A DNA stretch of 56,010 nt from Bacteroidaceae bacterium (GTDB taxonomy: Bacteria; Bacteroidota; Bacteroidia; Bacteroidales; Bacteroidaceae): assembly GCA_017555585.1 (NCBI GenBank), contig JAFZGA010000007.1, forward strand, positions 1 to 56,010. The letters run 5' to 3'. Position 1 is the stretch's first letter. The number at the start of each line of letters is the position of its first letter. Positions 1 through 56,010 of this stretch are shown piece after piece. The notes beneath the pieces were generated by a model. The model was not told the DNA's origin. It saw nothing but the letters and a program-made list of their open reading frames with translations, and ran no database searches. The position numbers and the translations under genes were made by a program.

Positions 1-141
1 AAAGATTACTCATGCTAATGAGGATATTCGAGTAAAACGATAATCGGTTGTCAAAAGATACGTGCAAGCAAATATCAAGATTTTTTCTATACTGATTAAC
101 CAAACTTTTTGCATACCCCCCCCAGACTTTGCAGGTGAACC

Positions 142-249
142 CAGAAAATGCCAAGTTTGCAAAAAAAACGTTTTAACGCGGAATTTTCGTTGCCAGTGAG
201 TGGGGAAATTTATTTTCACGCAACGAGCGCAGCAGAAAATGCCAAGTTT
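142..249. repeat. 17-bp direct repeat pair
   Basis: CAGAAAATGCCAAGTTT occurs at 142-158 and again, identically, at 233-249. The second copy ends 11 bases before the tRNA-Gly remnant, which itself begins GCAGAAA. The repeats look like a small intergenic repeat family or traces of recombination next to the tRNA; no function can be read from them. Confidence 0.6.
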
Positions 250-260
250 ACGAAGTAAAC

Positions 261-371
261 GCAGAAATAGCTCAGTTGGTAGAGCATAGCCTTGCCCAAA
301 AAAAATCAGGATTATATCATTGATAACTTGTTGTTAATGATAGGGTCGCGAGTTCGAGCCTCGTTTTGCGT
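261..371 (+). pseudogene. tRNA-Gly(GCC) remnant with a ~43-nt insert in the anticodon arm
   Basis: Bases 261-296 read as the 5' half of a bacterial tRNA-Gly: acceptor GCAGAAA, D-arm GCTC...GAGC, then the anticodon loop with GCC. Bases 342-361 supply the variable region and an intact T-arm (GCGAG TTCGAGC CTCGT). Between them lies about 43 nt carrying its own imperfect hairpin (ATCATT ... AATGAT). The 3' strand of the anticodon stem is lost, and the 3' acceptor strand (TTTGCGT) no longer pairs with GCAGAAA. It therefore should not fold as a working tRNA. It is most simply a tRNA pseudogene left by an insertion or an imprecise element excision. Confidence 0.65.
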
Positions 372-632
372 TGCTACTTTCTTCTCGCTCGGCCTTGTGA
401 AACGTGTTTCCCAAAGCTCACGCTTATTCAGGAAGTTCCGCTCTCGAAAAAATAACTACGTGCTTGTCTTTTTTTTTGTTGTATGTTTAGTACATCTTTT
501 TTCTCTATTTTCTTTGCTTGCAATGCCTGTTTTCTTCTTTTCTCTATTTATAATGTGTGAAAAAGTAACTTTTTAATTAAAATCCATTGATTATTGTTGC
601 ATTAACAAGTGTATAAATCGCAAAAATATTCG

Positions 633-640
633 TATCTTCG
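633..640 (+). promoter_or_regulatory. Bacteroidetes -7 box upstream of lepA
   Basis: TATCTTCG at 633-640 matches the Bacteroidetes -7 element (TAnnTTTG with the common TTCG ending), 60 bases before the lepA start codon. No clear -33 TTTG lies at the usual 19-21 nt spacing, so this is a probable but not perfect promoter for the lepA unit. Confidence 0.5.
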
Positions 641-700
641 CACTTTATTACGATATTCGGCTTTTTGCACTTGTGTAATGACAAAAATATAAAACTATAT

Positions 701-2482
701 ATGGATAAAATTAGAAATTTCTGCATTATTGCTCACATAGACCATGGTAAGTCTACTTTGGCTGACCGTCTGTTGGAGACTACAAAAACCATCAATATTA
801 CCGAAGGTCAAATGCTTGATAATATGGATCTTGAGAAAGAACGTGGTATCACAATCAAGAGTCATGCTATACAGATGGAGTACATGTATAATGGTGAAAA
901 ATATATTCTAAACCTTATTGACACTCCAGGACACGTAGATTTCTCGTATGAGGTGTCGCGTTCAATTGCTGCCTGTGAGGGTGCTCTGCTTGTAGTGGAC
1001 GCTACACAGGGTGTTCAGGCTCAGACAATCTCAAATCTTTATATGGCAGTTGACCAGGGACTTGAAATTATCCCGGTAATCAATAAGTGCGATATGATCA
1101 ACGCTATGCCTGAGGAGGTTAAGGATGAAATCGTTGATCTTATCGGTTGCGACCGCGAAGACATTATCGAAGCATCGGGCAAGACTGGTATGGGTATCGA
1201 GGAAATACTTAAGGCTGTTGTTGAGCGTATACCGGCTCCGGTAGGTGATGAAGAAGCTCCATTGCAGGCTCTTATCTTTGACTCTGTGTTCAACTCTTTC
1301 CGTGGTATCATTGCATATTTCAAGATAACAAACGGTGTATTGCGCAAAGGTGACAAGGTGAAGTTCTTCAATACAGGCAAAGAGTATGACGCCGATGAAA
1401 TAGGTGTACTCAAGATGGATCTTTCTCCACGTCAGGAGTTGCGCACAGGTGATGTAGGTTATATCATTTCCGGTATCAAGACATCGAAAGAGGTTAAGGT
1501 GGGTGATACCATCACACACATAGCACGTCCATGTACATCTGCCATAGCCGGATTCGAGGAGGTGAAACCTATGGTATTCGCCGGTGTATATCCTATCGAT
1601 GCCGAAGATTATGAGGATTTGCGTGCTTCGCTTGAGAAATTGCAGCTTAATGACGCATCGTTGACATTCTCTCCTGAGTCGTCAGCTGCGTTGGGCTTTG
1701 GTTTCCGTTGCGGTTTCCTTGGCTTGTTACACATGGAGATTGTTCAGGAACGTCTTGACCGCGAATTTGATATGAGTGTTATCACAACTGTTCCCAACGT
1801 ATCGTATATGGTGTACGACAAACAGGGAGGAGCAAAGGAAGTGCATAACCCTGGTGGTATGCCCGACCAGACACTTATCGACCATATCGAGGAACCGTAT
1901 ATCAACGCAAGCATCATCACACGTGCTGAGTACATCGGTCCAATCATGACATTGTGTCTTTCAAAACGTGGTGAGTTGCAGAAACAGGAATTCATTACCG
2001 GTAACCGTGTGGATATACGTTTCTTGTTGCCACTTGGTGAAATCGTAATAGACTTCTACGACAAGTTGAAGAGTATATCAAAGGGTTATGCTTCGTTCGA
2101 CTATCACCCGGCAGGTTTCAGGACATCAAAACTCATAAAGCTTGATATCCTGTTGAACGGTGAGCCTGTCGACGCGTTGTCAACTCTTACACACGTTGAC
2201 AATGCATACGGTCTTGGTCGTCAGATGTGTGAGAAGCTTCGTGACCTTATCCCCAGACAACAGTTCGATATTGCCTTGCAGGCAGCCATCGGTACAAAGA
2301 TTATTGCGCGCGAGACAATCAAGCAGGTACGTAAGGACGTGACAGCCAAGTGTTACGGTGGTGACGTTTCGCGTAAACGCAAGTTGCTCGAGAAGCAGAA
2401 GAAGGGAAAGAAGCGTATGAAACAGATTGGAAATGTCGAGGTGCCACAGAAGGCATTCCTCGCAGTGTTGAAACTTGATTAA
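701..2482 (+). CDS. lepA: Elongation factor 4 (LepA), ribosome back-translocase
   Basis: LepA is a ribosome-associated translational GTPase, thought to act during stress or ribosome assembly. The 593-residue product has the G1 loop at residues 12-19 (HIDHGKST), the G3 motif DTPGH at 74-78 and the G4 motif NKCD at 128-131, followed by EF-G-like domains and the LepA-specific C-terminal region rich in Lys and Arg (ending near [13 protein letters not shown]). Length fits the family (about 595-600). The frame opens further upstream at a TTG (665), but the ATG at 701 gives the usual LepA N-terminus ([16 protein letters not shown]), so that start is preferred. ftsY follows 47 bases downstream. Confidence 0.97.
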
Positions 2483-2529
2483 AAACGTACATGGCCCTAT
2501 TCGGTCATGTTGCATAAATAGTAAAGAAT

Positions 2530-3483
2530 ATGGGAATATTCAGTTTTTTCAGTAAAGAGAAGAAAGAGGTTCTTGACCAGGGATTGTCAAAGACCAAAGA
2601 GAGTGTGTTCGGAAAGATTGCACGTGCCATTGCCGGAAAGAGCGAGATTGATGATGAGGTGCTTGACAATCTTGAGGAGGTGCTTGTTACATCAGACGTT
2701 GGTGTGGAGACAACCTTGAAGATCATTGACCGCGTGCAGAAACGTGCTGCACGCGACAAGTTTATGAATACAAAAGAACTTAACAAGTTGTTGAAGGATG
2801 AGATCGCACAGCTGTTGATGGAAAACAACACTTCGGACGGTGATTCATTCGATATTCCTGCCGGTACCGGCAAGCCATACGTAATTATGGTTGTTGGTGT
2901 CAACGGTGTAGGAAAGACAACAACTATCGGCAAGCTTGCTCATCAGTTCAAGAAAGCCGGCAAAAAGGTTTATTTAGGTGCAGCCGATACCTTCCGTGCG
3001 GCAGCAGTGGAGCAGCTTGTGGAGTGGGGCCGTCGTGCCGATGTGCCTGTCATCAAACAGGGAATGGGCTCTGATCCCGCTTCTGTTGCTTTTGATACAT
3101 TGTCATCAGCTGTAGCCAACAACGCCGATGTGGTGATAATTGATACAGCAGGACGTTTGCATAACAAGGTGGGCTTGATGAATGAGCTTACAAAGATAAA
3201 GAACGTCATGAAGAAGGTTGTTCCCGGTGCACCGGATGATGTTCTGTTGGTGCTTGATGGCTCTACAGGACAGAATGCCTTTGAGCAGGCAAAGCAATTC
3301 ACAAAGGCGACAGAGGTTACATCGCTTGCCATTACCAAGCTTGACGGTACAGCCAAGGGTGGTGTCGTTATCGGTATCAGTGACCAGTTCAAGATTCCGG
3401 TAAAATATATTGGTCTTGGCGAGGGTATCGATCATCTGCAGATATTCAATCGCGAGGAATTTGTTGATTCACTATTCGGATAA
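2530..3483 (+). CDS. ftsY: Signal recognition particle receptor FtsY
   Basis: FtsY is the SRP receptor GTPase that docks ribosome-nascent chain complexes at the inner membrane for co-translational insertion. The 317-residue protein is the short form usual in Bacteroidetes, without a long acidic A domain. It has the NG-domain P-loop GVNGVGKTT at 123-131, the DTAGR G3 motif and the TKLDG G4 motif near the C-terminus. It starts with the amphipathic stretch MGIFSFFSKEKKE that can contact lipid. rimO begins 3 bases after its stop codon, so the two are surely cotranscribed. Confidence 0.97.
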   Translation: MGIFSFFSKEKKEVLDQGLSKTKESVFGKIARAIAGKSEIDDEVLDNLEEVLVTSDVGVETTLKIIDRVQKRAARDKFMNTKELNKLLKDEIAQLLMENNTSDGDSFDIPAGTGKPYVIMVVGVNGVGKTTTIGKLAHQFKKAGKKVYLGAADTFRAAAVEQLVEWGRRADVPVIKQGMGSDPASVAFDTLSSAVANNADVVIIDTAGRLHNKVGLMNELTKIKNVMKKVVPGAPDDVLLVLDGSTGQNAFEQAKQFTKATEVTSLAITKLDGTAKGGVVIGISDQFKIPVKYIGLGEGIDHLQIFNREEFVDSLFG

Positions 3484-3486
3484 GAA

Positions 3487-4797
3487 ATGGAAAAGAACCG
3501 TGTCGATGTCATAACAATGGGTTGCTCCAAGAATCTAGTCGATTCGGAGCGTCTCATGCGTCAGTTGCAGGATTGTGGCTATGAGGTAACACACGACAGC
3601 GAAGAACCATGCGGTGCTATAGCTGTAATCAATACTTGTGGATTCATCGGTGACGCAAAAGAGGAATCCATAAATATGATTCTTGAATTCTGTCAGCGTA
3701 AGGAAGAGGGTGATCTTGAAAAACTATATGTCATGGGTTGCCTTTCGGAGCGTTATTTGACCGAATTGCGCGAGGAGATATCACAGGTTGACAAGTTCTA
3801 CGGCAAATTCAATTGGACTGAGCTTGTTAACGATCTGAAGAAAGAGTACAACGAAAGCATCGCACAGGAGAGAGTACTGACTACTCCCGGACATTATGCA
3901 TACTTAAAGATTTCTGAAGGCTGCAACCGCCGTTGTGCCTATTGTGCCATTCCTATTATAACAGGACCGCACAAATCCCGCCCGATTGAAGAGATTCTTG
4001 ACGAGGTGCGTTATCTTGTGTCAAAAGGTGTAAAGGAGTTCCAGATAATAGCTCAGGAGCTTACATTCTATGGTGTTGATCTGTACAAGAAACAGGCAAT
4101 AGCCGAACTTGTAGAGAAGATCTCTGATATAGAGGGAGTAGAATGGATACGTTTGCACTACGCCTATCCGTCGAATTTTCCATATGATCTGTTGCGTGTC
4201 ATGCGCGAGAGAAAAAATGTCTGTAAGTATCTTGATATTGCCTTGCAGCATGTCAGCACAAAAATGTTGAAGAAGATGTTGCGCAACGTCACTAAAGAGG
4301 ATACATATGCCCTTGTTGAGAGAATGCGCAGTGAAGTTCCCGGAATATGCCTGAGAACAACCATGATGGTCGGTTTTCCTGGTGAAACGGATAAGGACTT
4401 CGAGGAGCTTGTGGATTTTGTGAAGTGGGCAAAGTTCGACCGTCTTGGTGCTTTTGCATATAGTGAAGAAGAGGGTACATATGCCGGTGAGAACTACCGC
4501 GACAATGTCTCCAAAAAGAAAAAACAGGAGCGTCTCGACCGTCTTATGGAGGTACAGCAACGTATATCTACTAGGTTGAACGATGCAAAGGTAGGCAATG
4601 TATACAAGACCATTATCGACAGGATAGAGGGTGATTACTATATAGGACGTACAGAGTTCGATTCGCCCGACGTCGATACAGAGGTGCTGATAAACATAAA
4701 TGAAGGTGAGTTGCATATAGGTTCGTTCTACGATGTGCGTATTGTCGACGCAACAGAATTCGACCTTATGGGAACTTTGGAAAAAGCAGAAAAGTAA
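3487..4797 (+). CDS. rimO: Ribosomal protein S12 methylthiotransferase RimO
   Basis: RimO is a radical-SAM enzyme that adds a methylthio group to a conserved aspartate of ribosomal protein S12. The 436-residue protein has the N-terminal UPF0004 cluster cysteines C13, C51 and C85, and the radical-SAM motif C146-x3-C150-x2-C153 (within SEGCNRRCAYCAIP), followed by a TRAM-like C-terminal domain. The opening VITMGCSKNLVDSE is typical of RimO rather than MiaB. It lies directly behind ftsY and 22 bases before an HU gene. Confidence 0.96.
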   Translation: MEKNRVDVITMGCSKNLVDSERLMRQLQDCGYEVTHDSEEPCGAIAVINTCGFIGDAKEESINMILEFCQRKEEGDLEKLYVMGCLSERYLTELREEISQVDKFYGKFNWTELVNDLKKEYNESIAQERVLTTPGHYAYLKISEGCNRRCAYCAIPIITGPHKSRPIEEILDEVRYLVSKGVKEFQIIAQELTFYGVDLYKKQAIAELVEKISDIEGVEWIRLHYAYPSNFPYDLLRVMRERKNVCKYLDIALQHVSTKMLKKMLRNVTKEDTYALVERMRSEVPGICLRTTMMVGFPGETDKDFEELVDFVKWAKFDRLGAFAYSEEEGTYAGENYRDNVSKKKKQERLDRLMEVQQRISTRLNDAKVGNVYKTIIDRIEGDYYIGRTEFDSPDVDTEVLININEGELHIGSFYDVRIVDATEFDLMGTLEKAEK

Positions 4798-4819
4798 TTT
4801 CCTGTAAAAGAACGAGGAT

Positions 4820-5101
4820 ATGAATAACAAGGAATTTATTACCAAATTGGCAAAGCGCTGCAATATTACAGTTGCCGAAGCTACGGCTAATGTCGATGCA
4901 TTTGTAAATGTAATGACCGAGCGTCTAAAGGAGAATGACCAGCTTAATGTTTCGGGGTTTGGTGTTCTTGAGGTAAAGATGCGTAAAGAGAGACTGTCGG
5001 TAAATCCAAAGACAGGACAACGTTTCCTTGTGCCACCTAAAGTGGTGCCAACGTTCCGCCCAAGCAATAAACTGAAAGAGAAATTCAACGAAAAGGGGTA
5101 A
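4820..5101 (+). CDS. HU-family DNA-binding protein
   Basis: A 93-residue HU/IHF-type protein: an N-terminal helical dimerisation part (MNNKEFITKLAKRCNITV), the signature FGVLEVKMRKER leading into the beta-arm, and the arm segment NPKTGQRFLVPP, ending KLKEKFNEKG. Such proteins bend DNA without strong sequence specificity. A GAGG ribosome-binding site precedes the ATG by a few bases. It sits 22 bases after rimO and 4 bases before a second, much longer gene that begins with the same fold, so the two HU domains are made from one transcript and could form heterodimers (inference). Confidence 0.92.
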   Translation: MNNKEFITKLAKRCNITVAEATANVDAFVNVMTERLKENDQLNVSGFGVLEVKMRKERLSVNPKTGQRFLVPPKVVPTFRPSNKLKEKFNEKG

Positions 5102-5105
5102 GTGT

Positions 5106-6416
5106 ATGGATGCAAAACTTAACCATTCCGATTTGAGCGCATTGTTGGCAAAAGAGGCCGGTATGTCGCTTGTGAAAGCAGAGTTGCTTACAAAAACTGT
5201 TTTTGACCTTATTATAGAAGGTCTTGAACAAGATGGTATTGTGAAGATAAACGGTCTTGGTACTTTCAAATTGACAGAAGTTGCAAGCCGCAGCAGTGTC
5301 AATGTCAATACCGGTGAGAAATTCGAGATAAAAGGCCACAAGAAACTGGTATTTACTCCTGCCGACAGCTTGAAGGATAGTGTAAACCAACCGTTTGCGA
5401 TGTTTGAGCCGGTAGAGGTTGATGAAACATATTGTGACGAGTCCGACGAAGAGAACAGCGACTTTGTAGCTGAAGAGAACGGCGCTGCAGAAGAAATTCA
5501 TGTAGAGGCAGATGATGTCGCTCCGCTTCCCGAAGAAGAGCAAGCCGTTGTGGAGGAAAATGTTGCAGACGAAACAGTGGTAGAGGAGGTGGAAACTGAA
5601 CCTGAAACTGTTGAAGAAGAAAAACCCGAAGAGGTGCTTTCTTGTGAGAATGAAGAGGTTGTTGAAGAACCGGTAGAGGTACTGAGTGAACCGCAGGTCG
5701 AGGTAAAGGCTGATGAGCCTGTAGAACCAGCCGTTGAACAGCCTAAGCGTCCTGAACCTGTAATGGTGCATGTTGCCAAAAAGGAGAAGAAACAGTTTGT
5801 TGATAAAGAGAAAAAGGAGAAGAAAAGCCACAAGGGGTTATATGTTGCATTGTCGGTGGTATTCTCATTGATTACAATATCAGCAGTTATATATGTGTTG
5901 TATATTACTCCTGAAAAAGAGACTGCTATTGCAGTTTCAACAGGAACTGTTGTGTTGTCCGATACTGTAACCGATAAGTATGTGCCTGCTGTAAATGAAT
6001 ATATTACAGATTCTATTGAAGGTGTAACAGTAGATGCTGTTACCGAGGCAACCATTGTTGATGCCACATCCGGTGCGACACCGCAGGACAAAGAACTCGT
6101 TTCAAATGAGAAACCAATTGATACACTTGTTCAGGAAGTTCCCGAACCTGCAGAGTATAAATTTGTTATAACAGAGGAACTTGCTTCGCTCAATCTCAAG
6201 AATATTACATTGGCCGATACAGTAATGTATTATGCCGATGGAGATCTTGCAGAGCATAAGGTTGTCGCACACGAGACATTGACAAGAATTTCTCTTAAAT
6301 ATTACGGAGACAAGAAGTTGTGGCCATATATTGTAAGGTATAATTCATTGTCTCGTCCCGATGACTTGAGCAAGGGAATGAAAATTTTGATACCTAAGTT
6401 AAAACCAATAAATTAA
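5106..6416 (+). CDS. HU domain-transmembrane-LysM protein
   Basis: This 436-residue protein has three visible parts. Residues 1-95 are an HU/IHF-like DNA-binding domain (INGLGTFKL, then the arm VNVNTGEKFEIKGHKK). Residues ~100-225 form an acidic Glu/Val/Pro-rich linker, followed by a strongly basic patch (KKEKKQFVDKEKKEKKSHKG) and one membrane segment at ~244-267. The C-terminus (~382-433) is a LysM-like module (VVAHETLTRISLKYYGD ... GMKILIP). The basic patch before the membrane segment predicts an N-in/C-out topology, with the HU part in the cytoplasm and LysM in the periplasm, where LysM modules bind peptidoglycan. It overlaps no neighbour and starts 4 bases after the HU gene. The role, possibly tethering the nucleoid to the wall, is inferred. 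Confidence 0.85.
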   Translation: MDAKLNHSDLSALLAKEAGMSLVKAELLTKTVFDLIIEGLEQDGIVKINGLGTFKLTEVASRSSVNVNTGEKFEIKGHKKLVFTPADSLKDSVNQPFAMFEPVEVDETYCDESDEENSDFVAEENGAAEEIHVEADDVAPLPEEEQAVVEENVADETVVEEVETEPETVEEEKPEEVLSCENEEVVEEPVEVLSEPQVEVKADEPVEPAVEQPKRPEPVMVHVAKKEKKQFVDKEKKEKKSHKGLYVALSVVFSLITISAVIYVLYITPEKETAIAVSTGTVVLSDTVTDKYVPAVNEYITDSIEGVTVDAVTEATIVDATSGATPQDKELVSNEKPIDTLVQEVPEPAEYKFVITEELASLNLKNITLADTVMYYADGDLAEHKVVAHETLTRISLKYYGDKKLWPYIVRYNSLSRPDDLSKGMKILIPKLKPIN

Positions 6417-6500
6417 CGGTGTTGCGTTAAAGTTTGTTTAAAGCTAACATTGCTTAAACCTCTTTTATATATATTAACACGCGTTTCTTTTCAAAAGCCG

Positions 6501-6508
6501 TAATTTTG
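6501..6508 (+). promoter_or_regulatory. -7 box upstream of the moxR/bat operon
   Basis: TAATTTTG at 6501-6508 fits the Bacteroidetes -7 consensus, 32 bases before the moxR start. It is the only good candidate in the 124-base gap that separates the HU-LysM gene from the bat block, and no similar box precedes the later bat genes, which fits one long operon. Confidence 0.45.
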
Positions 6509-6540
6509 TAAAAAATAAATGTAAAAACTAAGATATAATT

Positions 6541-7536
6541 ATGAGTGCTACAATTGACATTCGCGAATTGAATGAGATGATTGAAAAGCAGAGTGGTTTT
6601 GTAACCAATCTGCAAGCAGGAATGGACCAGGTTATCGTTGGTCAGAAACATTTGGTTGAATCGTTGCTTATTGGTCTGTTGGCCGACGGACATATTTTGT
6701 TGGAAGGTCTTCCTGGTTTGGCAAAGACATTGGCAATAAAGACTTTGTCGGAGCTTATCGACGCAGACTTTAGCCGCATCCAGTTTACTCCAGACCTTTT
6801 GCCAGCCGATGTTGTAGGTACAATGGTATACAGCCAGAAGAGTGAGGAATTCAAGGTGAAGAAAGGTCCTGTTTTTGCGAACTTTGTTCTTGCAGATGAA
6901 ATTAACCGTGCACCAGCTAAAGTGCAGAGTGCTTTGCTTGAGGCAATGCAGGAGCGTCAGGTAACTATCGGTAAGGATACATTTGCCTTGCCACAGCCTT
7001 TCCTTGTGCTTGCTACACAGAACCCTATAGAGCAGGAGGGTACATATCCGTTGCCAGAGGCACAGGTTGACCGTTTTATGCTCAAGGTAGTTATCGGATA
7101 TCCTGAGCTCTCGGAGGAGAAAAAGATCATACGCCAGAATATTACCGGTGAAAAGATTACTGTCAAGCCAATCCTGAAACCGGAAGAGATAGTAGAGGCA
7201 CGTAAAGTAGTACGTCAAGTCTATATCGATGAGAAGATCGAGCAGTATATCGCTGATATTGTCTTTGCAACACGTTATCCTGATAAATACGGCATGAAGG
7301 AGCTCAAGGAGATGATTTCGTTCGGTGCTTCACCACGTGCTTCTATAAACCTTGCACTTGCTGCACGTGCCTATGCATTCATCAAGCGCAGAGGATATGT
7401 CGTTCCCGAAGATGTACGTGCTGTTGCGCACGATGTTTTGCGTCACCGCATCGGCTTGAGCTATGAGGCTGAGGCAAGCAACATGACATCAGACGAGATT
7501 GTAAGCCTTATTCTTAATAGAGTAGAAGTGCCCTGA
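6541..7536 (+). CDS. MoxR-family AAA ATPase
   Basis: MoxR ATPases act as chaperones with von Willebrand factor A (VWA) proteins. The 331-residue protein shows a Walker A-like GLPGLAKT, the segment FTPDLLPADVVG, Walker B ADEINRAP, and sensor segment ATQNPIEQEGTYPLPEAQ, all typical of MoxR/RavA relatives. It heads the aerotolerance cluster, 9 bases before the DUF58 gene. In Bacteroides this gene type precedes batA-E, and the encoded ATPase is expected to work on the VWA proteins BatA and BatB made downstream (family knowledge plus context). Confidence 0.93.
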   Translation: MSATIDIRELNEMIEKQSGFVTNLQAGMDQVIVGQKHLVESLLIGLLADGHILLEGLPGLAKTLAIKTLSELIDADFSRIQFTPDLLPADVVGTMVYSQKSEEFKVKKGPVFANFVLADEINRAPAKVQSALLEAMQERQVTIGKDTFALPQPFLVLATQNPIEQEGTYPLPEAQVDRFMLKVVIGYPELSEEKKIIRQNITGEKITVKPILKPEEIVEARKVVRQVYIDEKIEQYIADIVFATRYPDKYGMKELKEMISFGASPRASINLALAARAYAFIKRRGYVVPEDVRAVAHDVLRHRIGLSYEAEASNMTSDEIVSLILNRVEVP

Positions 7537-7545
7537 TAACCGGAT

Positions 7546-8415
7546 ATGGAGACAAGTGAGCTAATAAAGAAAGTTCGCAAGATTGAGATAAAGACGCGTG
7601 GACTGTCACACAATATCTTTGCCGGACAGTACCATTCGGCTTTCAAAGGGCGTGGAATGTCCTTCAGCGAAGTACGTGAGTATCAGTATGGCGACGATGT
7701 TCGCGATATTGATTGGAACGTCACAGCTCGCTTCAACAAGCCTTATATAAAGGTGTTTGAGGAGGAACGCGAATTGACAGTAATGCTTATTGTCGATATG
7801 TCAAACAGCCTTGATTTCGGTACAGTAAACTGCACCAAACGCGACATGGTTACTGAGATTGCAGCAACATTGGCTTTTGCGGCAATACAGAACAATGACA
7901 AGATTGGTGTTATATTCTTTACCGACAAGGTCGAGAAGTTCATTCCGCCACAGAAAGGCCGAAAGCATATTCTTTACATCATACGCGAACTTATAAATTT
8001 TGAGCCGGAAAGCAGAAAGACTGATATCAAAGTTCCGCTTGAGTTCTTGACAAATGCCATCAAGAAACGTTGTACAGCGTTTATGATCAGCGATTTCATT
8101 GACAATAGTGACTATCGCAATGCAATGACAATTGCTAACCGCAAGCATGATCTTGTTGCAATACAGGTCTATGACCGCCGTATCGCAAGTATGCCTGAGA
8201 TTGGTCTGGTCAGGTTCATGGATGCTGAAACAGGCGAGGAAATGTATGTCGATACATCGTCGCCAAAGGTACAGGCTTACCAGCGTGAGTGGTGGAAGTC
8301 GCAGGTAGCAAGGCTTAACGAGATATTCAACAAAAGCCGTGTCGATTCGGTGTCAATAAGCACCGAACAGGATTATGTAAAAGCATTGTTGAACCTCTTC
8401 GCCAAGCGTAGTTGA
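7546..8415 (+). CDS. DUF58 domain protein of the bat operon
   Basis: A 289-residue cytoplasmic protein with the DUF58 signature (EVREYQYGDDVRDIDWNVTA) followed by a VWA-like fold containing the MIDAS-type motif DMSNS (within MLIVDMSNSLDFG). DUF58 proteins almost always sit next to a MoxR ATPase, as here. The gap to moxR is 9 bases and to the next gene 22 bases. Biochemical function is not established; a partner of MoxR in envelope stress tolerance is the usual inference. Confidence 0.9.
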   Translation: METSELIKKVRKIEIKTRGLSHNIFAGQYHSAFKGRGMSFSEVREYQYGDDVRDIDWNVTARFNKPYIKVFEEERELTVMLIVDMSNSLDFGTVNCTKRDMVTEIAATLAFAAIQNNDKIGVIFFTDKVEKFIPPQKGRKHILYIIRELINFEPESRKTDIKVPLEFLTNAIKKRCTAFMISDFIDNSDYRNAMTIANRKHDLVAIQVYDRRIASMPEIGLVRFMDAETGEEMYVDTSSPKVQAYQREWWKSQVARLNEIFNKSRVDSVSISTEQDYVKALLNLFAKRS

Positions 8416-8437
8416 TAAATAATGTCATTGATTTACA

Positions 8438-9508
8438 ATGAGAAATAGAATATATACCATTGTTTTATTTATAGCTCTGTTTGTGGGTAGTGCAACATCA
8501 CAGAATGTGGTGTTGAATGCCGAAATTGACACCTTTCAGATGATGATAGGTGAGCAGACAAGGATAAAACTTGAACTGAGTGTCGATGCCGGTCACAAGG
8601 TAGCCATGCCTGATCTCGGAAAGGAGATAATGTCCGGAATCGAGATTCTTGAGAAAAAGAGCGATGTCAGGAGCCTGAACGATAACCGCCGTGATCTGTA
8701 CGTCGATGAATACCTTATAACATCGTTCGACAGCACTCTTTACAATATCCCTCCGTTCAAGGTTATGGTCGACAGCAGCGAGTATCTTTCAAACTCGTTG
8801 GCTTTGGCTGTATACACAATGCCTATAGATACTGCCAATCTGCAGAATATCTGTGGTCCCAAGGAGGTTTGGGATGTTGATTTGACATGGGAGGAGTATC
8901 GCGACTCAGTACATCTTGGAGTGATAATGTTTTTCCTTGCATTGGCATTGGCTTGGGTGGTAGTACGCTTTGTAAAGAACAAACCGATAATACGTATAGT
9001 CAAGATAAAGCCAAAAGAGCCTTCACACATAGTTGCACTCAACAAGATTGATGAGATCAAGAACGATGAGACATGGCGCGACGATGAGAATGTCAAGGAG
9101 TATTATACACGCTTGACCGATGCTCTCCGTGAATATATGTTCGCCCGTTTCGGTTTCAATGCAACTGAAATGACAACAAGTGAAATTCTTGATTATCTGC
9201 GTGGTATCGACAACAAGGAGAATATTGTGGAACTCAAGGAAATTCTTGAGACGGCCGACCTTGTGAAGTTTGCAAAGCTGCATCCCACAGCAAACGAGAA
9301 CAACCGTAACATGATGAATGCTATAGAGTATGTAAATGTTACAAAGAATATCGAGGAGGAGAAGCAGGAGCCGACCGAGAAGAAAATCGTCAATCAGCGT
9401 TCTCTGCTCGAAAAACGTGTGCTTATAGCCTCAATTGTAGTTATCGTGCTTGTACTCATAGGTGTAATAGCCCTTTTGACAACCGATTTGTATAACCTGT
9501 TCAGTTAA
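8438..9508 (+). CDS. Bat-operon membrane protein (DUF4381-like position)
   Basis: A 356-residue protein encoded between the DUF58 gene and batA. It has a signal peptide ending near SATSQ, a beta-rich exported N-terminal domain, a membrane segment at about 162-178 (FFLALALAWVVVRFV), a cytoplasmic region with many charged residues (LNKIDEIKNDETWRDDENV ...) and a second membrane segment at about 327-348. The layout resembles the short relative of BatD found at this place in other bat clusters. I recognise it by context and topology, not by a catalytic motif. batA follows after 7 bases. Confidence 0.75.
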   Translation: MRNRIYTIVLFIALFVGSATSQNVVLNAEIDTFQMMIGEQTRIKLELSVDAGHKVAMPDLGKEIMSGIEILEKKSDVRSLNDNRRDLYVDEYLITSFDSTLYNIPPFKVMVDSSEYLSNSLALAVYTMPIDTANLQNICGPKEVWDVDLTWEEYRDSVHLGVIMFFLALALAWVVVRFVKNKPIIRIVKIKPKEPSHIVALNKIDEIKNDETWRDDENVKEYYTRLTDALREYMFARFGFNATEMTTSEILDYLRGIDNKENIVELKEILETADLVKFAKLHPTANENNRNMMNAIEYVNVTKNIEEEKQEPTEKKIVNQRSLLEKRVLIASIVVIVLVLIGVIALLTTDLYNLFS

Positions 9509-9515
9509 AATAGAG

Positions 9516-10505
9516 ATGTTTTTTGCCAATATATCATATCTGTTGCTGTTTATTCCCCTTGTTGGCTACGTCGTGTGGTATTTAACAAAGGGCAAGGGGA
9601 TGAGACCTTCGATGAAGATCTCGACAACTGTTCCGTTCGGTAACGGAATAAAGAGTTTCAGGAACAGGATTCTGCACCTGCCTTTCATATTGAGGATTCT
9701 CACCCTCTCAATGGTAATTATTGTTCTTGCACGTCCGCAATCGAGCGACAGTTGGCAAGAAAATGATATCGAAGGTATTGATATCATGCTTGCTACCGAC
9801 GTTTCGACAAGTATGTTGGCCATGGACCTTAAACCAAACCGCATCGAGGCGGCAAAAGAGGTTGCAGCCCAATTCATCAATAGCAGAAAGAACGACAATA
9901 TAGGATTGACAATCTTTGCCGGTGAGAGTTTCACCCAGTGCCCATTGACAATAGACCATGCTGTAATGCTCAACATGCTCAATGCCGTCAAGTGCGATAT
10001 CGCTCTGAATGGTGTCATTGAGGACGGAACGGCTATCGGTATGGGTATTGCAAACGGAGTTTCTCGTCTTAAGGACAGCAAGGCAAAGTCAAAAGTGATA
10101 ATCCTGCTTACCGACGGTTCGAACAACAGCGGTGAAATATCTCCTGAAGCAGCAGCCGAGATTGCCAAGGAGTTTGATGTAAGGATATACACCATCGGTG
10201 TGGGTACAAACAGCGAGACTGCTCCATTCCCATACGGTGACCAGGTTATAAATGTTCCTGTGGAGATTGACGAGGCTACATTGAAAAAGATTGCCGAGAT
10301 AACAAACGGTAAATATTATCGTGCTACAAGCAAGGAGAGTCTCGGTGAAATTTATAGCGAGATTGATAAATTGGAACGTACCAAACTGCACGCAAGGCAG
10401 TTCAGCGCATACAATGAGGAGTATCAGATATTTGCTCTTATTGCATTGTTGTCGTTGTTGCTTGAGATTGTTTTGCGTAATACGGTTTTGAGAAAGATAC
10501 CTTAA
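9516..10505 (+). CDS. batA: Aerotolerance protein BatA (VWA membrane protein)
   Basis: A 329-residue inner-membrane protein with two membrane segments near the N-terminus, a VWA domain and one more near the C-terminus. The metal-binding MIDAS motif is DVSTS beginning at D95, and a later LLTDGSNNSG supplies the aspartate of the second loop. In Bacteroides fragilis, loss of bat genes lowers aerotolerance, which is where the name comes from. The closely related batB follows 12 bases later, so the pair looks like an old duplication. Confidence 0.92.
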   Translation: MFFANISYLLLFIPLVGYVVWYLTKGKGMRPSMKISTTVPFGNGIKSFRNRILHLPFILRILTLSMVIIVLARPQSSDSWQENDIEGIDIMLATDVSTSMLAMDLKPNRIEAAKEVAAQFINSRKNDNIGLTIFAGESFTQCPLTIDHAVMLNMLNAVKCDIALNGVIEDGTAIGMGIANGVSRLKDSKAKSKVIILLTDGSNNSGEISPEAAAEIAKEFDVRIYTIGVGTNSETAPFPYGDQVINVPVEIDEATLKKIAEITNGKYYRATSKESLGEIYSEIDKLERTKLHARQFSAYNEEYQIFALIALLSLLLEIVLRNTVLRKIP

Positions 10506-10517
10506 TTCTATAGTAAA

Positions 10518-11543
10518 ATGAGATTTGCAAATCCTGAATATCTATATCTGCTTATTTTGCTTCCTGTAATGATTATGCTTTTTGTATATTCGAATTACAG
10601 AAGAAAAAAGAACCTTAACAGATACGGTGACTCGCAGCTGTTGAAGATGCTTATGCCGGCAACTGCTGTTTTGCGTAACCGTATATCCTTTTGGCTGACA
10701 TTCTTTGCTTTGGCTCTGATTGTTGTTGTTCTGGCACGTCCTCAGTTCGGAGCAAAGAAGGAAACTGTGACGACACGCGGTGTTGAGGTTGTCGTGGCGC
10801 TTGACATCTCGAATTCAATGCTTGCCGATGATATATCGCCTAACCGTCTTGAAAAGGCCAAGAGACTTATATCGAGAATAATAAACCAATCATCAGAAAA
10901 CAAGGTCGCTTTGATAGTCTTTGCAGGAGAGGCTTTCGTACAGTTGCCTATAACCGATGATTTCATCTCTGCAAAAATGTTCCTCGAGAGCATAACCCCA
11001 TCGTTGATAGCACGCCAGGGAACCGATATAGGAGCTGCCATTGATCTGGCAGCAAAGAGTTTTACTGCCAACGAAAAGATAGGCAAGGCCGTTATTGTTA
11101 TAACTGACGGTGAGAACCATGAGGGTGGTGCCGAAGAGGCAGCCATGCGTGCAGCAGAAAAGGGCATAAATATATATATGCTCGGTATCGGTACAGAGAA
11201 AGGTGGCCGTATCCCGGTTGATGGCAAGAATGAGTTCATGCGTGACAGCGAAGGTTTTGTTGTCGTATCGAAGCTCAATGAGGAGATGGCCGGTAATATA
11301 GCAAAGGCCGGCAAGGGAACATACGTGCGTGTTGACAATACCAATAACGCCCAGACTATAATAGAGAATGAACTCGAGAAGTTGCAGAAAGATGATGTAA
11401 AGACCGATGTCTATACAAAATATCGCGAACAGTTCGAGGTCATAGCAATAATTGTGCTTCTGTTGCTTGTTGCCGAGATTGTCATTGTAACGATGATCGA
11501 CTCATTGTCTCAAGGCAGAAAGCACAGAAACTCCCGTAAATAA
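10518..11543 (+). CDS. batB: Aerotolerance protein BatB (VWA membrane protein)
   Basis: A 341-residue paralogue of the preceding BatA: N-terminal membrane segments, a VWA domain with MIDAS motif DISNS starting at D96 and the matching VITDGENHEGG loop, and a C-terminal membrane segment (VIAIIVLLLLVAEIVIV). Both copies keep the metal-binding residues, so both are probably functional. BatB is expected to sit in the membrane with BatA and to interact with the TPR proteins BatC and BatE encoded next. Confidence 0.92.
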   Translation: MRFANPEYLYLLILLPVMIMLFVYSNYRRKKNLNRYGDSQLLKMLMPATAVLRNRISFWLTFFALALIVVVLARPQFGAKKETVTTRGVEVVVALDISNSMLADDISPNRLEKAKRLISRIINQSSENKVALIVFAGEAFVQLPITDDFISAKMFLESITPSLIARQGTDIGAAIDLAAKSFTANEKIGKAVIVITDGENHEGGAEEAAMRAAEKGINIYMLGIGTEKGGRIPVDGKNEFMRDSEGFVVVSKLNEEMAGNIAKAGKGTYVRVDNTNNAQTIIENELEKLQKDDVKTDVYTKYREQFEVIAIIVLLLLVAEIVIVTMIDSLSQGRKHRNSRK

Positions 11544-11563
11544 TAATACAGACGATTTGCAGT

Positions 11564-12379
11564 ATGAAGAAGCCTGATTCCAAATACATTTTATATATAG
11601 CTCTGCTGGTGATAGCCGCAATTGCAGTCATATATTCATCGGTTGCCCTTATAATGCATGGTTCACCCATGTTGAAGAGTATGCGCGAACATGTCAAGAG
11701 TGCCAATGAATTCCATAGGGACAGCTTGTACGACAAAGCCATTGAGCCATACCGCAGAGCAATGGATATGGATCCGCAGAATCCTATGACAAGCTACAAC
11801 AGCGGTACTAACCTGCTGTTGAAGAATTACAAGGATATAAAGGATAATGTTGCTGATCCCAAGGTTGTTGCCGGTGTATATAGCGATGCAAATACCCAAT
11901 TCCTGACAGCAGCAGAGTTTGAGAACGAAAAGAAAAACCTTGCGTCGATATATCACAATTCAGCTCTGGTATATCATTTGACCGATTCGCTTGAAATGGC
12001 TGCCGAAGCATACAAAGAGTCATTGAGAAACAATCCTGATGACCATGAGACACGTTACAATCTTGCGGTCGTATTGCATCAGCTGAAACAGAATCAGCAG
12101 AATCAGCAGGATAACCAGCAACAGCAGGAAAATAAAGAGGAGCAGCAACAGCAAGAACAGAACCAACAACAACAGCAACAGCAGAATCAAGAACAGCAAC
12201 AGAACGAGCAGCAACAGCAACAGCAGCAGGTTCAGCCACAACAGTCCGAAGAGGATATGTCTAAAGAGAATGCCGAGCGATTGCTTGAGGCTGCAATGCA
12301 GGACGAAAAGGGTGTTCTTGAAAAAGTAAAACGCGAGAAGAACAAGTCAAGCAAAGGCAAATTGGAGAAGAACTGGTAA
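11564..12379 (+). CDS. batC: BatC: membrane TPR protein with glutamine-rich segment
   Basis: A 271-residue protein with an N-terminal membrane anchor (IALLVIAAIAVIYSSVALI), TPR-type repeats (AIEPYRRAMDMDPQNPM; AAEAYKESLRNNPDDHETRY) and then a low-complexity segment at about 175-226 made almost only of Gln with some Asn and Glu, encoded by mixed CAG/CAA codons. A short charged C-terminus (LEKVKREKNKSSKGKLEKNW) follows. Gln-rich tails after TPRs are usual in Bacteroidetes BatC. The repeat tract could vary in length by slippage. It lies 20 bases after batB and 26 before batD. Confidence 0.88.
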   Translation: MKKPDSKYILYIALLVIAAIAVIYSSVALIMHGSPMLKSMREHVKSANEFHRDSLYDKAIEPYRRAMDMDPQNPMTSYNSGTNLLLKNYKDIKDNVADPKVVAGVYSDANTQFLTAAEFENEKKNLASIYHNSALVYHLTDSLEMAAEAYKESLRNNPDDHETRYNLAVVLHQLKQNQQNQQDNQQQQENKEEQQQQEQNQQQQQQQNQEQQQNEQQQQQQQVQPQQSEEDMSKENAERLLEAAMQDEKGVLEKVKREKNKSSKGKLEKNW

Positions 12380-12405
12380 TAAACGAAGAGATATATAGAA
12401 AATAG

Positions 12406-14229
12406 ATGAAAAGAATATTTCTAACAACACTGCTGTTTATCCTATTTTTGGGAAATCTTTCGGCAGACGAGATAACATTTGTCGCTCAGGCACCTAAATC
12501 GGTGGTCGTAAACCAGCAGTTCAGGCTTACATTCAAGGTAAACAGGGCAAATGTCAAAGAACCGACAATACCTGATCTGTCGGATTTCAATATACTGACA
12601 GGTCCTCATCGTTCGACACAACAGAGCTATCAGAGCATAAATGGAAAGATGTCCAAAGAGGAGTCGGTTACATTTACATATATCTTGATGGCTGAAAATG
12701 AGGGAGAGTTCCGAATTCCCGCAGCTTCGATAATGGTTGATGGCAAAAAGTACAATTCCAATCCTTTGAGAGTTAAAGTGTTGCCTCCTGATCAGAACAA
12801 CACTTCACAAGGACAAGGTGGCAATGTGCAACGCAACAATAGCTCATCGACAAACATAGCCGATGATGACCTTTTTGTAAAGGCTACATTGAGTATGGGC
12901 AAAGTGTACGAACAGGAAGCTGTACTGTTGACATATAAGGTCTATTCTACAGTAAACCTTACCAATCTCAGCAATCCGACACCAGATTTAAAGGGCTTCC
13001 ATATTCAGGAGGTACAGTTACCACGAGAGAAACATTTTGATCTTGAGCATTACAATGGCCGTAATTACCAGACACTCGTGTGGCGTCAGTTCGTGCTATT
13101 CCCACAGCAGAGCGGTGAACTGGAGATACCTTCGTTGACATTCGAAGGGGTAGTAGCAGTACAGAGCCGTCGCAACCTTGACCCCTTTGAGATGATGTTC
13201 AACGGTGGTCCGGCCTATGTCGAGGTTAAGAAAAACCTCAGCAGCAACAAACTTGTTCTCGATGTAAAGAAACTCCCAGCCGGCCGTCCTGCCGGTTATT
13301 CAGGTGGTGTAGGCCAGTTCTCAATCAGCAGTTCGATAAGTTCCGCAGATGTCAAGACAAACGAGGAACTCACATTGAAGGTAAAGGTCAAAGGTATCGG
13401 TAATATGAAGCTCGTGGGTAATCCCATTATTGATTTCCCGAGCGAGTTCGAGGTGTATGATCCTATTATCGACAACAAGTTCAGCCTTAAAACCAACGGA
13501 TTCTCGGGTGAAAAGGTTTATGAGTACGTAATAACACCACGTGCAAGCGGTACATATACGATACCTGCAGCACGCTTTGTATATTTTGATCCGCTCGACG
13601 ACAGCTACAAGACAATAGAGAGCGAACCATACATTGTCAATGTAGAAAAGGGCAAGGAGCAGACAGCACCTGCTGCAACATACATAGGTAAAGAGACAAG
13701 CAAACTTCTTGCTTCTGATATCCGTCATATAAAGTTGGGAGATGCAAGGAATTTGAAGACCAACACCCTCTTTTTCGCCTCTCCAATCTACTTCTTGCTA
13801 TACATTGTACCTCTGGTATTGTTTGTAGTATATATAGTTGTACACAGGAAGAGAGTTATTGAAAATGCCAATATTTCGCTTGTTCGTACCAAGAAGGCAA
13901 ACAAAGTTGCCGTCAAACGTTTGAAAATTGCAAAAAGATTGCTTGGCGAAGGCAAGAAGAACGAGTTTTATGATGAGATTCTTAAGACATTGTGGGGATA
14001 TATGAGTGACAAAATGAATATCCCTGTGTCACAGCTTTCAAAGGACAATGTGGCGAATGAATTGGAGAAGAAAGGCGTTGATTCTACTTTGATAAAGGAT
14101 TTGAATGAAGTACTCAACGAAGCTGAATTCGCGCGTTATGCACCTGGTAACGCAAGTCAGGCTATGGACAAGGTCTATTCTATGGCAATGGATGTAATTG
14201 ACAAAATGGAGAATTCTATCAAGAAATAA
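12406..14229 (+). CDS. batD: BatD family protein
   Basis: A 607-residue protein with a signal peptide (cut near LSADE), long beta-rich periplasmic domains of the BatD family (opening VAQAPKSVVVNQQFRLTFKV), a membrane segment at ~451-478 and a cytoplasmic C-terminal domain. The family is often annotated as an oxygen-tolerance protein. The periplasmic part probably forms Ig-like modules that contact BatA and BatB (inference). It stands in the standard place between batC and batE with 26- and 11-base gaps. Confidence 0.9.
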   Translation: MKRIFLTTLLFILFLGNLSADEITFVAQAPKSVVVNQQFRLTFKVNRANVKEPTIPDLSDFNILTGPHRSTQQSYQSINGKMSKEESVTFTYILMAENEGEFRIPAASIMVDGKKYNSNPLRVKVLPPDQNNTSQGQGGNVQRNNSSSTNIADDDLFVKATLSMGKVYEQEAVLLTYKVYSTVNLTNLSNPTPDLKGFHIQEVQLPREKHFDLEHYNGRNYQTLVWRQFVLFPQQSGELEIPSLTFEGVVAVQSRRNLDPFEMMFNGGPAYVEVKKNLSSNKLVLDVKKLPAGRPAGYSGGVGQFSISSSISSADVKTNEELTLKVKVKGIGNMKLVGNPIIDFPSEFEVYDPIIDNKFSLKTNGFSGEKVYEYVITPRASGTYTIPAARFVYFDPLDDSYKTIESEPYIVNVEKGKEQTAPAATYIGKETSKLLASDIRHIKLGDARNLKTNTLFFASPIYFLLYIVPLVLFVVYIVVHRKRVIENANISLVRTKKANKVAVKRLKIAKRLLGEGKKNEFYDEILKTLWGYMSDKMNIPVSQLSKDNVANELEKKGVDSTLIKDLNEVLNEAEFARYAPGNASQAMDKVYSMAMDVIDKMENSIKK

Positions 14230-14240
14230 CGACTGGGAAT

Positions 14241-15008
14241 ATGAAGAATTTTATATATACATTATTGTTGCTTGCAATGCCGTTTATAACAACAGCGCAA
14301 GAGACAAAAACAACGGAATACAGTAAAGCGCTTGGTGACAGTGCATATTCGCATGCCCGTTACGATGACGCAATAAGAATATACGAAACCGTCATTGCGA
14401 ACGAAGGCGGTTCAGTAGAACTGTATTACAATCTCGGCAATGCATTCTATCGTAGCAACATGATAGGAAAAGCTATTCTGAACTACGAACGTGCTTTGCG
14501 CATCGATCCTACAGACAAGGATACAAAGGCAAATCTTGAACATGCCAATTTTATGACAAAAGACGAGATTGCCGAGCAGTATGAACTTTTTCTCACAGCC
14601 TGGTTCAAGTCTGTCGTAAATGCCATGGGTATTACTGCATGGGCTGTTGTAGCGATAATTTCCTTTATTCTACTGTTGTCGGGGCTCTTGCTCTTTTTCT
14701 TCAATCGCAAGGCTGGTATACGTAAAACTGCACTTGCAATTGCTTTGATATCTTTTTTTGTCGCTATATTTGCAAACATCGCGGCAGCACACATATATAA
14801 TTATATGAACGACGACAGCGAAGCTATTGTAATGAAGGAGGAAGCATACCTTAAAAGTACACCCGACAATTCTGGTACCGAACTTATAAAGATTCACGAA
14901 GGACGTAAGGTCAGAATCATCGACGATACCATGCGTGAATGGAAAGAGGTTGAACTGGAAGAGGGTACAGTAGGGTGGTTGCCAGCTACTGCAATAGAAC
15001 GTATCTGA
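14241..15008 (+). CDS. batE: BatE: TPR protein with C-terminal SH3-like domain
   Basis: A 255-residue protein with signal peptide (cut near TTAQE), two TPR units (YYNLGNAFYRSNMIGKAILN; the YERALRIDPTDKDTK helix), two membrane segments at about 126-152 and 160-185 and a bacterial SH3-like C-terminus (LIKIHEGRKVRIID ... GTVGWLPATAIERI). SH3b modules often bind cell-wall or protein ligands. This is the last bat gene proper; a PAP2 phosphatase gene follows 26 bases later in the same direction. Confidence 0.9.
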   Translation: MKNFIYTLLLLAMPFITTAQETKTTEYSKALGDSAYSHARYDDAIRIYETVIANEGGSVELYYNLGNAFYRSNMIGKAILNYERALRIDPTDKDTKANLEHANFMTKDEIAEQYELFLTAWFKSVVNAMGITAWAVVAIISFILLLSGLLLFFFNRKAGIRKTALAIALISFFVAIFANIAAAHIYNYMNDDSEAIVMKEEAYLKSTPDNSGTELIKIHEGRKVRIIDDTMREWKEVELEEGTVGWLPATAIERI

Positions 15009-15034
15009 TAACACACGGTATTATTGGGGAGACT

Positions 15035-15739
15035 ATGGATTTAAGCACACTTTTGGATATCGACAAGTATATGCTTCTCTCGCTCAACGGTAGCGATTCG
15101 CTCTTTTGGGATGGTTGCATGCTAGTATATACGTCAATGGCTGTATGGATGCAATTGGCTCTTGTATTGCTGTATGTGTTGTTGAAGAACAATAATATCA
15201 GGGATTTCTTTCTACTTCTTGTGCTTATAGCTGTTGTTGCCACATTGACCGATACTATATCATCGGGAATATGCAAACCGTTCTTTGCACGTTGGCGACC
15301 GACAAATGATCCCATGCTCATGTATGCAGTAGATGTTGTCAACGAAACACGTGGCGGCAAATATGGTTTTACATCGAGCCACGCAGCAAATTCATTCGGC
15401 ATTGCAACGTTTATAATGTTGCTTATACGTAACAGGGCCCTCTCTGTATCTTTGATGACATGGGCTGCGATGAATGCCTTTACACGCGTATATCTGGGTG
15501 TGCATTATCCTGGTGATATCCTTGCCGGAACAATCATAGGTATTGTAGTAGGTTGGGCTGTGTACCGCTTATATGTGTATATACAGAATAAAAAACGACG
15601 CTCAGCGCGTCGCGATTGGATCTCGAACCACTATACCAAAAGCGGTTATCTTGTTTCCGATGTATATTTGATTCTTTTATTCATGTATGCAACATTCGTG
15701 GCAATACCGATGATATCATTCTTTACATTCAAATACTGA
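15035..15739 (+). CDS. PAP2-family membrane phosphatase
   Basis: A 234-residue integral membrane protein of the PAP2 superfamily, which removes phosphate from lipid substrates such as undecaprenyl diphosphate, phosphatidic acid or lipid A. All three active-site motifs are present: K81-x6-R88-P89 (KPFFARWRP), SSH with H116, and the segment ending H157-YPGD with D161. The longer open frame begins at 14975 inside batE; the ATG at 15035, preceded by GGGGAG, gives the expected cytoplasmic N-terminus. It is the last gene before a strong terminator, so it probably belongs to the bat operon. The exact lipid substrate cannot be told from sequence. Confidence 0.88.
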   Translation: MDLSTLLDIDKYMLLSLNGSDSLFWDGCMLVYTSMAVWMQLALVLLYVLLKNNNIRDFFLLLVLIAVVATLTDTISSGICKPFFARWRPTNDPMLMYAVDVVNETRGGKYGFTSSHAANSFGIATFIMLLIRNRALSVSLMTWAAMNAFTRVYLGVHYPGDILAGTIIGIVVGWAVYRLYVYIQNKKRRSARRDWISNHYTKSGYLVSDVYLILLFMYATFVAIPMISFFTFKY

Positions 15740-15740
15740 A

Positions 15741-15778
15741 AAACGTGGGCATCGCAAAAGAGTTGCCCACGTTTTTTT
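15741..15778 (+). terminator. Terminator after the bat/PAP2 operon
   Basis: CGTGGGCA at 15744-15751 pairs perfectly with TGCCCACG at 15764-15771 and is followed by seven T's. It also faces the convergent gene at 15787 and has A's on the other side, so it may act in both directions. Confidence 0.85.
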
Positions 15779-15786
15779 CATATTCT

Positions 15787-16290
15787 TTACCGGTCGTATA
15801 ATTCTATGAATTCGTATGTATTTCCTACCAATGTGAGATAACGCATGAACTCTTCGTTTGATATGACCACTGTCGCGTGGTTGTCATTAGGGTGGAAACT
15901 CAACGACTGTTCATTTTTCAGATTCTCGTCAAGGAACAGGTGTACATGGTTTTCGGTGTCGTTTATGAGACCGAATGGTGATACCGAGCCTGGTTGCAAT
16001 CCCAAGTATTTTTCCATGCGTTGCGGCGATGCAAACGACAGCTTGCCTTGGTGCAGGCGTTTCTCCAAATCGTGTATGTCAAGATCGCGCTCGCAATCAA
16101 GCACCACCAGATAGTGGCGGTTTCCTTTGTGGTTACGGAAGAACAGGTTCTTGCAATGCTTTGAACCGTCCTTCTGCCAATGTTGCCTTGCAATCTCAAT
16201 TGTCGGTGCTTCGGGGTGCGTGTACCACGTGTGCGATATGTTGTTTTCGTCAAGGTACGTAAGTACTTTTGATATTCTTTCGTTTTCCAT
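15787..16290 (-). CDS. YbaK/ProX-like aminoacyl-tRNA deacylase
   Basis: A 167-residue single-domain protein of the YbaK/ProX editing family, which hydrolyses mischarged tRNAs such as Ala-tRNA(Pro). It begins with a helix and the segment YTHPEAPTIEIARQH, and contains the conserved KNLFFRNHKGNRHYLVVL and PGSVSPFGLINDTE stretches typical of the free-standing ProX type. It is transcribed alone on the minus strand with a possible -7 box (TATCTTAG) about 40 bases upstream. Confidence 0.88.
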   Translation of the reverse strand: MENERISKVLTYLDENNISHTWYTHPEAPTIEIARQHWQKDGSKHCKNLFFRNHKGNRHYLVVLDCERDLDIHDLEKRLHQGKLSFASPQRMEKYLGLQPGSVSPFGLINDTENHVHLFLDENLKNEQSLSFHPNDNHATVVISNEEFMRYLTLVGNTYEFIELYDR

Positions 16291-16432
16291 TGTCAGCAGG
16301 TTGTTTGTCGTATGATGTTTCTTTTGCTAAGATATGGAATTTCTTTCATATCTCAAAGATTCCAATAATACAGGTATTGATGATTAGGGTTCACTTCACC
16401 TGCCTCCTTTTTTACATTAATGGAGTGGAATA

Positions 16433-17071
16433 TTATTTCTCAAAAACTAATTTTCCGAACTGTTCAGGGCGATGGAAACTTGGCGAGGGCCATTCGATGG
16501 CATTCCATGAGAGGAAATGCGGAGTTGGAAGTTCGTCACCGCATTTGTAGAAGTTGGCTGTCATCTCCTTGCCGTCGAAACTGTCAACTTCACTGCGGAA
16601 AAGGGCTGTGGCCGGTATCACCTCTATAACACTCCATGAATGTTCGCCTTTGCGCAAAGCAAACGGTTCTGTGCCGAGGGAGGGTGTGCGCTTGACGCTG
16701 TCGAGCACCTCTTTGCTCGCCGGCTCTTTCGGTGCATCGGCAGGATGCCACGCAAGAAGGAGTTTGCCGGTACAGGTACACTCGAAATTATAGTAGTCGA
16801 GGTTACTTTCGGGTGATACAAAGAACTCTACGCAAGGGTCGGTCCATGTACGTCCTTGGTCTTCAGTAACGGTTGCCTGTATGTCGTTTTCGGTTACGTC
16901 GAATTTTATATACAGGTTTTCACCATCATGGAACAGCTTGAATGTTGCTTTTGGTGTATAAGGATATTCCTCGCGCCAGTTGCAACAGTCAATGGCATGT
17001 TCAGGTAGGTTTGCGAATATCTCGTCTATGTTGTTTGCAAGGATGATTTTAGGTACTTCTATTGTTTTCAT
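16433..17071 (-). CDS. CBM9-like carbohydrate-binding protein
   Basis: A 212-residue protein formed almost entirely of a CBM9-like domain (YTPKATFKLFHDGENLYIKF; DPCVEFFVSPESNLDYYNFE; a C-terminal HFLSWNAIEWPSPSFHRPE). There is no signal peptide, so it appears cytoplasmic, unlike most sugar-binding modules. Single-domain CBM9-like proteins of this length are common in Bacteroidetes, with unknown ligand. Its promoter region carries TATCTTCG on the minus strand (17097-17104). Confidence 0.8.
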   Translation of the reverse strand: MKTIEVPKIILANNIDEIFANLPEHAIDCCNWREEYPYTPKATFKLFHDGENLYIKFDVTENDIQATVTEDQGRTWTDPCVEFFVSPESNLDYYNFECTCTGKLLLAWHPADAPKEPASKEVLDSVKRTPSLGTEPFALRKGEHSWSVIEVIPATALFRSEVDSFDGKEMTANFYKCGDELPTPHFLSWNAIEWPSPSFHRPEQFGKLVFEK

Positions 17072-17096
17072 GGTTCTTTTAGTTTTTCTTACCTTG

Positions 17097-17104
17097 CGAA
17101 GATA
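17097..17104 (-). promoter_or_regulatory. -7 box for the CBM9-like gene
   Basis: On the minus strand these bases read TATCTTCG, 26 bases before the start codon at 17071. The same 153-base gap must also hold the promoter of the divergent sigma factor gene, for which I see no clear box. Confidence 0.5.
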
Positions 17105-17224
17105 TATTAAAATTGTGATTTTTGCTTGAAAAACAGTTTTTTTTACTTTTTTTTGCTATCAGTTGTAACAAATCGGCTTTTCGTTCGTCTATAAGGTGAA
17201 AGAGTATAACACAAACAGTATAAA

Positions 17225-17704
17225 GTGACACACACAGAGTTCAAAAAACGGTTCATTCCGTTGCACCAAAGATTGTATCGCGAGGCATACAGAATGCTTT
17301 GCGATCAATTTGAGGCAGAGGATGCTGTGCAGAATCTTTATCTGCGTTTGTGGGAACAGCGTGAGCAACTCGAGAATCTCGTAGCTCCAGAAGCATACAG
17401 CATCAAGATATTGCGTAATATATGCATTGATCGTTGGAGGGTCATCAGGTTGCGCGAAGAGGAGGTACTGGATGATGAAACGCTTGGAGGCAATGCACCG
17501 CCCGATATAGAACATATAGAGACTTCGGAATTTATAGAACATTTCCTTGCCGGTCTTCCGGAAATGCACCGAAGAGTGATGCAAATGCAGATGAAAGGAA
17601 CTGGATTTGATGAAATAGCGAAGCTCACAGGGTTATCCGAGGTGAATGTAAGAGTGATAATATCGCGTATAAGAAAGAGATTTAAAGAGAGATATTATAA
17701 ATAA
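17225..17704 (+). CDS. ECF-type RNA polymerase sigma factor
   Basis: A 159-residue sigma-70 family factor of the extracytoplasmic-function type: region 2 (YREAYRMLCDQFEAEDAVQN) and region 4 with its HTH (MQMQMKGTGFDEIAKLTGLS, EVNVRVIISRIRKRF). The start is a GTG at 17225; no ATG gives the region-2 N-terminus. It redirects RNA polymerase to its own promoters when released. The gene after it, 12 bases on, encodes a small single-pass membrane protein that looks like its anti-sigma factor. Confidence 0.93.
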   Translation: MTHTEFKKRFIPLHQRLYREAYRMLCDQFEAEDAVQNLYLRLWEQREQLENLVAPEAYSIKILRNICIDRWRVIRLREEEVLDDETLGGNAPPDIEHIETSEFIEHFLAGLPEMHRRVMQMQMKGTGFDEIAKLTGLSEVNVRVIISRIRKRFKERYYK

Positions 17705-17716
17705 AGGAGTTTGATT

Positions 17717-18280
17717 ATGGAAGAAAAAGAACTTGAAATGATGATAGAACGCTTCTTCAATGCGGAACTGACCGTTGATGAGGAACGCGAACTGTGTCGT
17801 TATCTCCGCGATAACGATGTTCCTTCCGAACTCCGTAAGGATAGGGAGGCTATAATGGCACTTTGCAGCGAGGATGAAGTTGATGCACTCCTGCCACAAG
17901 GGGCTACAGAACGTCTTGAGGCTCTGCTCGACGGGCTTGAGCAACAGCTGGAACCTGAAACAGCCGACAGTGAAGGTGTTTTGAAAGAGAAAGGAAAGAT
18001 ATTCAAGATACCACGTTATCTCATTCACAGCGTGGCTGTTGCAGCAATGGTGTTGATTGCTTATTTGTTAATGCCTGTCGGGGAAACATCTTCTTTGGAA
18101 AATAAGGAAACCGTTGTTGCATTATACGAAACTGAAGAGGATACATTCGACAATCCCGAAGATGCCATGCGATGTATGCAGATGGCTTTTGCCAACGTGC
18201 AGCATGCAGTAACTGCCACACAGATAAATATGAGTGAGGTAAGTTCAATTTTAAAACAATCGGTAAAGATGTATAAGTAA
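17717..18280 (+). CDS. Probable anti-sigma factor (single-pass membrane protein)
   Basis: A 187-residue protein with a cytoplasmic helical N-terminus rich in Glu (IERFFNAELTVDEERELCRY), one membrane segment at ~100-120 (VAVAAMVLIAYLLMP) and a short outside tail. This layout behind an ECF sigma gene is that of an anti-sigma factor, and the opening helix resembles the zinc-free class. A good ribosome-binding site (AAAGGAG, 17703-17709) supports the ATG at 17717. Function is assigned from position and topology. Confidence 0.75.
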   Translation: MEEKELEMMIERFFNAELTVDEERELCRYLRDNDVPSELRKDREAIMALCSEDEVDALLPQGATERLEALLDGLEQQLEPETADSEGVLKEKGKIFKIPRYLIHSVAVAAMVLIAYLLMPVGETSSLENKETVVALYETEEDTFDNPEDAMRCMQMAFANVQHAVTATQINMSEVSSILKQSVKMYK

Positions 18281-18291
18281 ATTCTATAATT

Positions 18292-18867
18292 ATGAAACAT
18301 AAAATATTAATACTGATAGTGATGTGCTTGTTGCCTTTGGGAGCAATAAAAGCACAATCTGTCCCTCAGCCGAATTTGACACCTGATGAGGTTGCTGAGT
18401 ATGTAAGTAAAATGACCGAGTTTAAGAACAGAGGCGATAGCAGTGCCGAGGCGTTTATAAAGGTGGTCGCAAAAATAAAAATGGAAGAGGTGAATTACGT
18501 CTATATATCCACGGCTATGTTCAAGCAGATATTCAGCCTTATGGATGAAGCTGCTGAAGGAAATGGTAATATACTTGCTTCTATAAAGAGCATGCGTAGC
18601 TTTGCGAGTACAAGCAAGAATAGTTATAAAGCACTACGCGCCTATATGGATATATTCCTGTTTGAAATAGACGAGGTTTTTGGTATGCAATTACAAATGG
18701 TAAATAAGGACGATGATGTATATATGGCTATTTATAGTGATGATAAGAATCTTCTTGTCATCAATGACGACGGAGATACAAATCTATATGTCGTTTTTAT
18801 TGCCGGTTTGTCATACGAACTCTTTATGAAAATTCAGGAGAGTGGTTTTCCAATTATGGGTCTTTAA
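18292..18867 (+). CDS. DUF4252-like exported protein
   Basis: A 191-residue protein with a signal peptide (cut near IKAQS) and the DUF4252 layout: a helical part with FKQIFSLMDEA, then a beta-rich end with DDVYMAIYSDDKNLLVINDD. DUF4252 genes in Bacteroidetes commonly follow an ECF sigma/anti-sigma pair, as here, 11 bases after the probable anti-sigma gene. Function is unknown; the location suggests an envelope product made under control of the sigma factor. Confidence 0.72.
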   Translation: MKHKILILIVMCLLPLGAIKAQSVPQPNLTPDEVAEYVSKMTEFKNRGDSSAEAFIKVVAKIKMEEVNYVYISTAMFKQIFSLMDEAAEGNGNILASIKSMRSFASTSKNSYKALRAYMDIFLFEIDEVFGMQLQMVNKDDDVYMAIYSDDKNLLVINDDGDTNLYVVFIAGLSYELFMKIQESGFPIMGL

Positions 18868-18885
18868 TTATAAAAATCGTTACTT

Positions 18886-20205
18886 ATGAAAAAGATTATA
18901 TATATGTTGTTCGCTTTTGCAGTAATTGCCGTAAATGTCAACGCACAGCAAAGCGATGCAGAGCGTTTGAAAACATTTGTCAAGGAACTTATGTCGCTAA
19001 GCAATGAGCATATTCAGCACGAAAAGCAAGGATTGGAGTCGGGTGATGTCGATTCATCGGTCAATCAATATCTTGTGCTCAAGACTCTCGACGATTTAGG
19101 ATACGAGGCAGTATATGAAATTTTGAACAAATATGAAGTGCTTGACAGCGAAGAACTGTTTGGTATTCCAATGGCAATAAACACAATAGACGGCGAAAGA
19201 CAGGTTGCTGTTTTTATGGACGAGAAGAACAGCATATTTGTTGCTGATTGGTATAAAGGTTGCACGGTTTTATATACAAATTTTGATATTATAGAGTTAT
19301 TTACCCAAGGACTTATTATGTCCAAATTGGGATTGGACGGTTTTGTTTCGGATATAGTATATATGGGCAATGAACAGGTTCGCGGTTTTGGACAGAATAT
19401 GGCTGTAGCCAATGCTTTGCATAAAGATGGTGTTGCTATTGTGGAAAATGGCGGTAATGAAAAAGGCAGGACACAGTATGTGATTGATGCTGATGAATTA
19501 TCTGTCGGTTACATAGAAGAAACTGAAGAATTCTTTATCTCTATGCCTAAGGAACAGTTCGAGATTGAGTTAGAGCGTGGCAGTATATACACATGGATGC
19601 AGCAGATACTCATTCCAAGCAACTGCAAGGAGTATTTCTCCAATTATAGTTTGACTTTCATTACTCCCGCAGTTGCAATAGAGGAGTATATGATGAACTA
19701 TCTCCCAAAAGAGGAGTGGCTTGTCGAGGGCTATCCCAAGGGAGTTGAGGATATCTATAAACAGAAATATCCCGGTGGCACTCCTGCTGTATTTTGTATG
19801 AGAAGTGAAAGTAAAGAAGGCTACGAGAGCTGGATTAAGGATATCTATTTTCTTTTCAACCTCAATTTAAAGGATACTTATAATAACCTTAAGGTTGTTC
19901 AGCGTGCCAACCGCAATGGCAAACGTTACGTGCAGTTTTATGGCGATGGCAGTACAATGCTTACTATTCTTGACATTCCTGCCGAGAACACTTGTATGAT
20001 GCTTCTCACCGTAGGCACACCCAAAGAGTTTGAGGAGGCAGCGAATCTTTATTCTGTTAACGGTGAAACCGGTATTTTAAATAAATGTATTGTTTCAATA
20101 AATCAGGACGGGCTTAATTTGAGACTTAAGGACCCTGATAGCAAGGAAAGCAATAAAAACTCTGCTAATTTTGAATTTGGTTTAAAAAATAAATTTTTAG
20201 AATAA
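18886..20205 (+). CDS. Exported protein of unknown function in the sigma-factor cluster
   Basis: A 439-residue protein with a clear signal peptide (MKKIIYMLFAFAVIAVNVNA, cut before QQSD). No catalytic motif or known family stands out. The N-terminal ~130 residues have helices and a beta stretch (DGERQVAVFMDEKNSIFVAD) that recalls the end of the DUF4252 protein upstream (DVYMAIYSDDKNLLVIND), so the two may share a fold. It lies 18 bases after the DUF4252 gene and 22 before the next exported protein, and is likely cotranscribed with both. Confidence 0.7.
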   Translation: MKKIIYMLFAFAVIAVNVNAQQSDAERLKTFVKELMSLSNEHIQHEKQGLESGDVDSSVNQYLVLKTLDDLGYEAVYEILNKYEVLDSEELFGIPMAINTIDGERQVAVFMDEKNSIFVADWYKGCTVLYTNFDIIELFTQGLIMSKLGLDGFVSDIVYMGNEQVRGFGQNMAVANALHKDGVAIVENGGNEKGRTQYVIDADELSVGYIEETEEFFISMPKEQFEIELERGSIYTWMQQILIPSNCKEYFSNYSLTFITPAVAIEEYMMNYLPKEEWLVEGYPKGVEDIYKQKYPGGTPAVFCMRSESKEGYESWIKDIYFLFNLNLKDTYNNLKVVQRANRNGKRYVQFYGDGSTMLTILDIPAENTCMMLLTVGTPKEFEEAANLYSVNGETGILNKCIVSINQDGLNLRLKDPDSKESNKNSANFEFGLKNKFLE

Positions 20206-20227
20206 TAAATTTAAAACATATACAATC

Positions 20228-21214
20228 ATGAAAAAATTATTTCTGACATTAGCCTTTTTGGTAACAGGCTTATTAGCCATGCAGGCACAGACAACTGCAT
20301 TGGTAACATACGAAGGCGGTTATTTCGTAAAGAACGGCGAGGAGTGGACCGAGTATCGCCCAGCACACAAGACAGGAGTATGGAGCAAGTACAAACAGTA
20401 TGGCGAAGATGATACTTTCTATTACGTAAAGAACAAGAAATGTCTTCTTGCCATTCCAAAGCTCTACAAAGACAAAATCTTTATCGACCGCGACAAAGGA
20501 AAAAAGAATTGGGAGGTCGTATATAACACATTGAGTGTACACCTGCGTTGCCCCGATAGCGACGGATTGTTTTACAGCTATCGTAACCACAGAAAAGAAC
20601 ATAGCGAGTGGGACGGTTATTATGTACGTGACAACTTGACATGGCGCGAATACCGTCCAAGAATGAAAAGCGGTGTGTGGGCTGAATTCAAGCAGACTGG
20701 TGAGAATGAAAGGTTTTTTATCTTGTCAAGCAGTCACAATACTGTGCAGATACCCAAGACTACCGAAGATGATATAATAATTTTACAGAATGACAATAAG
20801 AATTGGCGAGGTGGTTATGCCATTGAGGCTATTTATGACAAGTCGGCGAATTATGACTACAATTTCTATTTCAATAACTTGGAGAAGGGTGGTAAGGTAG
20901 CAGCTCCTGCAAAGCAGTGCCGCATAAGTTTCGACCGCAAAGGTAATATCCAGGTTGTCTATAACGGAAAGCATCACGACCTTACATACCAGAATGTATA
21001 TATCGACTTTTACAAAGTTACTGATGATATACAGCAAACGGCAATAGTTATATCTATTAACGAAAAGAACAAGATATGGCTGCTTTCACCATATCGTGCT
21101 ATGGTCGATTGCCAAAAACTAGGTAAGAAGATGTTCTTCACCGGTGGCGATAATGCAAAAGCATTTACAGAGGTTAACCACCTATTGGAATCAAAATCTT
21201 TTGAGATCTTCTAA
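20228..21214 (+). CDS. Exported protein with internal duplication, unknown function
   Basis: A 328-residue protein with signal peptide (cut near MQAQT). I do not recognise the family. Residues ~31-105 and ~130-205 are two copies of one module: GGYFVKNGEEWTEYRPAHKT versus DGYYVRDNLTWREYRPRMKS, each followed by GVW, an FK/YK-Q-x-GE segment, an IPK strand and a KNW motif. A third, different domain makes up the rest. It ends the sigma-factor cluster at a 52-base palindrome. Confidence 0.7.
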   Translation: MKKLFLTLAFLVTGLLAMQAQTTALVTYEGGYFVKNGEEWTEYRPAHKTGVWSKYKQYGEDDTFYYVKNKKCLLAIPKLYKDKIFIDRDKGKKNWEVVYNTLSVHLRCPDSDGLFYSYRNHRKEHSEWDGYYVRDNLTWREYRPRMKSGVWAEFKQTGENERFFILSSSHNTVQIPKTTEDDIIILQNDNKNWRGGYAIEAIYDKSANYDYNFYFNNLEKGGKVAAPAKQCRISFDRKGNIQVVYNGKHHDLTYQNVYIDFYKVTDDIQQTAIVISINEKNKIWLLSPYRAMVDCQKLGKKMFFTGGDNAKAFTEVNHLLESKSFEIF

Positions 21215-21221
21215 CGTAATA

Positions 21222-21273
21222 TTTATAAACCAACGGTGCTGACTTTATAAAGTCAGCACCGTTGGTTTATAAA
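21222..21273. terminator. 52-nt perfect palindrome, bidirectional terminator
   Basis: Bases 21222-21273 are an exact inverted repeat with no mismatch (arms include AACCAACGGTGCTGACTTT). It lies between the plus-strand exported-protein gene (stop at 21214) and minus-strand glsA. The glsA stop codon (complement of 21267-21269) is inside the palindrome, so the 3' arm is partly coding. Confidence 0.85.
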
Positions 21274-22256
21274 GGAACAGGCTTCCCCTTGACCATGACA
21301 ACCCTTTCACCACTGAAGACATTTAGGTTCAATCTTTCCATTATCTGTCTTATGGCAAGCTGCGCCTTTACTGAGTTGCCGGCCTCGTCTATTGGTGGCG
21401 CGAATGCGGCAATACCAAATATGCCGGGAAGTACACCTATGATACCGCCGCCTACGCCAGATTTTGCCGGGAGTCCTACACTGAACATCCAGTCTCCTGT
21501 ATACTCATACATACCTACTGTTGCCATCAGGGAAACAGCTTTTGCAGCTTGTCGTTTTGGGAACACCTCCTTTTTTGTCACAGGGTTATATCCGCCGCAT
21601 GCAATCGTTGCCGCCATAATGGAGAGCTGTTTAGCCGTAACACCGAGTGAGCATTGTCGCGTGTATAGATCGAGCGCAATGTCCGGCTCGTCGTATATGC
21701 GGTTATAGCTCTTCAGTAGCCAAGCAATAGAGCGGTTCCTGTGGTTGCTGTCACACTCTGATCTGTATAGTTCATCAATCAGTGGTGTATCGCTACCGCA
21801 GAGTTCGGTAATATTGTATTTGATCGCCTCCCACTTCCCGCGGCTGTTGCCAACCGGGCGTACCATGCTCACAGCAGATATAGCTCCTGCATTTACCAAA
21901 GGGGTAGAAGGATGGTCATTCTCGAGCAATATTGCAAGGATGGAGTTGAACGGCATGCCTGTAGCATCGGCTCCAATCATTTTGAGTACTGTCTCTGCGC
22001 CATAATCCCTCAATATAAGAATTGCAGTGGCTACTTTTGAGATGGACTCTATACCAAAGCGGTAATTGCAGTCGCCTACACTCAATATCTCACCGTCGGG
22101 CAAGCATACCGATATGCCAAACAGATTACTGTCTACATTGGCAAGGTAAGGTATGTAATCGGCATTCTTGCCGCCCTTGTTGTCCTTGAGACTGATATAT
22201 GCCTCGTTTATGGCAATTTTCAGTTCCTCGCGTGTTATCCTTCTATCCCTGTTCAT
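21267..22256 (-). CDS. glsA: Glutaminase A
   Basis: Glutaminase converts glutamine to glutamate and ammonia. The 329-residue product has the serine-dependent beta-lactamase-like fold, with the catalytic Ser-x-x-Lys in GIESISKVA, the conserved NAGAISAVSMV and the C-terminal GLPAKSGVGGGI glycine-rich loop. The frame could begin earlier (22307), but the ATG at 22256 gives the usual start MNRDRRITREELK. Ammonia release buffers acid and the glutamate feeds the decarboxylase encoded just upstream on the same strand; a 154-base gap with a repeat element separates them. Confidence 0.95.
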   Translation of the reverse strand: MNRDRRITREELKIAINEAYISLKDNKGGKNADYIPYLANVDSNLFGISVCLPDGEILSVGDCNYRFGIESISKVATAILILRDYGAETVLKMIGADATGMPFNSILAILLENDHPSTPLVNAGAISAVSMVRPVGNSRGKWEAIKYNITELCGSDTPLIDELYRSECDSNHRNRSIAWLLKSYNRIYDEPDIALDLYTRQCSLGVTAKQLSIMAATIACGGYNPVTKKEVFPKRQAAKAVSLMATVGMYEYTGDWMFSVGLPAKSGVGGGIIGVLPGIFGIAAFAPPIDEAGNSVKAQLAIRQIMERLNLNVFSGERVVMVKGKPVPL

Positions 22257-22279
22257 AATCGTTATTTTTTTTAGGTTAT

Positions 22280-22401
22280 GATATACTTGCCTATACTGCA
22301 ATGTCATTTCGACGGAATTGAGTGACGGGAGATCTCAAGCTTTGTTCATGGATTCCTTACACAAGGTACGGAATGACAATTCTGTAATAAGCAAGTATAT
22401 C
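22280..22401. repeat. 122-bp palindromic repeat element (MITE-like) between glsA and gadB
   Basis: The element is bounded by an 11-bp inverted repeat, GATATACTTGC at 22280-22290 and GCAAGTATATC at 22391-22401. Inside is a second pair, TGTCATTTCG (22302-22311) and CGGAATGACA (22369-22378), and a GAGATCTC palindrome (22329-22336). The TGTCAT...GATCTC theme recurs in the repeats at 52.7 and 53.4 kb. No open frame is inside. It looks like a non-autonomous repeat that can fold as a long hairpin. Confidence 0.65.
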
Positions 22402-22410
22402 GTTTCCTTT

Positions 22411-23832
22411 TTATTTACCGGTATGGGTATAAACCGTTCCCTTAATCTTTACTTTACTCTCTATGTTCAAACGCGATGTTGTGGGGTACTGCAGCTTGTC
22501 AAGTTCTGCAACAGCATCAGCAATATCACCCAAAAGCTGATCGGCCATATCGCGGTTGAATCCCTGACGTACCACAATACGCATTACAATGGTCTCTTCG
22601 AGTTTTGCGGGCAAGGTATATGCCGGTACCATCCAGCCGTTCTGCTTCAACTTGTCCTGTAGGTCATAGAGAGTCCATTTGCACTGTTTGGCATGCTCCT
22701 TCTTCATCTCCCAGATGAACAACGGGTTGGTTACATCGCTGCTGTAGTTCTTGAAAGGCTTCATCTTTCCTATTTCGGTGTGCAGGTATTTGGCAATCTC
22801 CATGCAGTTGTGCTGGATTGCTTTGTAACCTTCGAATCCCAAACGCACGAACTGATAGTACTGGCCAAGAATCTGTGCTGCAGGGCGTGAGAAGTTCAAT
22901 CCTACCTGAGTCACCTCAGCACCAAGGTAATTCACGCTGAACGACATGCTGTCGGGCAAGAATTTCTTGTCTTTCCAAATTACCCAACCCAATCCTGGAT
23001 ATACAAGACCATATTTGTGTCCGCTGGTACTTATTGAAAGGACCCATTTGAGACGGAAATCCCATTCAAGGCTAGGGTTGATGAAAGGCAGTATAAAACC
23101 GCCCGATGCTGCATCCACGTGGATAGGAATGTCATAGCCTGTCTTCTTGTTATACTCTTCGAGAGCATCGTTCAGAGCTTTGACATCGTCGTTGAGACCT
23201 GTCCATGTAACACCCATGATAGGAACAACGCATATAGTATTCTCGTCGCACATGGCAATCGCTTCCTGTGGGCATAGTGTCAGCTTTTCGGCTGTAAGTG
23301 GTACTACACGCATCTCAATCTGCCATAGTTGTGCAAACTTTTCCCAAACAACCTGATATGCTGATGATATTACAAAGTTGGGCTTGTCACAAGGCTTGCC
23401 GGCCTCCATACGGCGTTTCTTCCAGCGTTGCCATGCCGCCACGCCACCAAGCATACATGCTTCACTTGAACCTATACCCAAAGCACCTGCTTTCCATTTT
23501 GCCTGCTCAGGGGTGTTCCATAGGTTAGCGATAATATTGATGCACTTTGCACACATCACAGCTATACGCGGATATTCGGTCTCGTCGATATAGTTGATGG
23601 CTATTGCTTCGTTCATCAGCTTGGTGGCGTACTTGTCCATATATGTAGTAACAAATGTAGCCAGGTTCAAGCGTGGATTTGTTTGGGCAAAAGTTTCGTC
23701 CTTGACTATGTTATAGGCGATTTCAGGTGTAGTAGAGCATTGTGGAATCTTGTCTACCGGTGCACTCTTGAGCATCTCTTCGGAACCGAATACCGAAGTT
23801 GTCATTGTTGTCTTACATTCTTCTTGTTTCAT
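22411..23832 (-). CDS. gadB: Glutamate decarboxylase
   Basis: This PLP enzyme turns glutamate into GABA and CO2, consuming a proton. The 473-residue product keeps the whole GadB core: TEYPRIAVMCAKCINIIANL, IGSSEACMLGGVAAWQRW, CDENTICVVPIMGVTWTG, HVDAASGGFILPF, and the PLP lysine in SISTSGHKYGL. The C-terminus is short and ends HTGK. The frame extends to 23874, but the ATG at 23832 has an AGAGAAA stretch before it and fits the family better. No gadC antiporter is adjacent. Confidence 0.95.
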   Translation of the reverse strand: MKQEECKTTMTTSVFGSEEMLKSAPVDKIPQCSTTPEIAYNIVKDETFAQTNPRLNLATFVTTYMDKYATKLMNEAIAINYIDETEYPRIAVMCAKCINIIANLWNTPEQAKWKAGALGIGSSEACMLGGVAAWQRWKKRRMEAGKPCDKPNFVISSAYQVVWEKFAQLWQIEMRVVPLTAEKLTLCPQEAIAMCDENTICVVPIMGVTWTGLNDDVKALNDALEEYNKKTGYDIPIHVDAASGGFILPFINPSLEWDFRLKWVLSISTSGHKYGLVYPGLGWVIWKDKKFLPDSMSFSVNYLGAEVTQVGLNFSRPAAQILGQYYQFVRLGFEGYKAIQHNCMEIAKYLHTEIGKMKPFKNYSSDVTNPLFIWEMKKEHAKQCKWTLYDLQDKLKQNGWMVPAYTLPAKLEETIVMRIVVRQGFNRDMADQLLGDIADAVAELDKLQYPTTSRLNIESKVKIKGTVYTHTGK

Positions 23833-23981
23833 TTTTTCTCTGTTTAAAAGGTTTGTAAATAGTTTTTTGAACATTGTAATGATGAAACAGAATATATTGC
23901 CTGAGGGTTCGCTGTTTTATATTTTTTATGATGTCACAACATATTCTGCCTGCTTGTTGTTATGATGTAAAAAAACTATTT

Positions 23982-25238
23982 ATGGACAACAAACAAGTAA
24001 CTGAAAAGAACAGCACGTTCATGCAAGACAATGGCAGACGTGTCTATAAGGAAGGTATTTACACAGGTAAGGGTACTATAACCGTTTTGGCATTGGCCGG
24101 TATATGGTCTGTCTCTGCATTGACATCATTGCCGGGACTTGCCGTGTCGCCCATTTCCGAGAAACTGCTTACCGTTTTTCCAACGGCAACCGATCTCGAG
24201 ATACAGATGTTGACAACACTGCCTTCGCTCCTGATTATTCCTTTTATACTATTTGCCGGTTTCATAAGTGAAAGGATTGGTGATATAAAACTTCTGTTTA
24301 TCGGTCTATGGCTCTATCTTATAAGCGGCGCCTTGTACTTTTTCTGTACATCGATGACACAACTCATATTAGTGAGTGCATTGCTCGGAGTTGGTTCCGG
24401 TATAATAATTCCGCTCTCTACATCACTTGTGTCGAAATTCTTCTCAGGCGAACGGCGTACAAGGCAATATGGCTACATATCGGCTTTGACAAACATTACT
24501 TTAGTGGTAGCAACAGCCGTTACCGGCTACCTGGCAGATATTCGCTGGAGGCTGCCTTTTGTCGTGTATCTGTTGCCTATAGTGTCGATATTGCTTGTTC
24601 CGGCAATAAAACGGAGCGAAAAGAACATCTCTGACGACAATAACGAAGAAAAAAGTACCGACACAACAGGAACAATAAATTATCGTAGTCTGATAAGATA
24701 TATGCTCTACTATCTGCTGATAACATATCTTGTGATGGTAGTAAGTATCAATTTGCCGTTCCTGTTAGGAAAATACGGATATGACAGTGGAGTATCCGGT
24801 ATGGTCACTTCCATATTCTTCATAGCCATGATGCTTCCAGGTTTCTTTATAAACCGCATAATTGCCGTGCTGCGTGGAAATATACTGCTTTTTTCATTGC
24901 TGCTCATAGCTCTTGGGCTTGTCGATGTCTTTTTCAACCATTCGTTACTGTTTATAATATTGGGATGCGTGGCTGCCGGTATAGGCTACGGTATTGCCCA
25001 ACCATACATTTACGATGTTACCGCCTCGCTTGCCCCGCCTCGCAAATCAACTTACGCACTGGCACTGCTGATGACCATGAACTATGTGGCGATATTGATA
25101 TCTCCATTTGTGGTCGATTGGATACAGGAACTTGTCGGTGTTAAAGGTGAACGTTTCCCGTTTGCTCTGAATTCTGTAGTCGGTTTTGTTGCACTGCTGT
25201 TCATGCTGTTGCGCCGTGCTTGGAAGAAACGTAAATGA
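23982..25238 (+). CDS. MFS transporter
   Basis: A 418-residue major facilitator superfamily protein with about 12 membrane segments and the MFS loop motif FISERIGDIK between segments 2 and 3. A long cytoplasmic loop (KRSEKNISDDNNEEKSTDTT) separates the halves. It lies divergently from gadB across 149 bases and overlaps the following transporter gene by 4 bases. Substrate cannot be told; position suggests amino acid or drug-type export but this is weak. Start chosen at the ATG (23982) rather than the frame opening at 23928. Confidence 0.85.
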   Translation: MDNKQVTEKNSTFMQDNGRRVYKEGIYTGKGTITVLALAGIWSVSALTSLPGLAVSPISEKLLTVFPTATDLEIQMLTTLPSLLIIPFILFAGFISERIGDIKLLFIGLWLYLISGALYFFCTSMTQLILVSALLGVGSGIIIPLSTSLVSKFFSGERRTRQYGYISALTNITLVVATAVTGYLADIRWRLPFVVYLLPIVSILLVPAIKRSEKNISDDNNEEKSTDTTGTINYRSLIRYMLYYLLITYLVMVVSINLPFLLGKYGYDSGVSGMVTSIFFIAMMLPGFFINRIIAVLRGNILLFSLLLIALGLVDVFFNHSLLFIILGCVAAGIGYGIAQPYIYDVTASLAPPRKSTYALALLMTMNYVAILISPFVVDWIQELVGVKGERFPFALNSVVGFVALLFMLLRRAWKKRK

Positions 25239-26143
25239 TTTTACTCATGAACAATAAGGTTAAAGGTTCTGCGGCACTCTTTGTGGCAAGGGTGTTCAGC
25301 GGTTTGAATGTGAATGCCATGGGTTACCTGTTGCCGGTATGGATTGCACCTATAGGCTGTGTAACAGTACGTCTTGTGTTCGGTGCCATAGTATTTTGGG
25401 TGGTCTCTATCTTCTCAAAACCCGAGACAATTACATGGAACGACAGGCTGAAACTCTTGGCTCTAGGCGCATTTGGTATCTTTGGATATATGTCGTTGTA
25501 TGCCTTGAGTATAAGTTATACAACACCGGTGAATTTTGCAATATTCAATGCCATGCAACCGCTGTGGGTAGTTGTGGTATCGGCATTGCTGTACCACGAA
25601 AGCATTGAAGGAAGGAAACTCACCGGGCTTGCAATCGGTTTTGCCGGAGCATTGTTGTGTATCCTTTCGGAACCTGCTGCCGGTACTGCATCCGATGCCC
25701 GTCTTGGAAATATTCTCGCCATCCTTTCGTCAATAATATATTCAGTATATCTTGTATTGTCAGCAAGGTTTGTGGGACATCTTGCGAGTGTCGCTATTCT
25801 ACGGTATACATTCACTGCAGCTGCTGTTGTCGCACTCATAGTATCGTCGTTCATCGGTTTTGATGCACCATTGTTTGAGGACGAGGCTCATTATAGACCG
25901 TTGTTGGTGTTATTATATGTTCTTGTCTTTCCTACAGTCTTGACGTATTTTCTTATACCGATAGGTATGAAATACCTTGATAGTGCTGTAGTTGCACTAT
26001 ATGGCTACGTTACGCTGATTGTGGCAACCGGAGTGTCGTTGCTTTTGGGTATGGACAAATTTGATCCTATGGTCATTTTTTCCTTGTTGCTGATAGGGGT
26101 GAGCATATACTGGGTTGGAGTTTCTGATAAAAAGAAGGTGTAA
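25235..26143 (+). CDS. EamA-family (DMT) transporter
   Basis: A 302-residue protein with about ten membrane segments in two EamA repeats, as in metabolite exporters such as RhaT/YdcZ relatives; the first repeat ends with FNAMQPLWVVVVSALLYHE, typical of EamA. The start codon overlaps the stop of the MFS gene (ATGA), which suggests coupled translation; a second ATG at 25247 is possible. Substrate unknown. Confidence 0.87.
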   Translation: MILLMNNKVKGSAALFVARVFSGLNVNAMGYLLPVWIAPIGCVTVRLVFGAIVFWVVSIFSKPETITWNDRLKLLALGAFGIFGYMSLYALSISYTTPVNFAIFNAMQPLWVVVVSALLYHESIEGRKLTGLAIGFAGALLCILSEPAAGTASDARLGNILAILSSIIYSVYLVLSARFVGHLASVAILRYTFTAAAVVALIVSSFIGFDAPLFEDEAHYRPLLVLLYVLVFPTVLTYFLIPIGMKYLDSAVVALYGYVTLIVATGVSLLLGMDKFDPMVIFSLLLIGVSIYWVGVSDKKKV

Positions 26144-26185
26144 TTTGGTGGTAATCTGCTGGTTTTTGAATGTTTTTTGAGATAT

Positions 26186-26219
26186 TTTGCCTTAAAATCG
26201 TGGAAAATAGCTACTTTTG
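26186..26219 (+). promoter_or_regulatory. Promoter of the M6 protease gene
   Basis: A -33 TTTG (26186-26189) and a -7 TACTTTTG (26212-26219) separated by 22 nt, close to the usual 19-21. The start codon is 41 bases downstream of the -7 box. Confidence 0.5.
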
Positions 26220-26259
26220 CAACTAATTGTTTAATTGTAACAGTAGCAAAATATACTAT

Positions 26260-28770
26260 ATGAAAAAACTGATAACATTCATGATGTTGTTTGTTTGGGC
26301 TGTATCTCTTTTTGCAGTACCAGCAAACCGTAAACCTTTTGTAGTTAAACAGTCTGATGGAACAATGCTCAGTGTTGTAATGCACGGAGATGAAGCAATG
26401 CACTTCCATACAACACTTGACGGTAAATATGTTGTAAAGGATTTGAAAGGCGATTTCTGTTATGCAACATTCTCAAATGATGGTCTCTTCGTTTCTACAG
26501 GTCAGCTTGCACATGATGCTGGCAATAGAAGCAAGGCCGAGAAAGAACTTTTGGAAACCATCGACTATACAGCCATAGAGAACGCCGTTGCAGAAACACA
26601 TATATCACGTGCAGCTAAATACAGGACACCTTCTCCAACACGTTCTGCAGCAACTACACGTGCAAAAACAACCGGCGAAGTTCTTGTGCCTGTATTGCTC
26701 GTAGAATATAAGGACGTAAAGTTTTCGTACACCAAAGAGGATATAGACAAATTACTTAATGAATCAAATTATAAATATGATTTTACCGTAGGCAACGTGA
26801 GTGTTCAAAGTTATGGTAGTGCACGTGACTATTTCATTGCGCAATCCGATAGCCTTTTCACTCCACGATTTGTTGTGACCGATATAGTTACCCTGCCACA
26901 GAATATGGCATATTATGGTGGAAACAACTCTGCAGGAAACGATATGAGACCTCAGGCAATGATACGCAAAGGTATAGAACTTTCCGATGCTACAATGGAC
27001 TTCTCGCAGTTCGATAACGATGGTGATGGTGAAGTTGAATTCATGTATTGTATCTATGCCGGATATGCAGAGGCGAGTGGAGCCGATGAAAATACAATTT
27101 GGCCACATAAATGGAGTCTGGAAGCAGAAGGAGCAAAGAAAAAGGCTGATAATGTGTTCCTGAATGTCTATGCCTGCAGCTCTGAGCTGAATATGACAGA
27201 GAAACAAGAAGTATATGGCAAATGGCTTGCCGGAATAGGTACGCTTTGCCATGAATTTTCCCATTGTCTTGGATTGCACGATGTGTATGATGTTTCATAC
27301 GCTTCAGGCAACTGGGGTATGGACGAATGGGATTTGATGGCAAGTGGAAATTATAATGCATACGGCTATATACCGGTAGGATACAACTCTTACCAGAAAG
27401 AGGTTTGTGGTTGGAAGAAACTTGAGGTACTTGAAGAAAAAGGCCAATATTCAATAAAACCTCAGACCCAAGGAGGTATAGGATACAAGATTGTCAACGA
27501 TGCCAATCCTAATGAATATTTTATTCTTGAAAACCGCAAACGTGAAGGTTGGGACCAGACTCTTACCGCAGACGGTATGATGATAATACATGTCGACTAC
27601 GACCAACGAGCGTGGGAAAGCAATAATGTCAATGTTATAGCCGGCCATCCGCGTTTCCAGATTATTCCGGCAGACAACGAACTGTTTCCGTATTCTAACC
27701 AGAACAGCAGTAAATTCTATGAGAGCCTTGCCGGAGATTTGTGGCCCGGAAAGAACAACAATACTGAGTTTACAGATGTTTCGTTGCCGGCTGCCAAGGT
27801 TTATACCGGTGGTTATCTTGGCAAGCCTGTCACTAATATAAAATATGAGAATTATATCGCATCGTTCAATTTTAATTTTACAGATATTGAAGCACCTATA
27901 GCCTTGCCTGCAACAGAGATAACAGACAATTCGTTTGTGGCAAACTGGAGTGAGGTGAAGGGAGCTTCTGGTTATATTGTAGAATTGTACAATTATGAAA
28001 GTGTCAGTGACGGAAATGGTGACGTTGAAGTTCTTGTGAACGAGGATTTCTTGAATTGTAGCAAGGCGGCAACAGCCATTAAGGAAGATATCGACAGTTA
28101 CATGTCTGCTCCAGGTTGGTATGGCAACAATATATATAGCGAGACAGGAATGTTGTGTATAGGCTCATTGAAATCAGCAGGAACCTTGTTGACACCACGT
28201 TTGAACGCAGTCGGCAAAATTGCTCTATCGTTCAGAGTAGCGAAATATAACTCTAATGCAAACAATATAAAGCTGATAGTGGAGATTGTCTCTACTTCGG
28301 GAGCTATCATAGCAAAGCATATTGCATCGTCGGATGGAACAGTTGAGTTTGATGCTGATGTTGCAGGGGAATTCCATATCCGTTTTTCTACTGATTCCGA
28401 AGCAGACAATAAACGTGTGCTGATAGATGATATTTCGGTTGTAGCGACAATGTCATACAAGAAGAGCCTGCTTGAAAGCGTAGAGACAGAAACTCCGTCT
28501 TACGAATTTACAGATCTCAATGACGCAAGATATGCCTATAGGGTGAAATCAGTTGAAGGCTATTGGGAATCAGAATATTCCGGATTTGTAGAAGTTGTCA
28601 TGGGTGTCACATCGGTTATAGAGATACCTTGTAGCGACGATTATCTTGAAATTTACACAATTGCGGGAATAAAAGTGCATGATGGTAAGATGTATGATTT
28701 GAAGAATTTGCCTGCAGGTATATATATAGTGAAGAGCAAATCAGGAGTTAAGAAAATAATAATTGAATAA
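26260..28770 (+). CDS. Secreted M6-family metalloprotease
   Basis: An 836-residue exported protease of the immune-inhibitor-A type (M6). It has a signal peptide (cut near LFAVPA), a propeptide-like N-terminus, and the zinc motif H331-E332-x2-H335-x2-G338-x2-D341 (HEFSHCLGLHD), with the nearby MDEWDLMASGNYNAYGY loop. A beta-rich region with a fibronectin-like segment (ITDNSFVANWSEVKGASGY) and a further jelly-roll-like domain follow. The last ~40 residues (IYTIAGIKVHDGKMYDLKNL, PAGIYIVKSKSG) resemble a Bacteroidetes C-terminal sorting tail used by type IX secretion. Start set at the ATG 26260. Confidence 0.9.
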   Translation: MKKLITFMMLFVWAVSLFAVPANRKPFVVKQSDGTMLSVVMHGDEAMHFHTTLDGKYVVKDLKGDFCYATFSNDGLFVSTGQLAHDAGNRSKAEKELLETIDYTAIENAVAETHISRAAKYRTPSPTRSAATTRAKTTGEVLVPVLLVEYKDVKFSYTKEDIDKLLNESNYKYDFTVGNVSVQSYGSARDYFIAQSDSLFTPRFVVTDIVTLPQNMAYYGGNNSAGNDMRPQAMIRKGIELSDATMDFSQFDNDGDGEVEFMYCIYAGYAEASGADENTIWPHKWSLEAEGAKKKADNVFLNVYACSSELNMTEKQEVYGKWLAGIGTLCHEFSHCLGLHDVYDVSYASGNWGMDEWDLMASGNYNAYGYIPVGYNSYQKEVCGWKKLEVLEEKGQYSIKPQTQGGIGYKIVNDANPNEYFILENRKREGWDQTLTADGMMIIHVDYDQRAWESNNVNVIAGHPRFQIIPADNELFPYSNQNSSKFYESLAGDLWPGKNNNTEFTDVSLPAAKVYTGGYLGKPVTNIKYENYIASFNFNFTDIEAPIALPATEITDNSFVANWSEVKGASGYIVELYNYESVSDGNGDVEVLVNEDFLNCSKAATAIKEDIDSYMSAPGWYGNNIYSETGMLCIGSLKSAGTLLTPRLNAVGKIALSFRVAKYNSNANNIKLIVEIVSTSGAIIAKHIASSDGTVEFDADVAGEFHIRFSTDSEADNKRVLIDDISVVATMSYKKSLLESVETETPSYEFTDLNDARYAYRVKSVEGYWESEYSGFVEVVMGVTSVIEIPCSDDYLEIYTIAGIKVHDGKMYDLKNLPAGIYIVKSKSGVKKIIIE

Positions 28771-28780
28771 ACCGTTTCTT

Positions 28781-28808
28781 AAAATGCCACGATCGTGGCA
28801 TTTTTTTT
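28781..28808 (+). terminator. Terminator after the M6 protease gene
   Basis: AAAATGCCAC-GATC-GTGGCA followed by eight T's; the stem TGCCACGATCGTGGCA is a perfect palindrome starting 14 bases after the stop codon. Confidence 0.85.
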
Positions 28809-28839
28809 ATTTACTCTTTAATCTTTCCAAAAAAAGATG

Positions 28840-28847
28840 TAATTTCG
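28840..28847 (+). promoter_or_regulatory. -7 box for pheT
   Basis: TAATTTCG at 28840-28847, 29 bases before the pheT ATG, fits the -7 consensus; a TTTA at 28817-28820 is a possible weak -33 element at 19 nt spacing. Confidence 0.45.
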
Positions 28848-28875
28848 CAGATTGAAATCGCATAATACAAATAAT

Positions 28876-31341
28876 ATGAATATTTCCTATAATTGGCTGA
28901 AAGAATATGTCAAGTTCGACATGACACCTGAAGAGGTTTCAGCAGCGTTGACCTCGATTGGTCTTGAAACAGATGGCGTTGAAGAGGTGCAGACCATTAA
29001 GGGCGGCCTTGAAGGCTTGGTCATTGGAGAGGTATTGACATGTGTCGATCATCCCGACAGTGATCACTTGCATATAACAACCGTGAATCTTGGCGATGGC
29101 GAACCAGTGCAGATTGTTTGCGGTGCTCCAAATGTGGCTGCCGGTCAAAAGGTGGTTGTTGCAACCATCGGTACAAAACTGTACAGTGGCGACGAGTGCT
29201 TTACTATCAAAAAAGGTAAGATAAGAGGTGCTGAGTCTTTCGGTATGATCTGTGCTGAAGATGAAATCGGTGTTGGAAACAGCCATGACGGCATTATTGT
29301 TCTTCCTGCCGATGCCATTCCCGGAACTCCTGCAAAAGAGTATTATAACATCAAGAGCGATTACCTCATAGGAGTGGATATCACTCCAAACCGTGCAGAT
29401 GCCTGCTCACATTATGGTGTCGCACGAGACTTGTATGCATATACAAAACAGAATAAAGGTGAGAGCCAGCTGCTTCGTCCTTCGTGTTGCGATTTCAAAG
29501 TTGATGACAATTCACTTGATATCGACATCGACGTGCAGAACACCGAAGCCTGCATGCGTTATGCCGGTGTAACCATCAAGGGTGTTACCGTAAAGGAGAG
29601 TCCCGAATGGCTAAAGAACAAACTGCAGATAATTGGTCTTCGTCCTATAAACAATATCGTAGATATTACCAATTACATCCTTCATGCATATGGCCAGCCT
29701 ATGCACTGTTTTGATGCAGACAAGATAAAAGGTAGTAAGATTGTTGTGCGCACACTTCCCGAGGGTACACCTTTTGTGACTCTTGACGGAGTTGAACGTA
29801 AACTTTCTGAACGTGACCTGATGATATGTAATGCCGAAGAACCTATGTGTATAGCCGGAGTGTTCGGCGGTCTTGAGTCGGGAACAACAGAAGAGACAAA
29901 GAACGTATTCCTCGAGAGCGCATATTTCCATCCTACATGGGTGCGCAAGACATCACGTCGCCACGCGTTGCAGACCGACTCTTCATTCCGTTTTGAACGT
30001 GGTACTGATCCAAACAACGTGATCCATGCCCTGAAACAGGCTGCTATGCTCATTAAGGAACTTGCAGGCGGCACAATATCTATGGATATAAAGGATATAC
30101 ATCCTGCTCCTGTTGAGGATTTCAAGGTTGAGCTCGATTATAAATATGTAAACTCTCTTATAGGTGTTGATCTTGAACCACAGACAATCAAGAATATTGT
30201 TACATCGCTCGAGATGAAGATTGAGAACGAGACCGAGAACGGTATCTCATTGAGCATCCCTCCATATCGTGTCGATGTTCAGCGTCCATGCGATGTTGTG
30301 GAGGACATACTCCGTATATACGGTTACAACAATATCGATATTACAACAACTCTTCACTCTTCAATCATTACAAAGGGTGCCGAGGATAAGTCGCACAAGT
30401 TGCAGAATATAATATCGGAACAGCTTGTTGGTTGCGGATTCAACGAGATTTTGAACAACTCGCTTACTGCTGCAGCTTACTATGAAGAGTCGGATAGCTT
30501 CAAGAGTGAGAATCTTGTACGTCTGATGAATCCGTTGAGCAACGACCTCAATGTGCTGCGCCAGACATTGTTGTTCGGTGGTTTGGAAAGTCTGCAACGT
30601 AACATAAACCGCAAATTCACCGACTTGAGTTTCTTTGAGTTCGGAAATACATACCGTTTTGATGCAGACAAACGTGTTGAAGACAAGATCCTCAGTCCAT
30701 ATAGCGAAAGCTATCATTTGGGATTGTGGATGACAGGAAACAACGTAGCGGCATCATGGATAGAGCAGGGCCGTCAGTTGTCGGTCTATGACATCAAGGC
30801 TGTGGTGGAACATATCTTCGACCGTCTCGGCTTCAAACCAGCTATGCGTCTTGTAACAACATTCAGTGATGATATCTTCTCTGCTGCAATACAGGTACAG
30901 GCACAAAGCAACAAGAAAGTGGTTGCACAACTCGGTATCCTACGTAAAAAGACTACAAAGCGTTTCGATATTGAAAACGAAGTGTTCTACGCTGACATAA
31001 ACTGGACTGAGCTGATGAAGGCTGTGAAGAATGCAAAGATCGGTTATGCCGAAATCAGCAAATATCCAGCCGTTAAGCGCGACCTCGCATTGCTTCTTGA
31101 CAAGAATGTTACATTTGCACAGATTGAGCAGGTGGCACGTGAAACAGAAAAGAAGTTGTTGAAGGCTGTAACATTGTTCGATGTTTATGAAGGCAAGAAC
31201 CTTGAAGAGGGCAAGAAAAGCTATGCTGTGAGCTTCGTTCTTCAGGACGACAATCAGACACTCAACGATAAGGTTATCGACAAGACAATGGCACGCCTGA
31301 TGGAGAACTTCCAGAAGCGCCTGGGTGCAATACAACGATAA
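28876..31341 (+). CDS. pheT: Phenylalanyl-tRNA synthetase beta subunit
   Basis: PheT joins PheS to charge tRNA(Phe). The 821-residue protein begins MNISYNWLKEYV, has the EMAP/OB tRNA-binding domain (HPDSDHLHITTVNLG; IVCGAPNVAAGQKVVVA), B3/B4 editing domain (FDADKIKGSKIVVRT; RRHALQTDSSFRFERGTDP), B5 domain and the C-terminal ferredoxin-fold anticodon-binding domain (KYPAVKRDLALLLDK ... FVLQDDNQTL). Length is standard. pheS is not next to it. yebC follows 39 bases downstream. Confidence 0.96.
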   Translation: MNISYNWLKEYVKFDMTPEEVSAALTSIGLETDGVEEVQTIKGGLEGLVIGEVLTCVDHPDSDHLHITTVNLGDGEPVQIVCGAPNVAAGQKVVVATIGTKLYSGDECFTIKKGKIRGAESFGMICAEDEIGVGNSHDGIIVLPADAIPGTPAKEYYNIKSDYLIGVDITPNRADACSHYGVARDLYAYTKQNKGESQLLRPSCCDFKVDDNSLDIDIDVQNTEACMRYAGVTIKGVTVKESPEWLKNKLQIIGLRPINNIVDITNYILHAYGQPMHCFDADKIKGSKIVVRTLPEGTPFVTLDGVERKLSERDLMICNAEEPMCIAGVFGGLESGTTEETKNVFLESAYFHPTWVRKTSRRHALQTDSSFRFERGTDPNNVIHALKQAAMLIKELAGGTISMDIKDIHPAPVEDFKVELDYKYVNSLIGVDLEPQTIKNIVTSLEMKIENETENGISLSIPPYRVDVQRPCDVVEDILRIYGYNNIDITTTLHSSIITKGAEDKSHKLQNIISEQLVGCGFNEILNNSLTAAAYYEESDSFKSENLVRLMNPLSNDLNVLRQTLLFGGLESLQRNINRKFTDLSFFEFGNTYRFDADKRVEDKILSPYSESYHLGLWMTGNNVAASWIEQGRQLSVYDIKAVVEHIFDRLGFKPAMRLVTTFSDDIFSAAIQVQAQSNKKVVAQLGILRKKTTKRFDIENEVFYADINWTELMKAVKNAKIGYAEISKYPAVKRDLALLLDKNVTFAQIEQVARETEKKLLKAVTLFDVYEGKNLEEGKKSYAVSFVLQDDNQTLNDKVIDKTMARLMENFQKRLGAIQR

Positions 31342-31380
31342 AAGAGATAAAAATAATAACAAACTAAAATAAATTTTACT

Positions 31381-32106
31381 ATGGGTAGAGCTTTTGAATA
31401 CCGTAAAGCTGCGAAACTGAAAAGATGGGGTAACATGGCACGTGTATTTACACGCGTCGGAAAACAGATTGCAATCGCCGTTAAGGCCGGCGGTCCAGAC
31501 CCCGATACAAACTCACACTTGAGAGCTATCATCGCCAATGCAAAGCGCGAGAATATGCCAAAGGACAACATCGAGCGTGCTATCAAGAACGCGATGGGTA
31601 AGGATCAGAAGGACTACAAGGAGGTTCCATACGAGGGATACGGTCCTTTCGGTATCGCAATATTTGTTGATGCTGCAACCGACAATACCACACGTACAGT
31701 AGCAAACGTACGTGCCGTTTTCAACAAGTTCGGCGGTACTCTCGGCACACAAGGCAGTCTTGACTTCATGTTTACACAGAAGAGCGTGTTCACTTTTACA
31801 AAGAAAGATGATCTCGACATGGACGAGCTTATCCTTGACCTCATTGACTATGGTGTAGAGGATGAGTATGATGAAGAGGAAAACGAAATCACCATCTATG
31901 GCGATCCCAAATCTTTCGGTGCAATACAGAAGACACTTGAGGAGAAGGGATTTGAAATCACAGGCAGTGAGTTCACACGTATCCCTAACGATTTGAAGGA
32001 TGTTACAGAAGAGCAACGTGCGACAATCGACAAGATTGTTGAACGTCTTGAAGAGGACGACGATGTTCAGAATGTATACACAAACATGAAGCCTGCAGAA
32101 GAGTAA
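31381..32106 (+). CDS. YebC/PmpR-family protein
   Basis: A 241-residue member of the YebC/PmpR/TACO1 family. It opens MGRAFEYRKAAKLKRWGNMA and includes AVKAGGPDPDTNSHLRAIIA and the EGYGPFGIAIFVDAATDN core. Members have been described as DNA-binding regulators and, more recently, as ribosome-associated factors that help translate polyproline stretches. The gene lies 39 bases after pheT and before a 424-base intergenic region. Confidence 0.93.
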   Translation: MGRAFEYRKAAKLKRWGNMARVFTRVGKQIAIAVKAGGPDPDTNSHLRAIIANAKRENMPKDNIERAIKNAMGKDQKDYKEVPYEGYGPFGIAIFVDAATDNTTRTVANVRAVFNKFGGTLGTQGSLDFMFTQKSVFTFTKKDDLDMDELILDLIDYGVEDEYDEEENEITIYGDPKSFGAIQKTLEEKGFEITGSEFTRIPNDLKDVTEEQRATIDKIVERLEEDDDVQNVYTNMKPAEE

Positions 32107-32449
32107 AAATGTCAAAAAAGTGAATTGCAGCGTCGCAATTGTCTTTAAAATCCTTATTTACGCATAGTAAACAGTGGCATTAAAACTTTCGCAAGCCGGC
32201 TGCCTTTGGCGAGCCTTTGCTGCACTCGTTGCAAAATGCTAAACCAAACTTTGCATTTCACTCGTTTGCGCAAGCCTTTCACTTTTTCCGTTTTATCCAT
32301 TTTTACATATTGGTTTCATTTGTAAATTATCGACAAAACGATAAGTAAATGGAGACAGCCATACGGCTGTCTCCATTATTACATATAAAAAGAATATCTG
32401 CGAGATTTTTTATTTTTTTTGTTATACGAAGCAATTTGTGTCAAAAAGA
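32107..32449. other. Intergenic region after yebC
   Basis: About 340 bases with no gene. It holds a stretch with CTGCACTCGTTGCAAAATGC and CATTTCACTCGTTTGCGC (32220-32275) similar in wording to the repeat-like DNA at 215-250, a terminator hairpin (32348-32377) and AT-rich sequence leading to the promoter of the next operon. Confidence 0.55.
32348..32377 (+). terminator. Terminator hairpin downstream of yebC
   Basis: AATGGAGACAGCC (32348-32360) pairs perfectly with GGCTGTCTCCATT (32365-32377) over a four-base loop. The following T-run is short, so strength is uncertain; distance from the yebC stop is about 240 bases. Confidence 0.65.
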
Positions 32450-32481
32450 TTTGTCTTTATGTAAAGTTTAATTTACATTTG
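32450..32481 (+). promoter_or_regulatory. Promoter of the membrane-protein/Xre operon
   Basis: TTTG at 32450-32453 and TACATTTG at 32474-32481 are separated by exactly 20 nt, a textbook Bacteroidetes -33/-7 pair. Transcription should start near 32488. Confidence 0.7.
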
Positions 32482-32485
32482 TAGC

Positions 32486-32497
32486 GTATTCGAATAC
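32486..32497. promoter_or_regulatory. Candidate operator palindrome at the transcription start
   Basis: GTATTCGAATAC is a perfect 12-bp palindrome placed right at the predicted transcription start. The operon it controls encodes an Xre-type HTH protein, so autoregulation is a reasonable reading (inference). Confidence 0.5.
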
Positions 32498-32530
32498 AAA
32501 ACAGATGTTTAACATTAAAATTGAAGATTT

Positions 32531-32926
32531 ATGAAGACATTACTTTTTCCTCATCGTTTCCAGAAATTAGGATGGTGTATTTTTGCAATAGGAATGTTGG
32601 TGGGCATTTATATTGTTGCTGTGGATTTTAACTCAACTTGCTTGTTGAACAATGTTGCCATTATAAGTATTGTTTCGGGTGGTATACTTGCTACATGCTC
32701 ATGCGAAAAAGTTGAAGATGAAATGGTACGCCAGATTCGTTTGAATTCTTTGCTTGTTGCGTTGTATGTCAGCTATGCAATATTGATACTCTTATCGCTG
32801 TTTGTGTATGATCTTGGTTTCTTGACAGTGATGATGTACAATATGTTCACGATACTGCTTGTTTTTATGGCAGTCTTCCGTTACAAGATGTGGCGTACAA
32901 AGAAAGGAGTGGAAGATGAACAATAA
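32531..32926 (+). CDS. Small membrane protein encoded with an Xre regulator
   Basis: A 131-residue protein with four predicted membrane segments (GWCIFAIGMLVGIYIVAVDF; NVAIISIVSGGILATCSCEK; LLVALYVSYAILILLSLFVY; MMYNMFTILLVFMAVFRY). Between segments 2 and 3 is the charged stretch EKVEDEMVRQIRLNS. Small four-helix proteins paired with a short Xre regulator are common in bacteria; their function is unknown. Its last 11 bases overlap the regulator gene. Confidence 0.78.
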   Translation: MKTLLFPHRFQKLGWCIFAIGMLVGIYIVAVDFNSTCLLNNVAIISIVSGGILATCSCEKVEDEMVRQIRLNSLLVALYVSYAILILLSLFVYDLGFLTVMMYNMFTILLVFMAVFRYKMWRTKKGVEDEQ

Positions 32927-33116
32927 AATAAGGGTTGCGCGTGCCGAGGTGCGTATGACACAACAGCAGTTGGCCGATGCCATAGGTGTAAGCCGTCAGA
33001 CAATAAACGCCATTGAGAGTGGTAAATTCGTTCCCTCGACAGTGTTGGCGCTTAAAATGGCACGTGTGTTCGATAAAAATGTCGAGGAGATTTTTCAGCT
33101 CGACAGCGAGGATTGA
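32916..33116 (+). CDS. Short Xre-family HTH transcriptional regulator
   Basis: A 66-residue protein consisting of one HTH of the YozG/Cro type: IRVARAEVRMTQQQLADAIG, VSRQTINAIESGKFVPS, then a short dimerisation tail (FDKNVEEIFQLDSED). It overlaps the membrane-protein gene by 11 bases, and an AAAGGAG site (32902-32908) supports the ATG at 32916 rather than the frame opening at 32859. The likely target is the palindrome at 32486-32497. Confidence 0.9.
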   Translation: MNNKIRVARAEVRMTQQQLADAIGVSRQTINAIESGKFVPSTVLALKMARVFDKNVEEIFQLDSED

Positions 33117-33120
33117 TTAT

Positions 33121-33152
33121 AACGACAAACAACGGTACCGTTGTTTGTCGTT
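33121..33152. terminator. Bidirectional terminator palindrome
   Basis: AACGACAAACAACGGT and its exact complement form a 32-base perfect palindrome between the Xre gene (stop at 33116) and the convergent DUF4251 frame. The TAA (33151-33153) that would end the extended DUF4251 frame lies at its edge. Confidence 0.8.
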
Positions 33153-34008
33153 AAGGTCTAAACCCTGGTGGTGGGGTATTACCATTTCCTGGCGGTCGGG
33201 TAGCGGGAAAACCGATTGGCGGTGCTCCAAAGCCCGGTGGCCTTTGTGGAATTGGTCGTGGACGCGGCGGTATTATCGGCCGTGGCGGCAAAGGATGGTA
33301 TATTACAGCAGGAGTGTAATTGAAAATGAATTGCGGATTGTTCCTCTCCAGTCAGTAGTCGGGAGTACCCTCGAATACTCCGGCTTCATTATATGGGTAG
33401 ATATATCCGCTCATCATCATTGTGCGGTTGCTAAAGTTCGGATTTATATTCGCTGTGGCCTGATTGCTGTTGGCTGTTATCACGACACTTACAGTAGCCG
33501 ACACGTTGCTGCCTAATATCGAATAGCTGTAATATACATTGCCTTCATAGTCAACCTGCAACTCCTCATTGCTGATGTTTCCTTCAAGGGTGATACCACC
33601 CAATCCGTTAGGGGAATATACATTGGTGTTGTCAAAAGCAGTCTGTATCGTTCCTGTACCATTATTTATTGATACATAATTGGTACTTGGTGTAACGAAG
33701 TTCGTTGCTCCGTTGTTGAATGTGATGTTCGAAGCTTCAAGAGCCCATGAACCGTTTCTTATAGCGATTATGGCCTGTACATGTTGTATTGAATCGTTGA
33801 CGAATTCTCTCCTTTCGCTCACAGCGCGTTTCTTGAGTCTTTCTGCTCGCCATGCATCCTCTTTTTCTTTCATGGTCATTTTCTTGTCTTGGGAATAACC
33901 GATGCTTTGTGTCGCTATTACTATTATCAGCATGATTGCCGATACAATTGTGATACGACGCATGAATACAGTCTCTTTTGCGCTCTTCTTTTTATCAATC
34001 TTTTCCAT
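33151..34008 (-). pseudogene. DUF4251-like exported protein with an in-frame UGA before a Pro-rich tail
   Basis: Translation from 34008 gives 218 residues ending at a TGA (33354-33352). It has an N-terminal membrane/signal segment (ITIVSAIMLIIVIATQSIGY), a charged helix (KEKEDAWRAERLKKRAVSER) and a DUF4251-like beta domain. After the TGA the same frame stays open for 66 codons to a TAA at 33153-33151. That extension is clearly protein-like: NNPQFIFNYTPAVIYHP then a Pro/Arg/Gly-rich tail (PPRPIIPPRPRPIPQRPPGF). The TAA abuts the shared terminator. Most likely the tail was once part of the protein and a TGG-to-TGA change truncated it; read-through or a sequence error are alternatives. An alternative start is the ATG at 33963. 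Confidence 0.7.
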
Positions 34009-34229
34009 ATAATAAATATTGTTTTGTGGATATCTACCGTCTTTTATCGTTAAACAAACGGAAAGCCGGCTATGTGTCTCTGTATGTGTTAAAGTTGCTT
34101 TTTTTTAGTTACTTTGTGATTTTATTACAGCTTTTTCAGAAAATAATGCCTCTTTGAACTTTTTTTTATTGTATAAATGTTTTGTTTAAGCAAAAATGAC
34201 TATCTTTACAAAAAGTAGTTTGGAACTTG

Positions 34230-35222
34230 GTGAATAAGGTTGTTTTTACATACATTTGGGCTGTCTTATTATTGTTGGCTTGTGGAAATGCCAACCGGAA
34301 TGTGACAGATTCGTCTGTATGGGAGATGCAACCTGTGACAGGCAGATGTGATACCGTTTCTATTGATACAATGGATATGGAAAATCCGTTTATCCTGTAC
34401 GATCACAAGAGTGACACATACTACATGACAGGTGATAACGGTCACTTGTGGAAAAGCAAGGAGTTGCAGATGTGGGTCGGGCCATATAGCGTATTAAGAC
34501 ATGACACAGCTTCGTGGTTGGGATCTTCGCCTGCAATAAAATCTCCCGAAATACACAAATTTGCCAACAAGTACTACTATATGGCAACATTTGAGACTTC
34601 CGGGATATGTTCTTGCGCTACACTTGTTGCCGATCATGTTACCGGACCATACAAGAGTATTGACAGCAAAAGTTTTTTGCTTGATGAGAATGAGATGGCG
34701 GCACATCCGACATTCTGTTCTGACGAGTACAATGCCGGATATATGATATACAACCATATGGGTGAGCAGAACGGTGATGGTACGGTACAGATTGTACGCT
34801 ATCATGATGGTTTTGGACGAAGAATGGGTGAGGCATTCATCATGTTCACGGCTTCACAGGTGGCATGGCCGTTGCGTGATGCCTTGAGTGATGGGCAAAA
34901 GCCTGTGATTGAGTCACCTTTTATGTTCTATTCAGGCAAAGAGGGGCTTGGAGTCCTTTTTGTGGCTTACGATGGAGAAGAGAAATCTGTCGGTGTGGCA
35001 TATTCGGAAACCGGAACACTCAATGGTCCATGGGTTGTTGAAAACGAACCGTTGCTCAAGGGATATAATAGTGTTGCAATGTTCAATGACTACGACGGAT
35101 CGCTTGTGATGGTTGCAGAAAAAGACACTGTTGTGAACGGGGTTATGAAATCTGTTCCAAGACTGATAAAGACAGATTCACAATTTGAGAAATTACAAAT
35201 TAAAGGTTATTATAAATTTTAA
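34230..35222 (+). CDS. GH43-like lipoprotein (beta-propeller glycosidase fold)
   Basis: About 330 residues, with a lipoprotein signal (VLLLLACG, lipid-modified Cys18) and a five-bladed-propeller pattern like family 43/62-type glycosidases: [16 protein letters not shown] at the first blade, [17 protein letters not shown] at the second and [20 protein letters not shown] later. These carry the spaced acidic residues expected of the family (D near ILYDH, E in SPEIH), but I cannot assign the catalytic acid with certainty. The start is a GTG at 34230, or the TTG just before it. A -7 like box (TATCTTTA, 34201-34208) precedes it. nagB follows after 5 bases, suggesting a role in glycan or amino-sugar use. 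Confidence 0.75.
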
Positions 35223-35227
35223 GAACT

Positions 35228-36034
35228 ATGCGTTTAATTATTCAGCCTAATTATCAGCAGCTTTCATGCTGGGCCGCTTCTTATGTGGCAAAGAAAATCA
35301 ATGAGTTCAAACCAACAGCTGAAAGACCTTTCGTTCTTGGTCTTCCTACAGGTGGCACTCCCCTTGGTACATACAAGGAACTTATCAACCTCTACAACAA
35401 AGGTATCGTAAGTTTCCAGAATGTTGTTACATTCAACATGGACGAGTATGTCGGCCTTCCAGAGGAGCATCCTGAGAGCTACCACTCATTCATGTGGAAC
35501 AATTTCTTCAGCCATGTTGACGTTAAGAAAGAGAACGTGAATATCCTCAATGGTAATGCCGAGGATTTGGTTGCAGAGTGTGCACGCTATGAAGAGAAGA
35601 TCAAGTCTTACGGCGGTATCGATTTGTTCTTGGGCGGTATCGGTCCTGACGGTCACATCGCGTTCAATGAGCCAGGTTCATCACTTGCTTCACGTACACG
35701 TATCAAGACTTTGACAACTGATACTATCATTGCGAACTCTCGTTTCTTTGACAATGATATCAACAAGGTACCTAAGACTGCAGTTACTGTTGGCGTCGGT
35801 ACAGTTATGGATGCAAAAGAGGTTCTTATCCTTGTTAACGGCCACAACAAAGCTCAGGCTTTGTATCACGCTGTTGAGGGTAACATCACTCAGATGTGGA
35901 CAATCAGTGTTCTTCAGATGCACCAGAGCGGTATCATCGTTTGTGACGATGCAGCTACAGCTGAGTTGAAGGTTGGTACTGTAAACTACTTCAAGGATAT
36001 CGAGCGCAACAACCTCGAGCCAGCTTACAAGTAA
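35228..36034 (+). CDS. nagB: Glucosamine-6-phosphate deaminase
   Basis: NagB converts glucosamine-6-phosphate to fructose-6-phosphate and ammonia, the step that feeds amino sugars into glycolysis. The 268-residue protein has the signature [17 protein letters not shown], the catalytic FNMDEYVGL loop, and [16 protein letters not shown] with the partner residues. Codon use is markedly regular, as expected of a well-expressed enzyme. It is encoded 5 bases after the GH43-like lipoprotein gene and ended by a terminator. Confidence 0.97.
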
Positions 36035-36054
36035 TCGGGATTAGAACATGAAAT

Positions 36055-36090
36055 AAAGGCGTACTCGCAATGAGTATGCCTTTATTTTTG
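36055..36090 (+). terminator. Terminator after nagB
   Basis: AAAGGC-GTACTC pairs with GAGTAT-GCCTTT (one G-T pair) around a GCAA loop, followed by a T-rich run, 21 bases after the nagB stop. Confidence 0.8.
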
Positions 36091-36122
36091 TTATATGTAA
36101 GCTTTTTAAAATAACGTACATA

Positions 36123-36130
36123 TAATTTTG
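36123..36130 (+). promoter_or_regulatory. -7 box upstream of the S37-like peptidase gene
   Basis: TAATTTTG at 36123-36130 fits the -7 consensus and leaves a long 5' leader of about 120 bases before the ATG at 36257. No good -33 is visible. Confidence 0.45.
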
Positions 36131-36256
36131 CAGTCCTCTTAACTTGTATTAATTTTGCAGAATAAAGATTGCAGAACAGGTGATGTCGCCTGCATTTACT
36201 GCAAATCATGGCTTTTAAATTATAGATTATCCTGTTTGGCAAACTAATTTAATATT

Positions 36257-37558
36257 ATGAATAAAAGATTTTTTACACTGTTGTCATTATTCTTTATTGT
36301 ACTGTTTGTAAGTGCGCAGAATAACGAGATTGAGAAAATGCTCAAGAATATCAAGGCTGTGAGCAGTTACGAGAAGATAGAAAAGGCCGATACTACACGC
36401 CAATACTATCTTATGAAGATAACACAGTTGCTTGATCCGAACAATCCTGCAGCCGGAACATTTGAACAGCGTGTGATGTTGGGTCATAGAGGATACGACC
36501 GTCCTGTTGTCGTGGTTACCGAAGGATACGGTGGTGACTATGCCTTCAACAATCCAAAATACATGGAGGAGTTGACAAAGATCATGGATGCAAACATGCT
36601 GTTTGTCGAGTACCGCTATTTCTCAGGTTCAATGCCAGAACCTTGCAACTGGGAATATCTCACAGTTGCCAATTCTATGGTTGATTATCATAATATTATC
36701 ACCTCGTTCAAACCTTACTACAATGCAAAATGGGCTTCGACAGGTATCAGCAAGGGAGGTTCTACATCTATATTCCTGCGTGCATACTATCCCGAGGATC
36801 TTGATGTCTCAGTTCCATATGTCGGTCCATTGAGCTGCGCTGTAGAGGATGGCCGTCATGAATCTTTCCTTGAACAGGTGTCTACAAAAGCCAACCGCGA
36901 TGCAATACGTGCGTTCCAGACCGAAATGTTCGAGCGCAAAGAGCGCATGATGCCTCTGTTCGATGCTTATTGTCTTGATAAAGGCATGACATTCCGTGTT
37001 CCTACATCTACAATATATGATTTGCTCGTACTCGAATACCAGTTCTCTATGTGGCAGTGGGGTACACCTGTAAGCACAATTCCTGCACTTGATTCAGAGG
37101 ATAAGGTTTTACTCGATTACTTCATCAAGATGTGTGGTCCAGACTATTTTGCTGCAGAAAACAGAATTGAATCGTTCTTTGTTCAGGCTGTAAAGGATTT
37201 CGGTTACTACGGATACAACATTGAGCCATTCCACAAATATGTAAATACAGAAGAGATCGAGGGGTACTTGAAACGCGTTCTTCTTCCTGAGGAGTTTGCC
37301 GATGTCAAGTTCGATGACAGCAATTACCGATTTGTTACAGATTATTACACTGAGAATGATCCCAAGGCAATAATGATATACGGTGAGGTTGACCCATGGA
37401 CTGCAAGTGGTGTTACATGGCTGCGTGACCGCAATAAGGAGAATATCAAAATATTCGTACAGCCAGGCGGAAGCCATACTGCAAGAATCCTGAATATGCC
37501 GGAAGACATGCGCAATAAGATTCTTGAGCAGCTGAACGAGTGGATGCAATATAAATGA
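36257..37558 (+). CDS. Exported S37-like serine aminopeptidase
   Basis: A 433-residue exported alpha/beta-hydrolase resembling the S37 family of prolyl/tripeptidyl aminopeptidases. Signal peptide cut near VSAQN. The nucleophile elbow is GISKGGST with S165; the acid is probably D379 (GEVDPWTA) and the base H407 (PGGSHTARI), in the expected order and spacing. The YRYFSGSMPEPCNWEYLT segment before the nucleophile is typical. It would trim peptides in the periplasm or outside. Its stop overlaps the ABC ATPase start by 4 bases. Confidence 0.85.
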   Translation: MNKRFFTLLSLFFIVLFVSAQNNEIEKMLKNIKAVSSYEKIEKADTTRQYYLMKITQLLDPNNPAAGTFEQRVMLGHRGYDRPVVVVTEGYGGDYAFNNPKYMEELTKIMDANMLFVEYRYFSGSMPEPCNWEYLTVANSMVDYHNIITSFKPYYNAKWASTGISKGGSTSIFLRAYYPEDLDVSVPYVGPLSCAVEDGRHESFLEQVSTKANRDAIRAFQTEMFERKERMMPLFDAYCLDKGMTFRVPTSTIYDLLVLEYQFSMWQWGTPVSTIPALDSEDKVLLDYFIKMCGPDYFAAENRIESFFVQAVKDFGYYGYNIEPFHKYVNTEEIEGYLKRVLLPEEFADVKFDDSNYRFVTDYYTENDPKAIMIYGEVDPWTASGVTWLRDRNKENIKIFVQPGGSHTARILNMPEDMRNKILEQLNEWMQYK

Positions 37559-38337
37559 TGAAAAAAGCGCTGACAATCAGTAATGTGACGATAGGGTATA
37601 GGAACGGTAAAAGAACTATATCTGTTGTTGATGAAATCAATGCATCGTTGCATGGCTGTGAGTTGGTTGCATTGATAGGCAAGAACGGAGCCGGAAAATC
37701 GACACTTTTACGTACATTGTCTGCTTTTCAGAAGCCACTTTCGGGAACTATTGAATGTGGTGGAAAGAACATGGCGGAAATGCAGGTGAGCGATGTTGCC
37801 AAGGAATTGGCAGTCGTGTTGACTGCAAACGAAACCGTTCCATTGACGGTTCGTGAACTGGTGACATTAGGACGTACGCCCTATACGAACTTTTTGGGTA
37901 GAACTACAGAGAAAGACGATAGAATCGTTGAATATGCTATGGACACAATGGCTGTACGTCAGTTTGAGAATAGATTGGTTACCACATTGAGCGATGGTGA
38001 ACGGCAGAAATGTATGATTGCAAAGGCTCTTGCTCAGGAAACTTCCATCATCCTGCTTGACGAGCCAACAGCCTTTCTTGATTTCGGTAGCAAGGTTTCA
38101 TTGTTCCGCACACTTAAAAGGCTATCCAGAGAACAGCAAAAAGCGATTCTGGTTTCGACGCACGACATTGAACTCGCAATCAGGTTTGCCGATAGGATCT
38201 GGCTCTTGTCGGATGGGATCATGAATGAAGGAACCGTTGATGAACTCTCTGCAAATGGCGTGCTACAGAGCTTTATTGGCAGTGATGGCCTTGTCTATGA
38301 CAAGGTGAATAACAGAATAGAAATAACATTAATATAA
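37555..38337 (+). CDS. ABC transporter ATP-binding protein (FecE/BtuD type)
   Basis: A 260-residue ABC ATPase with Walker A GKNGAGKST, a Q-loop region (AVVLTANETVPLTVRELVTL), signature LSDGERQKCMIAKALAQ, Walker B SIILLDEPTAFLD and the H-loop VSTHDIE. The GRTPYTNFLGR segment is characteristic of iron-siderophore/haem/cobalamin importers. The permease and binding-protein genes are not in the neighbourhood; instead the gene is wedged, with a 4-base overlap, between a peptidase gene and a PatB-type lyase gene. It probably serves a permease encoded elsewhere. Confidence 0.9.
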   Translation: MMKKALTISNVTIGYRNGKRTISVVDEINASLHGCELVALIGKNGAGKSTLLRTLSAFQKPLSGTIECGGKNMAEMQVSDVAKELAVVLTANETVPLTVRELVTLGRTPYTNFLGRTTEKDDRIVEYAMDTMAVRQFENRLVTTLSDGERQKCMIAKALAQETSIILLDEPTAFLDFGSKVSLFRTLKRLSREQQKAILVSTHDIELAIRFADRIWLLSDGIMNEGTVDELSANGVLQSFIGSDGLVYDKVNNRIEITLI

Positions 38338-38338
38338 A

Positions 38339-39511
38339 ATGAAATACAATTTTGACGAAATCGTTCCACGCAGGCACACCGATTGCCTGAAATACGATAA
38401 TTTGCAGGAGATGTTCGGCACAGAGGAGGTTCTGCCAATGTGGATTGCCGATATGGATTTCAAGACTCCAGACTTCATTGTTGATGCTATACGCACACGC
38501 TTGAGCCACGAACTGCTTGGATACAGCTATATTTGCAAGCGTTGGAAACCCGCTATCCAGAATTGGGTGTCGCGTCGATATGGCTGGCAGGTAGAAGCCG
38601 ATGAGATTGGCTTTGTCGGCGGAATTGTACCTGCAATCTCATTTGCTCTGCAGTGCTTTACAAAGATTGGCGACAAGGTTATGATTCAGCCACCTGTGTA
38701 TCACCCTTATCACCATGTGACACACGACCTTGAGCGCACTCTCGTGATGAATCCTCTAAAACTTGTGAACGGACAGTTTGAAGTTGATTTTGCCGAGTTC
38801 GAAGAAAAGGTAAAGGACTGCAAGATATTCCTGCTCTGTAACCCTCATAATCCCGGTGGCCGAGTATGGAGCAAAGAGGAACTTGCCAGAATGTGTGAGA
38901 TATGTGCTAAATACAACGTGCTTGTGATTAGCGACGAGATACATTGCGACATGGCATTGAAAGGATACAAGCATATTCCGTTTGCATCATGCTGCGACAA
39001 GGCTAAAGACATTTGTATTACCTTTATGGCGGCAAGCAAGACATTCAATATTGCCGGTTTGAAGAGTTCATACCATATTATCCAGAACGAAGATATACGC
39101 AAGCAATATCATGAATTCTTGCGCAAAAGCGAGCTTGACACAGCACATGTGTTTGCGACAGGTCCTGTGGCAACAGCTTATGAGCAGGGCGAGGAATGGG
39201 TTGAGCAGATGCTCGAATACGTTGAGGCAAACATCGACTTCATGGAGCAGTACCTCAAGAAGAATATGCCAAAGATGGGTATGATCCGTCCACAGGCATC
39301 GTTCCTTGTTTTTCTGGATGCGCGTGGTTTGGGATTGCCACACGATGAATTGGTCAAGTTCTTTATACGCGAAGCAAAAGTGGGTATGAATGACGGAGCC
39401 ATGTTCGGAGAAGAAGGCTCGGGATATATGCGTATGAACCTTGGCTGTCCACGCTCGATACTTGAAAAGGCGTTGAATCAGATAAAGGCCGCATACGACA
39501 AGATTTGCTAA
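38339..39511 (+). CDS. MalY/PatB-type PLP aminotransferase/cystathionine beta-lyase
   Basis: A 390-residue fold-type I PLP enzyme of the MalY/PatB family (C-S lyase). Start MKYNFDEIVPRRHTDCLKYD and MWIADMDFKTPDFIVDAI are diagnostic, together with HNPGGRVWSKEELARMCEIC, ISDEIHCDMAL and the PLP lysine in FMAASKTFNIAGLKSSY. Such enzymes cleave cystathionine or cysteine to give homocysteine or sulfide. The start codon is 1 base after the ABC ATPase stop, so translation is coupled. Confidence 0.94.
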   Translation: MKYNFDEIVPRRHTDCLKYDNLQEMFGTEEVLPMWIADMDFKTPDFIVDAIRTRLSHELLGYSYICKRWKPAIQNWVSRRYGWQVEADEIGFVGGIVPAISFALQCFTKIGDKVMIQPPVYHPYHHVTHDLERTLVMNPLKLVNGQFEVDFAEFEEKVKDCKIFLLCNPHNPGGRVWSKEELARMCEICAKYNVLVISDEIHCDMALKGYKHIPFASCCDKAKDICITFMAASKTFNIAGLKSSYHIIQNEDIRKQYHEFLRKSELDTAHVFATGPVATAYEQGEEWVEQMLEYVEANIDFMEQYLKKNMPKMGMIRPQASFLVFLDARGLGLPHDELVKFFIREAKVGMNDGAMFGEEGSGYMRMNLGCPRSILEKALNQIKAAYDKIC

Positions 39512-39526
39512 AAGATATTCCATGGT

Positions 39527-39558
39527 AAAAGAATCCTTCATTAATGAGGGATTCTTTT
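39527..39558 (+). terminator. Terminator after the MalY/PatB gene
   Basis: AAAAGAATCCT pairs with AGGGATTCTTTT around a short loop (TTAATG region), followed by further T's, 15 bases after the stop. Confidence 0.75.
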
Positions 39559-39611
39559 GTTTTAATGACACCATGGAAAACCTCTTGGTTTAAATAAATT
39601 TTACTATTTAT

Positions 39612-39641
39612 TTTGCTGTTGGATAAAATGTATTAAATTTG
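39612..39641 (+). promoter_or_regulatory. Promoter of galE
   Basis: TTTG (39612-39615) and TAAATTTG (39634-39641) at 18-nt spacing form a Bacteroidetes promoter. The predicted transcript starts near 39648, where an 8-bp hairpin (ATTATGCT 39648-39655 with AGCATAAT 39663-39670) would form at its very 5' end. Confidence 0.6.
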
Positions 39642-39715
39642 CGATAGATTATGCTTGTTGGGAGCATAATGTTGGTTGTGCAACAAATTACAAACATCAT
39701 AACAAACTTACAAAA

Positions 39716-40732
39716 ATGAAAATCTTATTAACCGGTGGTGCAGGTTTCATTGGAAGCCACACCTTGATTGAACTTACCGAAGCCGGCCACGAGGCTGTAG
39801 TAGTTGACAACTTGGACAACTCTTCTCCAATTTCCCTTAAGCGCGTTGCTAAAATCATTGGCAAGGAAGTACCTTTCTACAAGGTGGATATCCGCGATCG
39901 CGAAGGTTTGCAGAAGGTATTTGATGAGCATAAGTTTGATGCATGTATCCACTTTGCAGGTCTAAAGGCTGTAGGTGAGAGTTGCGCTAAACCGCTTGAA
40001 TATTACGAAAACAACATGAACGGTACATTCGTGCTGGTTGATGTTATGCGCAAGAATGGTTGCAAGAACATGATCTTCTCTTCAAGTGCAACTGTTTATG
40101 GTGATCCAGCAATTATTCCTATTACTGAGGAGTGCCCTAAAGGTCATTGCACCAACCCTTATGGACAGACAAAGTCTATGTTGGAAGAGGTGTTGATGGA
40201 CGTTCAGAAGGCTGATAACGAGTGGAATATCGTTCTTCTCCGTTATTTCAATCCTATCGGTGCTCACAAGAGCGGTACTATCGGTGAAAACCCCAACGGT
40301 ATTCCTAACAACCTGATGCCATATATTACTCAGACAGCAGTAGGTAAGCGTGCTGAACTTGGCGTATTCGGTGATGACTATGATACACACGACGGTACAG
40401 GTGTACGTGACTATATTCACGTTGTTGACCTTGCTCGTGCTCACGTTGCTGCATTGAAGGCTATCGTTGCAAACAAGGGTATTGCAATCTACAATATCGG
40501 TACAGGTCACGGTTATTCTGTATTGGATGTTGTTAAGGCATTCGAAAAGGCAAACGGTGTTCCTGTTCCTTATTCAATCAAGCCACGCCGTCCGGGTGAT
40601 ATCGCAACATGCTACTGTAATCCAGCAAAGGCAGAGGCTGAATTGGGTTGGAAGGCCGAATTCGGTATCGAGGAGATGTGCCGCGACAGCTGGAATTGGC
40701 AAAAGAACAATCCTAACGGATTTGAAGAATAA
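39716..40732 (+). CDS. galE: UDP-glucose 4-epimerase
   Basis: GalE interconverts UDP-glucose and UDP-galactose. The 338-residue short-chain dehydrogenase has the NAD-binding TGGAGFIGSHTLIEL, catalytic SSSATVYG serine and the YxxxK pair in NPYGQTKSMLEE, then the RYFNPIGAHKSG substrate loop. It is a single-gene unit with its own promoter and terminator. The product supplies UDP-galactose for surface glycans and takes part in the Leloir route for galactose released by the beta-galactosidase at 45.6 kb. Confidence 0.96.
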   Translation: MKILLTGGAGFIGSHTLIELTEAGHEAVVVDNLDNSSPISLKRVAKIIGKEVPFYKVDIRDREGLQKVFDEHKFDACIHFAGLKAVGESCAKPLEYYENNMNGTFVLVDVMRKNGCKNMIFSSSATVYGDPAIIPITEECPKGHCTNPYGQTKSMLEEVLMDVQKADNEWNIVLLRYFNPIGAHKSGTIGENPNGIPNNLMPYITQTAVGKRAELGVFGDDYDTHDGTGVRDYIHVVDLARAHVAALKAIVANKGIAIYNIGTGHGYSVLDVVKAFEKANGVPVPYSIKPRRPGDIATCYCNPAKAEAELGWKAEFGIEEMCRDSWNWQKNNPNGFEE

Positions 40733-40757
40733 GAAATTCTGTAAACGATATCTGACA

Positions 40758-40790
40758 TTTGAGGGTGACTATGCATAGTCACCCTCAAAT
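40758..40790. terminator. Terminator after galE
   Basis: TTTGAGGGTGACTATG and its complement form a perfect palindrome; A/T runs on both sides would let it work for galE and, less likely, from the other strand. Confidence 0.8.
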
Positions 40791-40811
40791 ATTATCATAG
40801 TACTATATAAA

Positions 40812-40846
40812 ACAAAAAAGGCTCGCAATGCAGCGAACCCTTTTTG
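40812..40846 (-). terminator. Terminator of the tRNA-Arg gene
   Basis: On the minus strand, directly after the tRNA, GGGTTCGC pairs with GCGAGCC (one G-T pair) and is followed by six T's. Confidence 0.75.
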
Positions 40847-40920
<74 letters not shown>

Positions 40921-40930
40921 AACCTTACAT

Positions 40931-40962
40931 GAAATGATTTCTCATTTCCGAGTGCAAAGATA
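40931..40962 (-). promoter_or_regulatory. Promoter and leader hairpin of tRNA-Arg
   Basis: Minus-strand TATCTTTG (40955-40962) is a good -7 box. Between it and the tRNA lies GAAATGA/TCATTTC (40931-40948), a perfect 7-bp hairpin in the 5' leader that RNase P would remove. Confidence 0.55.
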
Positions 40963-41033
40963 GTGCGTTTATTTGGTTACACCAAGAATTTTTGCTCTTT
41001 TTTTACAAATATGCACTAAACAAGAGCCTTTAA

Positions 41034-41936
41034 CTAATCAATGTTTGTTCCCGAACGTTTCACATCGTCAATTACCTTGAGAAGATATCGTCCGTATTGG
41101 TTCTTTATCATAGGTTGTGCCAATTCACGCATTTTTTCTTCACTTATCCAACCTTTCTGATATGCGATACCTTCGAGACACGCAATCTTCAAGCCTTGTC
41201 GCTTTTCTATTACCTCGACAAATATAGAAGCTTCTGCAAGTGAATCATGTGTTCCGGTGTCGAGCCACGCAAATCCTCTTTTCAGCGTTTGCACCTTAAG
41301 TTGCTTGTCGCAAAGGAACTGCTGGTTTACCGTTGTTATTTCCAATTCTCCACGTGCTGACGGCTTGATACCCTTTGCTATCTCTACGACCCTGTTAGGA
41401 TAGAAGTACAGGCCGACTACCGCATAGTTCGATTTAGGTTTTTCGGGCTTTTCCTCTATCGACAAACAATTACCGTGCTTGTCGAACTCTGCAACACCGT
41501 ATCGCTCCGGATCATCGACCCAATATCCGAAAACAGTCGCCTTATTCTCTTTTTCTGCAGCTTGTACAGCCTCTCTAAGCATTGCTGGAAATCCATAGCC
41601 GTAGAAAATGTTGTCACCAAGGACAAGGCATGCGGAGTCGTTGCCAACGAACTCTTCACCGATGATGAAGGCCTGTGCCAACCCGTCAGGTGATGGCTGT
41701 TCGGCATATTCAAAACGCACACCATAGTCGCTACCATCTCCAAGAAGTCGTTTGAAGCCTGGAAGATCCTGTGGCGTAGATATGATCAGAATATCCCTTA
41801 TTCCGGCAAGCATCAATACTGATATAGGGTAATATATCATTGGCTTGTCGTATATGGGTAACATCTGCTTGCTTACGCCTTTAGTTATGGGGTAGAGACG
41901 TGTTCCCGAACCGCCTGCTAAAACGATACCTTTCAT
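41034..41936 (-). CDS. rfbA: Glucose-1-phosphate thymidylyltransferase
   Basis: RfbA makes dTDP-glucose from dTTP and glucose-1-phosphate, the first step to dTDP-L-rhamnose. The 300-residue protein has the nucleotide-binding signature [20 protein letters not shown] and the sugar-binding [35 protein letters not shown] and [10 protein letters not shown]. The other three enzymes (rfbC, rfbD, rfbB) are about 8 kb away on the opposite strand. Here it follows, by 17 bases, a nucleotidylyltransferase-kinase fusion gene on the same strand. Confidence 0.96.
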
Positions 41937-41953
41937 AGTCGTGTGTTTTTGTT

Positions 41954-43090
41954 TTATTTGCGTCTGATACGAATCTGTATAGCCTTGTCAATATTCTGGT
42001 CACTGATTACCACAAGGTAACCGCCACCGCCGGCACCGGTGATTTTGTATCCTTTTACATGGTCCTTATACTCGTCAATAGCTTTCTGCACATGTTCAGA
42101 TATCATATTAGGGAACATTGCCACCTGAGCCATGAACGATTCTGTTGTTGCTTTTCCCCATGCATCAATATCTTTGGCAATCAGGGCTTGCCAACATGCT
42201 TCTGCAGCATCTGCGAGACGTTTTGCCCCTTCGGCATCAATGTGTGTGTCTGCAAGCACATCATATTTGTTGTCTCGTGGTGCCAACGGTATGAGCCATA
42301 GGTTCTTTTCAATAAAGTCGAGCACGTCATCGTCCTTGATGCTCTCAATGTTTGTAGGCCAATAGTTGTTGTCGTAGTTGAGCTTGTTCAAGCATGGCAT
42401 AACAATTCCGATAGCATCTTGTGAACCGCTGATATATGGGCTTCCGGGAGGGTTTTCATAACGGAACACCATCTTGGCTAGTGTTTCACGGTCTCCTTCT
42501 GGTATATCTATATGCCACATCTCTATAGCTGCTTTGCGTGATGATGTACTCATACCTCCGCGGTTGTTGAAATCGTAATCCGGCTCTATGTTTATTGTAA
42601 GTACAGCTCCGGGATGATGCTTGCTCACATATGGTTGGTCAAGCCAGCCGCCTGCAAGGTCAATGCGGTATGGAATTTTGCACTCCTGACGTAATGCAGT
42701 AGTAGAGCGTGTCGGAAGTCCGGCTTCGGGAATTCGCTTACTTACCACCAATTCAATACCATGCTCTTCACAGAATCTTTTCTTGCCAGGAGTATATCCA
42801 TCGCTGTTTACGAAGAAGATATCGGGTTTAAGGGCTATTACATCCTCGGCAAAATCAAGAATTCCGCTGCCACTATTCACGAATGCATCTTTTACATAAC
42901 GTATAGCTTTAACCATGTAAAGACGTTCCTGTTCGGTGTTTATGGTCTTACGGTCTTTCAAATCGCGTATTGTAGCGTCCGAACCTATACCAACGTATAG
43001 ATCTCCGTATGTAGAAGCCTCTTTAAAGAAGGCAACATGTCCGGAATGGAGCATGTCGTAGCAACCTGATACAAATACTTTCTTGTTCAT
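41954..43090 (-). CDS. Nucleotidylyltransferase-GHMP kinase fusion protein
   Basis: A 378-residue fusion. Residues 1-~135 are a cytidylyltransferase-like (TagD/HldE-C type) domain, with the CTP/ATP-binding motif H15-S-G-H18 ([12 protein letters not shown]) and the RSTT motif at 128-131. Residues ~138-378 are GHMP-kinase-like: opening motif [11 protein letters not shown] (139-149), a possible second motif [10 protein letters not shown] at 178-187, and the third motif GAGGGGY at 352-358. The usual PxxxGLGSS loop is not clearly present, so kinase activity is uncertain. A kinase and a nucleotidylyltransferase in one chain could turn a free sugar into a nucleotide sugar, as in heptose or fucose pathways; cotranscription with rfbA supports a surface-sugar role. 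Confidence 0.8.
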
Positions 43091-43182
43091 TGTTTCTGAT
43101 TTGTATGATTAATATAACTTGTACTTATTATTTATATTCTGTTTTTGTGCTTTGTAGCGAACCCCAGAATTTTCTTCAAACG

Positions 43183-43213
43183 CAAATATACAATATAACA
43201 ATCGAAATACAAA
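43183..43213 (-). promoter_or_regulatory. Promoter of the fusion-rfbA operon
   Basis: On the minus strand, TTTG (43213-43210) and TATATTTG (43190-43183) are 19 nt apart, matching the Bacteroidetes promoter exactly. It leaves a leader of about 85 bases. Confidence 0.65.
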
Positions 43214-43435
43214 TTTTACTTTATATTTTATAATATAGATATATATTCTTTAATCTTGGTGATTTTAAAAATGCATAGACTTTATTTACTTTTTATTATG
43301 TTCCGTTTGTTGCTGTTTTTTCATTCATAACTCATTATAGAGTATTTGTAGATGGATTTTTATGCGAATTTTTACTTTTTTTTTAGATTTTACTGAAAAA
43401 AAACATCATTTATGCCTTGATATTACGATTTTTAT

Positions 43436-43443
43436 TATCTTTG
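43436..43443 (+). promoter_or_regulatory. -7 box for the H1-like gene
   Basis: TATCTTTG, 31 bases before the ATG at 43474; a TTG at 43417-43419 is a possible -33 element at slightly short spacing. Confidence 0.5.
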
Positions 43444-43473
43444 TGCATCATTAACCTTAATAACGAATATATT

Positions 43474-43647
43474 ATGAAAGAACTTATCGAGAAAATCCAG
43501 GAGACTTATGCTGCATTCGAGGCAGATGCAACAGCTCAGGCTGAAAAGGGTAACAAGGCTGCAGGTACACGTGCACGCAAGGCTTCTTTGGAGCTTGAGA
43601 AGGCTATGAAGGCTTTCCGTAAGGCTTCTCTTGAGGCTGCAAAGTGA
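43474..43647 (+). CDS. Small histone H1-like DNA-binding protein
   Basis: A 57-residue Lys/Ala/Glu-rich protein starting MKELIEKIQETYAAFEADAT and ending KAMKAFRKASLEAAK. It matches the short histone H1-like (Hc1-type) proteins found across Bacteroidetes, which are abundant nucleoid proteins. Preferred codons and its own promoter and terminator (43676-43706) support high expression of a single gene. The longer frame from 43417 is not used, because the promoter overlaps it. Confidence 0.85.
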   Translation: MKELIEKIQETYAAFEADATAQAEKGNKAAGTRARKASLELEKAMKAFRKASLEAAK

Positions 43648-43675
43648 TTTCGGTTTAAGCGATTGCATTTTGAAT

Positions 43676-43706
43676 AAAAGTCACCTCCTGGTGACTTTTA
43701 TTTTTT
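43676..43706 (+). terminator. Terminator after the H1-like gene
   Basis: AAAAGTCACC pairs with GGTGACTTTT around a four-base loop, followed by a T-rich run. Confidence 0.85.
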
Positions 43707-43733
43707 ATATATCAAGTTCCGGTTGTTTGGCCT

Positions 43734-43774
43734 TGCAAATACTTTGCATGTCGTTCATGCAAATATTTTGCAAA
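43734..43774. promoter_or_regulatory. Candidate activator site: two TGCAAA-N5-TGCAnn direct repeats
   Basis: Half-sites lie at 43734 (TGCAAA), 43745 (TGCATG), 43758 (TGCAAA) and 43769 (TGCAAA). Each pair has an 11-bp period, about one helix turn. The last half-site ends exactly 33 bases before the start of the -7 box (TATATTTG, 43807-43814). The same arrangement and distance recur upstream of the gene at 44976. Confidence 0.6.
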
Positions 43775-43806
43775 CCCTCAAGATCAGTTTTCATTATTTG
43801 AATAAC

Positions 43807-43814
43807 TATATTTG
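43807..43814 (+). promoter_or_regulatory. -7 box of the membrane regulator gene
   Basis: TATATTTG, 24 bases before the ATG at 43838. No TTTG -33 lies at the right spacing, which fits a promoter that depends on an activator bound to the adjacent repeats. Confidence 0.55.
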
Positions 43815-43837
43815 CAGTAAACAATGATTTTACAAAG

Positions 43838-44866
43838 ATGAATAGGTATTATTATTTAATGTGTCTGTTTATGTCGTTATCTTTTTTTCAGTGCTGCTCA
43901 TATAATGAAAAAGAGAAAGGGAATGATTTGCAAGGTGTTTGGATGCTGAAAAAGATAATATTCCCAACAGGGTATGAAGTCGATTATCCAAACAGCAGAG
44001 GTTATGTGCGTTGTAAAATATATGATGCCGACAGCAGTTTCTATCAGGTAGAACTTCTTTCTGTGGGGAATGAAACAATAATAGTGCCACTTGAACTTGA
44101 ACGTTACACATTTATACATGATGTGACAGATACTTTGCTTGTTGAGAATGGACGATACATGCGACATTTTTGTTTGACAAGCGATACCACATACACCGTA
44201 TTCAACAATCTGGAGCAAGAAATATGGGTGAAGTCGAATGATATGACAGAAAATCGTAAGGAGGAAATACGTACTATTGTCAAAAGGAATATAGAGACAT
44301 ATGAAGATGATATAAAGAATTTTGTTTTTTCAACAAGTGAAAGAAAACTTGAAAGGAAGAGCCGCAACCTGCTTTTTGTCATTGCCAATCTTGTTCTTTT
44401 GGCAATATTACTTGCATTGTACATGCGCAGTGTCATAAAGAAAAACAAGGTTATAAAGCGTGAACTGGAACTTATTGAGGAACAGAACAGATTAAGACCT
44501 CAGCCTGTCATTCAGGCTATGAGACAAGTAGAGCAAGAGTTTTTCTCATCTGATTATTACCATGCTTTGCGCGGAAAGATAGAGAGTGGGGAGGTGTTGA
44601 AACAAGAAGATCTTGACGAACTTGAACAACATATAAAGCCTCTGTATCCCAATTTTTCAACTCGACTCCATTCGTTGTACAGCATGTCTGTACATGAATA
44701 CCAGGTTTGTCTCTTGCTTAAGATCAATATCTCGCCATCACAGATAGCAAGTGCCCTTTGTCGCGAGGTAAGCAGTATAAGCAGTACGCGTAGCCGGTTG
44801 TACAGCAAGGTCTTTGGAAAGAAAGGAAGTTCCAAGGAGTGGGATGCGTTTATCGCAACACTTTGA
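43838..44866 (+). CDS. Membrane-spanning one-component HTH regulator
   Basis: A 342-residue protein with an N-terminal export signal (LMCLFMSLSFFQCCSYNE), an outside beta-rich domain (~25-150, opening DLQGVWMLKKIIFPTG), one membrane segment at ~177-196 (VIANLVLLAILLALYM), a cytoplasmic coiled-coil-like stretch (IKRELELIEEQNRLRP) and a C-terminal HTH (EYQVCLLLKINISPSQIASA, then REVSSISSTRSRLYSKVFGK). The HTH end resembles that of TPR-HTH regulators in Bacteroides. This is the layout of a sensor that binds DNA while in the membrane. The next gene encodes a secreted protein similar to its outside domain. Ligand and targets are unknown. Confidence 0.78.
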   Translation: MNRYYYLMCLFMSLSFFQCCSYNEKEKGNDLQGVWMLKKIIFPTGYEVDYPNSRGYVRCKIYDADSSFYQVELLSVGNETIIVPLELERYTFIHDVTDTLLVENGRYMRHFCLTSDTTYTVFNNLEQEIWVKSNDMTENRKEEIRTIVKRNIETYEDDIKNFVFSTSERKLERKSRNLLFVIANLVLLAILLALYMRSVIKKNKVIKRELELIEEQNRLRPQPVIQAMRQVEQEFFSSDYYHALRGKIESGEVLKQEDLDELEQHIKPLYPNFSTRLHSLYSMSVHEYQVCLLLKINISPSQIASALCREVSSISSTRSRLYSKVFGKKGSSKEWDAFIATL

Positions 44867-44893
44867 TGTCGGAAAAACTTAGTGTATCCGTTT

Positions 44894-44910
44894 TGCAAAC
44901 AATGTGCAAA
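44894..44910. promoter_or_regulatory. Candidate activator site: TGCAAA-N5-TGCAAA
   Basis: TGCAAA at 44894-44899 and again at 44905-44910, 11-bp period. Its end is 33 bases before the -7 box of the following gene, the same distance as at 43774/43807. Confidence 0.6.
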
Positions 44911-44918
44911 CTTCGTTT

Positions 44919-44950
44919 TTTGTGATCCGGCAAATAGATTGTTACATTTG
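44919..44950 (+). promoter_or_regulatory. Promoter of the secreted sensor-like gene
   Basis: TTTG (44919-44922) and TACATTTG (44943-44950) at exactly 20-nt spacing; transcription should start around 44957 and the ATG is at 44976. Confidence 0.7.
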
Positions 44951-44975
44951 CAGCGCCGTTTTTAATGTCGTTAAT

Positions 44976-45479
44976 ATGAAAAACTATTGTTTAAGGAACA
45001 TTGTGCTGATACTGCTATTCTGCATGGCGGTACCGGTGTCGGCACAAAGAACAGAAAAGACAGTTCCTGACGAGGAACTTAAAGGTGTCTGGGTGTATAC
45101 TTCGTACAAGGTCGGCGACAAAATGTTCGGCAACGATTTTCATTCAATAAAGATTTACGGTGAGAATGGTGAGTATTGCTGTGCAAGAGCACAAAAACTG
45201 CGATGTGGTACATACAGAATTCTTCCTGTAGATTATGGGACATATGTTTTCAGAAATGGAGAATATACAGAATGTGGACGTAAAGGAAATCTGAATCTCG
45301 TCTCTTCTACGGAATTTAATGGAATGTATATCGGTCGCTTGGAATGCTGGGAAAAAGTAGAGGATTTTCCTCAGGAGTTGAAGCAGTATATTGTAAATGA
45401 ATGCCGTAAGGCTGTTCTTGGCGACGATATGGAATTACAGAATCTTATGGAACGTTACTGGATAAAGAGAAAAAGATAA
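44976..45479 (+). CDS. Secreted protein related to the regulator's sensor domain
   Basis: A 167-residue exported protein (signal peptide cut near VSAQR) with a lipocalin-like or similar beta domain. It aligns with the outside domain of the preceding regulator: ELKGVWVYTSYK versus DLQGVWMLKKI, KIYGENGEY versus KIYDADSSF, PVDYGTYVFRNGEY versus PLELERYTFIHD, and a WEK/WVK strand near the end followed by a helix. It may bind the same ligand or compete with the sensor (inference). Start at the ATG 44976, which lies behind a good promoter. Confidence 0.72.
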   Translation: MKNYCLRNIVLILLFCMAVPVSAQRTEKTVPDEELKGVWVYTSYKVGDKMFGNDFHSIKIYGENGEYCCARAQKLRCGTYRILPVDYGTYVFRNGEYTECGRKGNLNLVSSTEFNGMYIGRLECWEKVEDFPQELKQYIVNECRKAVLGDDMELQNLMERYWIKRKR

Positions 45480-45631
45480 CAGCAGAACATTGTGCATGAT
45501 CTGAATATTTGCATCAATTTGCTTTTTTATTTTAAAATAAGGAAAAAAAGTGCTAATTTTACAAAGTTTTATGCGCGCATGCACAGGTGCGCAAGAAGTG
45601 TTGTGACAATCAATAACTAATTTTAATATAA

Positions 45632-49690
<4,059 letters not shown>

Positions 49691-49699
49691 GAACTTTCT

Positions 49700-49747
49700 A
49701 AAAATCAAGAGTCCGGTTTCTTTCGAGTAACCGGACTCTTGATTTTT
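49700..49747 (+). terminator. Terminator after the beta-galactosidase gene
   Basis: AAAATCAAGAGTCCGGTT pairs fully with AACCGGACTCTTGATTTT around the loop TCTTTCGAGT, followed by T's; a strong 18-bp stem. Confidence 0.9.
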
Positions 49748-49801
49748 GTATATAATGGTGATTTAATTCCTTTATATAAAAAATATATAGAGTTTTATTG
49801 C

Positions 49802-49809
49802 TATCTTCG
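49802..49809 (+). promoter_or_regulatory. -7 box of the rfbCDB operon
   Basis: TATCTTCG at 49802-49809, 35 bases before the rfbC ATG; the -33 element is not clear. Confidence 0.5.
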
Positions 49810-49843
49810 CATATAATATAAATTTGAACGGTTTCGTTTCGGT

Positions 49844-50413
49844 ATGGAAGTAATAAAAACAGAAATTGAAGGTGTGGTGATTATCGAACCTCGTATCTTC
49901 AAAGACGATAGAGGATATTTCTATGAATCTTTCTCGCAACGTGAGTTTGAGGAGAAGGTATGTCGCACGATATTTGTGCAGGACAACCAGTCCAAATCAT
50001 CATACGGTGTTCTTCGTGGCCTGCACTTTCAAAAGCCGCCTTATTCCCAAAGCAAACTGGTGCGTTGCATAAAGGGCAAGGTGCTTGATGTTGCTGTTGA
50101 TATCAGGAAAGGCTCTCCCACATTCGGGAAACATGTGGCTGTTGAATTGAGCGAAGAGAACCATCGTCAATTGTTTATACCTCGTGGCTTTGCACATGGT
50201 TTTGCAGTGTTGAGCGATGAAGCCGTCTTCCAATACAAATGCGATAATTTCTATAACAAAGAGAGCGAAGGTGCAATTGCATGGAACGATCCGGAACTTG
50301 CCATAGACTGGAGAATTCCTGCAGAAAGCATTATACTCTCTGAAAAAGACAAACAGAACAGGAACATAGCTGACGCTGATTTCTTGTTTGACTATAACGA
50401 AAAGCTGTATTGA
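49844..50413 (+). CDS. rfbC: dTDP-4-dehydrorhamnose 3,5-epimerase
   Basis: A 189-residue cupin-fold epimerase acting on dTDP-4-keto-6-deoxyglucose. It shows the usual RIFKDDRGYFYESFSQREF, the QDNQSKSSYGVLRGLHFQ motif with the catalytic His, and FIPRGFAHGFAVLSDEAVFQ near the end. First gene of the rfbC-D-B operon; rfbD starts 1 base after its stop. Confidence 0.96.
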   Translation: MEVIKTEIEGVVIIEPRIFKDDRGYFYESFSQREFEEKVCRTIFVQDNQSKSSYGVLRGLHFQKPPYSQSKLVRCIKGKVLDVAVDIRKGSPTFGKHVAVELSEENHRQLFIPRGFAHGFAVLSDEAVFQYKCDNFYNKESEGAIAWNDPELAIDWRIPAESIILSEKDKQNRNIADADFLFDYNEKLY

Positions 50414-50414
50414 T

Positions 50415-51287
50415 ATGAATATACTTGTAACAGGAGCAAAAGGCCAGTTGGGTTGTGAGATGCAACGCCTTGGAATGGTCTCGCCCAACAACTATTTCTT
50501 TACTGACGTTGCAGAGCTTGACATCACTGACGCACAGGCAGTAATGAATGCAGTCAAGGCTGCTTCGATAGATGTAATAGTGAACTGCGCCGCATACACC
50601 AATGTGGACAAGGCAGAAAGCGACGAGGCTACAGCAGAACTTATAAACGCTACAGCTGTAGGCAATCTTGCGCGTGCAATGAAAGAGGTTGGAGGAACAT
50701 TGTTCCATGTATCTACCGACTATGTGTTCGGTTGCGACGGAAATACACCTCGTACAGAGGGTATGCCTCTGAACCCGCTTGGCGTATATGGACGTACCAA
50801 GTTACACGGCGAGCAGGCAATTCTTGAAAGCGGTTGTAAGGCTATTATAATCCGTACTGCATGGTTGTATAGCGAATTCGGCAACAACTTCCTTAAGACA
50901 ATGATGCGTCTGACAGCAGAAAAGGAGCAGTTGAATGTAGTATTCGACCAGGTGGGAACACCCACTTATGCCGGCGACCTTGCCCTTGCTATATTCTCAA
51001 TAATTGAGGCTGGTGTATATGAAGGAAACGAAGGCATATACCATTTCTCGAACGAGGGTGTATGTTCATGGTACGACTTTGCTGTTGAGATAGCCACTGC
51101 GGCAGGAAATACGGCATGTCGTATAAATCCATGTCACAGCAGCGAATTCCCATCACCGGTGACACGCCCGTCATACTCGGTGCTTGACAAGACAAAGATA
51201 AAGAATACATTTGACATAGATATTCCGCATTGGAGAGAATCTATGGAGTATTGTATAAAGAGAATCAAAGCCCAAAACAACAAATAA
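50415..51287 (+). CDS. rfbD: dTDP-4-dehydrorhamnose reductase
   Basis: A 290-residue short-chain reductase that makes dTDP-L-rhamnose. It has NILVTGAKGQLGCEMQRLG at the N-terminus, STDYVFGCDGNTPRTEG, and the YxxxK motif in GVYGRTKLHGEQ. The start at 50415 is preferred to the upstream in-frame ATG at 50388 inside rfbC. rfbB starts 4 bases downstream. Confidence 0.96.
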   Translation: MNILVTGAKGQLGCEMQRLGMVSPNNYFFTDVAELDITDAQAVMNAVKAASIDVIVNCAAYTNVDKAESDEATAELINATAVGNLARAMKEVGGTLFHVSTDYVFGCDGNTPRTEGMPLNPLGVYGRTKLHGEQAILESGCKAIIIRTAWLYSEFGNNFLKTMMRLTAEKEQLNVVFDQVGTPTYAGDLALAIFSIIEAGVYEGNEGIYHFSNEGVCSWYDFAVEIATAAGNTACRINPCHSSEFPSPVTRPSYSVLDKTKIKNTFDIDIPHWRESMEYCIKRIKAQNNK

Positions 51288-51291
51288 AGAT

Positions 51292-52428
51292 ATGAAACGC
51301 AATATAATAGTCACCGGCGGTGCCGGTTTTATCGGAAGCCACGTCGTGCGCCTTTTCGTGAACAAATATCCCGAATACCATATAATCAATGTCGACAAGC
51401 TCACATACGCAGGTAACCTTGCAAACCTAAAGGATATTGAGGACAAACCTAACTATACATTCTTCAAGGCAGACATCTGCGACTTCGATGCAATGTATAA
51501 TCTTATGATAGAACACAAGGTAGACGGTATCATCCACCTTGCTGCCGAAAGCCATGTCGACCGTTCAATCAAGGATCCTTTCACATTCGCACGCACAAAT
51601 GTAATGGGTACTCTTTCTCTTCTACAGGCAGCAAAGCTCTATTGGGAGTCGTTGCCCGAGAAGTATGAAGGCAAACGTTTCTATCATATCTCAACCGATG
51701 AGGTCTATGGTGCATTGGAACTCAGCCATCCCGAGGGAATAGAGCCTCCTTTCACCACAACAGCATCATCCGGTGAACATCACTTGGCATACGGCGAGGA
51801 TTTCTTCTATGAGACAACAAAGTACAATCCTCACAGCCCATATTCGGCATCAAAGGCAAGCAGCGACCACTTTGTACGCGCATTCCACGACACATACGGC
51901 ATGCCTACAATCGTTACCAACTGCTCTAACAACTACGGTCCTTATCAGTTCCCCGAGAAGCTGATTCCGCTATTCATCAATAACATACGTCACTGCAAGC
52001 CATTGCCTGTATACGGCAAGGGCGAGAATGTGCGTGACTGGCTGTATGTTGTAGACCATGCACGTGCCATTGATGTCATTTTCCACAACGGCAAGGTTGC
52101 CGACACATATAACATCGGCGGCTTCAATGAGTGGAAGAATATCGACATAATAAAGGTTATTATAAAGACTGTTGACCGCATGCTCGGTAACCCCGAAGGT
52201 GCATCGCTCGACCTCATCACATATGTTACCGACCGTGCCGGCCACGACCTGCGTTATGCCATTGACTCAACCAAGTTGCAGAAGGAACTCGGTTGGGAAC
52301 CAAGCCTGCAGTTCGAAGAGGGTATTGAAAAGACCGTACAGTGGTATCTCGACAACCAGCCTTGGATAGACAACATCACAAGCGGTGAGTATGAGAAGTA
52401 TTACGACGAGATGTATAAAGGCAGATAA
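51292..52428 (+). CDS. rfbB: dTDP-glucose 4,6-dehydratase
   Basis: A 378-residue NAD-dependent enzyme converting dTDP-glucose to the 4-keto-6-deoxy sugar. TGGAGFIGSHVVRLF binds NAD; the active site has STDEVYGAL and the Y-x3-K pair in PYSASKASSDHFVRAF, plus NNYGPYQFPEKLIPLFI. It completes the rfbC-D-B operon; together with rfbA at 41.0 kb all four enzymes for dTDP-L-rhamnose are present. Confidence 0.96.
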   Translation: MKRNIIVTGGAGFIGSHVVRLFVNKYPEYHIINVDKLTYAGNLANLKDIEDKPNYTFFKADICDFDAMYNLMIEHKVDGIIHLAAESHVDRSIKDPFTFARTNVMGTLSLLQAAKLYWESLPEKYEGKRFYHISTDEVYGALELSHPEGIEPPFTTTASSGEHHLAYGEDFFYETTKYNPHSPYSASKASSDHFVRAFHDTYGMPTIVTNCSNNYGPYQFPEKLIPLFINNIRHCKPLPVYGKGENVRDWLYVVDHARAIDVIFHNGKVADTYNIGGFNEWKNIDIIKVIIKTVDRMLGNPEGASLDLITYVTDRAGHDLRYAIDSTKLQKELGWEPSLQFEEGIEKTVQWYLDNQPWIDNITSGEYEKYYDEMYKGR

Positions 52429-52445
52429 CGGAAATAGGGAAACAC

Positions 52446-52476
52446 ACAGCAGAGAGATAAATATCCCGCTGTTTTC
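52446..52476 (+). terminator. Weak hairpin after rfbB
   Basis: ACAGC (52446-52450) and GCTGT (52468-52472) with GATA/TATC inside, then four T's, 18 bases after the rfbB stop. Probably ends the rfb transcript, though the stem is interrupted. Confidence 0.4.
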
Positions 52477-52586
52477 ATGATTGAAATTCAGCAAATAACC
52501 GATTAATATTCTTGTTTGGTATATTTGTTATAATTTTTATCTTTTTTCAAACAGATTGTTGTGGATTTTTCACTATATTTGTATTG

Positions 52587-52680
52587 CTCTTTAAGATAAA
52601 GGGTAAAATAGTATAGTTTTTTCTTAGTTGTTTAGTAAATGTGAAGAGTACTACTTTGTGAAAAGTGGTACTCTTTTTTA
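52587..52680 (+). ncRNA. Candidate small RNA with own promoter and terminator
   Basis: A -7 box TATATTTG at 52574-52581 is followed, after about 60 bases with no open frame, by a strong terminator: AGAGTACTACTTT (52645-52657) pairs with AAAGTGGTACTCT (52662-52674, one G-T pair) and then six T's. The expected transcript is about 90 nt and starts near 52587. The -33 element is poor. It could instead be the true 3' end of the rfb transcript. Confidence 0.45.
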
Positions 52681-52717
52681 GGTAATAATATAGATGTTGA
52701 CCCACCATCCTTGGACT

Positions 52718-52846
52718 GTGTCATCCCAAGCGAGCGCAGCGACGAAAGTTCAATTCGACAATGCTTGTAGCAATTAGTCACGCTTAGTGCAGGCGTAGCT
52801 TGCACTAAGCGTGTGATGCGGTAAACAAACATTGTTAAATATCTCT
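52718..52846 (+). repeat. Repeat A, copy 1 (~129 bp, hairpin-forming)
   Basis: Starts TGTGTCATCCC and ends AAATATCTC. It contains a perfect 13-bp inverted repeat, CACGCTTAGTGCA (52779-52791) and TGCACTAAGCGTG (52801-52813), nested inside a second pair, GACAATGCTTG and CAAACATTGTT. Copy 2 is at 53392-53520; the two agree over most of their length. Confidence 0.75.
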
Positions 52847-52869
52847 AAAACAATGTATGAGATTTGTCC

Positions 52870-52920
52870 GTCGTGGCGGATATGCTATCCGGCACGCTTG
52901 AGTATCAGGGTTTGCAACCC
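52870..52920 (+). repeat. Repeat C, copy 1 (51 bp stem-loop)
   Basis: CGTG-g-CGGATA-tgc-TATCCG-g-CACG forms a stem, followed by TTGAGTATCAGGGTTTG. An inverted copy (about 80% identical by eye) is at 55543-55593; there the stem reads CATG/CATG instead of CGTG/CACG, a compensatory change. Confidence 0.65.
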
Positions 52921-52928
52921 GTAAAATG

Positions 52929-53031
52929 TATTCCACTGCAGTTTTTAACCTTAATGCTTTTGTTGTTTATTCTTTTTGTAGTCTTTCTTTTGTGTACTTT
53001 GGTCGCGCCAAAGTACACAAAGCGCCCGGCA
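52929..53031 (+). repeat. Repeat B, copy 1 (~103 bp with palindromic end)
   Basis: Runs from TATTCCACTGCAG to AAAGCGCCCGGCA. Near its end TGTGTACTTTGG (52991-53002) pairs perfectly with CCAAAGTACACA (53008-53019) around TCGCG. Copy 2 is at 55735-55835 in the same orientation. Confidence 0.75.
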
Positions 53032-53067
53032 CAGAGTAAAAATAGTCGCAATGTTCTTCGTAACGTT

Positions 53068-53316
53068 GACAATACCGCCTTATCGCATCCCGTGCAGTGC
53101 AAACTGCGTCTGCACTGCGCACGACTATATGCTGGCGGTATTGTCGATTTGCAAGCAAATTCGTGCCACGTTGTGAGCACTCAGCCGAACATTGCTTGTC
53201 GCTTAAGCCTTTTCGTTTCTGTTCAGGCGCTCCGGGACTTGTGCGGTTTAGCGTTGTTGAAAAATATAACGCTACCGCACTTTAAACATGTCCTCGCTTA
53301 CTCCTGAACAGAAACG
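53068..53316. repeat. Cluster D: nested palindromes
   Basis: Three inverted-repeat systems in 250 bases: GACAATACCGCC (53068-53079) with GGCGGTATTGTC (53134-53145), enclosing GCAGTGCA/TGCACTGC; CGTTTCTGTTCAGG (53214-53227) with CCTGAACAGAAACG (53303-53316); and, inside the latter, GTGCGGT..GCGTT with AACGC..ACCGCAC (53241-53280). All are perfect or near-perfect. Confidence 0.7.
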
Positions 53317-53391
53317 GACTTTCACTCTATTTTTAACAGTGCCGGATTTCTTTTAACATTACCTGGGGTGATGGAAATCCGCGAACGCGTA

Positions 53392-53520
53392 CCGTGTCAT
53401 CTCGCTGGAGCATACGCGACGAAAGTTCAGTTCGACAATGCTTGTAGCAATTAGTCACGCGTAGTGCAGGCGTAGCTTGCACCGCGTGGGATGCGGTAAA
53501 CAAGCATTGTCAAAGATCTC
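53392..53520 (+). repeat. Repeat A, copy 2 (~129 bp)
   Basis: Same as the copy at 52718. Its outer stem GACAATGCTTG (53434-53444) and CAAGCATTGTC (53501-53511) is perfect. The inner stem is CACGCG..GTGCA with TGCAC..CGCGTG: sequence differs from copy 1 but pairing is kept. Confidence 0.75.
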
Positions 53521-53601
53521 TGTATAACCCCGACACATCATTGCAAAAAAACATCAGCACCGCTTCATCGAACCGGTGCTGATATTTTATGTATCAAAAA
53601 C

Positions 53602-55395
53602 TTAATCAACCACAATCTTCACGCTCTTGTCGCCAATCTTTACAATAGCAACAGAGCCTTTTGAAAGGCCGCTTTGGATAGTAACACTGCCATTTGCAAT
53701 AACTGCAGTGCCTACAAACGTACCATCTGTTGTATAAACCTCAACATTTTCGCCTTCGAGTGAACAGTTTACTGTAACAGCACCGTTTGCTGATGTCACA
53801 AGCACCGCAACAGCAGGAATTTTTATAATATTGGTTGTATCGTCTTCGTCGCTTTCACCATTCTCAATCCAACAGAGTGTAGCATTTACTGTGTCGGAGT
53901 TTTCATATCCCTCTGCTGTTGCATATACACTGATGCTATATGTGGCAGATAGGTCAAATACATCGGTAAAATATGTTTTAGCATAGCTATTCGTTACCGT
54001 TGTGACAAATTCCGCATCAGGGGTATCGCACTCTATAGAAATTTTACCGGAATTGTATGAAATAATAGGTGTTTCACAAATTTTCACTTCAGGTTCTTCG
54101 GGTTTTTCAGGTTCTTCCGGTTCAACAACTTCTCCATCAAGTGTTACAATTGTTCCAAAACTGCTCCAGGGTTCGGTTGTCTTGTAATCGTTTATAGCCT
54201 CGGCAGGCACATGCAATGTCATATATTCAGGATATGATTCATTAAATGCATCACTTTCTGTTGATGGCACTATTGTTGCAAGGCAATATACGTCGACAAG
54301 ATTTTCGCATATTGCAAAAGCTGATGAACCAATACTTTTAACCCCACTACCAATTGTTGCGCTGGTAAGACCGGAGCAAAATGCGAACGCTCCACCTCCA
54401 ATGCTTGTAACGCTGTTAGGGATTGTTATGCTGGTAAGACCGGAGCAGCAATAGAACGCAGAACCTCCAATGGTTGTAACGCTGTTAGGGATTACGGTGT
54501 TTTTACACCCTGTAATCAATGTATTGGTAGAAGTTTCTATAATTGCATTACTATTATTTCTGCTATCATAAACAGGATTTTCTTCGGCTATAATTATGCT
54601 GGTAAGCCCGGAGCAATACAGGAACGCACATTCTCCAATGCTTTTAACGCTATTACCAATTGTTATGCTGGTAAGACCGGAGCAACCTGAGAACGCAAAA
54701 TTTCCAATGCTTGTAACGCTGTTAGGGATTGTTATGCTGGTAAGACCGGAGCAACGATCGAACGCTTGATTTCCAATGCTTGTAACGCTGTTAGGGATTG
54801 TTACGCTGGTAAGACCGGAGCAAAATGCGAACGCACCAAATCCAATGCTTGTAACGCTGTTAGGAATTGTTATGCTGATAAGCCCGGAGCAAACATTGAA
54901 CGCCCAATCTTCAATGCTTGTAACGCTATTACCAATTGTTATGCTTGTAAGCCCAGAGCAACCGTTGAACGCAGAATTTCCTATGCTTGTAACGCTGTTA
55001 CCTAAAACGATTTCTTCTATTGATGAATTTTCTTTAAACCAAGAACCAATAGTTGTACAATCCAACTCTACTTTTTTAATCTTGGAGCAACCCCAGAACG
55101 CGTTATATCCAATGCTTGTAACGCTGTTAGGTATTGTTATGCCGGTAAGACCGGAGCAATCACGGAACGCAGCATCTCCAATGCTTGTAACGCTGTATGT
55201 TACATCGTTGTGTACAATGGTTTCAGGAATAACAACACTACCGCTGTAATTTCCAGTTTCCTTTGCAATTACCGATGCTTGTTTTGCTTTAGTAATTACA
55301 TCGTATGTAATACCGTCAATAGTTACAGTTTCAGCCATAGCCGCCATGCTGCACAGAAGTAACAAAGCAGTAAAAAGTTGTTTTAGATTTTTCAT
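53602..55395 (-). CDS. BspA-like leucine-rich-repeat surface protein
   Basis: A 597-residue exported protein (signal peptide cut near AAMAE). Residues ~30-75 are a lead-in (VTIDGITYDVITKAKQASVI), then about twelve 23-residue TpLRR/BspA repeats of the form NSVTSIGxxAFxxCSGLTSI follow to ~residue 400. One repeat carries the insert ENPVYDSRNNSNAIIET and a LITGCKNTVIP segment seen in BspA proteins. A Pro/Glu linker (VEPEEPEKPEEPEVK), a CHB-like beta domain and a C-terminal tail (VEVYTTDGTFVGTAVI ... IVKIGDKSVKIVVD), similar to Bacteroidetes sorting tails, end the protein. BspA relatives bind host or bacterial surfaces. The LRR DNA has 69-bp near-identical repeats and sits alone among repeats. Start at the ATG 55395. 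Confidence 0.92.
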   Translation of the reverse strand: MKNLKQLFTALLLLCSMAAMAETVTIDGITYDVITKAKQASVIAKETGNYSGSVVIPETIVHNDVTYSVTSIGDAAFRDCSGLTGITIPNSVTSIGYNAFWGCSKIKKVELDCTTIGSWFKENSSIEEIVLGNSVTSIGNSAFNGCSGLTSITIGNSVTSIEDWAFNVCSGLISITIPNSVTSIGFGAFAFCSGLTSVTIPNSVTSIGNQAFDRCSGLTSITIPNSVTSIGNFAFSGCSGLTSITIGNSVKSIGECAFLYCSGLTSIIIAEENPVYDSRNNSNAIIETSTNTLITGCKNTVIPNSVTTIGGSAFYCCSGLTSITIPNSVTSIGGGAFAFCSGLTSATIGSGVKSIGSSAFAICENLVDVYCLATIVPSTESDAFNESYPEYMTLHVPAEAINDYKTTEPWSSFGTIVTLDGEVVEPEEPEKPEEPEVKICETPIISYNSGKISIECDTPDAEFVTTVTNSYAKTYFTDVFDLSATYSISVYATAEGYENSDTVNATLCWIENGESDEDDTTNIIKIPAVAVLVTSANGAVTVNCSLEGENVEVYTTDGTFVGTAVIANGSVTIQSGLSKGSVAIVKIGDKSVKIVVD

Positions 55396-55542
55396 AGATA
55401 TATTGTTTTGTATTAATAATTTCAATGTATTTGTTTATTCATTTCATGTTATGTTTGTAACAACTTGGTAAAGTTATAAAAAATATTAAATTAAAATATT
55501 GATTTGCAGTCGAGAAGTTAAATGTTTGTTTATGTCTTTTGG

Positions 55543-55593
55543 GGGGTACAAACCCTAATACTCAATCATGGCAGATAACATATCCGCCATGAC
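55543..55593 (-). repeat. Repeat C, copy 2 (inverted)
   Basis: On the minus strand it reads CATGGCGGATATG...ATTGAGTATTAGGGTTTG, matching the copy at 52870-52920 with about 10 differences in 51 bases. Its stem CATG..CGGATA/TATCTG..CATG is kept by compensating changes. Confidence 0.65.
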
Positions 55594-55734
55594 GTAAACA
55601 CCTTTTCCATCAGCATTGGTAATATCCCAAGGACGGCACAGTTGAAAAATCCAACGCAAGGCCGGTTGTTTTCAGGCCATTGTGCGAGGACTTTTTAAGA
55701 AAAATGCGGATATATAATATCCACGTGTCCGTTA

Positions 55735-55835
55735 TATTCCACCGCAGTCCTTAACCTTAATACTTTCACTTGTATTTTTCTTCAAGTCTTTCTTTCATGT
55801 ACTTTGGTCGCGCCAAAGTACACAAAGCGCCCGGC
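55735..55835 (+). repeat. Repeat B, copy 2
   Basis: From TATTCCACCGCAG to AAAGCGCCCGGCA; TGTACTTTGG (55798-55807) and CCAAAGTACA (55813-55822) pair perfectly around TCGCG, as in copy 1 at 52929. The two copies are near-identical over the last 40 bases. Confidence 0.75.
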
Positions 55836-56010
55836 ATACGTAAAAAACAGTCGTTTGCTCCTTTTGCTTATGAGTTGCGTTGCAACATCACTCGGCCGTC
55901 GCAAACTTGCCACTCCAATCCTATCTGTCTTGAGCAGGGTGTTGCGAAACTCGTTCCGCATGGCTGTATAAGAAAATTACACCCATGCTGCACTCAAACA
56001 TTCTCACACA

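Follow-up and report, generated by a model that had tools for sequence, protein, structure and literature searches.

The window, a stretch of 56,010 nucleotides from a Bacteroidaceae bacterium (GCA_017555585.1, contig JAFZGA010000007.1), carries a gene for a membrane-spanning regulator followed on the same strand by a gene for an exported relative of its sensor domain, each preceded by a direct repeat and a −7 box. The features of the locus are as follows.

43732..43748, minus strand: reverse-oriented repeat of 11-bp period, CTTGCA-N5-TTTGCA on the plus strand, with one mismatch
43758..43774, plus strand: direct-repeat candidate operator TGCAAA-N5-TGCAAA before the regulator
43807..43814, plus strand: TATATTTG, −7 box of the Bacteroidetes type, 33 bp past the first repeat
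43838..44866, plus strand: membrane-spanning regulator, 342 aa
43925..44287, plus strand: outside sensor domain of the regulator, about residues 30–150, homologous to the secreted protein
44369..44425, plus strand: membrane segment of the regulator, residues 178–196, mean hydropathy 2.79
44672..44863, plus strand: C-terminal HTH-like domain of the regulator, about residues 279–342, a weak match to the HTH of EvgA, taken as cytoplasmic
44894..44910, plus strand: direct-repeat candidate operator TGCAAA-N5-TGCAAA before the secreted gene
44943..44950, plus strand: TACATTTG, −7 box, 33 bp past the second repeat
44976..45479, plus strand: exported paralogue of the sensor domain, 167 aa, from the ATG at 44976

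The regulator begins with a hydrophobic N-terminus, followed by the outside domain, a single membrane segment (178–196) and the C-terminal HTH-like domain; the last three parts had been described by the first-pass annotation of this DNA. The secreted gene starts 109 bp behind the end of the regulator, and its product opens with a hydrophobic, signal-peptide-like stretch; the 191-aa ORF with a GTG start is simply the longest frame. Directly 5′ of the regulator's operator lies a gene for a small histone H1-like Hc1 protein (43474–43647, Pfam E 1.1e-22). The pair is followed by a large GH2 beta-galactosidase with an F5/8 domain (45638–49690), and a similar GH2 gene also follows the pair in two other loci (L019 and L020); the exact TGCAAA-N5-TGCAAA was not found before the GH2 gene in the window scan.

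Both window repeats stop exactly 33 bp ahead of a TAnnTTTG box, which we take to be the consensus behind both −7 boxes. This arrangement, reported by the same annotation, is confirmed. The window contains two exact copies of TGCAAA-N5-TGCAAA and no third on either strand; 100 dinucleotide shuffles gave a mean of 0.02 and a maximum of 1. Overlooked at that stage was the second repeat of the regulator's operator, the reverse-oriented one at 43732–43748, which sits 9 bp ahead of the first forward repeat, so that the two lie head to head. The half-sites at 43734 and 43758 also form exact TGCAAA-N3-TTTGCA palindromes, which occur nowhere else in the 1.58-Mb draft genome (55% complete). A palindromic operator TGCAAA-N3-TTTGCA was rejected as a candidate: relatives in which the palindrome is broken still keep the direct repeat, and the direct repeat is therefore the conserved element.

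A direct BLASTP comparison between the regulator and the secreted protein of the window gives no significant match (E 0.26), and profiles are needed to join the two outside domains. Aligned by hhalign, the sensor domain and the secreted family match over 145 columns, signal-peptide columns included, with a probability of 99.6 and an E-value of 1.8e-23. This profile comparison identifies the outside domain of the regulator and the secreted protein as homologues, which bears out the resemblance first proposed. A G-x-W motif, of a kind known from lipocalins, is invariant in both the secreted family and the sensor domain. Y-x-E-x-x-R is kept by every secreted member and predominates in the sensor domain, the window regulator having L for Y. 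Seven of 27 secreted members match Lipocalin_4 of Pfam weakly (best 1.5e-4) and one matches DUF4488. The partner in VtrA/VtrC is lipocalin-like, and the secreted protein here may be so too. When a profile of the 27 secreted proteins was run against 26 genomes, its sole match in 21 of them was the regulator's own outside domain (E 2.4e-12 to 1.7e-21); G165 yielded both that domain and a separate partial relative, the window genome, G014 and G233 yielded secreted proteins alone, and G106 yielded nothing. In the window genome this profile does not reach the regulator at 1e-6. G233 carries two additional secreted paralogues away from any regulator place found for that genome: one (L187) is preceded by three units of another word, TGTTTATT, at the 11-bp period, and the other, a fourth paralogue (L186), lies directly behind a 437-aa ORF.

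Relatives of the regulator are found in 64 of 151 genomes of the window's family, and a profile search at 1e-35 matches 114 of 399, both counts including genomes that match at the HTH end alone; by our own count, about 91 of the 399 have matches below 1e-79. Across 198 genomes of the order there is, besides the window's own genome, one match, in a genome of another family. The 23 relative loci in named genomes are labelled Bacteroidaceae, Prevotellaceae, Prevotella or Bacteroidales, and many come from ruminant samples by title. The analysis uses 96 non-redundant regulators, 56 from a first set and 40 from a later one. The first set comprised 73 loci; no regulator with a C-terminus came from L040, L099 or L101, and two spurious ORFs (L059, L063), a 62-aa fragment (L098) and 14 duplicates at 95% were removed. 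The later set was drawn from 64 loci of at least 265 bits in genomes numbered above G150, from which 24 duplicates at 95% were removed.

A membrane segment is present in all 91 full-length regulators, flanked on average by 5.5 K+R on its C-side versus 2.8 on its N-side, an excess that fits a C-terminus located inside the cell. A strict lipobox near the N-terminus is found in 31 of the 91, besides the membrane helix, and these proteins may be both lipid-anchored and membrane-spanning. The window regulator matches no Pfam or NCBIfam model at cut-off. Among 54 members compared with Pfam at 0.01, the matches are chance-like, or to DUF6377 in three; neither GerE nor a winged-helix effector with a receiver domain is matched. 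The family has no match to a kinase or receiver and reaches the cut-off of no Pfam model. The NCBIfam model BT3442_fam was considered and set aside, since it matches 25 of 54 members at 0.01 but far below its own cut-off; of four members checked singly, three match it, over the C-terminal domain. In the excerpted text of PMC2954219, the sole statement about BT_3442 is that it holds TPR motifs. The HTH profile matches the HTH of EvgA weakly (E 0.22), and the C-terminal domain thus weakly resembles an HTH of the LuxR/NarL type; this match and the operator evidence below together suggest that it is the DNA-binding part. Searches of solved structures with the full, sensor and secreted profiles gave nothing better than E 0.02. 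Judged by title and the start of the abstract, the family is undescribed among the literature matches listed, a search whose scope lies mostly outside subscription journals and wholly outside bioRxiv preprints.

The repeat, whose absence upstream of orthologues the first-pass annotation had named as evidence against its reading, is conserved among relatives. We scanned 200 bp on either side of each regulator for any 8-letter word recurring with at most one mismatch at lags of 8 to 26, with expectations taken from first-order Markov copies of each region. In the first set, lag 11 occurs behind the regulator in 45 of 55 regions (4.8 expected) and before it in 23 of 56 (4.2 expected); the runners-up are lag 22 downstream (14 vs 5.5 expected), an excess such as arrays of units would make, and lag 21 upstream (11 vs 5.2). 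The later set, fetched after the scan rule was fixed, gives lag 11 downstream in 33 of 40 regions (4.2 expected) and upstream in 22 of 39 (2.9 expected), with lag 22 again the runner-up downstream (12 vs 3.1 expected). By the rule used for the pair analysis, the repeat lies upstream of 51 of the 96 regulators and downstream of 82. Self-control is therefore not universal, as 45 of 96 have no upstream repeat; the downstream repeat is missing in 14, nine of which have a gap of 60 bp or less. The words vary between regulators (TGCAAAC, TGCGAAA, TGCGAAC, TGCCAAC/G, TTGCAAG, TTTGTAAAC), and the period stays at 11 bp while the word changes. Behind the regulator of one locus (L066), six units follow one another. 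Repeats laid out head to head, as in the window, occur upstream of three and downstream of 28 of the 96 regulators, and 20 of the 28 downstream ones have a 7-bp gap.

The distance to the −7 box is likewise constrained. For repeats of the form TG[CT]NA[AG] at 11 bp (179 sites) and a TAnnTTTG box within 10–75 bp, we obtained 140 repeat-to-box distances, of which 68 are 33 bp and 33 are 34 bp (101 of 140 together), so that the 33-bp spacing of the window is a family property. Second and third peaks, at 44 and 45 bp (seven and six cases) and at 55 and 56 bp (four and two), lie one and two turns further up. The far spacings, seven at 63–66 bp and 13 at 74–75 bp, depart from exact multiples of 11 and reach the limit of the counted range. 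A box stands at 30–36 bp in 45 of 47 upstream regions with a repeat and in 56 of 77 downstream ones, being absent in the other 21.

A secreted relative lies directly downstream of the regulator in 57 of the 96 loci. The earlier annotation proposed that the regulator controls both itself and this relative, and suggested searching homologous pairs for the repeat. In pairs with a gap of more than 60 bp the 11-bp repeat is present in the gap in 48 of 48 cases, 36 of which also have it before the regulator. For the same 48 pairs, lag 10 is found in 10, lag 12 in nine and lag 22 in 21, and the controls give three of 48 for a coding stretch, six of 47 for a flank and a Markov mean of 4.45. These counts support the proposal, with a limit in the window's own genus. 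Nine pairs are separated by at most 60 bp, which leaves little room for a separate promoter of this kind, and no repeat is seen between their genes (the 17-bp gap of L020 left out); six of the nine carry the upstream repeat. Six of the nine also come from other members of the window's genus (L020, which has the same regulator as L043, and L044, L148, L150, L159 and L163), with the secreted gene 17–43 bp behind the regulator and no second operator. Among genus members with the pair, that operator is confined to the window and a near-identical strain (L019, L155), which speaks against an arrangement fixed in this lineage.

The other 39 regulators have no secreted gene directly downstream, although in a few of them (such as L058 and L064) the contig ends first and in one (L093) the secreted gene is upstream; the repeat is nevertheless found within 200 bp behind the regulator in 34 of the 39. 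At several loci other exported genes take the neighbour's place, and the secreted relative is one version only among the neighbours. We scanned ten proteins, of which eight are such neighbours and two, L103 and L108, are encoded behind unlinked sites. Thioredoxin or AhpC-TSA families are matched by six, five of which exceed a Pfam cut-off; one matches Porph_ging, and three, L103 and L108 among them, match nothing. Repeats of TGCAAA at 11 bp also precede genes similar to the DUF4369/thioredoxin-like exported neighbours at L105, L107, L111 and L112, where no regulator is seen alongside, and some regulators may therefore control more than one locus.

Several observations bear on which protein owns the repeat. 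The 151 genomes contain 123 exact TGCAAACN4TGCAAA sites. Of these, 44 are no more than 300 bp away from a regulator gene (50 such genes, in 39 genomes); a further 29 fall elsewhere in the same 39 genomes (0.74 per genome), and the 112 other genomes account for 50 (0.45 per genome). At 35 loci the fourth base of the promoter-proximal words agrees between the two sides of the regulator more often than when permuted (30.5 vs 25.5), with none of 5000 permutations as high, although the permutation ignores kinship. In G233, a single contig, two paralogues differ in word, and each word is found at the locus of its own regulator: CGAA predominates at one, where a single upstream half-site reads CAAA, and CAAA is used at the other. 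Of seven other pattern matches there, at least six look like a −7 box read backwards. Genome-wide, TGCAAAGGTAnTGCAAA is the reverse complement of the TTTGCA beside the TAnnTTTGCA −7 box, and because of this mirroring, searches for pairs of TGCAAA catch promoters. We also considered a code by which Asp or Glu in the recognition helix would go with a particular fourth base. The fourth base is G in nine of the 23 regulators that lack Asp at one position of this helix and in none of the 55 that have it (Fisher 4.5e-6, for an association picked post hoc). On the tree, built like the D/E counts from proteins over 290 aa, with the pair test using the 78 rows having both traits, this shrinks to about four versus zero independent pairs (p 0.125), and such a code is at most suggestive. 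From the comparison as a whole, we infer that the regulator's HTH binds the repeat.

Comparison of the relatives thus reveals homologous outside domains and a conserved repeat with its period, place and distance to the box; we infer from these the activating role of the regulator and the role of a ligand. The pair would, very probably, constitute a self-contained envelope-sensing switch, in which a membrane-spanning activator acting on tandem operators turns on both itself and its exported neighbour. The regulator would sit in the inner membrane, exposing its sensor domain on the outside and its C-terminal HTH to the cell interior. On signal, tandem HTHs would fill 7-bp half-sites placed one helical turn (11 bp) apart on the same face of the DNA, usually 33–34 bp upstream of the −7 box, and RNA polymerase would be drawn to the regulator's own promoter, giving positive feedback, as well as to the promoter of the exported neighbour. 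A membrane-tethered activator bound in tandem on one helix face just upstream of the −33 region would account for the constant period and distance, for the arrays and for the operators common to regulator and neighbour. About half of the family has an upstream repeat, and in these members positive self-control is likely. The neighbour appears to be a duplicate of the sensor domain that is released, and is most likely an output, which would bind the same ligand and either buffer it, as feedback, or carry it. A further and more tentative idea, for which we hold somewhat less than even confidence, is that each regulator has a private word, at the 11-bp period and a set distance from the promoter, that insulates it from its paralogues in the same cell, and that in one branch the released sensor copy serves as a soluble decoy tuning the sensitivity of the receptor.

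The neighbour could instead be a partner that the sensor domain requires, in the manner of VtrC and VtrA, and not an output. The genes adjoin in 57 of 96 loci, the VtrA/VtrC-like partner is a lipocalin-like periplasmic protein (PMC9214523), and seven of 27 secreted relatives touch Lipocalin_4. However, the gene is not directly downstream of 39 of 96 regulators, the secreted profile finds the regulator alone in 21 of 26 genomes (many of them incomplete), and in most cases the secreted gene comes with a separate operator, as expected of an output. We regard an obligatory co-receptor as unlikely, if still the most credible competitor, and favour output or feedback because so many relatives have no such neighbour. 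A regulator acting as a repressor released by its ligand seems less probable again. Repressor sites usually overlap the promoter, whereas here the proximal repeat lies upstream of the expected −33 region at a nearly fixed spacing (101 of 140 at 33/34 bp), a position that fits contact with polymerase.

The repeat might also belong to another DNA-binding protein controlling the locus, such as a global regulator or an alternative sigma factor. Read on the opposite strand, TGCAAA matches part of the −7 box TAnnTTTGCA, and single TGCAAA words are for this reason expected near promoters. Such an owner would have to account for paralogues of one genome that differ in word, each at its own locus, for a period that stays at 11 bp across the different words, and for sites clustering at regulator genes, and we consider it improbable. 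Hardly credible is shared ancestry alone, by which the repeats are functionless copies left by duplication of a promoter. The domain common to both proteins does point to an origin by duplication, but the words change while period and distance stay, in proteins that share as little as about 28% identity with that of the window, and the flanks look unalike, judged by eye.

The proposed activator switch shares features with several known systems. VtrA/VtrC and ToxR/ToxS are co-component systems in which a membrane-tethered transcription factor is encoded beside a periplasmic protein (PMC9214523), a likeness seen here in the adjoining gene of 57 of 96 loci. In those systems the HTH is N-terminal and the partner is unlike the periplasmic domain of the factor. 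In the family here the membrane segment precedes the HTH-like domain, which is C-terminal, and the partner is homologous to the sensor domain itself. This partner usually has its own operator and is missing beside many relatives; the 39 of 96 loci where it is not directly downstream speak against an obligate heterodimer in the style of VtrA/VtrC. Transmembrane transcription regulators are reported to be enriched in Bacteroidia and, like the family here, carry sensor, membrane segment and DNA-binding domain on one chain; for Bacteroides, the account in PMC10269533 concerns mostly hybrid two-component types, whereas our family has no kinase or receiver match. SusR-like regulators of Bacteroides likewise combine periplasmic sensing with a C-terminal DNA-binding region and direct-repeat motifs, but in their predicted motifs the centres of the repeats are separated by 67 or 77 bp, and the motifs serve glycan loci (PMC3878776), in contrast to the 11 bp and the exported neighbour here. 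Such SusR-type spacing is not the case in this family, for which lags up to 26 bp were scanned and the repeat is at 11 bp. Operators of similar form are those of PhoP/PhoB-type regulators and SARPs, which have 7-bp words, 4-bp spacers, tandem binding and arrays of more than two units (PMC4832192, PMC5930380). The repeats here follow the tandem 7+4 layout of OmpR/PhoB operators, and tandem binding is predicted for them. Those proteins are soluble and use OmpR-type or SARP DNA-binding domains, whereas here a weakly LuxR/NarL-like HTH in a membrane protein would bind.

If this reading is right, a large set of uncharacterised membrane regulators of gut and rumen bacteria (96 here) carry their operator beside their gene, so that both their target genes and their DNA specificity could be read from sequence. 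The changing word on a fixed frame would then be a natural experiment in the joint evolution of an HTH and its operator, and a sensor that produces its receptor domain in soluble form as well would give bacteria a simple equivalent of a decoy receptor.
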